Position numbers and translations under genes: made by a program. From the IMG/VR virus record IMGVR_UViG_3300046642_000199, positions 1 to 41,394 of that record: a stretch of 41,394 bases of DNA. One strand, given 5' to 3'. The notes under the pieces are model-generated. The model saw only the letters and a list, made by a program, of their open reading frames with translations. It had not been told where the DNA came from and ran no database searches. Of the stretch, positions 1 through 41,394 are shown one piece after another (position 1 is the stretch's first letter; each line of letters opens with the position of its first letter). The stretch comes from a virus.

Positions 1-783
1 CAATACGCTCTGCATCTGATACAGGGGCGCGAGCTGGGTCAGTGCCGCGCCTTGGCGAAGCACGTTGTTTGCTGCGGTCGATACGGGGTTACCGGGGATC
101 AGGCCGCCAAGCGTGGTGATGTCATTCACCGACGCACCGACCTGCGCAATCGTTGACTGCACAACTGCCTGCGCGGCTACCAGAGGGCGAATCACGGTCT
201 GCACCGTGTCGATGGTTGCATTGGCAAAGCCCTGCACCTGCGACACTGCGTCCTTCACCGTATTGATGCTGCTGGTCACTGCATCCGAGTTGATGATGCT
301 GGCGAGACCAAGCGATTCACCAACATCGCTGTTGATCAAGTTGTCGAGGGTGCCCGCCAGCGCGTTTTCAGTGACGGGCGCATCGAGGCGAGATATCACC
401 AGTAGATCGATGCTGTAGTAGCGCCGGTAGACGTGCTCGAAACGGGCCTCGAAGTCCTCGATCATGACGCTGAAGTAGTAGCCGTCCATGTTGAAGCTGA
501 GAGGCAAGCCGGTATCCCGCAGGGTTTCGAGTTCAATTACCCGATCCCCAGCGGTAGCGCCGGTCATCCAGCCAGACCAGCGGATGTTCTTGTAGTCCAG
601 ACCAAGGACATCAACGATCCGCTTGCCACCGACCAGTTTGTGCACCACCAACTGCTGCTTGGCACCGATCGTCACCGACTCTGGAACCTCCAGTCCGGAG
701 AACTCAAAGTCGCCAACGATCAACCGGGTGGCAAACGGGTCCCCGCCCGGAGCGAAGTTGTCCAGGAAGCTCGTAAAGCTCAT
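1..783 (-). CDS. Tail/baseplate structural protein, partial (C-terminus beyond window)
   Basis: An open frame runs from an ATG at 783 leftward to the window edge without a stop, so 261 codons are visible and the C-terminus is missing. It starts 3 bases after the tape measure stop, in the same operon. The N-terminal ~120 residues look like a compact beta-rich domain (GDFEFSGLEVPE, RWSGWMTGAT, YFSVMIEDFEARFEHVYRR). The rest, after about residue 130, is Ala/Val/Thr/Asn-rich and probably helical. In contractile-tailed phages the gene after the tape measure often encodes a baseplate-hub or DNA-circularisation protein (Mu gpN type). The position fits, but I cannot confirm the family. Confidence 0.6.
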   Translation of the reverse strand, partial: MSFTSFLDNFAPGGDPFATRLIVGDFEFSGLEVPESVTIGAKQQLVVHKLVGGKRIVDVLGLDYKNIRWSGWMTGATAGDRVIELETLRDTGLPLSFNMDGYYFSVMIEDFEARFEHVYRRYYSIDLLVISRLDAPVTENALAGTLDNLINSDVGESLGLASIINSDAVTSSINTVKDAVSQVQGFANATIDTVQTVIRPLVAAQAVVQSTIAQVGASVNDITTLGGLIPGNPVSTAANNVLRQGAALTQLAPLYQMQSVL

Positions 784-786
784 CGT

Positions 787-2691
787 TTATCCCCTTGGAT
801 AGGCTGCGCTCGGGGTTCCTGGCATCAGCATGCTGCGGTTTGGGTCGAAGCCCTGCGTTCCTGTCCGTGGTTTGGCGGCTTCCTTCGCCATGCGCTGGAT
901 CACCACGTCGCTGACTTGCTTGCCGTCGATGTACAAGTTGATGTTCTGCTGCCCATCGGCGCCAGACTTGCCTGGGACTGGAGCCACAAGAGGCGACCAC
1001 GCCTGACGCGGCGCATCCTTGGCACGCAGGTCATCGGCGAAAGTCGTCTTCGAGATCTGCATCGATGCTGGCAGAACGAGGTTCACCCCTGCGATCAGCG
1101 TGTTGAAGACCGTCTGCCATCCGGTGAGGAACGCCAGCGCGAATGACTTGAACGCGCCGATGATGTCGCCCTCAAACAGCTTGACGAACATGGTCTTCAT
1201 GTCGCCCAAGACGAGTTTCAGCGATGAGCTGATCTCCTTCCAGTTGTTCCAGAGCAGGAACGCCACGGCCGCTATGCCGACGATAACCAGGCCGATTGGG
1301 TTCATCAGAAGCACTGTTCCGAGCAATTGGAAGCCTCTGGCTGCCGCGATGAGCATGTTGATCAAGCCGCCGCCAATCAAGAAGGCAGACAGCCCGAGCA
1401 GCGCATAGGTCAGACCTTTCACAGTCCCTTGGTTCTTCTCCATCCAGCCGGCCAAGTCCTTCAGCATCGGGTTCAGCTTATCCAGCGCGCGTATTGCCAA
1501 CGGCAAGATCACGTCGCCAAGCTTGAGCTGCAGGTCAGTCCATTTCTTGTTCAGCTCTATGAGCTTGCCAGTCATGGTCTTCTTGGCGTTTTCTTCCAGC
1601 TCATTGATCCCGGCGGCGCCCGCGTTCAGCTTCGTATTCTTTTCGATGCTCATCATCTGCGTGTACATCGTGGAGTACACGTTTGAAGCAGTTCGGTTGG
1701 TGAAGATGGCGCCAATTTCGTTGAGAATGGCTTGTTTTTCAGTAATCCCTTTGGCAGCAAATGCTGGAAGCATCACTGTTTTCATCCATGAATAAGGATT
1801 CTCGATCATCATGTCGGTGCCTTTAACGGCTCCCGGCTTGATCTGTTTGATTTTCCCAGTTTTGTCGTACTCGACCTTGTCCGGGTCGAGCATACCAATG
1901 CGCATCAGCTCCATCGCAGCGCGCTGAGTGGTGCGGCCCTGCACAAGGTTCTGATAGCCAGACATGAGGCCGGTACCTACCCGGAAACCACCCATCTCCT
2001 GAACCAAAGGCTCCATGTTGTAATAGAAGTTAGCGTCTTTCATGCCCTTGGCAGCGACACCGCCGGTTTTAATCAGGTTAAGGTATTCATTGGCGCCGAC
2101 ACGACCACCAGTAGCCGTCTGAACCTGCTGGATCATGTTCGCTTGCTTGAAGAATGCTTCCTCGCTGGCCAGCCCTCCGCGCAGCTCTATGACCTTCAAC
2201 ATATCCATGAAGGCCTTATCTTTCATGGCGCCACCTTCTTCTCCAAATAAAGCGGCGTTGGCAAATTTCATCTTGGACAGCAGCGGCGTTACCATCTGGG
2301 CTTCGTGGAAGTCGCCGAAAACGGTTTGAGCGTCTCGCAGCAGCCCCAGGTTCTCGCGAATACTGGTGCCGTAGGTATTCATGCCGCTGGCGAACTTCAC
2401 CGCGTCGTTGGTCACCTTGTCGCCCAGGCCGAGAGAGCGAAAGCGCTCGATCTCGTTCTGGAACTTCGAGGCCTCTTCAAGCGGGCCTTTGAACATCGCG
2501 GCAATCCCAAGGCCGCCGGCGACCATGAGGCCCCCAATAGCGCCTTGCTTGCCGATCGACGCCAGCTTAGAGTTCAGCTTATCGACATCTTGGCCTGCTG
2601 TTGCCAGGCTTTTGCTGATCATCAGCATGCCTGCGCTGACGTGGTTTATCAGCGACAGCTTGACGGCGACGGAATACGCCTCAAATGCCAT
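787..2691 (-). CDS. Tail tape measure protein
   Basis: 634 residues. It sets tail length and is threaded inside the tail tube. The N-terminal ~60 residues have a coiled-coil character followed by a Gly/Ala-rich stretch (GAIGGLMVAGGLGIAAMF). A strongly hydrophobic block covers roughly residues 425-481, and the C-terminus is a short soluble tail, which is the usual tape measure architecture. It is the longest gene of the tail block and lies between the tail chaperone region and a baseplate-type gene, as expected. The start ATG at 2691 leaves only 31 bp to a divergent plus-strand gene at 2723, so its expression probably depends on readthrough from the upstream tail genes. Confidence 0.88.
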   Translation of the reverse strand: MAFEAYSVAVKLSLINHVSAGMLMISKSLATAGQDVDKLNSKLASIGKQGAIGGLMVAGGLGIAAMFKGPLEEASKFQNEIERFRSLGLGDKVTNDAVKFASGMNTYGTSIRENLGLLRDAQTVFGDFHEAQMVTPLLSKMKFANAALFGEEGGAMKDKAFMDMLKVIELRGGLASEEAFFKQANMIQQVQTATGGRVGANEYLNLIKTGGVAAKGMKDANFYYNMEPLVQEMGGFRVGTGLMSGYQNLVQGRTTQRAAMELMRIGMLDPDKVEYDKTGKIKQIKPGAVKGTDMMIENPYSWMKTVMLPAFAAKGITEKQAILNEIGAIFTNRTASNVYSTMYTQMMSIEKNTKLNAGAAGINELEENAKKTMTGKLIELNKKWTDLQLKLGDVILPLAIRALDKLNPMLKDLAGWMEKNQGTVKGLTYALLGLSAFLIGGGLINMLIAAARGFQLLGTVLLMNPIGLVIVGIAAVAFLLWNNWKEISSSLKLVLGDMKTMFVKLFEGDIIGAFKSFALAFLTGWQTVFNTLIAGVNLVLPASMQISKTTFADDLRAKDAPRQAWSPLVAPVPGKSGADGQQNINLYIDGKQVSDVVIQRMAKEAAKPRTGTQGFDPNRSMLMPGTPSAAYPRG

Positions 2692-2722
2692 AATGACAAT
2701 TCCTATTCTGTGGGTGAATCAC

Positions 2723-2911
2723 ATGGCAAATGGGTACAAGACGTACGAATGGCGGGGAAATCGCCTTCATGAGGTAGGAGCACAGGAGAAGCCGAAGCTT
2801 GGCATTCAGAATGCGCTTCTTCTCTTCACTGCCAGCAGCTTGGTAGCGATCTTCGCAGGTGGCGCGCTTATCGCTTTCCTCTGCATTCTCTTCGCAGTTA
2901 TCACGGGGTGA
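2723..2911 (+). CDS. Small membrane protein, first gene of plus-strand moron
   Basis: 62 residues on the strand opposite to all surrounding tail genes. Residues 1-28 are polar; residues 31-60 form one or two hydrophobic segments (ALLLFTASSLVAIFAGG, then AFLCILFAVITG), so it is probably an inner-membrane protein. Its TGA overlaps the GTG/ATG region of the next gene, so the two are probably cotranscribed. Genes inserted against the direction of a morphogenesis operon are typical lysogenic-conversion or superinfection-exclusion morons; that role is inferred from placement only. Confidence 0.6.
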   Translation: MANGYKTYEWRGNRLHEVGAQEKPKLGIQNALLLFTASSLVAIFAGGALIAFLCILFAVITG

Positions 2912-2913
2912 TC

Positions 2914-3381
2914 ATGCAAAAATTGTTTCCACTGATCGCCATTTTGGCGCTACCAATTGCCAGCGCCGCGGATATGAGCGAGTCATGTACTTCGGTTGAT
3001 TGTGCTGTAGGAGCCAAAGCTGTTACCTACGCGCAAAAGGACGATTCCTATTACGCATGTCCAACTTTCGAGCTTTCTGAATACGTAAATGGCGTCATGG
3101 GGTTTGTGTCCATGACGTACGGCATGACCGGGAAGCTGCCAAACGTTTCCCCGAAGACTGGAGAGCCTGAATACACTGGGCAGACCAAGGATATAATCGA
3201 CAATTGGCGATCTGACGCCAAGGTCTCGTCGTTCGACGAAGCAACAGCAAAATGCAGCGAAGGGAAAAACAAGGTTCAGGTCATAGTGATGAATTCACCA
3301 GAAACCGGGCTATCTGTATGGGTCGCAGACCAAAAACAGAATACTTTTTGGCTGCCGCGCGGCCATCTCTTCAAAAGGTAG
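2914..3381 (+). CDS. Secreted/periplasmic moron protein with signal peptide
   Basis: 155 residues from ATG 2914, with a G-rich stretch (GGGGTGA) just upstream; an in-frame GTG at 2908 is an alternative start. The N-terminus is a clear Sec signal: Lys3, a hydrophobic core, and a probable cut after ASA near residue 18. The mature part is soluble with several cysteines (ESCTSVDC, YYACPTF, TAKCSEG), suggesting disulfides in the periplasm. The C-terminal region (SVWVADQKQNTFWLPRGH) is beta-like. The last 11 bp overlap the 3' end of the convergent tail gene at 3371. A secreted product among tail genes suggests a role in the lysogen, such as altering the envelope or blocking superinfection. No family was recognised. 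Confidence 0.65.
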   Translation: MQKLFPLIAILALPIASAADMSESCTSVDCAVGAKAVTYAQKDDSYYACPTFELSEYVNGVMGFVSMTYGMTGKLPNVSPKTGEPEYTGQTKDIIDNWRSDAKVSSFDEATAKCSEGKNKVQVIVMNSPETGLSVWVADQKQNTFWLPRGHLFKR

Positions 3382-3856
3382 CGTCGTAGCCCAGTGCTTT
3401 ATGGATGCCGATTCCGCCGATCAAGCCGCCGACAGTCGCTGCGCCAAGTACTCGCCGGATGTACTCCTTGTTGCGCAGCACGGCAGGCCCAAGCACCGGG
3501 CGCGCCGGCATCTTCAGCGTCCCGAATTCGTGGTAGAATATTTTCTCATCCGTTGAGCCGATCACGGCCTCAAGCCCATGGGTAACATGGGAGAAGCTGT
3601 GCCCCATCGCCCCGGATGCCTCAAGCGGCGCATCGGCCGGATAGCCCATCTTCGCCTTCTGCGCCTCCGTCGACTCCGCAAGGTCGGCCCATGCCGGGAA
3701 CGGGCCAATACCTGACTGGTAGTGCCCGATCTCAGCCTCGGCGGTCTTCTGGATCTTCACCGCACACGCTTCAAGACCGGCCTCCAGGCTTACCAGCATC
3801 GCCACCTCAGCAGTGGCCATATGCAGCGCCAAGCTGCCGAGGTCTTTGAAGTCCAT
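3371..3856 (-). CDS. Tail completion/virion morphogenesis protein (HK97 gp10-like)
   Basis: 161 residues from ATG 3856, two bases after the stop of the frameshifted chaperone extension. The N-terminal half is helical with an acidic-aliphatic pattern (AMLVSLEAGLEACAVKIQKTAE). The C-terminal half has the signature YHEFGTLKMPARPVLGPA, typical of the HK97-gp10/virion morphogenesis group, which finishes tail assembly or forms the tail terminator. The C-terminus is Gly-rich and ends close to the moron, overlapping its last 11 bp. Placement between chaperone and tape measure is slightly unusual for this family, so the exact role is uncertain. Confidence 0.6.
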   Translation of the reverse strand: MDFKDLGSLALHMATAEVAMLVSLEAGLEACAVKIQKTAEAEIGHYQSGIGPFPAWADLAESTEAQKAKMGYPADAPLEASGAMGHSFSHVTHGLEAVIGSTDEKIFYHEFGTLKMPARPVLGPAVLRNKEYIRRVLGAATVGGLIGGIGIHKALGYDATF

Positions 3857-3858
3857 GG

Positions 3859-4442
3859 TCAATCCTCTTTATCGAACTTCTGGGTTCGCCAGTTGAAAAC
3901 ACCAGCGCCCTCGATCTCCGAGAAAATGACGGAAAACGCCATGCGCTCGTAGTCGGATAACAGCCCGCAGTCGAAAACACGGTCAAAAGGAACCCCGTTC
4001 TTCACAAGCCAGCATCGACTGCGAAAATCGGGGTCCTCTGTTAGTTTTTTGCGGCGGCCTGCTCAGAGCTGAGCTCTGCGGTTTTTGCATCGGCTGCGAT
4101 CTTGGCGGCTTCATACTCGGCCATCAGATGTGCTTCGATGGCTGCATAGCCTTCGGCGCCGAGATCACTCAAAACGATCTCGATTTGCTTGAGAGTCTGC
4201 GGCAAGCCATAGCCCACATCGTCGATATAGACGACCGCTGCAGCCGGCAGTGCGAACGCGTTCACGTACATGGTGTTTGCAGACGCCTCAGCACCTACGG
4301 CCATGATGATTCGCGATTTTTGAAGCGGGTCCAGGGTGCGCAGCTGGATGGTCCGGCCGATAGAGTCCTGAAACGAAGTAAACTTCGGCTTTTGGTCAAC
4401 GTGGACCGGTGCTACTGGTTCGGTAACGGTAATTTTAGCCAT
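3859..4442 (-). CDS. Tail assembly chaperone, -1 frameshift long form (gpGT-like)
   Basis: A -1 slip at A-AAA-AAC (minus strand 4050-4044) skips the adjacent TAA and continues for 61 codons to a TGA at 3861-3859. The fusion is 194 residues. The extension begins LTEDPDF and contains WLVKNGVPFDRVF and FNWRTQKFDKED, a conserved-looking globular tail with no start codon of its own near the junction. The same arrangement (small protein plus a less abundant -1 extension just before tape measure) is established for lambda G/GT and most long-tailed phages. The heptamer, its register, and the open -1 frame are all directly visible. Confidence 0.82.
4041..4442 (-). CDS. Tail assembly chaperone, short form (gpG-like)
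   Basis: 133 residues. Chaperones of this type coat the tape measure protein during tail assembly. The protein is small, helical, and follows the tail tube gene. Its zero frame ends in codons GCA-AAA-AAC-TAA, so the terminal stop lies directly behind a canonical slippery heptamer A-AAA-AAC. The C-terminus is Ala/Glu-rich (AAKIAADAKTAELSSEQAA), a flexible linker like those at G-GT junctions. The start has a GAGG-containing stretch a few bases upstream. The position between tube and tape measure supports the call independently of the frameshift signal. Confidence 0.8.
   Translation of the reverse strand: MAKITVTEPVAPVHVDQKPKFTSFQDSIGRTIQLRTLDPLQKSRIIMAVGAEASANTMYVNAFALPAAAVVYIDDVGYGLPQTLKQIEIVLSDLGAEGYAAIEAHLMAEYEAAKIAADAKTAELSSEQAAAKN
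4044..4050 (-). promoter_or_regulatory. -1 ribosomal frameshift slippery site A-AAA-AAC
   Basis: The minus strand reads GC-A-AAA-AAC-TAA, with AAA and AAC as zero-frame codons, so the heptamer is in the correct X-XXY-YYZ register. The zero-frame stop follows immediately. Slippage yields the 194-residue chaperone long form. Confidence 0.85.
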
Positions 4443-4535
4443 CTGGCAAATCCTCTGGTCAGCGAGTCGTCAAAGGTGCATGGCGTGCGGGGTGACGAGT
4501 CCCGCGCCCTGCCGGGCTGCCATGCATAACAGTGG

Positions 4536-4967
4536 TCAGGAAACTTTCAGACGGCGCTGAGCGGTCCAAGTGAAGTCCTGCGCGATGCTCTTGTCGCCAG
4601 ATTTGTCGCCAGCCTTTGACATCTGGAGCTGAACAGCCGTGTAGCGATAAATCGTATCGCGGCCGTTTGCTTCCTTGATGCTCTCGGTGATTGTCGAAGG
4701 CAGTCGGGTAATGCCGGCAAAGTAATCAGCCTCCCACTGAGCCTGATAGTCATCAGCCGTCGAATCTTGTCGTTCGATGGTGATGGTGCCTTTCCAGCTT
4801 TTAGGGAAAGGGGCTTCTTCGGTAACACCATTCAGCTTCGTGACGCTGATGTTGCCGAGAACTGGCTCCGAGGAGAATTTTGTGACTGCTGGGAGTCGAA
4901 GCGGGCCATTGGACGTGCTGATGTCAACCGACACGTCCTTGCCCATCGTAAAGCCGTTGAGTGGCAT
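4536..4967 (-). CDS. Tail tube protein
   Basis: 143 residues. It forms the inner tube through which DNA passes. It directly follows the sheath gene, the standard order in contractile tails, and is the expected size. The sequence is beta-rich with tube-type segments (LNGFTMGKDVSVDIST near the N-terminus, SWKGTITIERQDS and YTAVQLQMSKAGD later). A rho-independent terminator lies between sheath and tube, so tube levels may be set by partial readthrough or by a separate promoter. The assignment rests mainly on order and size. Confidence 0.75.
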   Translation of the reverse strand: MPLNGFTMGKDVSVDISTSNGPLRLPAVTKFSSEPVLGNISVTKLNGVTEEAPFPKSWKGTITIERQDSTADDYQAQWEADYFAGITRLPSTITESIKEANGRDTIYRYTAVQLQMSKAGDKSGDKSIAQDFTWTAQRRLKVS

Positions 4968-4979
4968 AAAAGATGCTCC

Positions 4980-5003
4980 AAAAAATGCCCGCAGAAGCGG
5001 GCA
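4980..5003 (-). terminator. Rho-independent terminator between sheath and tube
   Basis: On the minus strand TGCCCGC-TTCT-GCGGGCA is followed by six T. The 7-bp stem is perfect with a tetraloop. It lies 16 bases after the sheath stop and inside the tail operon, so it must be leaky or overridden by antitermination. Confidence 0.85.
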
Positions 5004-5019
5004 CGTGGCTTATGGGCGC

Positions 5020-6573
5020 TTAAGCGCGCGGGGTGTTAGAGACGCTGACAGAAACAGACTGGCCGCCTTCCAGATTGACCAAAAAGTACCTGATTACAGA
5101 CAGGTACTTGACTTGCACGTCAGCTGTTTCATAACCCAGCGCAACCTGCGCATCAGAGTTGTTGCCGGCGTCGAGCTGAACGGAGAAAGCAGGGCCGCCA
5201 TTGACATCACCGATCATTCCGGCATCGGCCAAGCCCTGAAGCCATGCCGACATGGTGTTTTTGGCTTCGCGGCGCTGGTCGACCGTCTGCAGCTTGCCGA
5301 CGACGCTGCCGAAGTTGGCGGCGATGGTCAGCGCCAGGAAGTTGGTCATCCGGGTGTAGTTATCGCCGTTGGTGGCCGAGTTGCTCGACGTGTTCAGGCC
5401 AGACCTGCCGCCGAAGTAGCTACCACCGGGACAAGGGTTAGTAATCACATCCAATCGCGAAGTGTTAATCGCCCCGATTTCCGGGCCGCTATACGCTTGG
5501 TTGGTAATATTTCGCTGGGTGGATACAGCGTTACTGATCTGCCTGTTCAGAATGCCAAGGCTCGGGTTCAAAGCTGCAAGCTTGGCGGCGGCAAACGTCG
5601 CAGGAGCGAGCATTCGGTTTTGGCCGTTCAACTGATCGGACCAATAAACCCAGTCGCCAACCATCACTTTCATGCAGTAGTTGTCGACGCCTGCAGTGGT
5701 GAGGCTGGTCGATACGGTCGAGTACGAGGCGCCAGCAGGGCCCTGAGTGACCATGTAGCAGCCTTCTTGCAGACCATAGGTCGCCATGGTTGGCCACTGG
5801 GTGGAATCGGTCACATCTACCAGGTTCGCGACTTGGGCGCCGCTACTGCGCAACGCATACATGCCTTTGCGGCCAGTACCAACTACACCATCAACCCCGA
5901 CCAATACAGAGTCAGTGATAGTGGTGTTGCCAGATGTGCCGGTAGTAAATGCGACGGTCTGCGTGGTAGCCGGAGCCGTTACAGACACCCCAACGGTGGC
6001 AATTACCAGCTGGGAAGGGCCGCGCGTACCAGACTGCCCGTTGTTCACGGCAGCAACAATGTTTTGCCACAGCGCGAGACCGGTGCCAGTGATGTTGTCG
6101 AACACTTCGGGCGTAAGGCCTGGCAGCGAAACGACCAGCTTCCAGCTTGATGCGGCAGTGCCCGCAGAAAGGGTTGCGCTGAGCAGGTTACCCGTGATAC
6201 CAGTGTAGAATGCGGTCAGGGTTGCGCCCGTGGCAACAGCGGTGTCTTTCAGGACTGATGTTGCAGCCGTGTCAGTACCGTCAGTCACGCGCACGGCGCG
6301 GATGTTCGTGGCGCCAACCTGGATAGAAACGGCAATCGCGGTGCACAAGTCATACTTTCGAACGCTTGGCGTGCCGAACTTTTGAGTCAGGTCGCCGGGC
6401 GATCCGATCAGGACAGCGCTGTTAACTGGACCCCAGTCTCCAACACCAACAATGCCGAGCACATCAGTTGGAATGCCGTTTATGTAACGCGTCTTCGGTG
6501 GAACGATCCCGACATACAGATCTGGAGCCGTCAGCGCCGTCGGGTTCAAACTGCCTGCCTGATAGATGGGCAT
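5020..6573 (-). CDS. Phage tail sheath protein
   Basis: 517 residues. It forms the contractile outer sheath that drives the tube through the envelope. The N-terminus (PDLYVGIVPP, GIVGVGDWGPVN) and the region GSPGDLTQKFG match the N-terminal arm of sheath proteins. The C-terminal domain has the family-type GDNYTRMTNFLALTIAANFG and FLVNLEGGQSVSVSVSN. A long Ser/Thr/Val/Gly-rich insertion domain covers roughly residues 100-280 and is probably exposed on the tail surface. Its presence, with a tube gene behind it, shows the phage is a myovirus-type particle. Terminators flank it on both sides. Confidence 0.88.
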   Translation of the reverse strand: MPIYQAGSLNPTALTAPDLYVGIVPPKTRYINGIPTDVLGIVGVGDWGPVNSAVLIGSPGDLTQKFGTPSVRKYDLCTAIAVSIQVGATNIRAVRVTDGTDTAATSVLKDTAVATGATLTAFYTGITGNLLSATLSAGTAASSWKLVVSLPGLTPEVFDNITGTGLALWQNIVAAVNNGQSGTRGPSQLVIATVGVSVTAPATTQTVAFTTGTSGNTTITDSVLVGVDGVVGTGRKGMYALRSSGAQVANLVDVTDSTQWPTMATYGLQEGCYMVTQGPAGASYSTVSTSLTTAGVDNYCMKVMVGDWVYWSDQLNGQNRMLAPATFAAAKLAALNPSLGILNRQISNAVSTQRNITNQAYSGPEIGAINTSRLDVITNPCPGGSYFGGRSGLNTSSNSATNGDNYTRMTNFLALTIAANFGSVVGKLQTVDQRREAKNTMSAWLQGLADAGMIGDVNGGPAFSVQLDAGNNSDAQVALGYETADVQVKYLSVIRYFLVNLEGGQSVSVSVSNTPRA

Positions 6574-6587
6574 GGCTCTCTCCTAAT

Positions 6588-6613
6588 GAAAAAGCCGCCT
6601 CAGTTGGCGGCTT
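6588..6613 (-). terminator. Rho-independent terminator upstream of sheath
   Basis: The minus strand reads AGCCGCC-AACTGA-GGCGGCT followed by TTTTC. The 7-bp stem is perfect. It lies between the small gene ending at 6635 and the sheath start at 6573, with AGGAGAG (sheath ribosome-binding site) just downstream. Confidence 0.82.
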
Positions 6614-6634
6614 CTTGTGTGTGGGTTTCGCCTG

Positions 6635-6829
6635 TTAGGCGTTGGCGACTTTCAGGACGTTGCCCGCGCACTCGCCGGCCAGAACGGCGGCGACTTCATC
6701 GGCATCGGTGATCACTTGGCCGACTTGGTAGTCAGCAAAGGCGAACTTGACGGTCAGCTTGAAGGGTGATGCAGCTTTAGCCTTCGAGGCCGGCGCGGTC
6801 ACGGGGCTATCTGGGGTATCGGAGTCCAT
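6635..6829 (-). CDS. Small phage structural-region protein, unknown function
   Basis: 64 residues from ATG 6829, preceded by GAGG with 6-base spacing; the longer frame would need a TTG at 6841. The N-terminus is Asp/Ser/Pro/Ala-rich and disordered (MDSDTPDSPVTAPASKAKAA). The rest is a compact segment (LTVKFAFADYQVGQVITDADEVAAVL). Small proteins of this form often sit between connector and sheath genes in Pseudomonas phages. Function not assigned. Confidence 0.6.
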   Translation of the reverse strand: MDSDTPDSPVTAPASKAKAASPFKLTVKFAFADYQVGQVITDADEVAAVLAGECAGNVLKVANA

Positions 6830-6837
6830 GTCGGGCC

Positions 6838-7659
6838 TCAAGGGTTCAGGGTTTTGTCAGGCAACCCGGTAGTCGAGTTGTCGATGTTCAGTACCGGGGC
6901 GATAACCTCGGCGGCTTGCTGTGTTTGGGTGGTTGCGTAGTCGATCAGATAGAACAAATCGATCCGGTATAAGCCGGCCTTTTGGAGCTGGTCAGTCATC
7001 AGCGAGCCGGCGGATCGGATGATTCCGAATGAACCGTCGGTGAAGTTGATGCTGTTGCCATCGGACAGCGCCGAATCGATCGGACTGGCGACGGCATCAC
7101 GCGCAGCAGGCGTCGGCGCCCATACGATGATCTGCACCGATTGCTCCTGACGCTTTGTCTCCTTGTAGGCCAAGCCGAAACCACCAACCCGCGAAAAGAC
7201 GCTGTGAGCGCCCGTGAGCGTGATTACCGGACCGGAGCTGGAAGCGCCAGGGATCATTGAAGACAACGCAGTGGCGGCACTCGTCAGCGTGTCGGTGAGC
7301 TGCATGGCGTAAACGTAGCTGACGCCATTCAGGTTGATCATCAGATTTTGCAGGCTGATGGTCCCGGATAGCGTTACGACCGATCCAGCCACCGTCATGA
7401 CAACGGTGTGGGTCGGGGTCGTCAGTGGTGTCCATTCTCTGCCGATGTAGCGCGTGGTCTTTCTATCCTTCCCTGCCGCATAGACGCTGATGTGCGCGGC
7501 GCCAGAAGCCAAATCAGTCTCAAGCACGTTCGGCACTGGCCAGCCCGGATACACCCGGAGTGGGATACCGGCCGCGCTGGGTTGGCCGGTTCCGTTCGGA
7601 TAGACGATCGCTGCTATCTGCGCCGCGACCTGTTTCAGTACGTCGGTCAGACTCGCCAT
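6838..7659 (-). CDS. Probable tail terminator/neck protein
   Basis: 273 residues, one base after the upstream gene. Opening segment DVLKQVAAQIAAIVYPNG plus IPLRVYPGWPVP resembles neck or tail-terminator proteins that begin with an N-terminal helix followed by a beta domain. The middle (VVMTVAGSVVTLSGTI, ITLTGAHSVFSRVGG) is beta-rich, and the C-terminal half contains QSVQIIVWAPTPAARDAVASPID and IDLFYLIDYATT, typical of proteins handling a dimer or ring interface. Its place between head-tail connectors and the sheath fits a tail-completion role. No exact family was recognised. Confidence 0.5.
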   Translation of the reverse strand: MASLTDVLKQVAAQIAAIVYPNGTGQPSAAGIPLRVYPGWPVPNVLETDLASGAAHISVYAAGKDRKTTRYIGREWTPLTTPTHTVVMTVAGSVVTLSGTISLQNLMINLNGVSYVYAMQLTDTLTSAATALSSMIPGASSSGPVITLTGAHSVFSRVGGFGLAYKETKRQEQSVQIIVWAPTPAARDAVASPIDSALSDGNSINFTDGSFGIIRSAGSLMTDQLQKAGLYRIDLFYLIDYATTQTQQAAEVIAPVLNIDNSTTGLPDKTLNP

Positions 7660-7660
7660 A

Positions 7661-8299
7661 TCACACCTGTACCTGCATTGCCGTGCATCTCCACCCCATG
7701 TCCGTCAGCTCAGCACTCGAGATCACGTACTTGCGGCCCAATTCGTCGCGGATGATGTCGCTGGTGCGCAGCACGATCCCCGGCCAAGCCGGCATGAGGA
7801 TTGCCCACCAAGGGGTCCGGACATCGCCCGGAAGATTCGCCGGGTTCGCCTCGCCTTTCGTGCCCTGCAAGACGCTGGCAGGCCATCCCTGCATCAGCGG
7901 CGCCTCACTGGCTGGTGTGTCGGCTGCCCAGCCACCCAGGCCAACGCCAGGATCCATTCCCACACGCAACACCGAGACAACCCGGTTCGTTTGCACGCAG
8001 TAGATCGGCAGCGTGTCCTGCATCGCAGCGACAAAGAACGTGCCCTGATGTCCAACGAGAAAGTCACCGGGCTGGAACGTGCGCGCATCAAACAGGCCCA
8101 GCCAAGTGGCTTGGCCGTACTTGTTCGGCGCCGAGTAGTTGAAATTCGTGGTGAACGACGCAGGCAGCGTCTGCAATGCGGTTGACATCAGCGGGTTACT
8201 GGCGCTCGTAGCGCGGAATTGCTGGTAGTCGAAACCGGTTCGCTTGGATGCCTGCCCGTACCCTTTGTAAATCTTGGCCTGGAGCTTTGTGCCGTCCAT
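7661..8299 (-). CDS. Head-tail connector region protein
   Basis: 212 residues, start ATG one base past the previous stop. It begins MDGTKLQAKIYKGYGQASK. Aromatic-rich beta segments follow (FNYSAPNKYGQATWLGLFDAR, GHQGTFFVAAMQDTLPIYCV). The central part is Gly/Pro-rich and the C-terminus reads IIRDELGRKYVISSAELTDMGW, a turn-rich beta structure. Location two genes after the coat protein indicates a head-closure or neck role. I do not recognise a named family, so the call is by position. Confidence 0.5.
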   Translation of the reverse strand: MDGTKLQAKIYKGYGQASKRTGFDYQQFRATSASNPLMSTALQTLPASFTTNFNYSAPNKYGQATWLGLFDARTFQPGDFLVGHQGTFFVAAMQDTLPIYCVQTNRVVSVLRVGMDPGVGLGGWAADTPASEAPLMQGWPASVLQGTKGEANPANLPGDVRTPWWAILMPAWPGIVLRTSDIIRDELGRKYVISSAELTDMGWRCTAMQVQV

Positions 8300-8300
8300 A

Positions 8301-8693
8301 TCAACCCCTTACGAGGCCGATATTGCCGTCGCCGAGTGATGGGCCAGGGGGAACGCCCAAGAATCCGCACAGCTCGCGCCGCCATATGCGGTAAAGGCTC
8401 ATGCGGTCGCGCACTTCGTCCTTGTTGTGCACCCAAACAGCCGCCTGCGCGGTGTCAAGGTTGTCCGTTGCCGACAGAACATCTGTCTCCAGGCCGGCGA
8501 GCTTGGTCAGGAACGTGGTCATCGTGACCTCTTCCTCTGGCCGCAAGCTGCCAAGCCGGTGATTCAGCGTTTGCCAGATCATCGGGGCAACCCAACCCCA
8601 AGCGGTATCGCGGCGGTCGTCGAGCGTCACGTCGCCCTGCATCGGGTAACCGGCGTAGCGACGGGCGTCCGACTTTTGCTGGTCAGTAAGCAT
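8301..8693 (-). CDS. Head-tail connector/adaptor-like protein
   Basis: 130 residues, largely helical (RRDTAWGWVAPMIWQTLNHRL, LTKLAGLETDVLSATDNLDTA, DRMSLYRIWRRELCGFLGV). Small helical proteins two genes downstream of the coat gene are usually portal-binding adaptors (gp6/gp15 type) that dock under the portal ring. Size and order fit that group, but no diagnostic motif is visible. Confidence 0.55.
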   Translation of the reverse strand: MLTDQQKSDARRYAGYPMQGDVTLDDRRDTAWGWVAPMIWQTLNHRLGSLRPEEEVTMTTFLTKLAGLETDVLSATDNLDTAQAAVWVHNKDEVRDRMSLYRIWRRELCGFLGVPPGPSLGDGNIGLVRG

Positions 8694-8721
8694 GATCGGC
8701 TCCTGCTACGTTCATCAGTGA

Positions 8722-8961
8722 TTACACTGCTGCGTCGAGCAATGCTTGCAGCGCGGATTGGTCGGCGTCTTCTTCAAAGGCAATGCCCTTTTCAGTCAGC
8801 GCGGCCTTGGTGTCTGCGAGCAATTTCGCGGCCTTGACTTCCTTCGCGCTTGGCTTTTTGTCGCCATACAGCTCATGAAAGTCTTTGTCGAAGTCCTCTT
8901 CGTTGATCAGCACGAAATCGCCCTGATCTTCACCCCACGGCTTTACTTGAATGGTGCCCAT
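8722..8961 (-). CDS. Small head-region protein
   Basis: 79 residues from ATG 8961, which has GGAG eight bases upstream; a longer frame to 9009 lacks such a site. Contains GEDQGDFVLINEEDFD and an acidic helical C-terminus ending in EEDADQSALQALLDAAV. Such acidic small proteins often follow the coat gene. Function unknown. Confidence 0.6.
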   Translation of the reverse strand: MGTIQVKPWGEDQGDFVLINEEDFDKDFHELYGDKKPSAKEVKAAKLLADTKAALTEKGIAFEEDADQSALQALLDAAV

Positions 8962-9012
8962 TTGTTTCTCCACGGCTTGTAGCGCCCGGAGCCGAAGCCC
9001 CAGGCGCATTCA

Positions 9013-10167
9013 TTACGCCAACAGCAGCGCGGTGTGTTCCGACTTGACCATCGCGACACCCCAGGCCAGCGCGATTTCGTACTGGATCTGGCGGTATTGC
9101 TTGTACAGCGAGATCTCGAACGAGAGGCCGCTGACAGGGTCAGTGATGATCATGCGGTCGGACGCGCTGTCACCGCCTTCCGGCAGCGCCGGTGCGCGGG
9201 TGGCAACAGCCAGAGCCGAGCGAGCGAACGCCATGTTGCGGGTGGTGGCGGCGATAACGGTGATCGCGGTTGCGGCTGCCGGGATGGCTTTGCGCAGGCC
9301 GGGTGCAGCCAGCACAACAGTACCGCCGTTCGAGGTGTCAGCATCACCGGTCAGTACGACGTACTTGTTGGTGTCGCCAGCGAAGGTGATCACGTCGCCA
9401 GCCAGAACGGTGCCAGTACCGGCTGAAGCCAGGGTAATGGTGGTCGCGCCAACGGCATAACCAGTGGTGTTGGTGGTCGCGCCCGCGCCAGTACCAGCGA
9501 TGACGGTTTTGACTTGCGCCGACTCGCGGATCGCAAAGCCGTGCACATCGAGCAGCACGCCACGACGCAACATGCTGGTATCGGCAGCCTCGTTCGCCTT
9601 GGTCAGTTGGCCAAGGGTGCGCATGCTTGCGCCGGCAGTGGTGTCCAACACCATCTGCAGATCGCTCATCGGCGCGCCGTTGTCCGACAGGATTTTGCGC
9701 ATCTGCGCAGCTTCTGCCAGGTTAGTAGCGAACGGGGCAGTGCCAGGGGTGCCATAGGCGCGGGACGACTTCAGGCACAGGTTGGCGATGTCGGATTCGA
9801 CCTCGTTCACCAATGCGCGCATGCCTTGGGCGAGCTGGTCGCGCAGGATGACGTTGTACGAGGCGCCGTTGTTGTCCAGTCCGCGTTTCTCTTCACCGTT
9901 CCAACGCACCGGCACACGGCGGGCTTTGGTGATGGTCATCGACACGGAGCCGATGGTTTGGTCGCCGTCGTTCGGCGGGGTCACTGCCGGAGTGATATCG
10001 GTCGCGGTTGCGGCCGGCGCCACTGGCGAGGTGACGGTTTGACCAACCGCAGCGCGGTCGTAGGTCATGTCAGACGACACGGCAGGGATAAAGCCCACCA
10101 GTTCGCGCGAAACGACGTCCAGCGCGTTGTAGATGGTGGTTGTCAGGCCGGTGAGAGTGTTGCTCAT
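9013..10167 (-). CDS. Major capsid (coat) protein, P22-like
   Basis: 384 residues. It builds the icosahedral head. The N-terminus (LTTTIYNALDVVSRELVGFIPAV) and C-terminus (FEISLYKQYRQIQYEIALAWG, then VAMVKSEHTALLLA) match the P22 coat-protein group. An inserted Thr/Gly/Ala-rich beta domain covers about residues 220-300 (TTGYAVGATTITLASAGTG), comparable to the I-domain of P22-like coats. It follows the scaffold gene by 15 bases, the normal head-gene order, with an AGGAGTAA ribosome site before the ATG. Confidence 0.85.
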   Translation of the reverse strand: MSNTLTGLTTTIYNALDVVSRELVGFIPAVSSDMTYDRAAVGQTVTSPVAPAATATDITPAVTPPNDGDQTIGSVSMTITKARRVPVRWNGEEKRGLDNNGASYNVILRDQLAQGMRALVNEVESDIANLCLKSSRAYGTPGTAPFATNLAEAAQMRKILSDNGAPMSDLQMVLDTTAGASMRTLGQLTKANEAADTSMLRRGVLLDVHGFAIRESAQVKTVIAGTGAGATTNTTGYAVGATTITLASAGTGTVLAGDVITFAGDTNKYVVLTGDADTSNGGTVVLAAPGLRKAIPAAATAITVIAATTRNMAFARSALAVATRAPALPEGGDSASDRMIITDPVSGLSFEISLYKQYRQIQYEIALAWGVAMVKSEHTALLLA

Positions 10168-10182
10168 GGATTACTCCTGGGA

Positions 10183-10941
10183 TCAGTCGGTAACTTCACC
10201 GCCCGCAGACACGTGCGCATGCTTGCCCTGTGGGTCAAGTGCGTCGAACTGAGAGCGTGAGAGGGATTTCTTGCCATTACCGCCATTCCCACCGTTGTTC
10301 GAGGCGCCAGAGCCAGAAGCTCCAGAGCCTTTCAAGATGTGATCGCGGTGCGGGTATTGCTCAACAAGGGTTTCGATTGCTTCATCGAAGTCGGCGATTT
10401 CGCCTGGACGGGTACGGCTGTAGATCTTCTGGCCGTGCTGGTCGTAGGCGATGGTCTTGCCATCCTCGACTTTGAAGGCGGCGCCGAATTTGGACTGGAC
10501 CAGGTCTGCGGGGATTGCCAGCTTCTCGCCGATGTACTTGGAACGGCTGAATGCACCGCCGATCTTTTCTTCGTAGAGCTGCTTTTCGAAGGTCTGCGCC
10601 TTGGTGGACCACTCATCAACCTGGCCTTGGAAGGCTTTGCTGATTTCGTTGCGCACCACGTCGATCTCACCGGCATCCACCAGCTTTTTTTGATCGAGCT
10701 TCGACACGATCTCCAGGGCTTTCTTGGCGGCGGCGCCGTCCGTGATCCCGTCGAACGCTTTCAAGGCCGTTTCTGCAGCCTCTTTGCCTTCGCGATGGGT
10801 CTTGGCTTCAGCGTTCAGCCGGGTAATCGTATTCACGGTGCCAGGAGCGTCAAAAGCGACCTCTTTGCCATCGTCGTACACGTACACAGGCTTGCCGTCT
10901 TGAAGAACCGCGTGCCCTTGATCATCCAATTTCAGGTTCAT
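10183..10941 (-). CDS. Capsid scaffolding protein
   Basis: 252 residues from ATG 10941, with GGAG eight bases upstream. Highly charged and helical: a Lys/Glu/Ala-rich core (AEAKTHREGKEAAETALKAF, DQKKLVDAGEIDVVRNEISK) between a small N-terminal beta hairpin (GKPVYVYDDGKEVAFD) and a Gly/Ser/Asn-rich linker near residue 215. The C-terminal basic stretch KKSLSRSQFDALDPQGKHAH probably binds coat. Scaffolds direct procapsid assembly and are removed before packaging. Position between portal and coat is canonical. A terminator-like hairpin lies between portal and this gene. Confidence 0.8.
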   Translation of the reverse strand: MNLKLDDQGHAVLQDGKPVYVYDDGKEVAFDAPGTVNTITRLNAEAKTHREGKEAAETALKAFDGITDGAAAKKALEIVSKLDQKKLVDAGEIDVVRNEISKAFQGQVDEWSTKAQTFEKQLYEEKIGGAFSRSKYIGEKLAIPADLVQSKFGAAFKVEDGKTIAYDQHGQKIYSRTRPGEIADFDEAIETLVEQYPHRDHILKGSGASGSGASNNGGNGGNGKKSLSRSQFDALDPQGKHAHVSAGGEVTD

Positions 10942-11018
10942 TGATGCATCTCCGGGCATCCGCCCATTTGTTGAGCCATCCGGCCCGGCGCGGCGCTATC
11001 CATCCGGAATCGCGCCCA

Positions 11019-11046
11019 TAAAAAAGCCCCGGCGGAGGCCAGGGCT
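11019..11046 (-). terminator. Terminator-like hairpin between portal and scaffold
   Basis: On the minus strand AGCCCTGGCCTCCGCCGGGGCT is followed by TTTTTT. The stem is imperfect in the middle. It falls just after the portal stop at 11062 and before scaffold. It may raise the scaffold-independent level of portal or act as an attenuator. Confidence 0.7.
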
Positions 11047-11061
11047 GTGTTCGGTGTTCAC

Positions 11062-12450
11062 TTACTGCTGATCGAGAGGCCTAGCGCTAGGCTTGGCGGG
11101 TTGAGCTTTGATTTTCACCAACTCTTCCCCCCAGTCGAGTTCGTCGCTGAGTAGGCCTCGGCGCTGGACCTCTTCGAATAGGCTTTGATCGGACAGGACG
11201 CCGTTGAGATTCATGTTCAACAGGAACGGCATCGTGGTTTCGGGGCTGAAATCGATGTCGAAGTTGCCCTTCACCTTGACGTGGCCGCCATCCGGCAGCT
11301 TCATCCACATGGCGAAGTACTGAAGCACCTGGTCAAGCGCGTCTTCGAGTTGCCCAGCCATTGTCTGGAGGGGACTCATCTCCTGAGCCGCTTCTTCCTC
11401 TGACTGCGAAGCCGTTTTGACGGTCTGCTTCTCCTTCTGGAGCAGCTTGGCACCAGCGAGACGCATATCCTCGACCAGATCCAGCAGTGACTGGCGACCA
11501 GCTTCAATCGCCTTGCCGGTGTGCTCTACCCACTTCATGTCGCAGCCTTTCGGCAGGCGAGTAGCTGAGCCTGCGCCAACAGTGATGTTTTCGCCCTCAT
11601 CGAGGCCGATCACCGCAAGCATCGGCACTCGCGCGATGTGCATGATGTTGTCTTGGTCGCTCTGGGACTGCCAGTGCTTGACGTTCATGTTCGCCAGCTC
11701 AAGGAGCGGCGGTGTTGCGGTGAGGAAGCCGGTGCGCTTGGTGTAGAAGGTGGCAAGCGGGATCACTTTCAGACTGATTTGGCCCTGGTCGTGCTCCTTC
11801 CAAGTTTTCTGACCTTTGCCATCGTCGACTTCGCGGAAGGTTGCCCATCCGCCCGGCACCAGAACGCGGATCTGATCCACGGTCTTCGTCCCGAACGCAC
11901 CGTCTTCAACCTCAACGCACTCCATGTACCGGAACTGCGTCAGAACCTGTTCGCCAGCATTGTTCGCTGATCGCCAGCCGAGCACTTGGCCGGGCTTGAT
12001 GATCACCGCGTATGGACGCACACCGGCTGACTTCTCCTCGGCCTTGGTTTTGATGCCTTCGGCCTTCGGGTGATCAACCAGCACATGGAACAGACCGTGT
12101 GACAGGCCGCCACTGAACAGCGACTGAGCCCAGACCTGCAGGTTGTTGCCCTGAAGGTCGAAGTCTTCGGCCATCTCCTTGATTTGATCAGGCACGTCGT
12201 CGGTCAGCGTGATCGGATCGGCAAACACCCGCCCTGTCATGTTCTGGACTGTCTCACTCAGCGCGGGAAGCAGTGTAGAAGTCTTCAGGCGGGCCTGATA
12301 AGCGTCGCCCTCCTCTTTCGGCCACTGCGGCAAGAACTTTGTTCCTGCCTTGCGCATGGCCCTCGTTCCACCCATGAGAGCGTCGATGATGGCCCAGTCC
12401 AGCCGCATCTCGTCAACGACGGGTAGCGTTTTGCTCGGATCATCGGACAT
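11062..12450 (-). CDS. Portal protein (DUF4055 type)
   Basis: 462 residues. Forms the dodecameric ring at one head vertex through which DNA enters and leaves. The N-terminal part (RLDWAIIDALMGGTRAMRKAG, KTSTLLPALSETVQNMTGRVF, SLFSGGLSHGLFHVLVD) and the central ELANMNVKHWQSQSDQDNIM with AVIGLDEGENITVG are typical of the DUF4055 portal group. The C-terminal half carries a long Lys/Gln/Glu helix and the FDIDFSPET region. It begins 5 bases after the large terminase stop, in the standard packaging order. Confidence 0.85.
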   Translation of the reverse strand: MSDDPSKTLPVVDEMRLDWAIIDALMGGTRAMRKAGTKFLPQWPKEEGDAYQARLKTSTLLPALSETVQNMTGRVFADPITLTDDVPDQIKEMAEDFDLQGNNLQVWAQSLFSGGLSHGLFHVLVDHPKAEGIKTKAEEKSAGVRPYAVIIKPGQVLGWRSANNAGEQVLTQFRYMECVEVEDGAFGTKTVDQIRVLVPGGWATFREVDDGKGQKTWKEHDQGQISLKVIPLATFYTKRTGFLTATPPLLELANMNVKHWQSQSDQDNIMHIARVPMLAVIGLDEGENITVGAGSATRLPKGCDMKWVEHTGKAIEAGRQSLLDLVEDMRLAGAKLLQKEKQTVKTASQSEEEAAQEMSPLQTMAGQLEDALDQVLQYFAMWMKLPDGGHVKVKGNFDIDFSPETTMPFLLNMNLNGVLSDQSLFEEVQRRGLLSDELDWGEELVKIKAQPAKPSARPLDQQ

Positions 12451-12454
12451 AGGT

Positions 12455-13702
12455 TTACATTCTCAGGGATTCTTGGGAGGCGGTGCGCTTGATGATCGGG
12501 AACAGGTGCGCAAGTGGGTAGCCAGCTGCATCGATGACGTGATCTACGCCGCTCGTTTTGTCCGGCATACCGTTCTTGTCGTAGGCCTGCTGTTCGAGGC
12601 CGTCAGTCAGGTGCGGGCAGCGATTAGTGTTGACCTTTAGCCGGCGCTCGCCCTGCCCGTTGAGGATCAGCGCGTTGACGGCGTTCACGCGGTCGGCAAT
12701 GGCCGGGTTTGTCGAATTGACGCGAACAGTCAGCCCAGCCTGGCGGATAATGCTCAGGTCTGACTCACTAGCGTTCTTGCTGCTGGCGTTCTGACCAGAT
12801 GCGTCAGGGAACACTTGGACGGCGTGTCCTTTCAGCGAATAGCGATCCTTGAAGATGGAAACCATCTGCGGCGTGTCACGACCGTCGACGATCTCGTCAA
12901 CCGCCACTGGCAACCCCTCACGCATCACATAAACTACTGCGCTCATTTTCAGTCTGTTGAAGTCCATGCCGATCAGCACGGGTTCTTCAGGCTGAAGCGT
13001 TTCATTCGTGTGATTCAGCTTGCGGCAGAAGTCTGGGTAGACGCTGCCGGCGGTCAGATTGGTGAACCGACCTTCAATGTATGCGTCGATCAGTGCGGCC
13101 GGGTAACTGTCACGTAGCGTCTGCACATAGTCTTCGGGGAGGAACGGGTTCGTGTACGTAGCTGCCTGGATCATCACGTAGCCAGGCTTTGGATTTCTCC
13201 CCCAAGTGTCGTAGACGAACTGAAAGCCTTCAGGCGTCGTGTAGGCCGATACCCGATTGAATGGATCCGCAACGCCATCAGGGCGCTGTCTGTTCCGCGC
13301 AATGATCTTGCGCCAGGCCATCTGAGCCAGCGGCTTTTTCAGCGTGTCGATCTCGTCGACGTGCGCACGGTATGACTCGTAGCCAATGATGCGGGCCGGG
13401 TTCTCCAACGTCCGCAGCACGAAGTCGCCGCAGTTTGGCGAGCTCGTGTAAATGATGTTTTCCTGCTTGTTGTACTTGTACCGGATGCCCATGTCCGAAA
13501 GCTTCTCTTCCATGCGCGGCGCAAGGATGAGGCGGACAAGGTCGTAGGTGGGCTCGTACAGCGCGATCAAGGCGCTGGACGATGCCAAGGCGTCCCTGAG
13601 TGCGCAGTTGGCGAGAGTTTCAGTCTTGCCAGTGCCAAACCCACCGACAAACGCCGGGTACTTCTCGGTCAGTTGATAGAAGTCAGCCTGCGGCTGCGTC
13701 AT
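12455..13702 (-). CDS. terL: Terminase large subunit
   Basis: 415 residues from ATG 13702; a GTG at 13729 with its own GAGGTGG is an alternative. The ATPase-nuclease that cuts concatemers and pumps DNA into the head. Walker A is GFGTGKT (residues 21-27), Walker B with catalytic Glu is AHVDEID (113-119), and GMDFN in the C-terminal half opens the RNase H-like nuclease, with VPDA-like and GVDHVIDAAGY acidic positions following. Length fits. The 5' end overlaps the small subunit gene by 20 bases, implying translational coupling. Confidence 0.93.
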   Translation of the reverse strand: MTQPQADFYQLTEKYPAFVGGFGTGKTETLANCALRDALASSSALIALYEPTYDLVRLILAPRMEEKLSDMGIRYKYNKQENIIYTSSPNCGDFVLRTLENPARIIGYESYRAHVDEIDTLKKPLAQMAWRKIIARNRQRPDGVADPFNRVSAYTTPEGFQFVYDTWGRNPKPGYVMIQAATYTNPFLPEDYVQTLRDSYPAALIDAYIEGRFTNLTAGSVYPDFCRKLNHTNETLQPEEPVLIGMDFNRLKMSAVVYVMREGLPVAVDEIVDGRDTPQMVSIFKDRYSLKGHAVQVFPDASGQNASSKNASESDLSIIRQAGLTVRVNSTNPAIADRVNAVNALILNGQGERRLKVNTNRCPHLTDGLEQQAYDKNGMPDKTSGVDHVIDAAGYPLAHLFPIIKRTASQESLRM

Positions 13703-14213
13703 TTGCACCCGCAGCGTCCTTCCTTCCACCTACCACCTCAATCTCGATTCTGGTCACCGGCGGCAACTCAAGAGGATTCGTCTTCAGCAGCTCGGCGCGG
13801 GTCCGCTCAAGGCTTTCAATTCGGCCTGTAAGGCGATCAATCAGTCCGGAGTAATCCCGAACCTTGAACTTCTCTTCAGTCTTGGCCTGATATTCGCCGG
13901 CGCCTTCACGCTCAACCCTTGCCTCAAGCTCAGCAGTGTCGCCGCGCTCGTTCTCTTGGTTTAGCGCCCGCATCAATCGAATACGCGTCAGGCGAAGTTC
14001 GTCATCAACACGACCCAGCTCGATGTGAGCAAGCATGTCGTTCTCAGCATCAGTGAGGAACTGGCTATAGATGGAGCCAGGCTTGGCTGCGTGCTTATTG
14101 GCCTTGTTGGCCTTCGATGCAGCACCGCCGTGTAACTTGCACCGCGAGGAACCCGGAACAGCGTGACGCTTGCATGGTTCCCCTGAGCGCGTTTTAGCGC
14201 CACATAGGGCCAT
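13683..14213 (-). CDS. terS: Terminase small subunit-like, HGGXW-type zinc motif
   Basis: 176 residues from ATG 14213, with GAGG eight bases upstream. The N-terminus contains C-GAKTRSGEPC-KRHAVPG-SSRC-KLHGG, the Cys/His motif seen at the start of many phage small terminases and related DNA-binding proteins. The middle is helical and coiled-coil-like (DDELRLTRIRLMRALNQ, DRLTGRIESLERTRAELL), consistent with ring formation. It overlaps terL, where a small terminase is expected. It recognises the packaging site, which may be in the short repeats just upstream. Confidence 0.78.
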   Translation of the reverse strand: MALCGAKTRSGEPCKRHAVPGSSRCKLHGGAASKANKANKHAAKPGSIYSQFLTDAENDMLAHIELGRVDDELRLTRIRLMRALNQENERGDTAELEARVEREGAGEYQAKTEEKFKVRDYSGLIDRLTGRIESLERTRAELLKTNPLELPPVTRIEIEVVGGRKDAAGANDAAAG

Positions 14214-14224
14214 GGGCTTGCCTC

Positions 14225-14283
14225 ATTCATGGGGTGTTATTGCAGAACGATTCATTCAACGTCGTTCGAACGTCATTCAATGC
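14225..14283. repeat. Short repeats upstream of terS, candidate packaging site
   Basis: The 70-bp gap before terS carries three near copies of CATTCAA/CATTCG (around 14239, 14272 and 14282) and a 10-bp palindrome CGTTCGAACG near 14262. Small terminases often bind repeated motifs next to or within their own gene. The link to packaging is inferred from position only. Confidence 0.35.
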
Positions 14284-14718
14284 TCATTCGATTGGCTTGG
14301 CGATGGTCAGCGTTCTGATCTTGCCGCCAGTGCAGCTGTCACGCTTCATGGCCATCTCTACGGCTTGGTAGGCAGATGCGCCCATGTCGAGCGCAGTCAG
14401 CGCATGGTCCGATCCGCTACCGATTGAATATGGTCGCTCGAGCATGAGCGGAGTTTTTGCAAGCTTGCCTTCGTAATAGCCGACCAACGCAATGGTGCCA
14501 TCCTGGACAACAAGCACCTCTGCTCCGCACTCCCCGGCTATCTCTTCGCCGAAATAGGCGCCGATCAGTTCGTTGATCTCGCTAGTAGCACCAGTGCCGA
14601 GGAAGAACGCACCTTCGCGCTCTCTCAACTTGTCGAAGTCGTCGTAGACAATAGTCCGACCGGCAGTGACTCGACCGTCATAGGCGATGATCCCGTCCTT
14701 ATAGGCGATCGTGGTCAT
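14284..14718 (-). CDS. HslV-like Ntn-hydrolase (proteasome-fold) protein
   Basis: 144 residues. N-terminal MTTIAYKDGIIAYDGR matches the start of HslV/20S beta-type Ntn hydrolases, where the Thr after Met becomes the nucleophile. Later segments also fit the fold: FLGTGATSEINEL, then IGSGSDHALTALDMGASAYQAVEMAMKRD, matching the GSG-x3-ALTALDMGAS helix of HslV-type proteins. It is shorter than HslV (about 175), and no HslU partner is in the window. Located just before terS, it may act on a head-maturation target or be a non-proteolytic relative. The fold call is fairly strong; substrate unknown. Confidence 0.72.
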   Translation of the reverse strand: MTTIAYKDGIIAYDGRVTAGRTIVYDDFDKLREREGAFFLGTGATSEINELIGAYFGEEIAGECGAEVLVVQDGTIALVGYYEGKLAKTPLMLERPYSIGSGSDHALTALDMGASAYQAVEMAMKRDSCTGGKIRTLTIAKPIE

Positions 14719-14891
14719 TGGGTCGCCTCGTCAGTCGGTATGATCTCGCGGTAACGCTTGGCTGCGCGGGCATGTCGCTGCAGCACTTTCTCATCGGCTT
14801 CAAGGCCAGCGAGAAAGGCAAAGGTGTGCACGGCCACAACGTAGAACCTGAACCACCAGGGGTAGTAGGCCTTCAATGTGAGCTTGGCCAT
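14715..14891 (-). CDS. Small basic protein, possibly membrane-associated
   Basis: 58 residues from ATG 14891, two bases after the preceding stop; a GTG at 14900 is a poorer option. An aromatic-rich hydrophobic segment (YYPWWFRFYVVAVHTFAFLAGL) covers residues 8-30 and is followed by a charged helix with many Arg/Lys. It overlaps the HslV-like gene start by 4 bases (ATGA). Could be a single-pass membrane protein. Function unknown. Confidence 0.6.
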   Translation of the reverse strand: MAKLTLKAYYPWWFRFYVVAVHTFAFLAGLEADEKVLQRHARAAKRYREIIPTDEATQ

Positions 14892-14892
14892 A

Positions 14893-15147
14893 TCACTCAC
14901 CGTCGAGGATAGTGTCGAGCATCAGTTGTTCGCCGATCCTAAACGCCGCGAGGGTCTGCAGGTCTTCAGCCTTCGGGCCAAAGCCGAACAGCCCGACACC
15001 GCCGGATTCGTAGATCATCACCATGGCGCCGATGGAGCAAGCTTCGATCTCGCCGCTTTCCATCTGATCAGCAATGAGGCGCAGCGTGGCGACTGGCTCG
15101 CGCCACCCCTCACGCGGAAGGCTGACGACTTTCAGGTCTGCGCTCAT
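14893..15147 (-). CDS. Conserved phage protein of unknown function
   Basis: 84 residues. N-terminal SLPREGWREPVATLRLIADQMESGEIEACSIGAMVMI followed by a Gly-rich turn (YESGGVGLFGFGPKAEDL) and a C-terminal helix RIGEQLMLDTILDG. The combination suggests a small alpha/beta protein. Similar proteins are common in the accessory part of Pseudomonas phages. It forms a tight cluster with the genes at 14715 and 14284. Confidence 0.6.
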   Translation of the reverse strand: MSADLKVVSLPREGWREPVATLRLIADQMESGEIEACSIGAMVMIYESGGVGLFGFGPKAEDLQTLAAFRIGEQLMLDTILDGE

Positions 15148-15260
15148 ATGTCACCGTGAGATCTGCAATCTACTGCCAGTATTCCAGCCATTTCAGCAGG
15201 ACATGCGCAGTCTATTGCGTGTAGAGAGTGGCGCTGGCATGAGCCTAGGCGCCCTTTGGT

Positions 15261-15506
15261 TTAATCGTCGCCTACAACCTTGATATCCTTTCCGTCGAGA
15301 AAGAATGTGACAGTTACGGTTGGATATTGGCCCGGCAGACTCTCCGTACTAACAGAAGTCTGGCGTGGCAGTAATTCGCCATCCTCAGTGAAGAGTGCGA
15401 GCGGACGTCTTTCATCGCCTCGCTCTTTCGGAGTGCCAGACCAATCGCCAGCTGCGCCGATGACTACCGTGTTGTCACGGGGAACGCGCTTCAGGATGAG
15501 CTTCAT
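15261..15506 (-). CDS. Hypothetical beta-rich small protein
   Basis: 81 residues, starting with MKLILKRVPRDNTVVIG. Beta-strand pattern with hairpin-like turns (GDWSGTPKERGDERRPLALF, PTVTVTFFLDGKDIKVVGDD). Its ATG lies inside the last codons of the upstream gene (4-base overlap). The following 113 bp (15148-15260) show no gene and no clear signal. Function unknown. Confidence 0.55.
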   Translation of the reverse strand: MKLILKRVPRDNTVVIGAAGDWSGTPKERGDERRPLALFTEDGELLPRQTSVSTESLPGQYPTVTVTFFLDGKDIKVVGDD

Positions 15507-15721
15507 CGGGAGTGCGCTCCGGTTTGGAGGTTGTTCTCGCCCAGCGTGATCACGGGCTTGATCATCTCGGAGATATTCTTCGCAATCGTTGCGCGCAGCT
15601 CAGGAGTATCTGGCTCGCCGATGTGCATCTCGACCTCATCCTTGATGACCTGATCAATATCAATGTGGCTGTAATCGATTGAAACAGTCACATTCAGTGT
15701 TCTGATGTTGAAATTGTTCAT
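15503..15721 (-). CDS. Hypothetical small protein
   Basis: 72 residues. N-terminal beta-strand pattern (NNFNIRTLNVTVSIDYS), then an acidic helix (DIDQVIKDEVEMHIGE) and a C-terminal helical region (LRATIAKNISEMIKPVITLG). Overlaps the next gene by 4 bases, consistent with translational coupling. No family recognised. Confidence 0.55.
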   Translation of the reverse strand: MNNFNIRTLNVTVSIDYSHIDIDQVIKDEVEMHIGEPDTPELRATIAKNISEMIKPVITLGENNLQTGAHSR

Positions 15722-15741
15722 CGGGAGTCACCCTTGAGTTG

Positions 15742-16143
15742 TTAAGCCTTCTTGGCGAGCGCTACAGCTTCAGACCAGAACCCTGGGAGTTCGTGACCCA
15801 GCGCGGCAAGGATCGTTTCCAGCTTGGAGATGGTGCCGGCGGGGATCATGGCGTCCAGGGCGATGACTGCATCAGCTGCGGGCGCAGCGGCAGGATCGAC
15901 AACCTTCACCAAGGTCGCGGCAAGAGCCACATAATCGGTGCCGGAACCAGCGCGGCCCCCAGCTGCATTATCTGACGCCGGAGCGAGCGCTGCCTGCAGG
16001 TCGTTGACGGTCATTTCGGCCGCCGGAGCGAGCGCAGTTTGGACTTCTTCAGGCAATTCGGACATGGTTGGAACCTCTACGATGCGTTTTGCAATCCATG
16101 CGGGAAGAATGCTGTGGATGATCCAAGCAAGGATGGCTTTCAT
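15742..16143 (-). CDS. Hypothetical protein with hydrophobic N-terminus, lysis region
   Basis: 133 residues. The start at 16143 overlaps the upstream stop (ATGA) and gives a hydrophobic N-terminal helix (ILAWIIHSILPAWIA). An internal ATG at 16065 with GAGG upstream could give a shorter soluble form of 107 residues. The middle is Ala/Pro-rich with an imperfect repeat (ALAPAAEMTV, ALAPASDNAA). The dual start resembles holin-region or spanin-like genes where two forms are made, but no spanin motif is present. Function unknown. Confidence 0.55.
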   Translation of the reverse strand: MKAILAWIIHSILPAWIAKRIVEVPTMSELPEEVQTALAPAAEMTVNDLQAALAPASDNAAGGRAGSGTDYVALAATLVKVVDPAAAPAADAVIALDAMIPAGTISKLETILAALGHELPGFWSEAVALAKKA

Positions 16144-16481
16144 TTGTCACCAGATTCTGGGTGTGGCGCAGCTGGTTCGTTCAGGCATTGCTCACAGTGC
16201 AGGTAGCGGCACAGCCAAGCTTTGACCCGTGGCCAGTGATTGGCGATAAACCAGTGTCGAATCCCAGCCAATGCCAGTGCTCCGTGGAATGTGATGCCGG
16301 CGACCGTTGGCGTGATGTACACAGCCTCGGAGCGCGTAACGATGGAAAAGCCTGAAAGGGCAATCGTCATGTAAATGACCTTCCCAACGATACCGTCGCT
16401 CACTTTCCTTGCGAGCACACACCAAAGTGCATGCAGCGCGACAATGGCGATGAATGTGGTGCTGAGGTGTTGGGTGTTCAT
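16140..16481 (-). CDS. Small membrane protein, second holin/antiholin candidate
   Basis: 113 residues from ATG 16481, overlapping the upstream stop by 4 bases. Three hydrophobic segments are visible: residues 6-24 (LSTTFIAIVALHALWCV), 35-50 (VIYMTIALSGFSIVT) and 58-74 (VAGITFHGALALAG). The tail is Cys/His-containing (CRYLHCEQC). Directly downstream of the holin-like gene, it could be an antiholin or accessory lysis protein. A soluble endolysin was not found in the window. Confidence 0.6.
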   Translation of the reverse strand: MNTQHLSTTFIAIVALHALWCVLARKVSDGIVGKVIYMTIALSGFSIVTRSEAVYITPTVAGITFHGALALAGIRHWFIANHWPRVKAWLCRYLHCEQCLNEPAAPHPESGDK

Positions 16482-16804
16482 GGATTGCCTCCGCCGAACC
16501 GCTGGCGAATCATCGCCCAAAGGTCGGCAGCCTTGATGGCCCGGGTAACTGCAGCGATAAGCGATCCGCCAAACGTACCAAGCAGGAATCCGACACCAGC
16601 AACACTGCGCGGCTCAACCACTCCGAAGTAGGAGCTGACCAAGCCAGTTAGGTAGTGAGCGCAGACAGCGCCCGAGAAAATAAAGATGAACCATGCCTTC
16701 CGGTCTACAAGGTCTTCTCGGTGCCACCAGCTCGCAGCAACTGCGCCGGCCAGACCTGCAAATGCCCAGCTGAACCAATCGATCAGGCGATGAATAAATT
16801 CCAT
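16478..16804 (-). CDS. Holin-like protein
   Basis: 108 residues with three hydrophobic segments at about 11-27, 37-60 and 67-86, a short polar N-terminus and a basic C-terminus (IRQRFGGGNP), the class I holin form. Holins set lysis timing by permeabilising the inner membrane. It is the first gene after two tandem terminators and precedes another membrane-protein gene, as in late lysis cassettes. GAGAGG before the ATG gives the ribosome site. The family name is not certain. Confidence 0.7.
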   Translation of the reverse strand: MEFIHRLIDWFSWAFAGLAGAVAASWWHREDLVDRKAWFIFIFSGAVCAHYLTGLVSSYFGVVEPRSVAGVGFLLGTFGGSLIAAVTRAIKAADLWAMIRQRFGGGNP

Positions 16805-16835
16805 GCGCTCGACCTCTCAGTTGCATGTAGTGGAA

Positions 16836-16861
16836 AGAAAAAAGGCGCCAGTGTGGGCGCC
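16836..16861 (-). terminator. Rho-independent terminator before the holin-like gene
   Basis: Minus strand GGCGCC-CACACT-GGCGCC followed by TTTTTT. Perfect 6-bp GC stem, 32 bases before the holin-like ATG. It is the second of two tandem terminators. Confidence 0.85.
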
Positions 16862-16892
16862 AAACTGCTGGGGAGCAGTGGATGAGGAAAAT

Positions 16893-16924
16893 AAAAAGGC
16901 CCAGCTTGGTGAGAGCTGGGCCTT
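16893..16924 (-). terminator. Rho-independent terminator after the first late gene
   Basis: Minus strand AAGGCCCAGCT, a short loop, AGCTGGGCCTT, then TTTATT. About 11 bp of perfect stem. It lies some 50 bases after the stop at 16977. With the terminator at 16836 it would block all downstream late genes unless overridden. Confidence 0.88.
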
Positions 16925-16976
16925 GCCGGGCGATTTGTGCATCGTTGAGAGGCTGCTCGGACTTCCGCATCTGCGG

Positions 16977-17255
16977 TCACTTGGCGTTGGTTGCGACTCG
17001 CGAGATATTTGTTGGCGCAGGGGGCATCTCCAGCCAATGCGTCACGTTCTTCATAATCGCTCCGTCTTGGATATCGCCCGTAACGACCCATTGAGCCGAC
17101 TCAAGATCACATTCTTCGATTGGATCGTGATCACGCCGAAGAACTGCAGGCTGCCAGCAACCTTTTCTCATGGCCCCAAATACTCTTGGCGATAAATTGC
17201 CGAACACCAGGACTTCAGTATCGAAGGGAGCAGGGAACTCCTTGATATCATGCAT
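16977..17255 (-). CDS. Hypothetical protein at start of late operon (DUF551-like end)
   Basis: 92 residues. Sequence FDTEVLVFGNLSPRVFGAMRKGCW and a C-terminal THWLEMPPAP, the W-x-x-P-P pattern seen in small phage proteins with DUF551-like ends. It follows a TATAAT at 17291-17286 by about 30 bases and is followed by two tandem terminators. The gene thus lies in the same place as the leader segment of lambda-type late operons. Function unknown. Confidence 0.6.
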   Translation of the reverse strand: MHDIKEFPAPFDTEVLVFGNLSPRVFGAMRKGCWQPAVLRRDHDPIEECDLESAQWVVTGDIQDGAIMKNVTHWLEMPPAPTNISRVATNAK

Positions 17256-17285
17256 TCGCCAATCCTCGGTCGCTTGAGCAAGAAC

Positions 17286-17291
17286 ATTATA
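17286..17291 (-). promoter_or_regulatory. Probable late promoter -10 (TATAAT)
   Basis: A perfect minus-strand TATAAT about 30 bases before the ATG at 17255. No good -35 is present at 16-18 bp spacing (candidate CAACGA), suggesting an activator- or antiterminator-dependent late promoter. It lies between the terminator of the early operon and the first late gene. Confidence 0.5.
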
Positions 17292-17384
17292 CAGCGAACA
17301 GCCATGGATCGTTGGTTGATAAGGCCGGAGTTACGAAGGAGCCCAGAGCATCCGGCATGATGGCTCAGTCAAAAGTGTTCATGC

Positions 17385-17414
17385 ACAAAAAAGCCCAACT
17401 CTGTGGCCGGGCTT
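17385..17414 (-). terminator. Terminator of the leftward early operon
   Basis: Minus strand AAGCCC, a 12-base loop, GGGCTT followed by TTTTTT. It lies after the last early gene (stop at 17498) and before the late-promoter candidate. The rest of the 242-bp gap 17256-17497 shows no gene. Confidence 0.75.
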
Positions 17415-17497
17415 GATCTTGTCTGCGTCACATACAAACGTACATAACCCAAGATGACGCAATTGTGCGAAATAGCGAAACGGAAAGCAAGCGATAT

Positions 17498-17851
17498 TTA
17501 CGCTGAATCCCACATTGCATCAGTTGCCGATCTTTTCCTCAATTTTTCGCAGGCGTCGATAACTTCAGAATCAGAAAGCTCAGGATCAGCAAACACGACG
17601 AATGCGCGGCTATTCGGATGGCGGAACTCACGAAGACGATAGGCGTGAGTGCAATGCTCTTGATAGGAGCGCGGCTGATCTTTGTATGGCTTTACATACG
17701 CAGGCACTTGCTTGAATGCGCTCATCCATGAACGGCCATCGAAGAGATGGAGATCAACCTTCTGTCCGTCGCATGGACCGCCAACGAGCGTCGTGATGAT
17801 GTCCGGCGGAATTCTTGGCCCGGACAACTCGGATACTGTTACCTTGATCAT
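17498..17851 (-). CDS. Conserved phage hypothetical protein
   Basis: 117 residues. Pattern IITTLVGGPCDGQKVDLH near residue 20, the GGPxDG motif found in small phage proteins, then HCTHAYRLREFRHPNSRAFVVF. The C-terminus is an acidic then basic helix. It is the last gene of the leftward early operon and lies one base after its neighbour. Function unknown. Confidence 0.62.
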   Translation of the reverse strand: MIKVTVSELSGPRIPPDIITTLVGGPCDGQKVDLHLFDGRSWMSAFKQVPAYVKPYKDQPRSYQEHCTHAYRLREFRHPNSRAFVVFADPELSDSEVIDACEKLRKRSATDAMWDSA

Positions 17852-17852
17852 G

Positions 17853-18098
17853 TCAGCAGCCCCCGGCTATTTTCAGTCTCTGGGTTTTTGTCATGGAAAG
17901 AAGCAAGCGGCCAATCTCAGCAGCCTCGACGTCGCCTACCTCAAGCGCATTATCAATGCACCATTGAACGTCATGATCCCGCACGTTGCCGTCGTCGAGA
18001 ATGATGTGAAGCCTTCCACCTACTCCGTTACCTGGCTGATTGACATATGCCTTAACTCGCGGCAACACATCTGGGACGGTAAGGCGCGGGCCGCTCAT
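17853..18098 (-). CDS. Conserved phage hypothetical protein
   Basis: 81 residues from ATG 18098, overlapping the preceding stop by 4 bases (ATGA). The middle matches small phage proteins of the form GRLHIILDDGNVRDHDVQWC followed by an alternating helix (EVGDVEAAEIGRLLLSM). The C-terminus is basic. Function unknown. Confidence 0.62.
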   Translation of the reverse strand: MSGPRLTVPDVLPRVKAYVNQPGNGVGGRLHIILDDGNVRDHDVQWCIDNALEVGDVEAAEIGRLLLSMTKTQRLKIAGGC

Positions 18099-18283
18099 GC
18101 TATTTTTCTCCGTGGTCGATGACACCAAAGCACCATCAGGAATCCTAAGTCGAGAACCGTCATGCAGATGAATGCCGGCAGATCGGAACGCCAGTTCCCG
18201 CCAAAGTTAGATACGGCTGCAAATGTCGATACGACAAGCGCAACGCCGATCAGCGGCAGCCATTTTGGTGGCTGATAGGTCAT
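18095..18283 (-). CDS. Small membrane protein
   Basis: 62 residues with two hydrophobic segments (LPLIGVALVVSTFAAV at 9-24, and FICMTVLDLGFLMVLW at 38-53) and a basic C-terminus (HRPRRKIA). Four-base overlaps with both neighbours show it is translated within the operon. Role unknown. Confidence 0.6.
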   Translation of the reverse strand: MTYQPPKWLPLIGVALVVSTFAAVSNFGGNWRSDLPAFICMTVLDLGFLMVLWCHRPRRKIA

Positions 18284-18663
18284 GCTTCACCTCTGGCCTT
18301 GGCGATAGCGGCCTTTGCTCTTCTGGTGATGTGATAAACATGATCGCCCCCATCGCTACCGATTGACTCATCGCGGGCCACCAGATCATCACATTCAATG
18401 GCGTTAATCATGTCTTCCAGCGCCTCAAGCAAATCGGGGGCGGCGGCGATCAGGAGGGCGTTCGAAATAATCCGCGCAAACTCCTCTTTCGTCTCGTCGT
18501 TATCTTCCCATTCTGGAAAGTGCTGCTCTGAGAGATCGCCATCTTCGCAGGTAACTGTTATTTCCCATGCGCCATGGTTGATCGTCCACGGCGCAGGAGA
18601 ATGCTTGATCTTTCTGAGGCCTACGTAAGTCGTCGGGCCATTTGGATTGAAATTATTGTTCAT
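18280..18663 (-). CDS. Conserved phage protein (NALLIAAAPDLLEALE motif)
   Basis: 127 residues. N-terminal part contains HSPAPWTINHGAWEITV, and the middle has SNALLIAAAPDLLEALEDM, a motif widely repeated among small phage proteins of enteric and Pseudomonas phages. The acidic centre (SEQHFPEWEDNDETKEE) and C-terminal helix complete it. Function is not established. Confidence 0.65.
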   Translation of the reverse strand: MNNNFNPNGPTTYVGLRKIKHSPAPWTINHGAWEITVTCEDGDLSEQHFPEWEDNDETKEEFARIISNALLIAAAPDLLEALEDMINAIECDDLVARDESIGSDGGDHVYHITRRAKAAIAKARGEA

Positions 18664-19325
18664 GCCGCCTGCTCCCCAAGTACGCCCGCTTCCTCAAGAA
18701 TCAATTGTGCTTCCACCAGCGCGTCATCCACAAGGCTTTCCAACGCCTTCTTGATGGCCTTATTCCAGAGTTGGTAGGTGCGCTCGGTCTTGCCTTGATT
18801 GTCCCAGGTGTTGATGTCGTAGTTCGAATCGGCAAGAACGATAGCGCCATCCAGTTGACTGGTGCCGCGCTTGGCCGCTGATACGTTCGCACGCTCGACA
18901 GCAGCCTTTGCCGCCTCTACCCGCCATGCTGGTACGTCTTCGTCGAACTGAGGCGCCTTTACCTTCACAGGCTCCCGGCGAACACCTTTGATTTGCGGGA
19001 TCGCCCACGCGGTTACAGCGCGACGGGTGAACAGCGCCGGGGCTGGACTGGTCATGATCGCCACCAGACGACCTGTCGCCTCGATCTTGCGGCCATTGTG
19101 CGTGCTGAACTTGGCAGTCAAGGCGAACCAGTGGCGAGGGCTCAGCACCTTATGCAGCAGCTTGTGCACGATGCAGTCCTGAAGCAACGCTGCCTCCTTC
19201 CCGACGATCTCCCCCTTCTGCTTGGCGCACTGGACCTTCGGCTCGAAGTCATTACCACCGGCAGAGTTGATCGTTTCGGCGGCGAGAGCGCGGACAACTG
19301 CGGATACGACGTTGCGGTAAGTCAT
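18660..19325 (-). CDS. Conserved Pseudomonas-phage protein, late-regulator candidate
   Basis: 221 residues from ATG 19325 (a longer frame to 19457 lacks a good start). It begins MTYRNVVSAVVRALAAETIN and contains LLQDCIVHKLLHKVLSPRHW, FTRRAVTAWAIPQIKG and NTWDNQGKTERTYQLWNKAI, a combination I recall from Pseudomonas phage early regions. The helical, basic character and position near the end of the leftward early operon make it a candidate for the missing late antiterminator (lambda Q is 207 residues and sits similarly). That role is inference; no DNA- or RNA-polymerase-binding motif is visible. Confidence 0.6.
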   Translation of the reverse strand: MTYRNVVSAVVRALAAETINSAGGNDFEPKVQCAKQKGEIVGKEAALLQDCIVHKLLHKVLSPRHWFALTAKFSTHNGRKIEATGRLVAIMTSPAPALFTRRAVTAWAIPQIKGVRREPVKVKAPQFDEDVPAWRVEAAKAAVERANVSAAKRGTSQLDGAIVLADSNYDINTWDNQGKTERTYQLWNKAIKKALESLVDDALVEAQLILEEAGVLGEQAA

Positions 19326-19327
19326 GA

Positions 19328-19480
19328 TCACACCCCCATCACATGCTGAGCAAAAACAACCCACGCCACCGGCGGAACAACCGAGCAGAGGACTGTCATC
19401 CAGAAACCCTTGGCGAGCGCGATGCCGCAAACCCAAGCGGTGACCATGGCAAGCCACGAAATTTGCAGTTGAGCTTTCAT
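19328..19480 (-). CDS. Small membrane protein
   Basis: 50 residues with two hydrophobic segments (ISWLAMVTAWVCGIALA and TVLCSVVPPVAWVVFA). Overlaps the preceding stop by 4 bases and ends 2 bases before the next start. Too short for family assignment. Confidence 0.55.
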   Translation of the reverse strand: MKAQLQISWLAMVTAWVCGIALAKGFWMTVLCSVVPPVAWVVFAQHVMGV

Positions 19481-21024
19481 GCCGCCACCCCTTTTGCTAC
19501 CGAAGGTTCGCTACGGAAAAAGGCACCGCCGACGCAATGAATCAGGGTGCGCTTGCCGTTCAAGTAGGTAATTTCGTGCGTGTGCGTCCAGCCGCTGGGG
19601 CTGTCGGCGTTGTAGCCCATGTTCATCTTGGAGCTGGTACCGACCGAGTGCGCGCCGTCGACGATCTCTGCGCCGTGGCTATGGCCCTTGGTGACCTTGG
19701 CGCCGATGCTGGCAAACCCACGGGTAGATCCCCGGGCCCCATTAGGCCCTTTGTGTCCGTGCCAACCGAATTCAATGCCGTGACGGATGAACGAATCGCC
19801 GGGCTTGAGCCATTGCAGGCGCTCGCCGGACACCATCAGCTTGTCCATCCAGTACTTGAACGGGTCGCAGTAACTGCCGTCGTGGATCGACTGGAGCATG
19901 GCGGCCTTGGTTTCGTGGTAGACCAGCGCGTTTTCCAGGTCGTGCGCATGCTCCGACCCTTCCAGCCATTGACCGAAGTGGTCGTTGTGGTTTGAGCCCA
20001 CGATGATGGTCTTACCAGCGAACGACGACAGCAGGTCGATGTGCTTGGCGGTCGTGGTCAGTTCGCGCAGCACGCTGGACTTGCCGGTGACGTGCCGAAG
20101 GAACTTCTCGAAGTATTTGGCGTGATGGCTGGCCGAACCGAAGTTCAGCACGTCGTGCAGCACTAGGAATCGAGGACGCACACGTTCGGCAAGCGCCTTG
20201 GTGGCCTGTGTTACCTGCGCATCTGCCAACTCGGCATGGACGTCGCCCATGGTGAGGACTTCGACCTCTGGCGCGTGCTCAGCCCCCTTCACGGTGTATT
20301 TCGTGTCGAGGTCGTAGAAGCTGCCGTCCTTCAGCGGGCAAATGTGGCGGATGTGGTTCCCGCTACCGTCCACTTCGACCACCACGGCCCCCATGGTGTG
20401 GTGGAAGCAGCCCTTCGCGCCGGCGTTGGTGTCGCTGTACTGCTCGACTGTGCAGGCCCCAGTCGTCATGACCAGCTTGGCCGGGTCGCCAACCTTCGTG
20501 GCCACCGACTTCAGCGCGATCTTGGTGTGCCCGAGGATTGCCGAGGCGGTACCGCTGACCGTCAGCCAGCCTTGTAGCGGGTTGGCTGCCGTCGGCTGGA
20601 CCTTGATGTCGGCCAGCACCACTAGCCCTTTAGCGATCTTGGTCCGCTCATGAATTATGTAAGGCGCCAGGCGCGCGTCCCACCATTCGTCGTTGCCCGA
20701 CTCGTCGCGGCTGGTCGGGTTCTTGTACCGCATCGGGATCACGATCAGCTTGGCACCATTGACCGAGCAGTAAAGCTGCAGGGTCTTCAGGAACGCCGAG
20801 TGGGCCTTGGTCGCGTTGACCGCCGCAGTGATGACGTAGCACCGAGCATTGACGGAATCGACGACCTTGTCCTGAGGGGTCGGAATAGCCCCTCTGATGG
20901 CGAGCTTTGCCTTGCGCTTCTCAATGCTGCGCACGTTCATGCCGAAGTACTCGGCGGCTTGCTTGAGGCTCATAGACTCCAGCGCGTCAGCAAGCTGCTC
21001 GTCGGTTACTTTGCGCTCGGCCAT
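19477..21024 (-). CDS. HTH-metallophosphoesterase protein (T5 A1-like nuclease candidate)
   Basis: 515 residues. The first ~45 form a helix-turn-helix (DALESMSLKQAAEYFGMNVR). The C-terminal half has the calcineurin-type motifs in order: GDVHAE (260-265), LHDV (289-292), GSNHND (343-348), HGHKG (422-426) and GHSHG (447-451). These supply the two-metal site of phosphoesterases such as Mre11/SbcD. Phage T5 A1, needed for host DNA breakdown and transfer, is of this general type. Encoded in the early operon between replication genes and small genes, it may degrade host DNA or process replicating DNA. The motif evidence is strong; the exact substrate is not known. Confidence 0.8.
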   Translation of the reverse strand: MAERKVTDEQLADALESMSLKQAAEYFGMNVRSIEKRKAKLAIRGAIPTPQDKVVDSVNARCYVITAAVNATKAHSAFLKTLQLYCSVNGAKLIVIPMRYKNPTSRDESGNDEWWDARLAPYIIHERTKIAKGLVVLADIKVQPTAANPLQGWLTVSGTASAILGHTKIALKSVATKVGDPAKLVMTTGACTVEQYSDTNAGAKGCFHHTMGAVVVEVDGSGNHIRHICPLKDGSFYDLDTKYTVKGAEHAPEVEVLTMGDVHAELADAQVTQATKALAERVRPRFLVLHDVLNFGSASHHAKYFEKFLRHVTGKSSVLRELTTTAKHIDLLSSFAGKTIIVGSNHNDHFGQWLEGSEHAHDLENALVYHETKAAMLQSIHDGSYCDPFKYWMDKLMVSGERLQWLKPGDSFIRHGIEFGWHGHKGPNGARGSTRGFASIGAKVTKGHSHGAEIVDGAHSVGTSSKMNMGYNADSPSGWTHTHEITYLNGKRTLIHCVGGAFFRSEPSVAKGVAA

Positions 21025-21458
21025 TATTGAGCCCCTTCGATGATGTAGTGCGTTGGGGACTTGTCGGCGTGTACAGCCTTCAAGCGGGCAACGTGTGGCG
21101 TAAGCGAATTGATCAGCTCTCGGTATCCGCCAGGGTGCATGCGGTCGTCATTGAGCTTTCCAGCAGCCTCCGCATCTACGATGATTGCCAAGCAGGCGAG
21201 CGCGTGGGCCAGATGAGGCAGGCCGCTGTCTGGATCGACCGCCTCCCCTTCAAACCATGCGTTCAGGTGCCGGCTGGCCGCGTCGTAGTAGATCGACGCA
21301 CGAACACCAACGGCACGGAAATTAGAGCGCCCATACTTGAGCATCCCGTCGAGCAGGCCAAGGCTCCCCAGCGCGGTGGCAGTAACAGGCCAGAGGTGCA
21401 GCGGCAACTTCCCGCTACCGATCAGATCTTTTGGGTTGGTCGGCTTGATGTCGGTCAT
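21024..21458 (-). CDS. dATP/dGTP diphosphohydrolase-like protein (DUF5664 type)
   Basis: 144 residues. N-terminal NPKDLIGSGKLPLHLWP is the signature of the DUF5664 group, followed by a helical region with LDGMLKYGRSNFR, ASIYYDAASRHLNAW and GLPHLAHALACLAI, matching the all-alpha dNTP pyrophosphohydrolase fold with acidic and His positions. In Z-genome phages, related proteins remove dATP, but I see no purZ nearby, so altered-base DNA cannot be claimed. The start overlaps the stop of the next gene in the operon by one base. Confidence 0.65.
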   Translation of the reverse strand: MTDIKPTNPKDLIGSGKLPLHLWPVTATALGSLGLLDGMLKYGRSNFRAVGVRASIYYDAASRHLNAWFEGEAVDPDSGLPHLAHALACLAIIVDAEAAGKLNDDRMHPGGYRELINSLTPHVARLKAVHADKSPTHYIIEGAQ

Positions 21459-21748
21459 GCTGCGGCCCCTTTGCGGTGGAATTTTGAGTCATACCAGCGG
21501 TAGAAGAACTGCGCCGCTGTGATGCCGATCGAGCCACCGAAGCCGGAGACGATCAGGAAATAACCGGTGGAAATGTTTGAGTGCGCAACCGCCCAGATGT
21601 AGGCGAACTGCGCCAGGGTGATCATCCAGCTCACGAAGAAACCGGCGATGATCTTGTCGTCACGCAGCAGCTTGCTGTTCAGACCAAGCAGGAACACCTG
21701 GAAGAATGCCGAGACGAACACAGTCGGAAATTGCAGTTCAGGGGTCAT
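21455..21748 (-). CDS. Membrane protein
   Basis: 97 residues with hydrophobic segments at roughly 8-24 (TVFVSAFFQVFLLGLN), 34-52 (IAGFFVSWMITLAQFAYIW) and 60-80 (STGYFLIVSGFGGSIGITAA), ending with a basic tail. Found within the early operon with 4-base overlaps on both sides. Role unknown. Confidence 0.62.
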   Translation of the reverse strand: MTPELQFPTVFVSAFFQVFLLGLNSKLLRDDKIIAGFFVSWMITLAQFAYIWAVAHSNISTGYFLIVSGFGGSIGITAAQFFYRWYDSKFHRKGAAA

Positions 21749-21954
21749 GCCGCTTCCCCTTTCGCTGATTCAAGATCTTTGACGCAGGCGGCCTTGGCAC
21801 TGTCCAGATCGGTGCCTACGGTCAAAAGCTTCGAGGCTGGAGACGGAGTGCGCGCGATATAGGCAAAACCCTCCTCCAGCGAATACTTGCTGATCAGATA
21901 GCCCTCATCAGACGAAATGCAGCGCTTGCTTTCGCCTACTGGTGTCCAGTTCAT
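21745..21954 (-). CDS. Hypothetical small protein
   Basis: 69 residues. Contains GESKRCISSDEGYLISKYSL and YIARTPSPASKLLTVG, suggesting a small beta sheet followed by a C-terminal helix (LDSAKAACVKDLESAKGEAA). The N-terminal pattern recalls short phage proteins with a single WxP motif (MNWTPVGES). Overlaps neighbours by 4 bases. Confidence 0.6.
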   Translation of the reverse strand: MNWTPVGESKRCISSDEGYLISKYSLEEGFAYIARTPSPASKLLTVGTDLDSAKAACVKDLESAKGEAA

Positions 21955-22061
21955 GGCCGAATCCCCCGCCGAGCCTTGTCCTTAATCCACAGCCGGCGGC
22001 AGCATTCGAGCAGCCCTCCACCGAGTAACAACATGAAGCAGAAGTAGAGGTGAAGGATCAT
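21951..22061 (-). CDS. Tiny membrane protein
   Basis: 36 residues: one hydrophobic helix (ILHLYFCFMLLLGGGLL), two Cys, then a basic tail. It overlaps both neighbours by 4 bases (ATGA), which supports translation despite the small size. Confidence 0.5.
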   Translation of the reverse strand: MILHLYFCFMLLLGGGLLECCRRLWIKDKARRGIRP

Positions 22062-22639
22062 GCGGCTGCTCTCCTGAGTTCACGGGTCTTGGCGCGGTAT
22101 TCGGCGGTTATGGCCTTGAGGTCTTCGATGGTGTACTTCTTCGGCGCGTGCGGGCCTTCCAGCCACTCGACAGCCGCGGCGCCGATCCGCTTCACCAGCT
22201 CTATGCGGTAGTTCACGATGTTGCCGGACTTGTGCGTATTGCATGGCGAACACTGGCGATGACAATTGAGCGGCTCGAATCTCAGCGCGGGGTTGCTGCC
22301 GACGGTGCGGTAGTGCCCGGCGTCGTACTTGCCCTCGTGGTGCCGACCGCAACTGATGCACGGCAGCTTGGCGTCACGCTCGCGCACCCAGGCGTTGAAA
22401 GCGGCCTGCGCCTCACGCATGTAATGCCCCTTCGTCTTAACGCGCTCCTTGGCTGCTCTTAGCTCCTTGCGGCCTACGTCAGCAAGAGCCTTGCGAGCCT
22501 TTTCGGCGTTCACGTCCTTGGTTGCCAGTGCGCAGGAAGGGCTGCAGACCTTCTGACCGAGGCGTTGAGGGTCGAATGAGGCCCTGCACACTGGGTTGGT
22601 GCAGGTCTTGGCTTTGCGGGGTTTCGCTGTGAGAGTCAT
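22058..22639 (-). CDS. ninG: NinG-like recombination protein (HNH-type)
   Basis: 193 residues from ATG 22639. N-terminal Cys-rich segment (CTNPVC, then VCSPSC), a central charged helix (KARKALADVGRKELRAAKER), then CISCGRHHEGKYDAGHYR with NCHRQCSPCNTHKSGN, the NinG/Rap HNH-type zinc fold. Rap resolves branched recombination intermediates in lambda. Linked here with ninB, as in the lambda nin region, but on the leftward side. The GTG/ATG overlaps with the upstream small gene. Confidence 0.88.
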   Translation of the reverse strand: MTLTAKPRKAKTCTNPVCRASFDPQRLGQKVCSPSCALATKDVNAEKARKALADVGRKELRAAKERVKTKGHYMREAQAAFNAWVRERDAKLPCISCGRHHEGKYDAGHYRTVGSNPALRFEPLNCHRQCSPCNTHKSGNIVNYRIELVKRIGAAAVEWLEGPHAPKKYTIEDLKAITAEYRAKTRELRRAAA

Positions 22640-22812
22640 ATATCCCTCCCCCACAGGAACCCGACGAACGCCATTGCTTCCGCGATCGCCATGATCGCCC
22701 AGAATGAAGAAGTAGCCTCCCGAGGCCCAATGCCTGCTTGGTTCAGCACAGCAAATAGCGCGATGACGAGGATTACCTGAACAAGGCAAAAGGTTTTTGC
22801 TTCGGCGCTCAC
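22636..22812 (-). CDS. Small membrane protein
   Basis: 58 residues from GTG 22812, overlapping the upstream stop (GTGA). Two hydrophobic segments (CLVQVILVIALFAVLNQ and FWAIMAIAEAMAFVGFLW). Stop overlaps the start of ninG. Role unknown. Confidence 0.55.
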   Translation of the reverse strand: MSAEAKTFCLVQVILVIALFAVLNQAGIGPREATSSFWAIMAIAEAMAFVGFLWGRDI

Positions 22813-23078
22813 TCGACCACCTCCCGCGACTTTTGCTGCTCTGGCTGGAAATTGCCTTTCAACGGCATCAACTCCCTTTCGGCATATAAGCGCTCGTCGG
22901 CGGCGTTCGTATGGATGACAAACCAGCCATCCTCCTTTGCCACTGAAGGCTTGTCGTCCCATGTAAGGCAGTCCTCGCCCTTCTTGATCGCGGAATCGAG
23001 CGTCACAACGCTGTAGGCTGGAATTTCCGGGTCGTCGACGATGGTCAGGGCAAGATCGCCCGGCTTGAACTGGCTCAT
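22809..23078 (-). CDS. Hypothetical phage protein
   Basis: 89 residues. Begins with MSQFKPGDLALTIVDDPEI, then a strand-turn pattern and KEDGWFVIHTNAADERLYAE, a form seen in small phage proteins with an SH3-like barrel (GD-x-A plus later W-x-V). The C-terminus is polar (QQKSREVVE). Overlaps the NinB stop by 4 bases. Confidence 0.6.
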   Translation of the reverse strand: MSQFKPGDLALTIVDDPEIPAYSVVTLDSAIKKGEDCLTWDDKPSVAKEDGWFVIHTNAADERLYAERELMPLKGNFQPEQQKSREVVE

Positions 23079-23515
23079 GCCGCCGTCCTCTCGCCGTAGA
23101 TGGCGTACATCAGGTCATCCGGGTGAGGCAGAAGCAGTTGAAGGTGTTCGGCGCAGTACGCGTCCAGTAACTCCAGATACTGGGTCATATCGGCGATGGT
23201 GAACTTGCGGGTCTTCGCCCGGCCGACCCGGTACTTGGTGCCGTCTGGCAGTTCAACCGGATGCACCTCGGCCGGCCACAGTTTCGAGACCAGAATCTCG
23301 TGCCATTCTTCCGAGCTGGCGAGTTGCCCGAAGGATTCGCGCAAATGGGACTGGATCAGGCCGTTCCACATCCACAGCAGCTTGTTCTGCGCATCACTGC
23401 GCTTGCTTCGGATCTCTACGATGGTCAGCCTGCGCGGCTTGGACAGATCGAGACCGGCGAGATAAACCATCAGCCGGTTGCGGTCGGATTCGTTGCGGAG
23501 CATGAGGTCAGTCAT
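23075..23515 (-). CDS. ninB: NinB-like recombination protein
   Basis: 146 residues, matching the length of lambda NinB (Orf). Features: SKPRRLTIVEIRSKRSDAQNKLLWMW near residue 25, the NinB core with R-S-x2-QN, followed by HLRESFGQ, a central EEWHEIL helix and a C-terminal helix pair. Orf binds single-stranded DNA and mediates loading of recombinases. It is in the same operon as ninG, while the phage's RecT/YqaJ pair is on the opposite strand. Confidence 0.88.
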   Translation of the reverse strand: MTDLMLRNESDRNRLMVYLAGLDLSKPRRLTIVEIRSKRSDAQNKLLWMWNGLIQSHLRESFGQLASSEEWHEILVSKLWPAEVHPVELPDGTKYRVGRAKTRKFTIADMTQYLELLDAYCAEHLQLLLPHPDDLMYAIYGERTAA

Positions 23516-23639
23516 AAAACCTCCCGATCAAGAATGCGACCACCACACATGCAACGGTGGTGAATGTGTTCCCGACGTCGTGGCTAATTGCTGCTGCAAG
23601 ACAGGTCAGAAGGTACGCAGCCGTCATTTTTTTGTTCAT
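23508..23639 (-). CDS. Small membrane protein
   Basis: 43 residues: two hydrophobic segments (AAYLLTCLAAAI and TTVACVVVAFLIG). It overlaps ninB's start by 8 bases and the preceding gene's stop by 4. The two-sided overlap supports translation; function unknown. Confidence 0.5.
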   Translation of the reverse strand: MNKKMTAAYLLTCLAAAISHDVGNTFTTVACVVVAFLIGRFYD

Positions 23640-23854
23640 GCGCGTCTTACTCCCTTCGCCCGCAGCTCAACCAAAGCCCCACAAGGCGCGCAAAGCTTCA
23701 CGCCCTTCACCGCAGCGCGGCGATCCTCAGGAATGTCTTCACCGCACTCCTCACACTCTTTGGCGCTGATGCCGGTGTAACGGGGGATCTGGGAAAGCGC
23801 TTGCTCGCGAATTTGTTCGATGACTTCGTCAGCTTGATCGCAGATATCGCTCAT
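23636..23854 (-). CDS. TraR/DksA-like zinc finger protein
   Basis: 72 residues, the length of F-plasmid TraR (73). Contains CEECGEDI, then 17 residues and CAPC, the DksA/TraR C4 zinc finger with the typical ECGEDIPEDRR and AAVKG between. It lacks the long DksA coiled coil. TraR-type proteins bind the RNA polymerase secondary channel and mimic DksA with ppGpp, so it may shift host transcription early in infection. Confidence 0.8.
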   Translation of the reverse strand: MSDICDQADEVIEQIREQALSQIPRYTGISAKECEECGEDIPEDRRAAVKGVKLCAPCGALVELRAKGVRRA

Positions 23855-24504
23855 GCTGCTTCTCCTTTGGATTTCCGGAATTCCTGCCGATCAAGGAACC
23901 ATTTCAGCCCCCGCTCGCAGACTGAGATTTCGCGCTTGATGGCCAGGCGCTCTTGGTTCGCTTCTTCGTGGGTGGAACGGAGGGCTTTCTCCATATCGCT
24001 GCGGGTTGCGCTGTTCAGGAAGAACTCTTCGATGATGTGGCCGATCGGCCGCACCCAATCCATGTCGTCGGGCTGCACAGCAGCTCTGATCAGGCTCCAA
24101 GCCGGTATCCCTAATTGGTCACGGACCAAGCGATGGAGATCTCCGGGAGAAATATTGCTGTGCCAGCCATTAGCGCCGCGAACATGCATGCCGCAGTTGC
24201 AGAGGCTCGTCATGTCGGATTCAGGCTTGCCGAACAGGAATACAACTTCTCTTCCAGTTCGCTCCATTACCGCATCCGCTTTCTTGATCTCTTCTTCGGT
24301 CGGCCAGTCACCCTTCACTTCCAAATAGATGCCGACGTTAGGCAGCCAAAAGTCAGGAAGGTAGAAGCCTTCGTCCACGCGGATCAGGTCCGGCTCGTAC
24401 AGGTAGAAAATGTCCGCCGCATCCAGCACGCGAGCCCACAGCAACTCGGTGTAGGAGCGGAGCCTGTAACCGTTGTGGTGGTAAACCGTTCTGCGCTCTC
24501 TCAT
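23851..24504 (-). CDS. PD-(D/E)XK nuclease-like protein
   Basis: 217 residues. N-terminal 70 residues show the full motif: Glu20 in SYTELLWARVL, Asp51 in FYLPDFWLP and Glu62/Lys64 in IYLEVKG. This is the TnsA/very-short-patch-type restriction fold. The C-terminal two-thirds is unusual: it includes a CNCG motif and a helical extension (LNSATRSDMEKALRSTHEEAN). Adjacent to DnaB helicase, sharing a base with it, so a role in replication-associated DNA processing or host DNA cleavage is possible. Confidence 0.72.
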   Translation of the reverse strand: MRERRTVYHHNGYRLRSYTELLWARVLDAADIFYLYEPDLIRVDEGFYLPDFWLPNVGIYLEVKGDWPTEEEIKKADAVMERTGREVVFLFGKPESDMTSLCNCGMHVRGANGWHSNISPGDLHRLVRDQLGIPAWSLIRAAVQPDDMDWVRPIGHIIEEFFLNSATRSDMEKALRSTHEEANQERLAIKREISVCERGLKWFLDRQEFRKSKGEAA

Positions 24505-25844
24505 CAGAAGTTCACCGACACGACGTTGCTAACGCACGCATGATTGGCCAATGGGAGGAAGCGGGAGCGGTTGCCCTGGAACGCGACCGGCACCATCCCG
24601 ATTTCGCCATCGCGGTTCTTGCGGATCAGGATCTCGGCAATGCCTTTATCCAAGGTGTTTGGGTGGTACACCTCGTCGCGGTAGACGAACATCACGATGT
24701 CGGCATCCTGCTCAATGGCCCCTGACTCGCGGAGATCGCTCAGCACCGGACGTTTGTCAGGTCGCGATTCGCAGCCGCGGTTGAGCTGGGAGAGAACGAT
24801 CACCGGGCAGTCGAGTTCGCGGGCCAGCAGCTTGATCTGGCGCGACATGGCGGTGACATCTTCGGTCCGGCCGTTTCCGTCACCCTCAACCAATCCGAGA
24901 TAGTCGATGACTGCCAAGCCGAGGCCGCCCATGCGATGGGACTGGCGACGGGCGATCGAGCGGATGCGGGGCATCGTCATCACCGGAACGTCAGATACCG
25001 CGATTGGCGCGTCCCGCAACCGCAGCGCCGCGGTAGCCAACTCTGCCGAGTTATCGCTCGAGCAGACGCCTGTCTTGAGCGCTGGCAGCGGTATGCCACC
25101 TACGGCCGCGAGTAATCGGTCCATGAGCTGGGTCTTGCTCATCTCCAGGCTTATGACGAGAACTGGCTTCTGCTGGTTGATGGCGACGTCTGCGGCGATG
25201 TTCATGGCCAAGGTAGTCTTGCCCATCGCGGGTCGGCCGGCGATGACGATCATCTGGCCTGACTTCAGGCCCTGCGTGTAACCATCAAGGTCTGGCAGTC
25301 CGGAGCCCAGCCCATCCATGACGATGCCTTGCTCGAAGCGATCGAGACGCGACTGCAGGATCTCAATGTGTTCGGCAAGGATGTCGCCAATCATCTGGCA
25401 CTCGCCGTCGCTTCCGCTGGAGTCAAGCCCCAGCACGATGGACTGGACCTGCGAGATCTTGTCCTCGACGCCGCCGTCTTCATGCGCGACCTCGTTGATG
25501 CGATCCGCCGCGGCGGACATCAGACGGCACACGGCCCGGTCACGGATGATCTGCGCGTAGGCCTTCGCATTCGCAACGCTGGGAGTGTTGGCCTGAATCT
25601 CACCAGCGTAAGCCAGCACCCGGGTTCCGCTCGGTAGCTCTGAGCGGCGATCGCTGAGTGTAATCACGTCGATCGGGTGGCCATCGGAATGCAGCTCGAG
25701 GATCAGCCGGTACAGGTCCGCGTTGTCCTCCCACGCAAACGCCGCCGCCGCTAAACCATCACTCAGGACGTCGATCAGATGAGGCTGACGGATCATCGCA
25801 CCGAGAACGCCATGCTCTGCTTCCAAGCTCTGAAGTTGGATCAT
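24504..25844 (-). CDS. dnaB: Replicative DNA helicase, DnaB type
   Basis: 446 residues. The N-terminal domain (LEAEHGVLGAMIRQP) is followed by a RecA-like ATPase with Walker A GRPAMGKTT (203-211), Walker B LAVIDYLGL (310-318), LSQLNRGCESR (351-361) and DLRESGAIEQDADIV (370-384). These are the DnaB motifs H1 to H4. It unwinds DNA at the phage fork and takes the place of host DnaB. It overlaps the O-like initiator gene by 4 bases, giving an initiator-helicase module. Confidence 0.95.
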   Translation of the reverse strand: MIQLQSLEAEHGVLGAMIRQPHLIDVLSDGLAAAAFAWEDNADLYRLILELHSDGHPIDVITLSDRRSELPSGTRVLAYAGEIQANTPSVANAKAYAQIIRDRAVCRLMSAAADRINEVAHEDGGVEDKISQVQSIVLGLDSSGSDGECQMIGDILAEHIEILQSRLDRFEQGIVMDGLGSGLPDLDGYTQGLKSGQMIVIAGRPAMGKTTLAMNIAADVAINQQKPVLVISLEMSKTQLMDRLLAAVGGIPLPALKTGVCSSDNSAELATAALRLRDAPIAVSDVPVMTMPRIRSIARRQSHRMGGLGLAVIDYLGLVEGDGNGRTEDVTAMSRQIKLLARELDCPVIVLSQLNRGCESRPDKRPVLSDLRESGAIEQDADIVMFVYRDEVYHPNTLDKGIAEILIRKNRDGEIGMVPVAFQGNRSRFLPLANHACVSNVVSVNF

Positions 25845-26794
25845 TGCGCAGCCTCCGATATTTCGCGGAAGACAGCGCGACTGACCAGGGCCTCAAGCCT
25901 TGGCGCGACGTTTTGACCGCGAAAGAAAACCTGATTGCGACTGTTTGCCTTCTGGAAGAACCCGAGCCAGAAGTTCTGGCCGCTCTGGTGATCTGGCGAT
26001 TCGTTCCAGCGCTCAACAATCATCGAGCGCAACACCTTGTCGCTCGGCACTGTTACGGTCGGCAGGTTTGGGCAGACTTTGTGATATAGGGCGATGATCT
26101 GATCCACTGGCACATTGGATTCATCGACGCTGCCAGGCTTCTTGTGAGCGCGACCAAGCCAGTTGACCAGAAACTTGCGCCAGTCCTTCTTGGCTGGGCT
26201 CCCACTTGCCCATGCCGCGGCGCGAGCTATTTCCGCTTCCACATCAACTGGTGCGTATGCCGAAGACCATTTGGTAATCAGGTCATCTGACACGCTGAAA
26301 TCTTCGCCATTGAACTCAACAAAGGAGGCCGCACTGCTGGGCGCGACAGCGCCATGCTCTCTCTTTGTATTACCTAAGATCTTTGTATTACTCCCCGTAA
26401 CCTTTCCGAGAGGGGGTTCGTAACCTTTCCGAGAGGGGTTCGCCTCTTTTCCGAGAGGGGTATGGAAGTTTTCGAGAGGGGTCAATATGCGCAACTGGCG
26501 TTCTACTATCCGGTTACCTTCACGGATAAGATTGATACTGAGGATGCCGTCGCGAACAAGATCATTGATAATGTTTGAAACGCGCTTCACCGACAGGTCA
26601 AAGAACTTGGCAAAGTGCGCATTGGAGGCGTAGCAGCCCCGGTCATCGCTCTCAAGACTGCTGATCTCGACCAGCATCACTTTGTCGGTGATAGACAGCT
26701 CTCGATTCATCCAAAGGTCTGCGGGGATCCACACACCTTTGAATTTTCGAGGCAGGCTATTCAGGGCCTGTACAACTTCATTTGAGTTATGCAT
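25841..26794 (-). CDS. Replication initiator, lambda O-like with embedded origin
   Basis: 317 residues from ATG 26794 (GTG at 26806 is an alternative). N-terminal ~100 residues form a winged helix (FKGVWIPADLWMNRELSITD, then FDLSVKRVSNIINDLVRDG), as in phage O-type initiators. Residues ~108-135 are encoded by tandem 13-bp iterons (see separate entry). The C-terminal part is helical with WRKFLVNWLGRAHKK and WNESPDHQSGQNFWLGFFQK. Directly upstream of the helicase gene. The O/P-like arrangement and the embedded repeats make initiation the likely function. Confidence 0.78.
   Translation of the reverse strand: MHNSNEVVQALNSLPRKFKGVWIPADLWMNRELSITDKVMLVEISSLESDDRGCYASNAHFAKFFDLSVKRVSNIINDLVRDGILSINLIREGNRIVERQLRILTPLENFHTPLGKEANPSRKGYEPPLGKVTGSNTKILGNTKREHGAVAPSSAASFVEFNGEDFSVSDDLITKWSSAYAPVDVEAEIARAAAWASGSPAKKDWRKFLVNWLGRAHKKPGSVDESNVPVDQIIALYHKVCPNLPTVTVPSDKVLRSMIVERWNESPDHQSGQNFWLGFFQKANSRNQVFFRGQNVAPRLEALVSRAVFREISEAAQ
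26363..26481. other. Probable phage replication origin (iterons plus AT-rich repeat)
   Basis: Four copies of TTTCCGAGAGGGG start at 26403, 26426, 26448 and 26469 (the last with one C to T change), spaced 23, 22 and 21 bp. To their left lies a direct repeat CTTTGTATTAC at 26363 and 26381, 18 bp apart, within an AT-richer stretch. Because the spacings are not multiples of three, the iterons fall in different codon frames, so DNA sequence, not peptide, is conserved. The arrangement matches lambda ori inside gene O. Confidence 0.75.
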
Positions 26795-26827
26795 AATCCA
26801 GCTCACAGAGTTGCTTCAAATGCAATG

Positions 26828-26859
26828 AAAGAAACCGGGATTGCGCCCCGGTTTTTTTT
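26828..26859. terminator. Possible bidirectional terminator upstream of the initiator gene
   Basis: AACCGGG-ATTGCGC-CCCGGTT with eight T on the plus-strand side. On the minus strand the same stem is followed by TCTTTC, so it may terminate leftward transcripts partially. It lies between the gene ending at 26882 and the initiator start. Confidence 0.6.
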
Positions 26860-26881
26860 CGCCTGCGATTTGGTGTTCCAT

Positions 26882-27130
26882 CTATTCGAGGTCTTCATCA
26901 GCCCCTCCCCTTGCCTTTTCAGGCCCTTTTGAGTCCCGCTTGGGGTCTCGTTTCGTTACTGGAAGGAGTCGAATTTTTTTCGCTCCCTTTGGCCTGGTCT
27001 TCTCGATCAGCGCTTCTCTTCCCAAGCGTGCTGCGTATTCCTCTGGCGTGATTCCTTCTTGTTTTGCCAGTCGCTCGAGCTTTTCGTAGAGCTGCCAATC
27101 GATTCCGTGGCAGATCATGTTTTCAGGCAC
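26882..27130 (-). CDS. Hypothetical basic protein
   Basis: 82 residues from GTG 27130, which has AAAGGAG six bases upstream; an ATG at 27118 is an alternative. The N-terminal half is helical (DWQLYEKLERLAKQEGITPEEYAARLGREAL), consistent with a ribbon-helix-helix or similar DNA-binding element. The C-terminal 35 residues are basic and Pro/Gly-rich. Located in the Cro-initiator interval, where lambda-type phages carry regulators. Function unknown. Confidence 0.6.
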   Translation of the reverse strand: MPENMICHGIDWQLYEKLERLAKQEGITPEEYAARLGREALIEKTRPKGAKKIRLLPVTKRDPKRDSKGPEKARGGADEDLE

Positions 27131-27150
27131 GGAGTGCTCCTTTAGGGACT

Positions 27151-27342
27151 TCAGCCCATGTTGCGTTGAGCGGTAACATCCTGTTCCACGATGCTCTCCA
27201 GCTTTTCCTCGACGCACATGCGCACGAAGACGGCGAGCTGAAGCTTGTGTAGACGTGCTACTGCTTTCAGCGCTTCGTAGGTCTCGTCGTCATAGCGAGA
27301 CTTGATTTCCCGATCCTTCAGGTGACGGTTGTTGTCGTACAT
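27151..27342 (-). CDS. Small ribbon-helix-helix-like regulator
   Basis: 63 residues. Contains SRYDDETYEALKAVARLHKLQLAVFVRMCVEEKL, a strand followed by two helices, fitting an Arc/MetJ-like fold. The gene is just downstream of cro in the leftward operon, so it could be a CII-like or ancillary early regulator. Function inferred from fold pattern only. Confidence 0.55.
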   Translation of the reverse strand: MYDNNRHLKDREIKSRYDDETYEALKAVARLHKLQLAVFVRMCVEEKLESIVEQDVTAQRNMG

Positions 27343-27371
27343 ATTGGTGGTGCTCCTGGCTATCGAATGGG

Positions 27372-27566
27372 TTAGGCAGCAGGGGTAAGGAAGCGCATGG
27401 CATCTTCGGATGCCTTGAGTGCGCCGCCGGTGATCGCCTGCAACTGAAGCTGGCGAAGGGGAGGCACCGATTCAGGCCACTGAGAAACCGCTCCAGGGCT
27501 AATGCCCAGAGCCTCAGCAACCTTACTGACGCCTTTGAAGTGGTTTAAAACCTCAGTCTTTTTCAT
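27372..27566 (-). CDS. cro: Cro-like repressor
   Basis: 64 residues, first gene of the leftward operon and divergent from cI. HTH at about residues 13-32 (VSKVAEALGISPGAVSQW), and the MKKTEVLNHF start matches Cro proteins of Pseudomonas phages. It is expected to bind the operators between cro and cI, favouring the lytic state. The ATG is 23 bases downstream of the candidate leftward -10. Confidence 0.88.
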   Translation of the reverse strand: MKKTEVLNHFKGVSKVAEALGISPGAVSQWPESVPPLRQLQLQAITGGALKASEDAMRFLTPAA

Positions 27567-27590
27567 AAGTGCTCCACTTAGTTTGGTTGA

Positions 27591-27619
27591 ATTTAAGCAT
27601 GCTTAATGAGCAAGCGCAA
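27591..27619 (-). promoter_or_regulatory. Leftward early promoter
   Basis: Minus strand TTGCGC (-35), 17-bp spacer, TTAAAT (-10). The 14-bp operator at 27593-27606 covers the -10. It reads toward cro and the replication genes. Confidence 0.6.
27593..27606. promoter_or_regulatory. Operator O1 (left cluster)
   Basis: Perfect 14-bp palindrome TTAAGCATGCTTAA overlapping the leftward -10. Same half-site, TTAAGC, as the five other sites around cI. Confidence 0.8.
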
Positions 27620-27624
27620 GACGG

Positions 27625-27638
27625 CACTGCATGCTTAA
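27625..27638. promoter_or_regulatory. Operator O2 (left cluster, weak half)
   Basis: CACTGCATGCTTAA; the right half matches the consensus GCTTAA, the left half is degenerate. Centre about 32 bp from O1. Confidence 0.5.
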
Positions 27639-27649
27639 CCTCGACGGAA

Positions 27650-27663
27650 TTAAGCTCGCTTAA
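27650..27663. promoter_or_regulatory. Operator O3 (left cluster)
   Basis: TTAAGC-TC-GCTTAA with both half-sites intact, 20 bp before the cI start codon. Placement suggests autoregulation of cI. Confidence 0.75.
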
Positions 27664-27683
27664 CTTTTTTCTAGGGCTTGCAA

Positions 27684-28412
27684 ATGAATTTTTTCGGACG
27701 AGATGTTTCAGAGCCTGCCGGTCGGCATGAGCGGGTGGCATTGGCGATCGAGCACAGCAAGCTCTCTAAAAGCGAGATGGCGAAGCGCTGCGGTGTGTCC
27801 CCATCCGCCGTTACTCAGTGGACGACTGGCGAAACCGCATCTATAAAACCAGAGAACCTTTTCGCACTGGCTTCAGAGTCAGGAGTTAGCGCAAGGTGGA
27901 TCGCGACTGGTGAGGGAGTCCCGGAACCATTCACTCCGGGGCAAAATGTTATTGCGTGGGAAGCGCCTGAGGATCTTCCAAATGACCAGTTCATTATCGT
28001 GCCTCGCATTGAGGTGAGATTTGCAGCAGGGACGGGAGAAATGGTGATAGAGGAAGTGCACCAGGATCAGGGAAACGCATATCGGATGGATTGGATTAGG
28101 CGAAAGCGGCTGAACCCCAAGAATCTTTCAGACTTCATAATCACTGGCGAATCGATGGAGCCAACACTCCCGGAGGGATCCAAGGTCACACTTGACTTAA
28201 GCAACACCGCAATTCAGGACGGTAAGGTTTATGGGATCCGGTACGGCAACGAATTGCGTATCAAGCGGCTATATAAGAGATTCGACGGAGGCCTTATCAT
28301 TCGCTCCGACAATTCCTCGAAGAATCCAGATGAAAGTCTGAACCCTGACCAGCTTGAGCATGTATCCGTCATCGGGAGATACGTAGCCCACAGTTTCGAC
28401 GGAGACATCTAA
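27684..28412 (+). CDS. cI: CI-like repressor with S24 peptidase domain
   Basis: 242 residues from ATG 27684, with AGGG seven bases upstream. N-terminal HTH (residues ~20-50: IEHSKLSKSEMAKRCGVS) binds operators. The C-terminal LexA/CI-type domain has Ser157 in GESMEPT and Lys194 in LRIKRLY, the autoproteolysis pair, and a candidate cleavage site Ala115-Gly116 in FAAGTGE. RecA-stimulated self-cleavage during SOS would derepress both outward promoters. It is flanked by operator clusters on both sides and ends at a strong terminator. Confidence 0.92.
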   Translation: MNFFGRDVSEPAGRHERVALAIEHSKLSKSEMAKRCGVSPSAVTQWTTGETASIKPENLFALASESGVSARWIATGEGVPEPFTPGQNVIAWEAPEDLPNDQFIIVPRIEVRFAAGTGEMVIEEVHQDQGNAYRMDWIRRKRLNPKNLSDFIITGESMEPTLPEGSKVTLDLSNTAIQDGKVYGIRYGNELRIKRLYKRFDGGLIIRSDNSSKNPDESLNPDQLEHVSVIGRYVAHSFDGDI

Positions 28413-28440
28413 ACCGAACGTCTAATAGATTTGTCACTGA

Positions 28441-28464
28441 AGCCCGCCTAGCGCGGGCTTTTTG
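28441..28464 (+). terminator. Terminator of cI
   Basis: AGCCCGC-CTAGC-GCGGGCT followed by five T. Perfect 7-bp stem, 29 bases after the cI stop. It separates cI from the rightward promoter region. Confidence 0.88.
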
Positions 28465-28475
28465 TCGCATCATGA

Positions 28476-28488
28476 TTAAGCATGCTAA
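28476..28488. promoter_or_regulatory. Operator O4 (right cluster)
   Basis: TTAAGCATGCTAA, one base shorter in the right half than O1. Confidence 0.7.
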
Positions 28489-28497
28489 ATTTTTTTA

Positions 28498-28511
28498 GTA
28501 AGCATGCTTGA
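28498..28511. promoter_or_regulatory. Operator O5 (right cluster)
   Basis: GTAAGCATGCTTGA; overlaps the -35 of the rightward promoter. Shares the AAGCATGCTT core with O1. Confidence 0.72.
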
Positions 28512-28536
28512 CGCAGCCTTTTAAGCAAGCTTAAAT
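28508..28536 (+). promoter_or_regulatory. Rightward early promoter (controls DGR operon)
   Basis: TTGACG (-35), 17-bp spacer, TTAAAT (-10). O5 overlaps the -35 and O6 the -10. The -10 and spacing are the same as in the leftward promoter. It is the only strong plus-strand promoter before the DGR genes that I can see. Confidence 0.75.
28521..28534. promoter_or_regulatory. Operator O6 (right cluster)
   Basis: TTAAGC-AA-GCTTAA, perfect half-sites, overlapping the rightward -10. Confidence 0.78.
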
Positions 28537-28663
28537 GACCTCAAGCCGAACGAAACACCGGCCAGGGCCTGACAAGACCCGCCACACGACTGGTGAAGCC
28601 GCCAGATAGCCCGGGATCAGCGAAGTGATCTCCAAGCCTCCGGAAGGAGACCGACTTGAACAA

Positions 28664-28722
28664 AGCTCTTTAAGCAGAACGGAATGACAGATTTCCTCGA
28701 TGCGCTTGGCAACAGGCGCATC
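28664..28722 (+). promoter_or_regulatory. nut-like leader: boxA-like element and hairpin
   Basis: AGCTCTTTAAG at 28664-28674 matches the boxA GCTCTTTA core of rrn and lambdoid leaders. A perfect 7-bp stem GATGCGC/GCGCATC with a 10-base loop follows at 28699-28722. Position about 130 bases after the rightward start suggests antitermination control. No N-like gene was identified. Confidence 0.45.
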
Positions 28723-28748
28723 CGGAAAATCAACCGGAGGAACACAGC

Positions 28749-29021
28749 ATGCAAATCAATCAGCAGAAAACAGTGCAGGTCGACGTGACCGAGCTGCACC
28801 TGCACATCAAGGTGCGTGACGGCTTCGCTGCCGACCTCAAGGATGCGCAGGGCGAGGAAGTCGGAAGCTATGAAGGCTACGTGCCGGACTTCTTCCCGGG
28901 TGACCACTACGGCGACTACCTGATCCTGAACATCGATCTGGAAACCGGCCAGATCAAGAACTGGAAGAAGCCCACCGCCGGCGACATCGAAAAGATGCTC
29001 GCTCAAGGTGAGGTCGACTGA
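28749..29021 (+). CDS. Conserved hypothetical, first gene of rightward operon
   Basis: 90 residues, GGAGG upstream. The sequence alternates strands and acidic turns (TVQVDVTELHLHIKVRDGF, then YEGYVPDFFPGDHYGDYLIL) and ends with a helix. The form VPDFFPGDHYGDYLILNIDLETGQI resembles small phage proteins of unknown function in the same early location. Followed by a structured noncoding stretch. Confidence 0.65.
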   Translation: MQINQQKTVQVDVTELHLHIKVRDGFAADLKDAQGEEVGSYEGYVPDFFPGDHYGDYLILNIDLETGQIKNWKKPTAGDIEKMLAQGEVD

Positions 29022-29061
29022 ACAACCAGCGCCACGACAGCCTGTCGTTAACTGCCCGATC

Positions 29062-29156
29062 CTCTCTATGAGAGCGCATCGGGGTGTGATCTGAGTACCG
29101 TCTGGCTGCGTGAGAGCAATGCCAGGCAAACGTCATGCAGATCACACCCCGATGCG
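29062..29156 (+). ncRNA. Structured RNA-like element, copy 1 (upstream of DGR target 1)
   Basis: A small hairpin CTCTC-TAT-GAGAG (29062-29074) is followed by a perfect 19-bp inverted repeat: CGCATCGGGGTGTGATCTG at 29075-29093 and its complement at 29138-29156. The 44-base interior holds a further CTGGC/GCCAG hairpin (29102-29125). The same arms recur at 29916-30109. Too long and regular for chance. Function unknown; could be RNA or a DNA cruciform. No open frame of interest crosses it. Confidence 0.6.
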
Positions 29157-29290
29157 GAAGAGTACACACCGCGCAACGCGGCCACCTGCATCACCTCACC
29201 GCTAACGCAACACCCAGTCGCGCCTCCAGTAGAGAGCGACCGGATATCAGGTGGCATCTGGCTGTTTCCGGATCGCCATCTGGCTTTACA

Positions 29291-29317
29291 AATGCCTCTC
29301 AAACCCCGGGAGGCATT
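29291..29317 (+). promoter_or_regulatory. Leader hairpin upstream of DGR target 1
   Basis: AATGCCTC/GAGGCATT, perfect 8-bp stem with an 11-base loop, 32 bases before the target 1 ATG. The preceding 29157-29290 also has near-direct repeats (two copies of CATCTGGCT). Could affect translation of target 1. Confidence 0.5.
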
Positions 29318-29349
29318 CGAAAGCCACAACAACCCGACAGGAAATCAAC

Positions 29350-29829
29350 ATGAACACAGCGCAGAGTATTCAGCCACCAGCCATTGGTGAGGTTTGGCCA
29401 GGCCAAGGCGGAATTTACGCAGGCGTAATGCCTGCACGCGGTACAGAGTCGAGTTACCACCTGATCCTTGGTGATGAGTTGGGCAGTTTCGAGTGGGGTC
29501 CGTACGGCGACCTGTCGCCAGCCAGCAGCCTGATCGATGGGATGGCCAACACCGCCGCATTGGTTGATTCCGATGGTGAATACCCAGCAGCAGTTGCCGC
29601 CTACGAGCACAAGGCAGAAGGTCATGCCGACTTCTACCTTCCCGCCGCTGCCGAGCTTTATGAGATATGGCTGAACCTCAACGGTAGGCTGACTGGCTGG
29701 GTTTGGTCGAGTTCGCAGTATTCCGCCTACTTCGCCTTCCACATGGACTTCGTAGATGGCTGGCTCACCACCACCGACAAGGACTACGAGCGGCTCGTCC
29801 GCCCCGTCCGCAGATTGCCTATTCAGTAA
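29350..29829 (+). CDS. DGR target protein 1 (C-type-lectin-like, DUF1566-type)
   Basis: 159 residues, AGGA seven bases upstream. The body (IGEVWPGQGGIYAGVMP, GSFEWGPYGD, DGMANTAAL, then GHADFYLPAAAELYEIW) is closely like target 3, and the C-terminal 36 residues are encoded by variable repeat VR1 (29713-29813), reading SSSQYSAYFAFHMDF and DGWLTTTDKDYE, ending VRPVRRLPIQ. This is the CLec fold used by DGRs to display variable ligand-binding residues at the C-terminus. Variation occurs at codons with adenine in TR. It stands 8.3 kb from the template and has drifted at 8 non-adenine positions. Confidence 0.85.
   Translation: MNTAQSIQPPAIGEVWPGQGGIYAGVMPARGTESSYHLILGDELGSFEWGPYGDLSPASSLIDGMANTAALVDSDGEYPAAVAAYEHKAEGHADFYLPAAAELYEIWLNLNGRLTGWVWSSSQYSAYFAFHMDFVDGWLTTTDKDYERLVRPVRRLPIQ
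29713..29813 (+). repeat. DGR variable repeat VR1
   Basis: 101 bp aligned without gaps to TR 38125-38225. 11 differences at TR adenines and 8 at other bases; five of the latter lie in the GC-rich 3' end that acts as the initiation of mutagenic homing. Confidence 0.85.
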
Positions 29830-29880
29830 TTCATTTATTGCTTTTGATCTTCGTCGCGCGTCCGCCTGACGTAAATCGGC

Positions 29881-30109
29881 CCGATATCTCTCTAGGAAAA
29901 CTCGTTTAGAGAGGGTGCATCGGAGTGTGATCTGAACCGCCAGCAGACATTAAGGCGCTGGCAGCTAGCCGAAAAGCGAGGGTTCGCAACCTCGGGAGGA
30001 ACGCGAGACCACGACCAGGCAGTGAGAAATCACCGGAGCGTGGCTTGAGGGGGCGCACTCAGAGGCGCAAAGCGGGGCTTGCCTTCCGCGCAGATCACAC
30101 CCCCATGCA
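29881..30109 (+). ncRNA. Structured RNA-like element, copy 2 (downstream of DGR target 1)
   Basis: A CTCTCTA/TAGAGAG hairpin (29888-29913) leads into arms TGCATCGGAGTGTGATCTG (29916-29934) and their complement (30091-30109), 17 of 19 pairs. The 156-base interior holds several stems: GCCAGC/GCTGGC (29939-29962), CGA-GGTT/AACC-TCG (29977-29994), CCACG/CGTGG (30009-30043) enclosing a GTGA-GAAA-TCAC hairpin with a GNRA loop (30022-30033), and GCGG/CCGC (30072-30089). This is a multibranched design absent from copy 1. It lies just before a terminator. Function unknown. Confidence 0.62.
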
Positions 30110-30250
30110 GGTACAGCTGCAAGCGCCCGATTGGACGGCGCACGAACCTGTACGGCCACGCGGAGGATTTGCAGCCATGTAACAGACAGCCAAGCCCTCC
30201 AGCAGGAGGCAAATATCCCCTGACGTAGGGAGGTCTGCGTTAGGAAGTAA

Positions 30251-30278
30251 AGCCCGGCATACGTGCCGGGCTTTTTAT
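30251..30278 (+). terminator. Rho-independent terminator after DGR target 1 region
   Basis: AGCCCGGCA-TACG-TGCCGGGCT followed by TTTTATT. Perfect 9-bp stem. It closes the target 1/structured RNA segment. The 118-bp stretch 30279-30396 has a small TCGCT/AGCGA hairpin but no promoter I can defend, so the downstream genes need readthrough or an unseen promoter. Confidence 0.92.
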
Positions 30279-30396
30279 TGGATTCGCTCCCACAGCGAGC
30301 ACCACCATTTGAAGGCTCTATTCCGGTGTTTTCAGGCGGAATTATGCCGAAATTCAGCTATTTCAGCACCACCCCACTCCTACAGGAATAGCAGCC

Positions 30397-30525
30397 ATGA
30401 AACGCACAACCCCACCCCTCCCCCGCAAGCCCCGCCCCGACGTCCACGACTGCGCCAAGGGTCGGATGCACGACCCGGTTGCCAAGCGTGTCGTTGTCAC
30501 TATGCCAGGCGGGTATATCGCATGA
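30397..30525 (+). CDS. Short basic protein
   Basis: 42 residues, Lys/Arg/Pro-rich N-terminus (MKRTTPPLPRKPRPDVHD), then HDPVAKRVVVTMPGGYIA. AGGAATAG-type site upstream. The stop overlaps the next start (ATGA). Function unknown. Confidence 0.5.
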   Translation: MKRTTPPLPRKPRPDVHDCAKGRMHDPVAKRVVVTMPGGYIA

Positions 30526-30671
30526 GAAACAAGCATCCCGGCACCTGCTACCGCTGCAATCAGCGTGTAGAGGTCGGCCAAGGCCACTTTGAGCGGTATT
30601 CAGGCGGCTGGCGAACTCAACACGCCGACTGCGCCGTCAAGGCCAAGCAAGAAAAGCGCACACCTGAATAA
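30522..30671 (+). CDS. Small zinc-finger-like protein
   Basis: 49 residues: CYRC near residue 9, then H22 and HADC near residue 35, a plausible Cys/His zinc site, with Arg/Lys ends. Overlaps its upstream neighbour by 4 bases. Possibly nucleic-acid binding. Confidence 0.6.
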   Translation: MRNKHPGTCYRCNQRVEVGQGHFERYSGGWRTQHADCAVKAKQEKRTPE

Positions 30672-30694
30672 CCCCGCCACTACTGGAGGCGATC

Positions 30695-31135
30695 ATGAAC
30701 GCAAGATTCAACGCAATGCTCGAAGGCGCCCAGCGCGACTACGACAATCGCCTCGCGCCTCCAGTCAGTGAGACGCCGGAAGAGTTGGCGCGGGATGAGT
30801 GGCTGTACAACGCCGCCGAGCAACTGGTTCGGTTCGGCTGCGACGTGAAGGTGCAGCGCCGGATGTGCAAGCCGCAGGTCGTCACCACCGCCGACTTAGA
30901 TCTGGCCGTAGACGAGCATGTGAATCGCCGCTTGGCTGATTGCGAAGTCGGCTCGCCGGCACTTGGCCGACTGCTGAACTCACTGGCCGGCTCAGAGCCC
31001 GACAAGAACGCTCAGGTTGAACTGCTCGGTCACAGCGACCATCCGCTCGGCATGCTCGGCGAAATCGCTGAGAAGCTGCTACAGCCACTCGTAGACGATG
31101 CGCTGATTGCTCAGTCAGAGGACGGTGAATTGTGA
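30695..31135 (+). CDS. Conserved phage hypothetical protein
   Basis: 146 residues with GGAGG at the start. Largely helical: an acidic, DNA-binding-type helix pair (DEWLYNAAEQLVRFGCDVKVQRRMC), then ADLDLAVDEHVNRRLADCEVG and a C-terminal helix ending in DALIAQSEDGEL. No known family. Probably cotranscribed with the next six short genes. Confidence 0.6.
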   Translation: MNARFNAMLEGAQRDYDNRLAPPVSETPEELARDEWLYNAAEQLVRFGCDVKVQRRMCKPQVVTTADLDLAVDEHVNRRLADCEVGSPALGRLLNSLAGSEPDKNAQVELLGHSDHPLGMLGEIAEKLLQPLVDDALIAQSEDGEL

Positions 31136-31341
31136 ACAACCACGCCATCGCCATTCAGGCTATCGAGTCGGCCATCCGAACGATGCTACTTCCAGGGCAA
31201 GGCGACATCGCCGAAGCCAAGGCCGAGACGATGATCGTCAGTTATTTCTCGGTTCACGTCATCAACTCAGACGAATTCAACCACTACTGCGAGCGAGTCC
31301 GGCGGATTGCTGTGCGTACTCGTGAGGGAGATGCGGCATGA
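31132..31341 (+). CDS. Small helical protein
   Basis: 69 residues; starts inside the previous stop (4-base overlap). Helix-rich (IAIQAIESAIRTMLLPGQGDIAEAKAETMIV). Unknown function. Confidence 0.55.
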   Translation: MNNHAIAIQAIESAIRTMLLPGQGDIAEAKAETMIVSYFSVHVINSDEFNHYCERVRRIAVRTREGDAA

Positions 31342-31472
31342 CGATCATCGCCATCAATCACAAAGCAATGAACGAAGCCTTGAGAAATCAGGGCTTTTTT
31401 CTGGTCGCCGATCTGCCACGGCGCATCTCCATTCAGACCCGGCGCGGCATGCTGGTTGCGAGGATCTCGTAA
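31338..31472 (+). CDS. Short hypothetical protein
   Basis: 44 residues, overlapping the previous stop by 4 bases. Contains RNQGFFLVADLPRRISIQTRRG, basic. Missing from longer-ORF views because of its size, but operon overlaps on both sides support it. Confidence 0.5.
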   Translation: MTIIAINHKAMNEALRNQGFFLVADLPRRISIQTRRGMLVARIS

Positions 31473-32053
31473 TGGACATCGATTGGAGCAAGGCGCCGGA
31501 AGGGGCTACTCATTTCGGGCCTGCAGTAGAGGGGAAATGGCTCGCATGCTGGCACAAAAACATCGGCGGCCAGTGGCTTGGCTGGCTGGCGGATGGCGAT
31601 ACGAGATGGGGCGTGGCAGGCAATACAGAAGAACGGGTTAAGCAATTTATCAGCCGCCCATACCCATGGAACGGCGAAGGCCTGCCGCCAGTTGGGACGG
31701 TGTGTGAATTCGCAGGTGGAACGCCCTGCCCGGAAGATCCATTTGACAAGGATTTGAAGGAGGGCATGAAGGTAAAGATCATCGCTCACTTCGGATGCGG
31801 CGACTTCACGCTGGCAGCTTTCACATTCGATCCTGAAAATCCAGATCGCGGAATGGTTCAGGTCGAGCAGGGCAACTTCGGCTGCTTCCGCCCAAACCGT
31901 ACGCCCGAGCAGATCGCGGCGGAAGAGCGGGACAAGGCATCGGTAGAACTGGCTGGAATTCTTGCGGGCCATGACCAGCACATCGCCGTTCGAGACATAG
32001 AGCTGGCCAAATATCTTTATGACATTGGCTACCGCAAGCAGGTGGCACCATGA
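31472..32053 (+). CDS. Conserved phage protein
   Basis: 193 residues. N-terminal DWSKAPEGATHFGPAVEGKWLACW repeats a form found in phage early proteins (WSKAPEGATHxxP). Centre has GMKVKIIAHFGCGDFTLAAF, beta-strand rich. C-terminus helical with DIELAKYLYDIGYRK. Overlaps its neighbours by 1 to 4 bases. Function unknown. Confidence 0.62.
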   Translation: MDIDWSKAPEGATHFGPAVEGKWLACWHKNIGGQWLGWLADGDTRWGVAGNTEERVKQFISRPYPWNGEGLPPVGTVCEFAGGTPCPEDPFDKDLKEGMKVKIIAHFGCGDFTLAAFTFDPENPDRGMVQVEQGNFGCFRPNRTPEQIAAEERDKASVELAGILAGHDQHIAVRDIELAKYLYDIGYRKQVAP

Positions 32054-32181
32054 AACGCCTCGCCACCCGCGTCTACACCTTCCAAGAGCTGATGAACCGC
32101 ATCGACATGGAATACTGGCTTGTCCATCACCACGGACAGGAGCAGTACACCTTCGTGCCGATCCAGTACAAGGGGAAATGA
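32050..32181 (+). CDS. Short hypothetical protein
   Basis: 43 residues. Sequence contains YTFQELMNRIDMEYWLVHHHG and ends basic (QYKGK). Overlaps the preceding stop by 4 bases. Confidence 0.5.
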   Translation: MKRLATRVYTFQELMNRIDMEYWLVHHHGQEQYTFVPIQYKGK

Positions 32182-32182
32182 G

Positions 32183-32299
32183 ATGAAACCACTCTTCTGG
32201 CTTCTCGCCTTCGGTCTTTGCGTCCTGATGCTGCAATACGGACTGTTCAAGGAGAACGGCGAGCCTCGCGGACTTCCTGTTATGGCGGTGGCGAAATGA
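32183..32299 (+). CDS. Tiny membrane protein
   Basis: 38 residues; one hydrophobic helix (LFWLLAFGLCVLMLQYGL). Its TGA overlaps the next ATG. Confidence 0.48.
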   Translation: MKPLFWLLAFGLCVLMLQYGLFKENGEPRGLPVMAVAK

Positions 32300-32763
32300 C
32301 CGACTACAGCAAACTTGCGCGGCTAGCTGAAGCCGCTACACCCGGCGAATGGCAAGCCTACGACACGCACGGCAAGCGCTTCATCGAAAGCATGATTGGC
32401 GAAGCACACGTTGTATGTGACACGCCGAAAAAGCAGTGGCTCAAGGATTCTGAGTATATCGCAGCCGCAAATCCGCCAGCTGTGCTGGCCATGATCGCTG
32501 AAATAAAGTGCCTTAAAGAACTGCTTGAGTGCGCGCAGGGAGATTGTCGCCAAGCCATGCAGATCATCGAGAAGCTGACGCCAGATGCTGATCGATATCG
32601 GTGGCTGCGCGACGATGCCGTCGATCCCGGCACAGTGATAGACAAGAAGGTCGGGGTATCTGACTCGGAAGATGGCGGATATCCAATCTGGGAATATCGA
32701 TCCGGTGCCGAGCTGGATTCCGCTATCGACGCAGCTATGAGCAAGCTGGTGACGAAGCCATGA
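32296..32763 (+). CDS. Ead/Ea22-like protein
   Basis: 155 residues. N-terminal LARLAEAATPGEWQAYDTHG followed by DSEYIAAANPPAVLAMIAEIK, the Ea22/Ead signature found in many temperate phages. A helical middle (IKCLKELLECAQGDCRQAM) and a C-terminal WLRDDAVDPGT region complete it. Role unknown even in model phages. Confidence 0.72.
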   Translation: MTDYSKLARLAEAATPGEWQAYDTHGKRFIESMIGEAHVVCDTPKKQWLKDSEYIAAANPPAVLAMIAEIKCLKELLECAQGDCRQAMQIIEKLTPDADRYRWLRDDAVDPGTVIDKKVGVSDSEDGGYPIWEYRSGAELDSAIDAAMSKLVTKP

Positions 32764-32876
32764 CGTCGCATCAACGCGCCCGCCGCCTACTCCTTTGGCG
32801 CGGAAGCTTCCCTGTACTCGCCATCTTTACTTTCCTGATGGTTCTCAGCGCTCTAGCTGATCGAATCACTCAATAA
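32760..32876 (+). CDS. Tiny membrane protein
   Basis: 38 residues: an Arg-rich N-terminus then one hydrophobic helix (FPVLAIFTFLMVLSALA). Overlaps the preceding stop by 4 bases. Confidence 0.5.
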   Translation: MTSHQRARRLLLWRGSFPVLAIFTFLMVLSALADRITQ

Positions 32877-32917
32877 ACCGAACTCACACGCCGCCTGCAT
32901 GGCGGAAGGATCTCCCC

Positions 32918-34075
32918 ATGTCTGCGAATCAAATTGCCGTCACCATCGACGACATCAGCGAAGCCAATGCGCCAATCATCTACGTCAAAGGCGGCCTGAG
33001 CCAGTTTTTCGACGCAGTGAAGGAGGAAGTCAGCACTCAGGTTCCAGATCTAAAGACTGCGAAGGGCCGCGAGCGCATCGCCTCACTTGCCGCCAAGGTC
33101 AGCAAGTCCAAGGTCGCCGTCGAGAAGCCGGGGCGCGAATACCTGAAACGCCTGAAAGAAATGCCAAAGGTTGTGGAGGAAGAGCTTCGCACATTCGTGA
33201 GCGCCATGGATGCTCTGCGGGACGAGACGCGCAAGCCGCTGACCGACTGGGAGGCCGCAGAGACTGCACGCAAGGATGCTCATGTAGATGCGGTACAGGC
33301 CATTCACGATTACTGCGACGTCGCTGAAGGCACCACTGCTGCCGCTCTTCTGGAGTCAATCACCGCTGTCGAAGCAATCCAGATCGACGACAAGTGGGAA
33401 GAGTTTGAGATCGAAGCGTCTCGCGCTAAGGAGTCGACACTAACCAAGCTTCGTCGTGAGTTTGTGGCTCGCCAACAGTACGAAGCTGAGCAGGCTGAAC
33501 TGCTGCGCTTGCGGGCGGAAGCCGAAGCACAGGCCCAGCGCGACCACGACGCCGAGATTGCCCGCGCTGCCGCTGAGCAGGCCCGCATCGAAGCGGAACA
33601 ACGCGCTCAGGCTGAGCGTGAATCCGCCGCACGGCGTGAGCAGGAACTGCTGGAACAGGCAGCCGCCACACAGCGCGCAACAGAGCAAGCCGCGCGGGAC
33701 GCAGAGGCAGCAGCAGAGCGGCAGCGCCTTCAACTGCAGCTTCAGGCTGAGCAGGCCGAACGCCAAGCAGCACAGGCCGAAGCCAACCGCATTGCAGCGG
33801 AGCAGCGCGCAGAGCAGGAACGCATTGCCGCCGAACAGCGCCAAGCGCAGGCCGTCGAGCAAGCTCGCCAGAAGGAACTGGATCGTCAGGCCGCAGCTGC
33901 TGCTTACGAACTGGAACAAGCTCAGGCCCGCGAAGCCGACCTTGAGCACAAGAAGTCGATCAATCGCGCTGCGCTGGAAGCCTTCGTTGCTGGCGGCATG
34001 ACCGACGAATGCGCCAAGCAGGCAGTCACCTTGATCGCTCAGCGCAAGATTCCAGCCGTTTCCATCACTTACTGA
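32918..34075 (+). CDS. Coiled-coil protein preceding RecT
   Basis: 385 residues with GGAAGGA upstream. The first ~170 residues are a globular helical domain. Residues ~190-345 are a long Ala/Glu/Gln/Arg-rich coiled coil (for example ARQQYEAEQAELLRLRAEAE). The end carries the recognisable FVAGGMTDECAKQAVTLIAQ and KIPAVSITY, common to phage proteins encoded just upstream of RecT-type annealing genes. TolA annotations sometimes given for such proteins come from the coiled coil alone. Probably a recombination accessory factor. Confidence 0.65.
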   Translation: MSANQIAVTIDDISEANAPIIYVKGGLSQFFDAVKEEVSTQVPDLKTAKGRERIASLAAKVSKSKVAVEKPGREYLKRLKEMPKVVEEELRTFVSAMDALRDETRKPLTDWEAAETARKDAHVDAVQAIHDYCDVAEGTTAAALLESITAVEAIQIDDKWEEFEIEASRAKESTLTKLRREFVARQQYEAEQAELLRLRAEAEAQAQRDHDAEIARAAAEQARIEAEQRAQAERESAARREQELLEQAAATQRATEQAARDAEAAAERQRLQLQLQAEQAERQAAQAEANRIAAEQRAEQERIAAEQRQAQAVEQARQKELDRQAAAAAYELEQAQAREADLEHKKSINRAALEAFVAGGMTDECAKQAVTLIAQRKIPAVSITY

Positions 34076-34082
34076 GGTCGTT

Positions 34083-35027
34083 ATGAGCACAGCCATCGCA
34101 ACCATCACTCAGGACATCTACGGCGCGCGCAATCAGTTCGCCAATGTCCTGACCGATCGCTCGCTCAACTTCGAGCGAGAAGCAGAGTTCGCCATTCAGG
34201 TGATTACCTCTGGCGAATACGCTACCAAGATTGCCTTACAAAACCGGCAATCGGTAGTAAACGCGATCACCAATATCGCAGCGATCGGGATCAGCCTGAA
34301 CCCAGCCAAAAAACAGGCTTATCTGGTGCCGCGCGACGGAAAGATCTGCCTTGATATCAGCTACATCGGCCTGATGGATTTGGCCATGGCAACCGGCGCT
34401 ATCTGCTGGGCTCAAGCGGAGCTGGTTTACTCCACCGACTCGTTCGTCCTCAATGGCTTCGACAAGCCACCTACCCATCAGTACAACCCATTTGCCAAAG
34501 ATCGCGGCGAGGTGATCGGCGTTTACGTCGTGGTCAAGACAGCTGGTGGCGACTACCTCACAGAGACGATGAGCATCGACGATGTGAACGCCATCCGAGA
34601 CCGTTCCAGCGCTTGGAAGGCATGGATCAGCAAGCAGAAATCCTGCCCTTGGGTAACAGATCCCGGCGAGATGGCGAAAAAAACCGTCGTCAAGCGCGGC
34701 TACAAGTTCTGGCCGAAGACTGACCGACTTGAGCAGGCTATCCATCACCTCAACACGGATGGCGGCGAAGGCTTGGCAGGCATGCCCGGCGCAGCGCCTA
34801 CCGATCCTGAGCTGGTAAACGGCTGGATCGATTTGGCAATGAATGCCGGTAGCCTGGAAGCGTTGGCCGATGTTTACCGCCAAGGAACAGCCGCCATGAA
34901 GCAAGCGAAAGACGCTGTAGGTCATGCTCGTTTCAAGACGGAAGTAACCAAACGCGGTGAGACGCTGAAGGCTACCGACGCGCCAATCGAAGGCGAAGCT
35001 GAGGAGGTGTTAGATGGAGCAGCGTAG
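34083..35027 (+). CDS. recT: RecT-family single-strand annealing protein
   Basis: 314 residues. RecT features: SIL-type N-terminus, SVVNAITNIAAIGISLNPAK, QAYLVPRDGKICLDISYIGL, then GEMAKKTVVKRGYKFWPKTDRLEQAI with the typical conserved K-K-T-V-x-K and a C-terminal acidic end. It pairs with the exonuclease encoded next. RecT/Exo pairs repair and recombine phage genomes and in this operon could also assist DGR homing, which needs strand exchange at the VR (inference). Confidence 0.9.
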   Translation: MSTAIATITQDIYGARNQFANVLTDRSLNFEREAEFAIQVITSGEYATKIALQNRQSVVNAITNIAAIGISLNPAKKQAYLVPRDGKICLDISYIGLMDLAMATGAICWAQAELVYSTDSFVLNGFDKPPTHQYNPFAKDRGEVIGVYVVVKTAGGDYLTETMSIDDVNAIRDRSSAWKAWISKQKSCPWVTDPGEMAKKTVVKRGYKFWPKTDRLEQAIHHLNTDGGEGLAGMPGAAPTDPELVNGWIDLAMNAGSLEALADVYRQGTAAMKQAKDAVGHARFKTEVTKRGETLKATDAPIEGEAEEVLDGAA

Positions 35028-35643
35028 CGAGGAATGGTTTGCAGCGCGCCTCGGGAACGTAACGGCCAGTCGCGTCAAGGATGTGATGGCCAGCGGGCGC
35101 GGCGGCGCGCCTTCTGCATCTCGGAAAAATTACATGATGGAGTTGCTGTGCGAGCGCCTGACCGGCCAGCAGGGCGGCATGGATTTGTCACGCAACGCCG
35201 CCGTGCAGCGCGGCGTCGAACTGGAGCCATTCGCCTGCATGGCCTACGAGGCCGACAAGGGGCTGATGGTCGTCGAGACAGGCCTTGTAATGCATCCGAA
35301 GATCAAAGGCTTCGGCGCATCGCCTGACGGGCTGGCGGCCGATGATGGGGTGCTTGAAATCAAGTGCCCGAACACAGCGACTCACATCGCGACCATGCAA
35401 TCTGGCCGGCACGACCCGCAGTACGAATGGCAGATGCTGGCCCAGATGGCATGCACTGGGCGGCATTGGGCTGACTTCGTGAGCTACGACGACCGCCTGC
35501 CGGAAGAATTGCAATACATCTGCTTCCGCTACGAGTTCGACTATAAGCGCGGGCGCGAGATGGAATCCGAGATCAAGGCCTTTCTGGAAGAGCTGGCCGA
35601 ACTGGAACAGGAAATGCGGGGCCGAATGAGAGGTGCAGCATGA
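35014..35643 (+). CDS. YqaJ-type recombination exonuclease
   Basis: 209 residues from ATG 35014 with GAGGAGG upstream, overlapping recT by 14 bases. Motifs: RSEEWFAARLGNVTASR (near 4-20), Asp105 in GASPDGL, Glu115-x-Lys117 in LEIKCP, and Gln140 in YEWQMLAQM. These are the lambda-exonuclease/YqaJ catalytic residues. It resects 5' ends for the RecT protein. Confidence 0.92.
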   Translation: MEQRSEEWFAARLGNVTASRVKDVMASGRGGAPSASRKNYMMELLCERLTGQQGGMDLSRNAAVQRGVELEPFACMAYEADKGLMVVETGLVMHPKIKGFGASPDGLAADDGVLEIKCPNTATHIATMQSGRHDPQYEWQMLAQMACTGRHWADFVSYDDRLPEELQYICFRYEFDYKRGREMESEIKAFLEELAELEQEMRGRMRGAA

Positions 35644-36305
35644 ACGCCTACATCAGCAGCGACATCAACATGGTCAAGGAGCTAGATCCGAAACGTCATG
35701 AGCTGGCCCTGCTACAGGCGGACTGGCTTGAAAAAGGAGGGACTATTGAGGTTCTGTCCGGGCCGAGCTTCAAACCGGCGCCTGAACGACATGAGCCACC
35801 ACCGAAACCAGTTGTCCCCGCAAAGATCGAGCCGCCAAAACCGCCAAAGCCACTGACGGCAGCCGCCGCCCGGCAGAAGACCAATCGCCAGATAGAACGA
35901 GACGAACGCACCGCTGAGCGCTTGAAGGAACGCAACAAGCTGACAGAGCAGGCACGCGAACTCGCGCTTACCATGAACTACACGCAGGCGATGAGGGCCA
36001 CAGGCAAATCAAGAAAGCTGCTCATGACTATCGCCAAAGAAGGCGGATTTAGCTTTCAGGTTGCCACGTATATTGGCCACCAAAATCTAAGGCCGCACGA
36101 AGTAGACGAAGCCAAGGACGCCAAGGACGCAGAGCGCATCAAGGCATTCAAAGAACTTGGCCTGACACGCAACCAGGCACGAGAAAAGGCAGGCATCACT
36201 TTCCCAGCATTCATTCGCATCCTCGAAAAGTTCCAAATCGACTATCCCAAGGCAAAACGCGGCGGCCCTCGCCCTGCTTTCTTCCAGAAAGTACCGAAGC
36301 AATAA
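35640..36305 (+). CDS. HTH-containing protein with Pro-rich linker
   Basis: 221 residues overlapping the exonuclease stop by 4 bases. Residues ~45-75 are Pro/Lys-rich (PPPKPVVPAKIEPPKPPKP), followed by a basic helix and two HTH-like repeats: NYTQAMRATGKSRKLLMTIA and LTRNQAREKAGITFPAFIRI. Probably DNA binding. Last gene before the DGR core; possibly a regulator of it, but unproven. Confidence 0.6.
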   Translation: MNAYISSDINMVKELDPKRHELALLQADWLEKGGTIEVLSGPSFKPAPERHEPPPKPVVPAKIEPPKPPKPLTAAAARQKTNRQIERDERTAERLKERNKLTEQARELALTMNYTQAMRATGKSRKLLMTIAKEGGFSFQVATYIGHQNLRPHEVDEAKDAKDAERIKAFKELGLTRNQAREKAGITFPAFIRILEKFQIDYPKAKRGGPRPAFFQKVPKQ

Positions 36306-36361
36306 CCCAACCTTTCATGCTGCATCCGGTTTCGGAGGGCGGCGCATACCCGGAGAAAACC

Positions 36362-36838
36362 ATGACTCAACATGCACAGCAATCCGTATCCGCCGCCGAC
36401 CTGCCAGAACGCGGTCAACCTCTCGCAGGTGGCACCTTCGTCACTCGCTACTGGTTGAACGGCGAAGAGCGCGCACTCGTCCTGCTCGACAACGAGCTGA
36501 TTGGCACCTGGGGCAAGTACGGCGATGACGTTGCCGGCGCCCAAAGCCTTAGCGACGGCGCCGCCAACACTCGCGCCATGGCTGAAGCCGGCAGCGATAT
36601 CGCGGTGAAAGCGCTGCAGCTGGATGCGCACATCCCGTCCTACCTCGAAGGCGCTCTGCTGATGGCAGCGAAGGCCGAAGGCCTGGTCACCCTGCGCGAG
36701 GATCGTTGGCACTGGCTGAGTTCGCAGTTCTCCGCCAACAGCGCGTACGACATGGGCTTTGGAGATGGCTGGCTCTGCACCAACGTCAAGAACGACGAGC
36801 GCGTCGCGCGCCCGGTCCGCAGCCTTCCTATTCAGTAA
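36362..36838 (+). CDS. DGR target protein 2 (C-type-lectin-like)
   Basis: 158 residues from ATG 36362 (GGAG upstream). The N-terminal half (RGQPLAGGTFVTRYWLNGEERALVLLDNEL, GTWGKYGDD, DGAANTRAM) is a diverged version of the targets 1 and 3 body. The last 36 residues derive from VR2 (36722-36822) and end in RPVRSLPIQ. VR2 keeps 9 adenine-directed changes and just one other. Its 3' flank shares CCTATTCAGTAATTCATT with target 1, beyond the TR homology, so those two ends share ancestry. A short intergenic hairpin follows. Confidence 0.85.
   Translation: MTQHAQQSVSAADLPERGQPLAGGTFVTRYWLNGEERALVLLDNELIGTWGKYGDDVAGAQSLSDGAANTRAMAEAGSDIAVKALQLDAHIPSYLEGALLMAAKAEGLVTLREDRWHWLSSQFSANSAYDMGFGDGWLCTNVKNDERVARPVRSLPIQ
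36722..36822 (+). repeat. DGR variable repeat VR2
   Basis: 101 bp, gap-free with TR. Differences at 9 TR adenines and one C to G (synonymous GCC to GCG). The 3' GC-rich IMH region is identical to TR. Confidence 0.92.
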
Positions 36839-36875
36839 TTCATTCCTTCATTTCTTTTATGCAGGCGATTCCCGG

Positions 36876-36894
36876 GAGCGTCAGGACGACGCTC
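36876..36894 (+). repeat. Hairpin downstream of VR2
   Basis: GAGCGTC-AGGAC-GACGCTC, perfect 7-bp stem, 54 bp past VR2. DGR cruciforms near the VR 3' end are required in Bordetella phage BPP-1; the distance here is larger. Confidence 0.5.
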
Positions 36895-36956
36895 AGACCA
36901 GAAGCTTGCCGGGTAGCGCCGGCGGCCTGCGCCCAATTCGCTCACAGGAGCATCCC

Positions 36957-37544
36957 ATGCAACTGATTAACGTAAGTGATGGAACCACCACGCTCTCCAC
37001 GCCGAACCCGGAGTTGGCTCTGCAAGTTCTCTCCGGGATGGTCGCCGCGGCAAAGCCAGTCGCAAGTCTGATCGGCGTCCCAGCCGTTGGCGAGGTTTGG
37101 CCGGGCGAAGGTGGCGTTAACGGTGGCCTGTTCCCGGGCGACGGCAAGCCCTACTACCTGATCGTCCCAACCGGCGCCGATGCTGAGGGAGAGTTCGAAT
37201 GGGGTGGTTACGGCAACGAACTCAACGGTGCGAAGAGTGCTTGGGATGGCCGAGCAAACACGGACGATCTGATCGGTGCAGATGACTCCTACCCCGCAGC
37301 ACAGTTCTGTGCCGCCTTCGAGCGCGAGGGTCACAAGGACTTTCATCTGATGTCCCGTCGCGAGGCTTCGTTTCTGGAGATCACGCTGGGCGACAAGAAT
37401 GTCTTCAGCAAGCGCTACCACTGGACCAGCTCGCAGTTCTCCGCCGACTACGCCTACATCATGGCCTTTGTAGGTGGCTGGCTCAACCTCAGCGGCAAGC
37501 ACCTCGAGCGCGTCGCGCGCCCGGTCCGCAGACGATTTATTTGA
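36957..37544 (+). CDS. DGR target protein 3 (C-type-lectin-like)
   Basis: 195 residues from ATG 36957 with ACAGGAG upstream. An extra N-terminal ~40-residue segment (VSDGTTTLSTPNPELALQVL) precedes a target 1-like body (VGEVWPGEGGVNGGLFPG, GEFEWGGYGN, WDGRANTDDL, GHKDFHLMSRREASF). The C-terminal part comes from VR3 (37431-37531). All 13 VR3 differences fall at TR adenines, so it was diversified recently and by the present TR. Directly followed by avd. Its short C-terminus (RRRFI) differs from RRLPIQ and RSLPIQ. Confidence 0.88.
   Translation: MQLINVSDGTTTLSTPNPELALQVLSGMVAAAKPVASLIGVPAVGEVWPGEGGVNGGLFPGDGKPYYLIVPTGADAEGEFEWGGYGNELNGAKSAWDGRANTDDLIGADDSYPAAQFCAAFEREGHKDFHLMSRREASFLEITLGDKNVFSKRYHWTSSQFSADYAYIMAFVGGWLNLSGKHLERVARPVRRRFI
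37431..37531 (+). repeat. DGR variable repeat VR3
   Basis: 101 bp, gap-free with TR, 13 substitutions, all at TR adenines (to G, T or C). The GC-rich 3' end is identical to TR. Confidence 0.95.
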
Positions 37545-37564
37545 TCCTTCAATCCTTCATTCAT

Positions 37565-37580
37565 GGGCGCGATAGCGCCC
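37565..37580 (+). repeat. GC hairpin downstream of VR3
   Basis: GGGCGC-GATA-GCGCCC, perfect 6-bp stem, tetraloop, 33 bp past VR3 and 9 bp before the avd ribosome site. Candidate DGR cruciform; CTTTTC after it also allows weak terminator activity. Confidence 0.55.
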
Positions 37581-37601
37581 TCGCTTTTCAAGGAGGCCAG
37601 G

Positions 37602-37955
37602 ATGGCCCTTCACATAGATCTGGAGATCCACAAGGTTGCAGAAGAACTGCTTGGCATGTCGCTCGACCTGGTGCGCAACATCCCTCGCGACCTTAAACAG
37701 GTCGTAGGAGCGAAGATTCGAGACGAGTGTCTGCAGGTTCTGGTGCTGATTGGTCGGACCAACATGTCGCGAGACAAGCTGCCCCACCTGAACCTCCTAC
37801 TGGAAAGCATTTGGATGCTGAATTACTTGCTGCGAGCGCTTACCAATAAAGCGCTGATCAGCAAAGGGCAGCACGCCAAAGCAATGAAGTTAACGGCATC
37901 TGTAGGTCGACAGGCAAATGCCTGGAAGAAGTCCGCAACCGCGCCCGCTGCGTGA
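37602..37955 (+). CDS. avd: DGR accessory variability determinant Avd
   Basis: 117 residues from ATG 37602 with AAGGAGG upstream. Helical throughout and basic: KVAEELLGMSLDLVRNIPRDL, then KIRDECLQVLVLIGRTNMSRD, then LLLESIWMLNYLLRALTNKA, and SKGQHAKAMKLTASVGRQAN. This is the four-helix Avd pattern (BPP-1 Avd is 128). Avd binds the RT and TR RNA and is essential for mutagenic cDNA synthesis. Located between VR3 and TR, as in Bordetella DGRs. Confidence 0.9.
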   Translation: MALHIDLEIHKVAEELLGMSLDLVRNIPRDLKQVVGAKIRDECLQVLVLIGRTNMSRDKLPHLNLLLESIWMLNYLLRALTNKALISKGQHAKAMKLTASVGRQANAWKKSATAPAA

Positions 37956-38124
37956 GGGCCAAGGCTCTCGCGTCTGTGCGCAAAATCTGGTCGAGCCGCT
38001 GACCTCTTGGTCACCGCCATGCACACAAAAGATACCGCCGGTCTAAAGCGTCCGCGTAGGTCTTGTGCAGTTTCCTTGCTGATCGGTTCCGCCTTCGGCA
38101 AGGCGATGTAGATAGCTCGATAGG
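37956..38124 (+). ncRNA. TR leader / putative DGR template RNA 5' part
   Basis: 169 bp between avd and TR with no gene on the plus strand. In DGRs this interval and the TR are transcribed as a noncoding RNA that RT/Avd use as template and primer. Start and end of the RNA cannot be read from sequence. Confidence 0.6.
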
Positions 38125-38225
38125 TCGCAGTTCTCCGCCAACAACGCCTACAACATGGACTTTGAAGATGGCTGGCTCAACAACAACGACAAGAACAACG
38201 AGCGCGTCGCGCGCCCGGTCCGCAG
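38125..38225 (+). repeat. DGR template repeat TR
   Basis: 101 bp. Would encode SQFSANNAYNMDF and DGWLNNNDKNNE then VARPVR, with eight AAC codons, the typical adenine-rich codons of DGR templates because AAC mutagenesis avoids stops. Identity to VR2 and VR3 outside adenines. The 3' GC-rich GCGCGTCGCGCGCCCGGTCC corresponds to IMH*. It overlaps the start of the RT reading frame in another register. Confidence 0.95.
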
Positions 38226-39325
38226 ATTTAAGTGTTGCACCCTTCCAGTTCGAAGATCTCGTCCAAGCGTATTACGACTGCCGCCGGAACAAGCGGAACA
38301 CCGCGAGCGCCCGGCACTTCGAGAAGGATATGGAGATCAACTTGCTGGAGCTCCACGACGACCTGATCGCCGGCACCTACCGGCCAGGCCGCTCCATCTG
38401 CTTCGTGGTCACCCGACCGAAAGCCCGCGAGGTTTGGGCAGCAGCGTTCCGGGATCGCGTCGTCCACCACCTTATGTACAACCATGTGGCACCGCGCTTC
38501 TACGCCAGCTTCATAGCGGACAGTTGCGCGTGTATCCCAGGGCGCGGCACGTTGTACGCCGCGAAACGCCTTGAATCGAAGATCCGCAGCGCCAGCCAAA
38601 ACTGGGCGAAGCCGATCTTCTACCTCAAGTGCGATCTCGCCAACTTCTTCGTCGCGATCGATAAGCAGGTGCTGCGCCAGCAGCTGGCCAAGAAGATCAC
38701 CGAGCCTTGGTGGCTGGCGCTGGCCGAAACGATCCTGATGCACGACCCGCGCGAAGATTACGTGTTGCGCAGCCCCGCCCATCTGTTCAACCGGGTGCCG
38801 CAGCACAAGCGCCTGACAGCGCAACCGGCGCACCTAGGCCTGCCGATCGGCAACCTTTCCTCGCAGTTCTTCGCCAACGTCTACCTCGACGCGCTGGATC
38901 AGTTTGCCAAGCACCGGCTCGGCGCCAAGCATTACGTCCGCTACGTCGACGACTTCGTGTTCCTGCATGATTCGCCACAACAGTTGAACGCCTGGAAGGC
39001 CGAGGTTGAATTGTTCCTGTCGACCCTCGGCGCCAAGCTGAATCCGACGAAGACCATCCTTCAACCGGTGGACCGAGGCGTCGACTTCGTTGGACACGTC
39101 ATCAAGCCCTGGCGGCGGACCACGCGGAAGCGATCACTAGCCCAGGCACTGAAACGGACCGCTGCGGCACCCGCCGAGGATCTGCGCGAAACCGCCAACA
39201 GTTACTTCGGTCTGCTCAGTCAGGCCAGCCACAGCGAGAAAGACCGCGAGAAGCTGGCCAACGTCATGCTAAAGCGCGGATATAGCGTCAATGGCTCCCT
39301 CACCAAAACCTATCCGAAGAAATGA
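38168..39325 (+). CDS. DGR reverse transcriptase
   Basis: 385 residues from ATG 38168, an ATG inside TR in a different frame; the open frame extends up to TTG 38063. No start codon lies between TR and the first conserved block (FEDLVQAYYDCRRNKR, residues 28-43), so the N-terminus must begin in or before TR. RT motifs: YLKCDLANFF (Asp156), GLPIGNLSSQ (224-233, the DGR-specific IGxxxSQ replacing QGxxxSP), and RYVDDF (Asp261-Asp262). Makes adenine-mutagenised cDNA from TR. No endonuclease or maturase X domain. Last conserved part resembles BPP-1 bRT. Confidence 0.95.
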   Translation: MAGSTTTTRTTSASRARSADLSVAPFQFEDLVQAYYDCRRNKRNTASARHFEKDMEINLLELHDDLIAGTYRPGRSICFVVTRPKAREVWAAAFRDRVVHHLMYNHVAPRFYASFIADSCACIPGRGTLYAAKRLESKIRSASQNWAKPIFYLKCDLANFFVAIDKQVLRQQLAKKITEPWWLALAETILMHDPREDYVLRSPAHLFNRVPQHKRLTAQPAHLGLPIGNLSSQFFANVYLDALDQFAKHRLGAKHYVRYVDDFVFLHDSPQQLNAWKAEVELFLSTLGAKLNPTKTILQPVDRGVDFVGHVIKPWRRTTRKRSLAQALKRTAAAPAEDLRETANSYFGLLSQASHSEKDREKLANVMLKRGYSVNGSLTKTYPKK

Positions 39326-39336
39326 CTGGAGGTCTC

Positions 39337-39498
39337 ATGTCATCCAAAGGAAAGCTCAACGCCGGCTATTTGGAGCTGGGGTTTTTCTGCACCTATTGCC
39401 AGAAGCCGAGAAACCAGTGCCGAAGCGACAAGTGCAGCAAGGCCCGGCAGCAGGAACATGCGCGGAGGAATCATGAAAACGAAACTGTCTCGAGATGA
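39337..39498 (+). CDS. Small zinc-finger-like protein after RT
   Basis: 53 residues, GGAGG upstream. CTYC then CRSDKC: a C-x2-C-x6-C-x4-C pattern suggests a zinc site; the rest is Lys/Arg/His-rich. Overlaps the next gene by 26 bases. Could be DGR-linked because of position but is more likely ordinary operon content. Confidence 0.55.
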   Translation: MSSKGKLNAGYLELGFFCTYCQKPRNQCRSDKCSKARQQEHARRNHENETVSR

Positions 39499-39775
39499 GG
39501 TAGGGCAAATTTTCAGCCTGCATGCGCTCGGCAACAAGGCCTCCGTCATCGCAGAGGCTATCGGAAGACCCTATGCGACGGTCGTGTACTACCTGAATGC
39601 GGCCGGGATCGTTCTCGGGAACAAGGGCAAGCCACGGCAATGTACTGAGCATTACCTATCCATGGCGCTGGATATGCGCGCTCACGGCTCTACTTGGTAC
39701 GACGTGGAGCAGCACATCGGCTTCCACCGCTCAACGTTCCAGGCCCGGCTCAGGGCCGAGAGGGCTTCAACATGA
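39473..39775 (+). CDS. HTH DNA-binding protein
   Basis: 100 residues from ATG 39473, GGAGG four bases upstream. Two HTH-like units: RDEVGQIFSLHALGNKASVIAEAI and DMRAHGSTWYDVEQHIGFHRST, each with the usual alternation and AIGRPYATVVYYL as recognition-type helix. Probably a regulator or site-specific DNA-binding protein. Overlaps the next ORF by 4 bases. Confidence 0.65.
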   Translation: MKTKLSRDEVGQIFSLHALGNKASVIAEAIGRPYATVVYYLNAAGIVLGNKGKPRQCTEHYLSMALDMRAHGSTWYDVEQHIGFHRSTFQARLRAERAST

Positions 39776-39843
39776 TTATCAAGTACGGACTGCTCTGCAT
39801 CGTCACCTTCTGGCTGCCGTTTGGGTATTGGTGGTTGTCATGA
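39772..39843 (+). CDS. Tiny membrane peptide
   Basis: 23 residues, one hydrophobic helix (YGLLCIVTFWLPFGYWWL). Overlaps both neighbours by 4 bases (ATGA). Very short, so low confidence. Confidence 0.4.
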   Translation: MIIKYGLLCIVTFWLPFGYWWLS

Positions 39844-39920
39844 TCCCCCAAACCCTCTTCGCAATCCTCGGCCTAGCCATGGCCGGCTGGCCGCAACTTA
39901 TTCAATGGTGCATGTCATGA
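39840..39920 (+). CDS. Tiny membrane peptide
   Basis: 26 residues, one hydrophobic helix (TLFAILGLAMAGWPQLI). Overlaps neighbours by 4 bases. Very short. Confidence 0.4.
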   Translation: MIPQTLFAILGLAMAGWPQLIQWCMS

Positions 39921-40375
39921 GTGAAGTTAAAAAGTACAACGCATACGCGGAAGGCTTGACGGTTCATTTTGAGCTGGATTCGGAAGGTGCATGGGTGGCG
40001 GCTTCCGACTTCGACGCCCAACGCCTGCGCGCCGATACGGCTGAGGCTGAGCTGAAAGCCATGGGCGAGCGTTACCAGAAAGACTTGGTTTTATCCCGTG
40101 AGCGCTGGTGCTACGGAAATCGGGCGGATGCAAAACTTGCCGCCGCCGAGCAGCGCATTGCGGAGCTGACCAAGGCGTTCGAAAAATTCAGGGACGTTGT
40201 TCGTGGTTGTGAGCGACTTGCGAGCAAGTATTCGCCGTGCATCGATTCTGTGGACGAAGACGGCGGGGATAATAACGACGACCCTACACATGCTATTTTC
40301 CATCGTCTGTATTACGCAATGTTCGACGCAGACGCAGCCCTCAAGCCCAACCCGGAGGCAGAAATTCATGAGTAA
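39917..40375 (+). CDS. Conserved phage protein with helical middle
   Basis: 152 residues. N-terminal HFELDSEGAWVAASDFDAQRL and a coiled-coil-like centre (RADTAEAELKAMGERYQKDL, KLAAAEQRIAELTKAFEKF), a form common in the small phage genes that follow early operons. The C-terminus is Asp-rich then helical. Function unknown. Confidence 0.6.
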   Translation: MSEVKKYNAYAEGLTVHFELDSEGAWVAASDFDAQRLRADTAEAELKAMGERYQKDLVLSRERWCYGNRADAKLAAAEQRIAELTKAFEKFRDVVRGCERLASKYSPCIDSVDEDGGDNNDDPTHAIFHRLYYAMFDADAALKPNPEAEIHE

Positions 40376-40661
40376 GCGTTATCTGCGCGACCCGAACCTG
40401 AAGGTAGTCGCCGACCTTGTTACGGATGATGACGTAGAACTGGCTTTCAGGCACACAAACTTCGGGCACACGGACTTCAGAGGTCTGCTTGCTCAAGGCT
40501 GCATCAAGGCTCTTGCCGGCTGGCATCAAGGGCACACTTTGACGACCATCCTTCATGACCTGAGTTTGATCAGCTGGAATCGGGATAAAGACACGATCAA
40601 GGTTACAGACAAAGGTCGCCATTACATTTGGCTGGCTTTCAAAAACCGGCCGGGAGTTTGA
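40368..40661 (+). CDS. Hypothetical winged-helix-like protein
   Basis: 97 residues from ATG 40368 (8-base overlap with the upstream stop). DDDVELAFRHTNFGHTDFRGLL, GWHQGHTLTTILHDLSLISW and KVTDKGRHYIWLAF give helices followed by a strand pair, consistent with a small winged helix. The longer upstream frame lacks a good start. Function unknown. Confidence 0.58.
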   Translation: MSKRYLRDPNLKVVADLVTDDDVELAFRHTNFGHTDFRGLLAQGCIKALAGWHQGHTLTTILHDLSLISWNRDKDTIKVTDKGRHYIWLAFKNRPGV

Positions 40662-40663
40662 CC

Positions 40664-41383
40664 ATGACCAATAACCCAACGATTGACGGCGTGTCGCTGC
40701 TGCCGTGTCCATTCTGCGGTCAGCCGGGGCGAAGCGATAGCGGTTTCGGACTTTGCGAATCCATCAACTATGCGTGGTGCACAAATCAAGATTGCTTCTT
40801 GAGTGATGGTGTTGATATGGGCGTAACGCTGGAGAACTGGAATACACCACGTGCGCCAGCGGGCGATCGCCAGCCGCTTGTCTTACCGAATAAGATGACC
40901 CCGAGTGGTTATGACTCCGAAGGCTCTATCGGGCTGCGTCAAGGCTGGAATGACTTCCACGATGCAATGGGCAAACTCGGCCCGCTCTACACCACCCCGC
41001 CCGAACTCGCCGCCCTGCAATCCACCATCGCCCAGCTCGAAGCCGAAGCCATGTATGCGGCTGCCGGTTATCAGGCTGCAAGGGCGAGGATTGAAGAGCT
41101 GGAGAGTGGACGTGGGGAGCCGGTGGCAATCGTGGTATCGAAGTACGGCGACCCAGAAGCCTTTGGCGCGAGAGAAATACTGATTAAAGCGGATCTTTCA
41201 CTGATCCCTTACGACACCCCGCTCTACACCTCCCCGCCAGCGCCTGTCGCGGTTGTGCTGCCTGAGCGCAGAACACCAGAGCATTACCACGCACGAATCG
41301 GGATGTGCGGCGCCGCTGATATGCTGGCTGAAGAGTGGAACGCCTGCCTCGACGCCACCGCTGCGCTGAATAACTCGAAGTAA
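40664..41383 (+). CDS. Lar-like zinc-ribbon phage protein
   Basis: 239 residues. N-terminal LLPCPFCGQPG, then a second Cys pair in AWCTNQDCF and ending ENWNTPRAP, the Lar/restriction-alleviation-type zinc ribbon found in many phages. The middle has a helical stretch (QSTIAQLEAEAMYAAAGYQA) and a C-terminal ADMLAEEWNACLDATAALN. The family often lies in small-gene tails of phage early operons. The stop falls 11 bases before the window end. Confidence 0.68.
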   Translation: MTNNPTIDGVSLLPCPFCGQPGRSDSGFGLCESINYAWCTNQDCFLSDGVDMGVTLENWNTPRAPAGDRQPLVLPNKMTPSGYDSEGSIGLRQGWNDFHDAMGKLGPLYTTPPELAALQSTIAQLEAEAMYAAAGYQAARARIEELESGRGEPVAIVVSKYGDPEAFGAREILIKADLSLIPYDTPLYTSPPAPVAVVLPERRTPEHYHARIGMCGAADMLAEEWNACLDATAALNNSK

Positions 41384-41394
41384 CCGTAACTCCC

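Follow-up and report, generated by a model that had tools for sequence, protein, structure and literature searches.

Multiple VRs have been reported for 28.6% of 948 DGRs (BMC Genomics 2019, PMC6642488). Tentaclin phages carry DGRs with two or more targets, some of them distal (PMC10743442), and gut temperate phages carry a second VR distal from the reverse transcriptase (RT) (PMC12629997). In BPP-1, a target requires a 3′ GC element matching the template repeat (TR) together with a downstream hairpin (PMC3240598), and the cDNA is primed by an adenine inside the TR RNA (PMC12875486). Here, we analyzed an IMG/VR virus record of 41,394 nucleotides (the whole stretch is called the window below). 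Its genes for tail sheath, tape measure, portal, major head and terminase identify it as a contractile-tailed phage, and its relatives are Pseudomonas phages and prophages.

The window carries an ordinary DGR cassette (36317..39325, + strand, as is every feature below whose coordinates are written with two dots), with Avd, an RT, an intergenic TR and adenine-restricted TR-VR differences. The RT (38237..39325, start codon approximate) has an intact ORF, an RYVDD motif (PF00078) and DGR-type matches (RVT_1, E=4e-15; PHROG 1423, E=9e-117). Beside it lies the local template repeat, TR-A (38125..38226), at an offset of 112 bp from the RT that is constant across most relatives. The Avd accessory protein is encoded at 37563..37955 (PF22296 bAvd, E=1.4e-14; PHROG 3206, 'Avd protein of DGR'), and a structured stretch matching RT-15 RNA (RF03018; 37939..38127) extends from avd to the TR. 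The two proximal targets are a 173-aa gene (36317..36838) with VR2 (36722..36823) and a 195-aa gene (36957..37544) with VR3 (37431..37532). Both VRs have the TR-A backbone, and their changes are restricted to TR adenines (VR2, 10/29 adenine and 1/73 other sites, p=8e-6; VR3, 13/29 and 0/73, p=7e-9). Together with a remote repeat, VR1, they and the TR form a single in-register family of 102-bp repeats. Immediately upstream of the cassette are genes for a RecT-like annealing protein and a RecE-like exonuclease (34083-35643), which could aid cDNA integration or module exchange.

The target gene of VR1 encodes 159 aa (29350..29829; PHROG 4245, unknown function), and its reading frame is intact in the window. 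The protein matched the C-type-lectin-like Lcl_C weakly and below the cut-off (E=0.0014), returned zero matches in a PDB sequence search, gave a poor AlphaFold model (mean pLDDT 44) and has only distant relatives in the phage collection (<60% identity). VR1 aligns with the TR without gaps, and 8,412 bp separate the two. A sequence-only reading had placed VR1 at 29713-29813 and counted 11 adenine-site and 8 other changes, five of the latter in the GC-rich 3′ end. Both counts are exact (11/29 adenine and 8/73 non-adenine sites), the five 3′ changes were borne out, and the start was correct, whereas the repeat runs one base further, to 29814. The non-adenine changes, at TR positions 8, 9, 39, 81, 82, 86, 87 and 93, mean that the VR1 backbone is not that of TR-A. 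Among 238 unique VRs in related Pseudomonas-phage DGRs, 226 depart from their own TR at no more than one non-adenine site, so that the eight changes in VR1 are an outlier and not noise.

A pattern scan for the 3′ end of VR1 found a TR bearing exactly its odd backbone, which we call TR-B, on contig L036. A TR identical to it over 102/102 positions lies in a prophage-like region of a Pseudomonas genome (G367). The exact pattern was present in IMG/VR in L036 only, and among 400 Pseudomonas genomes TR-B was found in G367 and a related TR in G294. A second template matching the non-adenine bases of VR1, which the sequence-only reading had proposed to look for in related phages, therefore exists. 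Compared with TR-B, VR1 of the window (29713..29814) is changed at 11/30 adenine and 1/72 other sites (p=3e-6) and VR1 of the related phage G004 at 13/30 and 0/72 (p=1e-8), and the two copies differ from each other at 17/30 adenine and 1/72 other sites (p=2e-10). This adenine-restricted match shows that the VR1 copies with this backbone were diversified by a TR-B template. At position 26, the apparent 'adenine' change relative to the local TR reflects the backbone of TR-B; at position 52 (A>C), a true adenine change was masked because the local TR has C there. The earlier suggestion that VR1 had drifted is contradicted by the same comparison, in which seven of the eight non-adenine changes equal the TR-B base (chance about 8e-11). 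Position 93 (C, not T) is unexplained by TR-B and requires the assumption of a sub-allele or a single substitution.

When both strands of the window and of the relatives G001-G004 and G006 were scanned with all template backbones, TR-B was absent, which rules out a hidden copy in these sequences and makes VR1 an orphan here. The idea that a different template serves VR1 thus holds for the past (TR-B in L036 and G367) but not for this genome or its five close relatives. The related idea of a retired target stands in part: with no matching template here, VR1 is retired or waiting, at least for now. Among the phages analyzed, none combined the VR1 gene with a TR-B cassette, so stamping in cis was not directly seen.

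The VR1 gene is carried by six IMG/VR contigs. VR1 has the TR-A backbone in G002 (L006), G003 (L007) and G006 (L010), with 0, 1 and 0 non-adenine changes, respectively; the remote locus is therefore a working TR-A target in sister phages. VR1 of G001 (L005) is identical to that of the window, including every adenine, and VR1 of G004 (L008) has the same odd backbone with other adenine sites changed. Being common to the window, G001 and G004, this backbone is not private decay. The VR1 genes of G003 and G004, one stamped by TR-A and the other by TR-B, differ at 1/363 bp of the gene body and 1/146 bp of the 3′ flank, compared with 8/71 VR1 backbone sites. The switch of stamp could reflect either homing in place or the exchange of a tract shorter than about 330 bp; these are indistinguishable because the sequence from 29561 to 29893 is too uniform, its sites outside VR1 being uninformative in most pairs. 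In the single assembly of G004, codon 33 of the VR1 gene is a stop (GAG to TAG; L008:10097) with the rest of the frame intact, which fits loss of use there. In the TR of G004 (L058), an adenine has been lost at position 28 (AAC to GAC), and L062, L067, L068, L083 and L130 likewise have TR alleles in which adenines are altered.

Comparison with two of these relatives indicates how the window was assembled. A block of 3,484 bp around VR1 (27795..31278) is 100% identical to G001, and identity to G001 is 99.4% over 32829-36345. G001 has no RT, and its cassette slot is occupied by a 600-aa C5 DNA methyltransferase (L041:5949-7748); the slot of G003 holds a different C5 DNA methyltransferase (L047:3978-5015), and that contig also has no RT. 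The cassette of the window, in turn, is identical to that of G006 over the 2,805 bp outside VR2 and VR3, and all 32 differences lie inside VR2 and VR3 (31 adenine sites and one other). VR2 and VR3 were thus rewritten in a time too short for one substitution elsewhere in the cassette, and the comparison with G006 suggests that they are under active diversification. With the surroundings of VR1 shared with G001 and the cassette with G006, the window is a mosaic of recent origin whose cassette and VR1 belong to separately exchanged modules. To judge from these alignments, the phage is a recent mosaic in which the mutation machine was swapped and the old target kept. While VR2 and VR3 were rewritten relative to G006, VR1 is unchanged at every base relative to G001, which falls short of proving that TR-A is unable to reach VR1.

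We surveyed about 120 DGR loci, taking the TR at the constant offset from the RT and scoring all VRs against all TRs. A foreign stamp was defined as at least two mismatches to the own TR and a fit at least two mismatches worse than that to another TR. Foreign stamps were found in 5 of 31 remote VRs (the window, G004, L069, L155 and G294) compared with 2 of 207 cassette-proximal VRs (L083 and L171), 238 unique VRs in all; the Fisher p=5e-4 is indicative, as the rows are not phylogenetically independent and the window and G004 possibly represent one event. No known TR is a perfect match for the VRs of L069 and L155. A discordant VR in L161 at 8519 was set aside because it seems to reflect a shift of register in the ungapped scan, and a VR with a VR2-type flank at the contig end of L008 was treated as a likely assembly joint. 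In L035 (4228-6113), a DGR has lost its TR and most of its RT by deletion; its VR2 has the TR-B backbone and its VR3 the TR-A backbone.

The 79 bp that follow VR1 (29815..29893) are identical in 6/6 close relatives, whether VR1 is stamped by TR-A or by TR-B. Loci in other phages with 3′ flanks closely similar to that of VR1 carry at least four template backbones, T00 and T21 included. No GC-rich hairpin of the BPP-1 type (4-nt loop) was found within 120 nt 3′ of VR1. VR3 is followed by such a hairpin (gggcgcGATAgcgccc at +33), and VR2 by a 7-bp stem with a 5-nt loop at +53. In a comparison of the flanks of remote and VR3-type targets (29815-29934 and 37533-37620 in the window), with mismatched stems left unscored, a GC hairpin was present within 120 nt of 97/101 VR3-type targets versus 4/29 remote VRs (random control, about 10%). 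Even so, 26 of 31 remote VRs have at most one non-adenine mismatch to their own TR. Remote targets seem not to follow the hairpin rule of BPP-1. The sequence-only reading had also taken the 3′ end of VR1 as the part that primes homing. This is dated, because BPP-1 cDNA is primed within the TR RNA itself (PMC12875486), and the five 3′ mismatches of VR1 would instead hit cDNA integration. The idea that VR1 may tolerate a divergent homing signal has only indirect support: TR-A and TR-B stamps at the same locus in relatives show that a switch across the divergent 3′ end has occurred, whether by homing or by short-tract recombination.

Two structured elements were observed near the targets. The VR1 gene is bracketed by two long inverted-repeat copies (29075-29156 and 29916-30109; GCATCGGGGTGTGATCTG ... 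CAGATCACACCCCGATGC), and a similar motif follows other remote VRs; the repeat might form a structured RNA or mark a boundary at which the VR1 module recombines. A conserved structured element of about 70 nt (36860-36930) follows the VR2 gene and some remote VRs (L148, L157, L166 and L167). It has a closing stem GCAGG/CCTGC and inner hairpins, shows compensatory changes in 7/20 pairs and has no match in Rfam.

Overall, we consider it highly probable that VR1 is an orphaned DGR target, a TR-B-stamped block that was joined by recombination to a TR-A cassette. An earlier or different cassette with template TR-B would have written VR1, randomizing the TR-B adenines in the usual way. This cassette, serving VR1 in cis or in trans, would then have been lost or replaced. 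The DGR cassette occupies an exchangeable slot, in which sister phages hold DNA methyltransferases, and the VR1 gene, about 7 kb off, belongs to a separate module. Once recombination had joined the two modules, VR1 would carry the mark of a template now gone. On the best reading, cassettes swap between phages, and a remote target keeps the imprint of the previous template until it is overwritten. We infer the order of events, stamping in cis and the lack of present rewriting of VR1.

Other accounts of the foreign backbone were weighed against this one. Neutral decay of a retired TR-A target would explain eight non-adenine changes relative to the local TR and could draw on the stop codon in the VR1 gene of G004. 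However, the base-for-base match to TR-B refutes it, the gene body and 3′ flank of VR1 are nearly unchanged and the reading frame in the window is intact, which leaves drift with a negligible probability. A second template with the TR-B backbone might instead lie on sequence missing from the window, which would make VR1 a normal active target. The window has 41 kb compared with 52-56 kb in relatives, so some sequence is missing, and the TR-B-type VR1 copies of the window and G004 differ at over half of their adenines. This account is formally conceivable but very unlikely, as G001-G004 and G006 have no TR-B and the window and G001 agree at all VR1 adenines. G004, moreover, carries a TR-B-stamped VR1 with a TR-A-type sequence as its sole template, and its contig ends overlap in the VR3 gene, so that it is probably complete.

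Alternatively, the cassette of a co-resident prophage or a co-infecting phage may have stamped VR1 in trans, without ever belonging to this lineage. TR-B does sit in a Pseudomonas genome (G367), BPP-1 DGR parts supplied on a plasmid retarget a phage VR (PMC3240598), and G001 and G003 have a stamped VR1 and no RT on the contig. However, proximal VRs would be equally exposed in trans, and their much lower share of foreign stamps in the survey fits cassette exchange better, an argument softened if proximal VRs are overwritten sooner. We regard this account as improbable. Somewhat less improbable, but still doubtful, is that the TR-A/TR-B difference moved as an allele by short-tract recombination and carries no information on re-homing at the locus. 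Given the uninformative sites around VR1, a tract as long as about 330 bp may have moved unseen here, but each allele type must still have been produced by homing from its own template where the 3′ flank is the same, and at least four template backbones occur at loci with closely similar flanks. These backbones were also counted toward a further, tentative possibility, which we hold slightly more probable than the allele transfer: that several DGR cassettes dock at the remote VR1 site and any of them can rewrite it, in cis after cassette exchange or in trans from a co-resident prophage. If so, distal VRs would be a readable record of the retroelements met by a phage lineage.

If VR1 is an orphaned target, as we favor, distal targets of DGRs can persist after their template is gone and retain the backbone of the previous one, and non-adenine mismatches between VR and TR therefore need not be decay. 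Such targets would be missed or scored wrongly by surveys demanding at least 75% of mismatches on TR adenines (for example PMC8144416). Together with its two near-identical partners, the window also offers a natural experiment: the cassette and the site are the same but the 3′ end is mismatched, so that one can test directly how far homing tolerates 3′-end divergence. We found no account of foreign-template stamps in the open-access literature, which is no proof of novelty.

Like BPP-1 and other phage DGRs, the window carries an RT, Avd and an intergenic TR adjacent to the RT; its target genes have their VRs at the 3′ end, change is specific to adenines, and the repeat is GC-rich at its 3′ end. 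Unlike BPP-1, it has three targets, one of which lies 8.4 kb off, bears the backbone of another template and has no short GC hairpin in the 120 nt that follow it. Several targets served by one cassette, with one target far from the RT, are also described for tentaclin phages (PMC10743442) and gut temperate phages (PMC12629997), but a distal VR stamped by the template of another cassette is unreported in the accessible portions of those studies. The Pseudomonas DGRs with multiple VRs (PMC6642488) likewise have several VRs per TR. However, that survey paired VRs with TRs of the same sequence, and an orphan VR with a foreign backbone would be a poor or non-adenine match. Finally, the alternation of cassette and methyltransferases in one slot, which is flanked by conserved genes, resembles modular, 'moron'-like cargo exchange in temperate phages, except that the cargo here leaves a sequence imprint at a distant gene.
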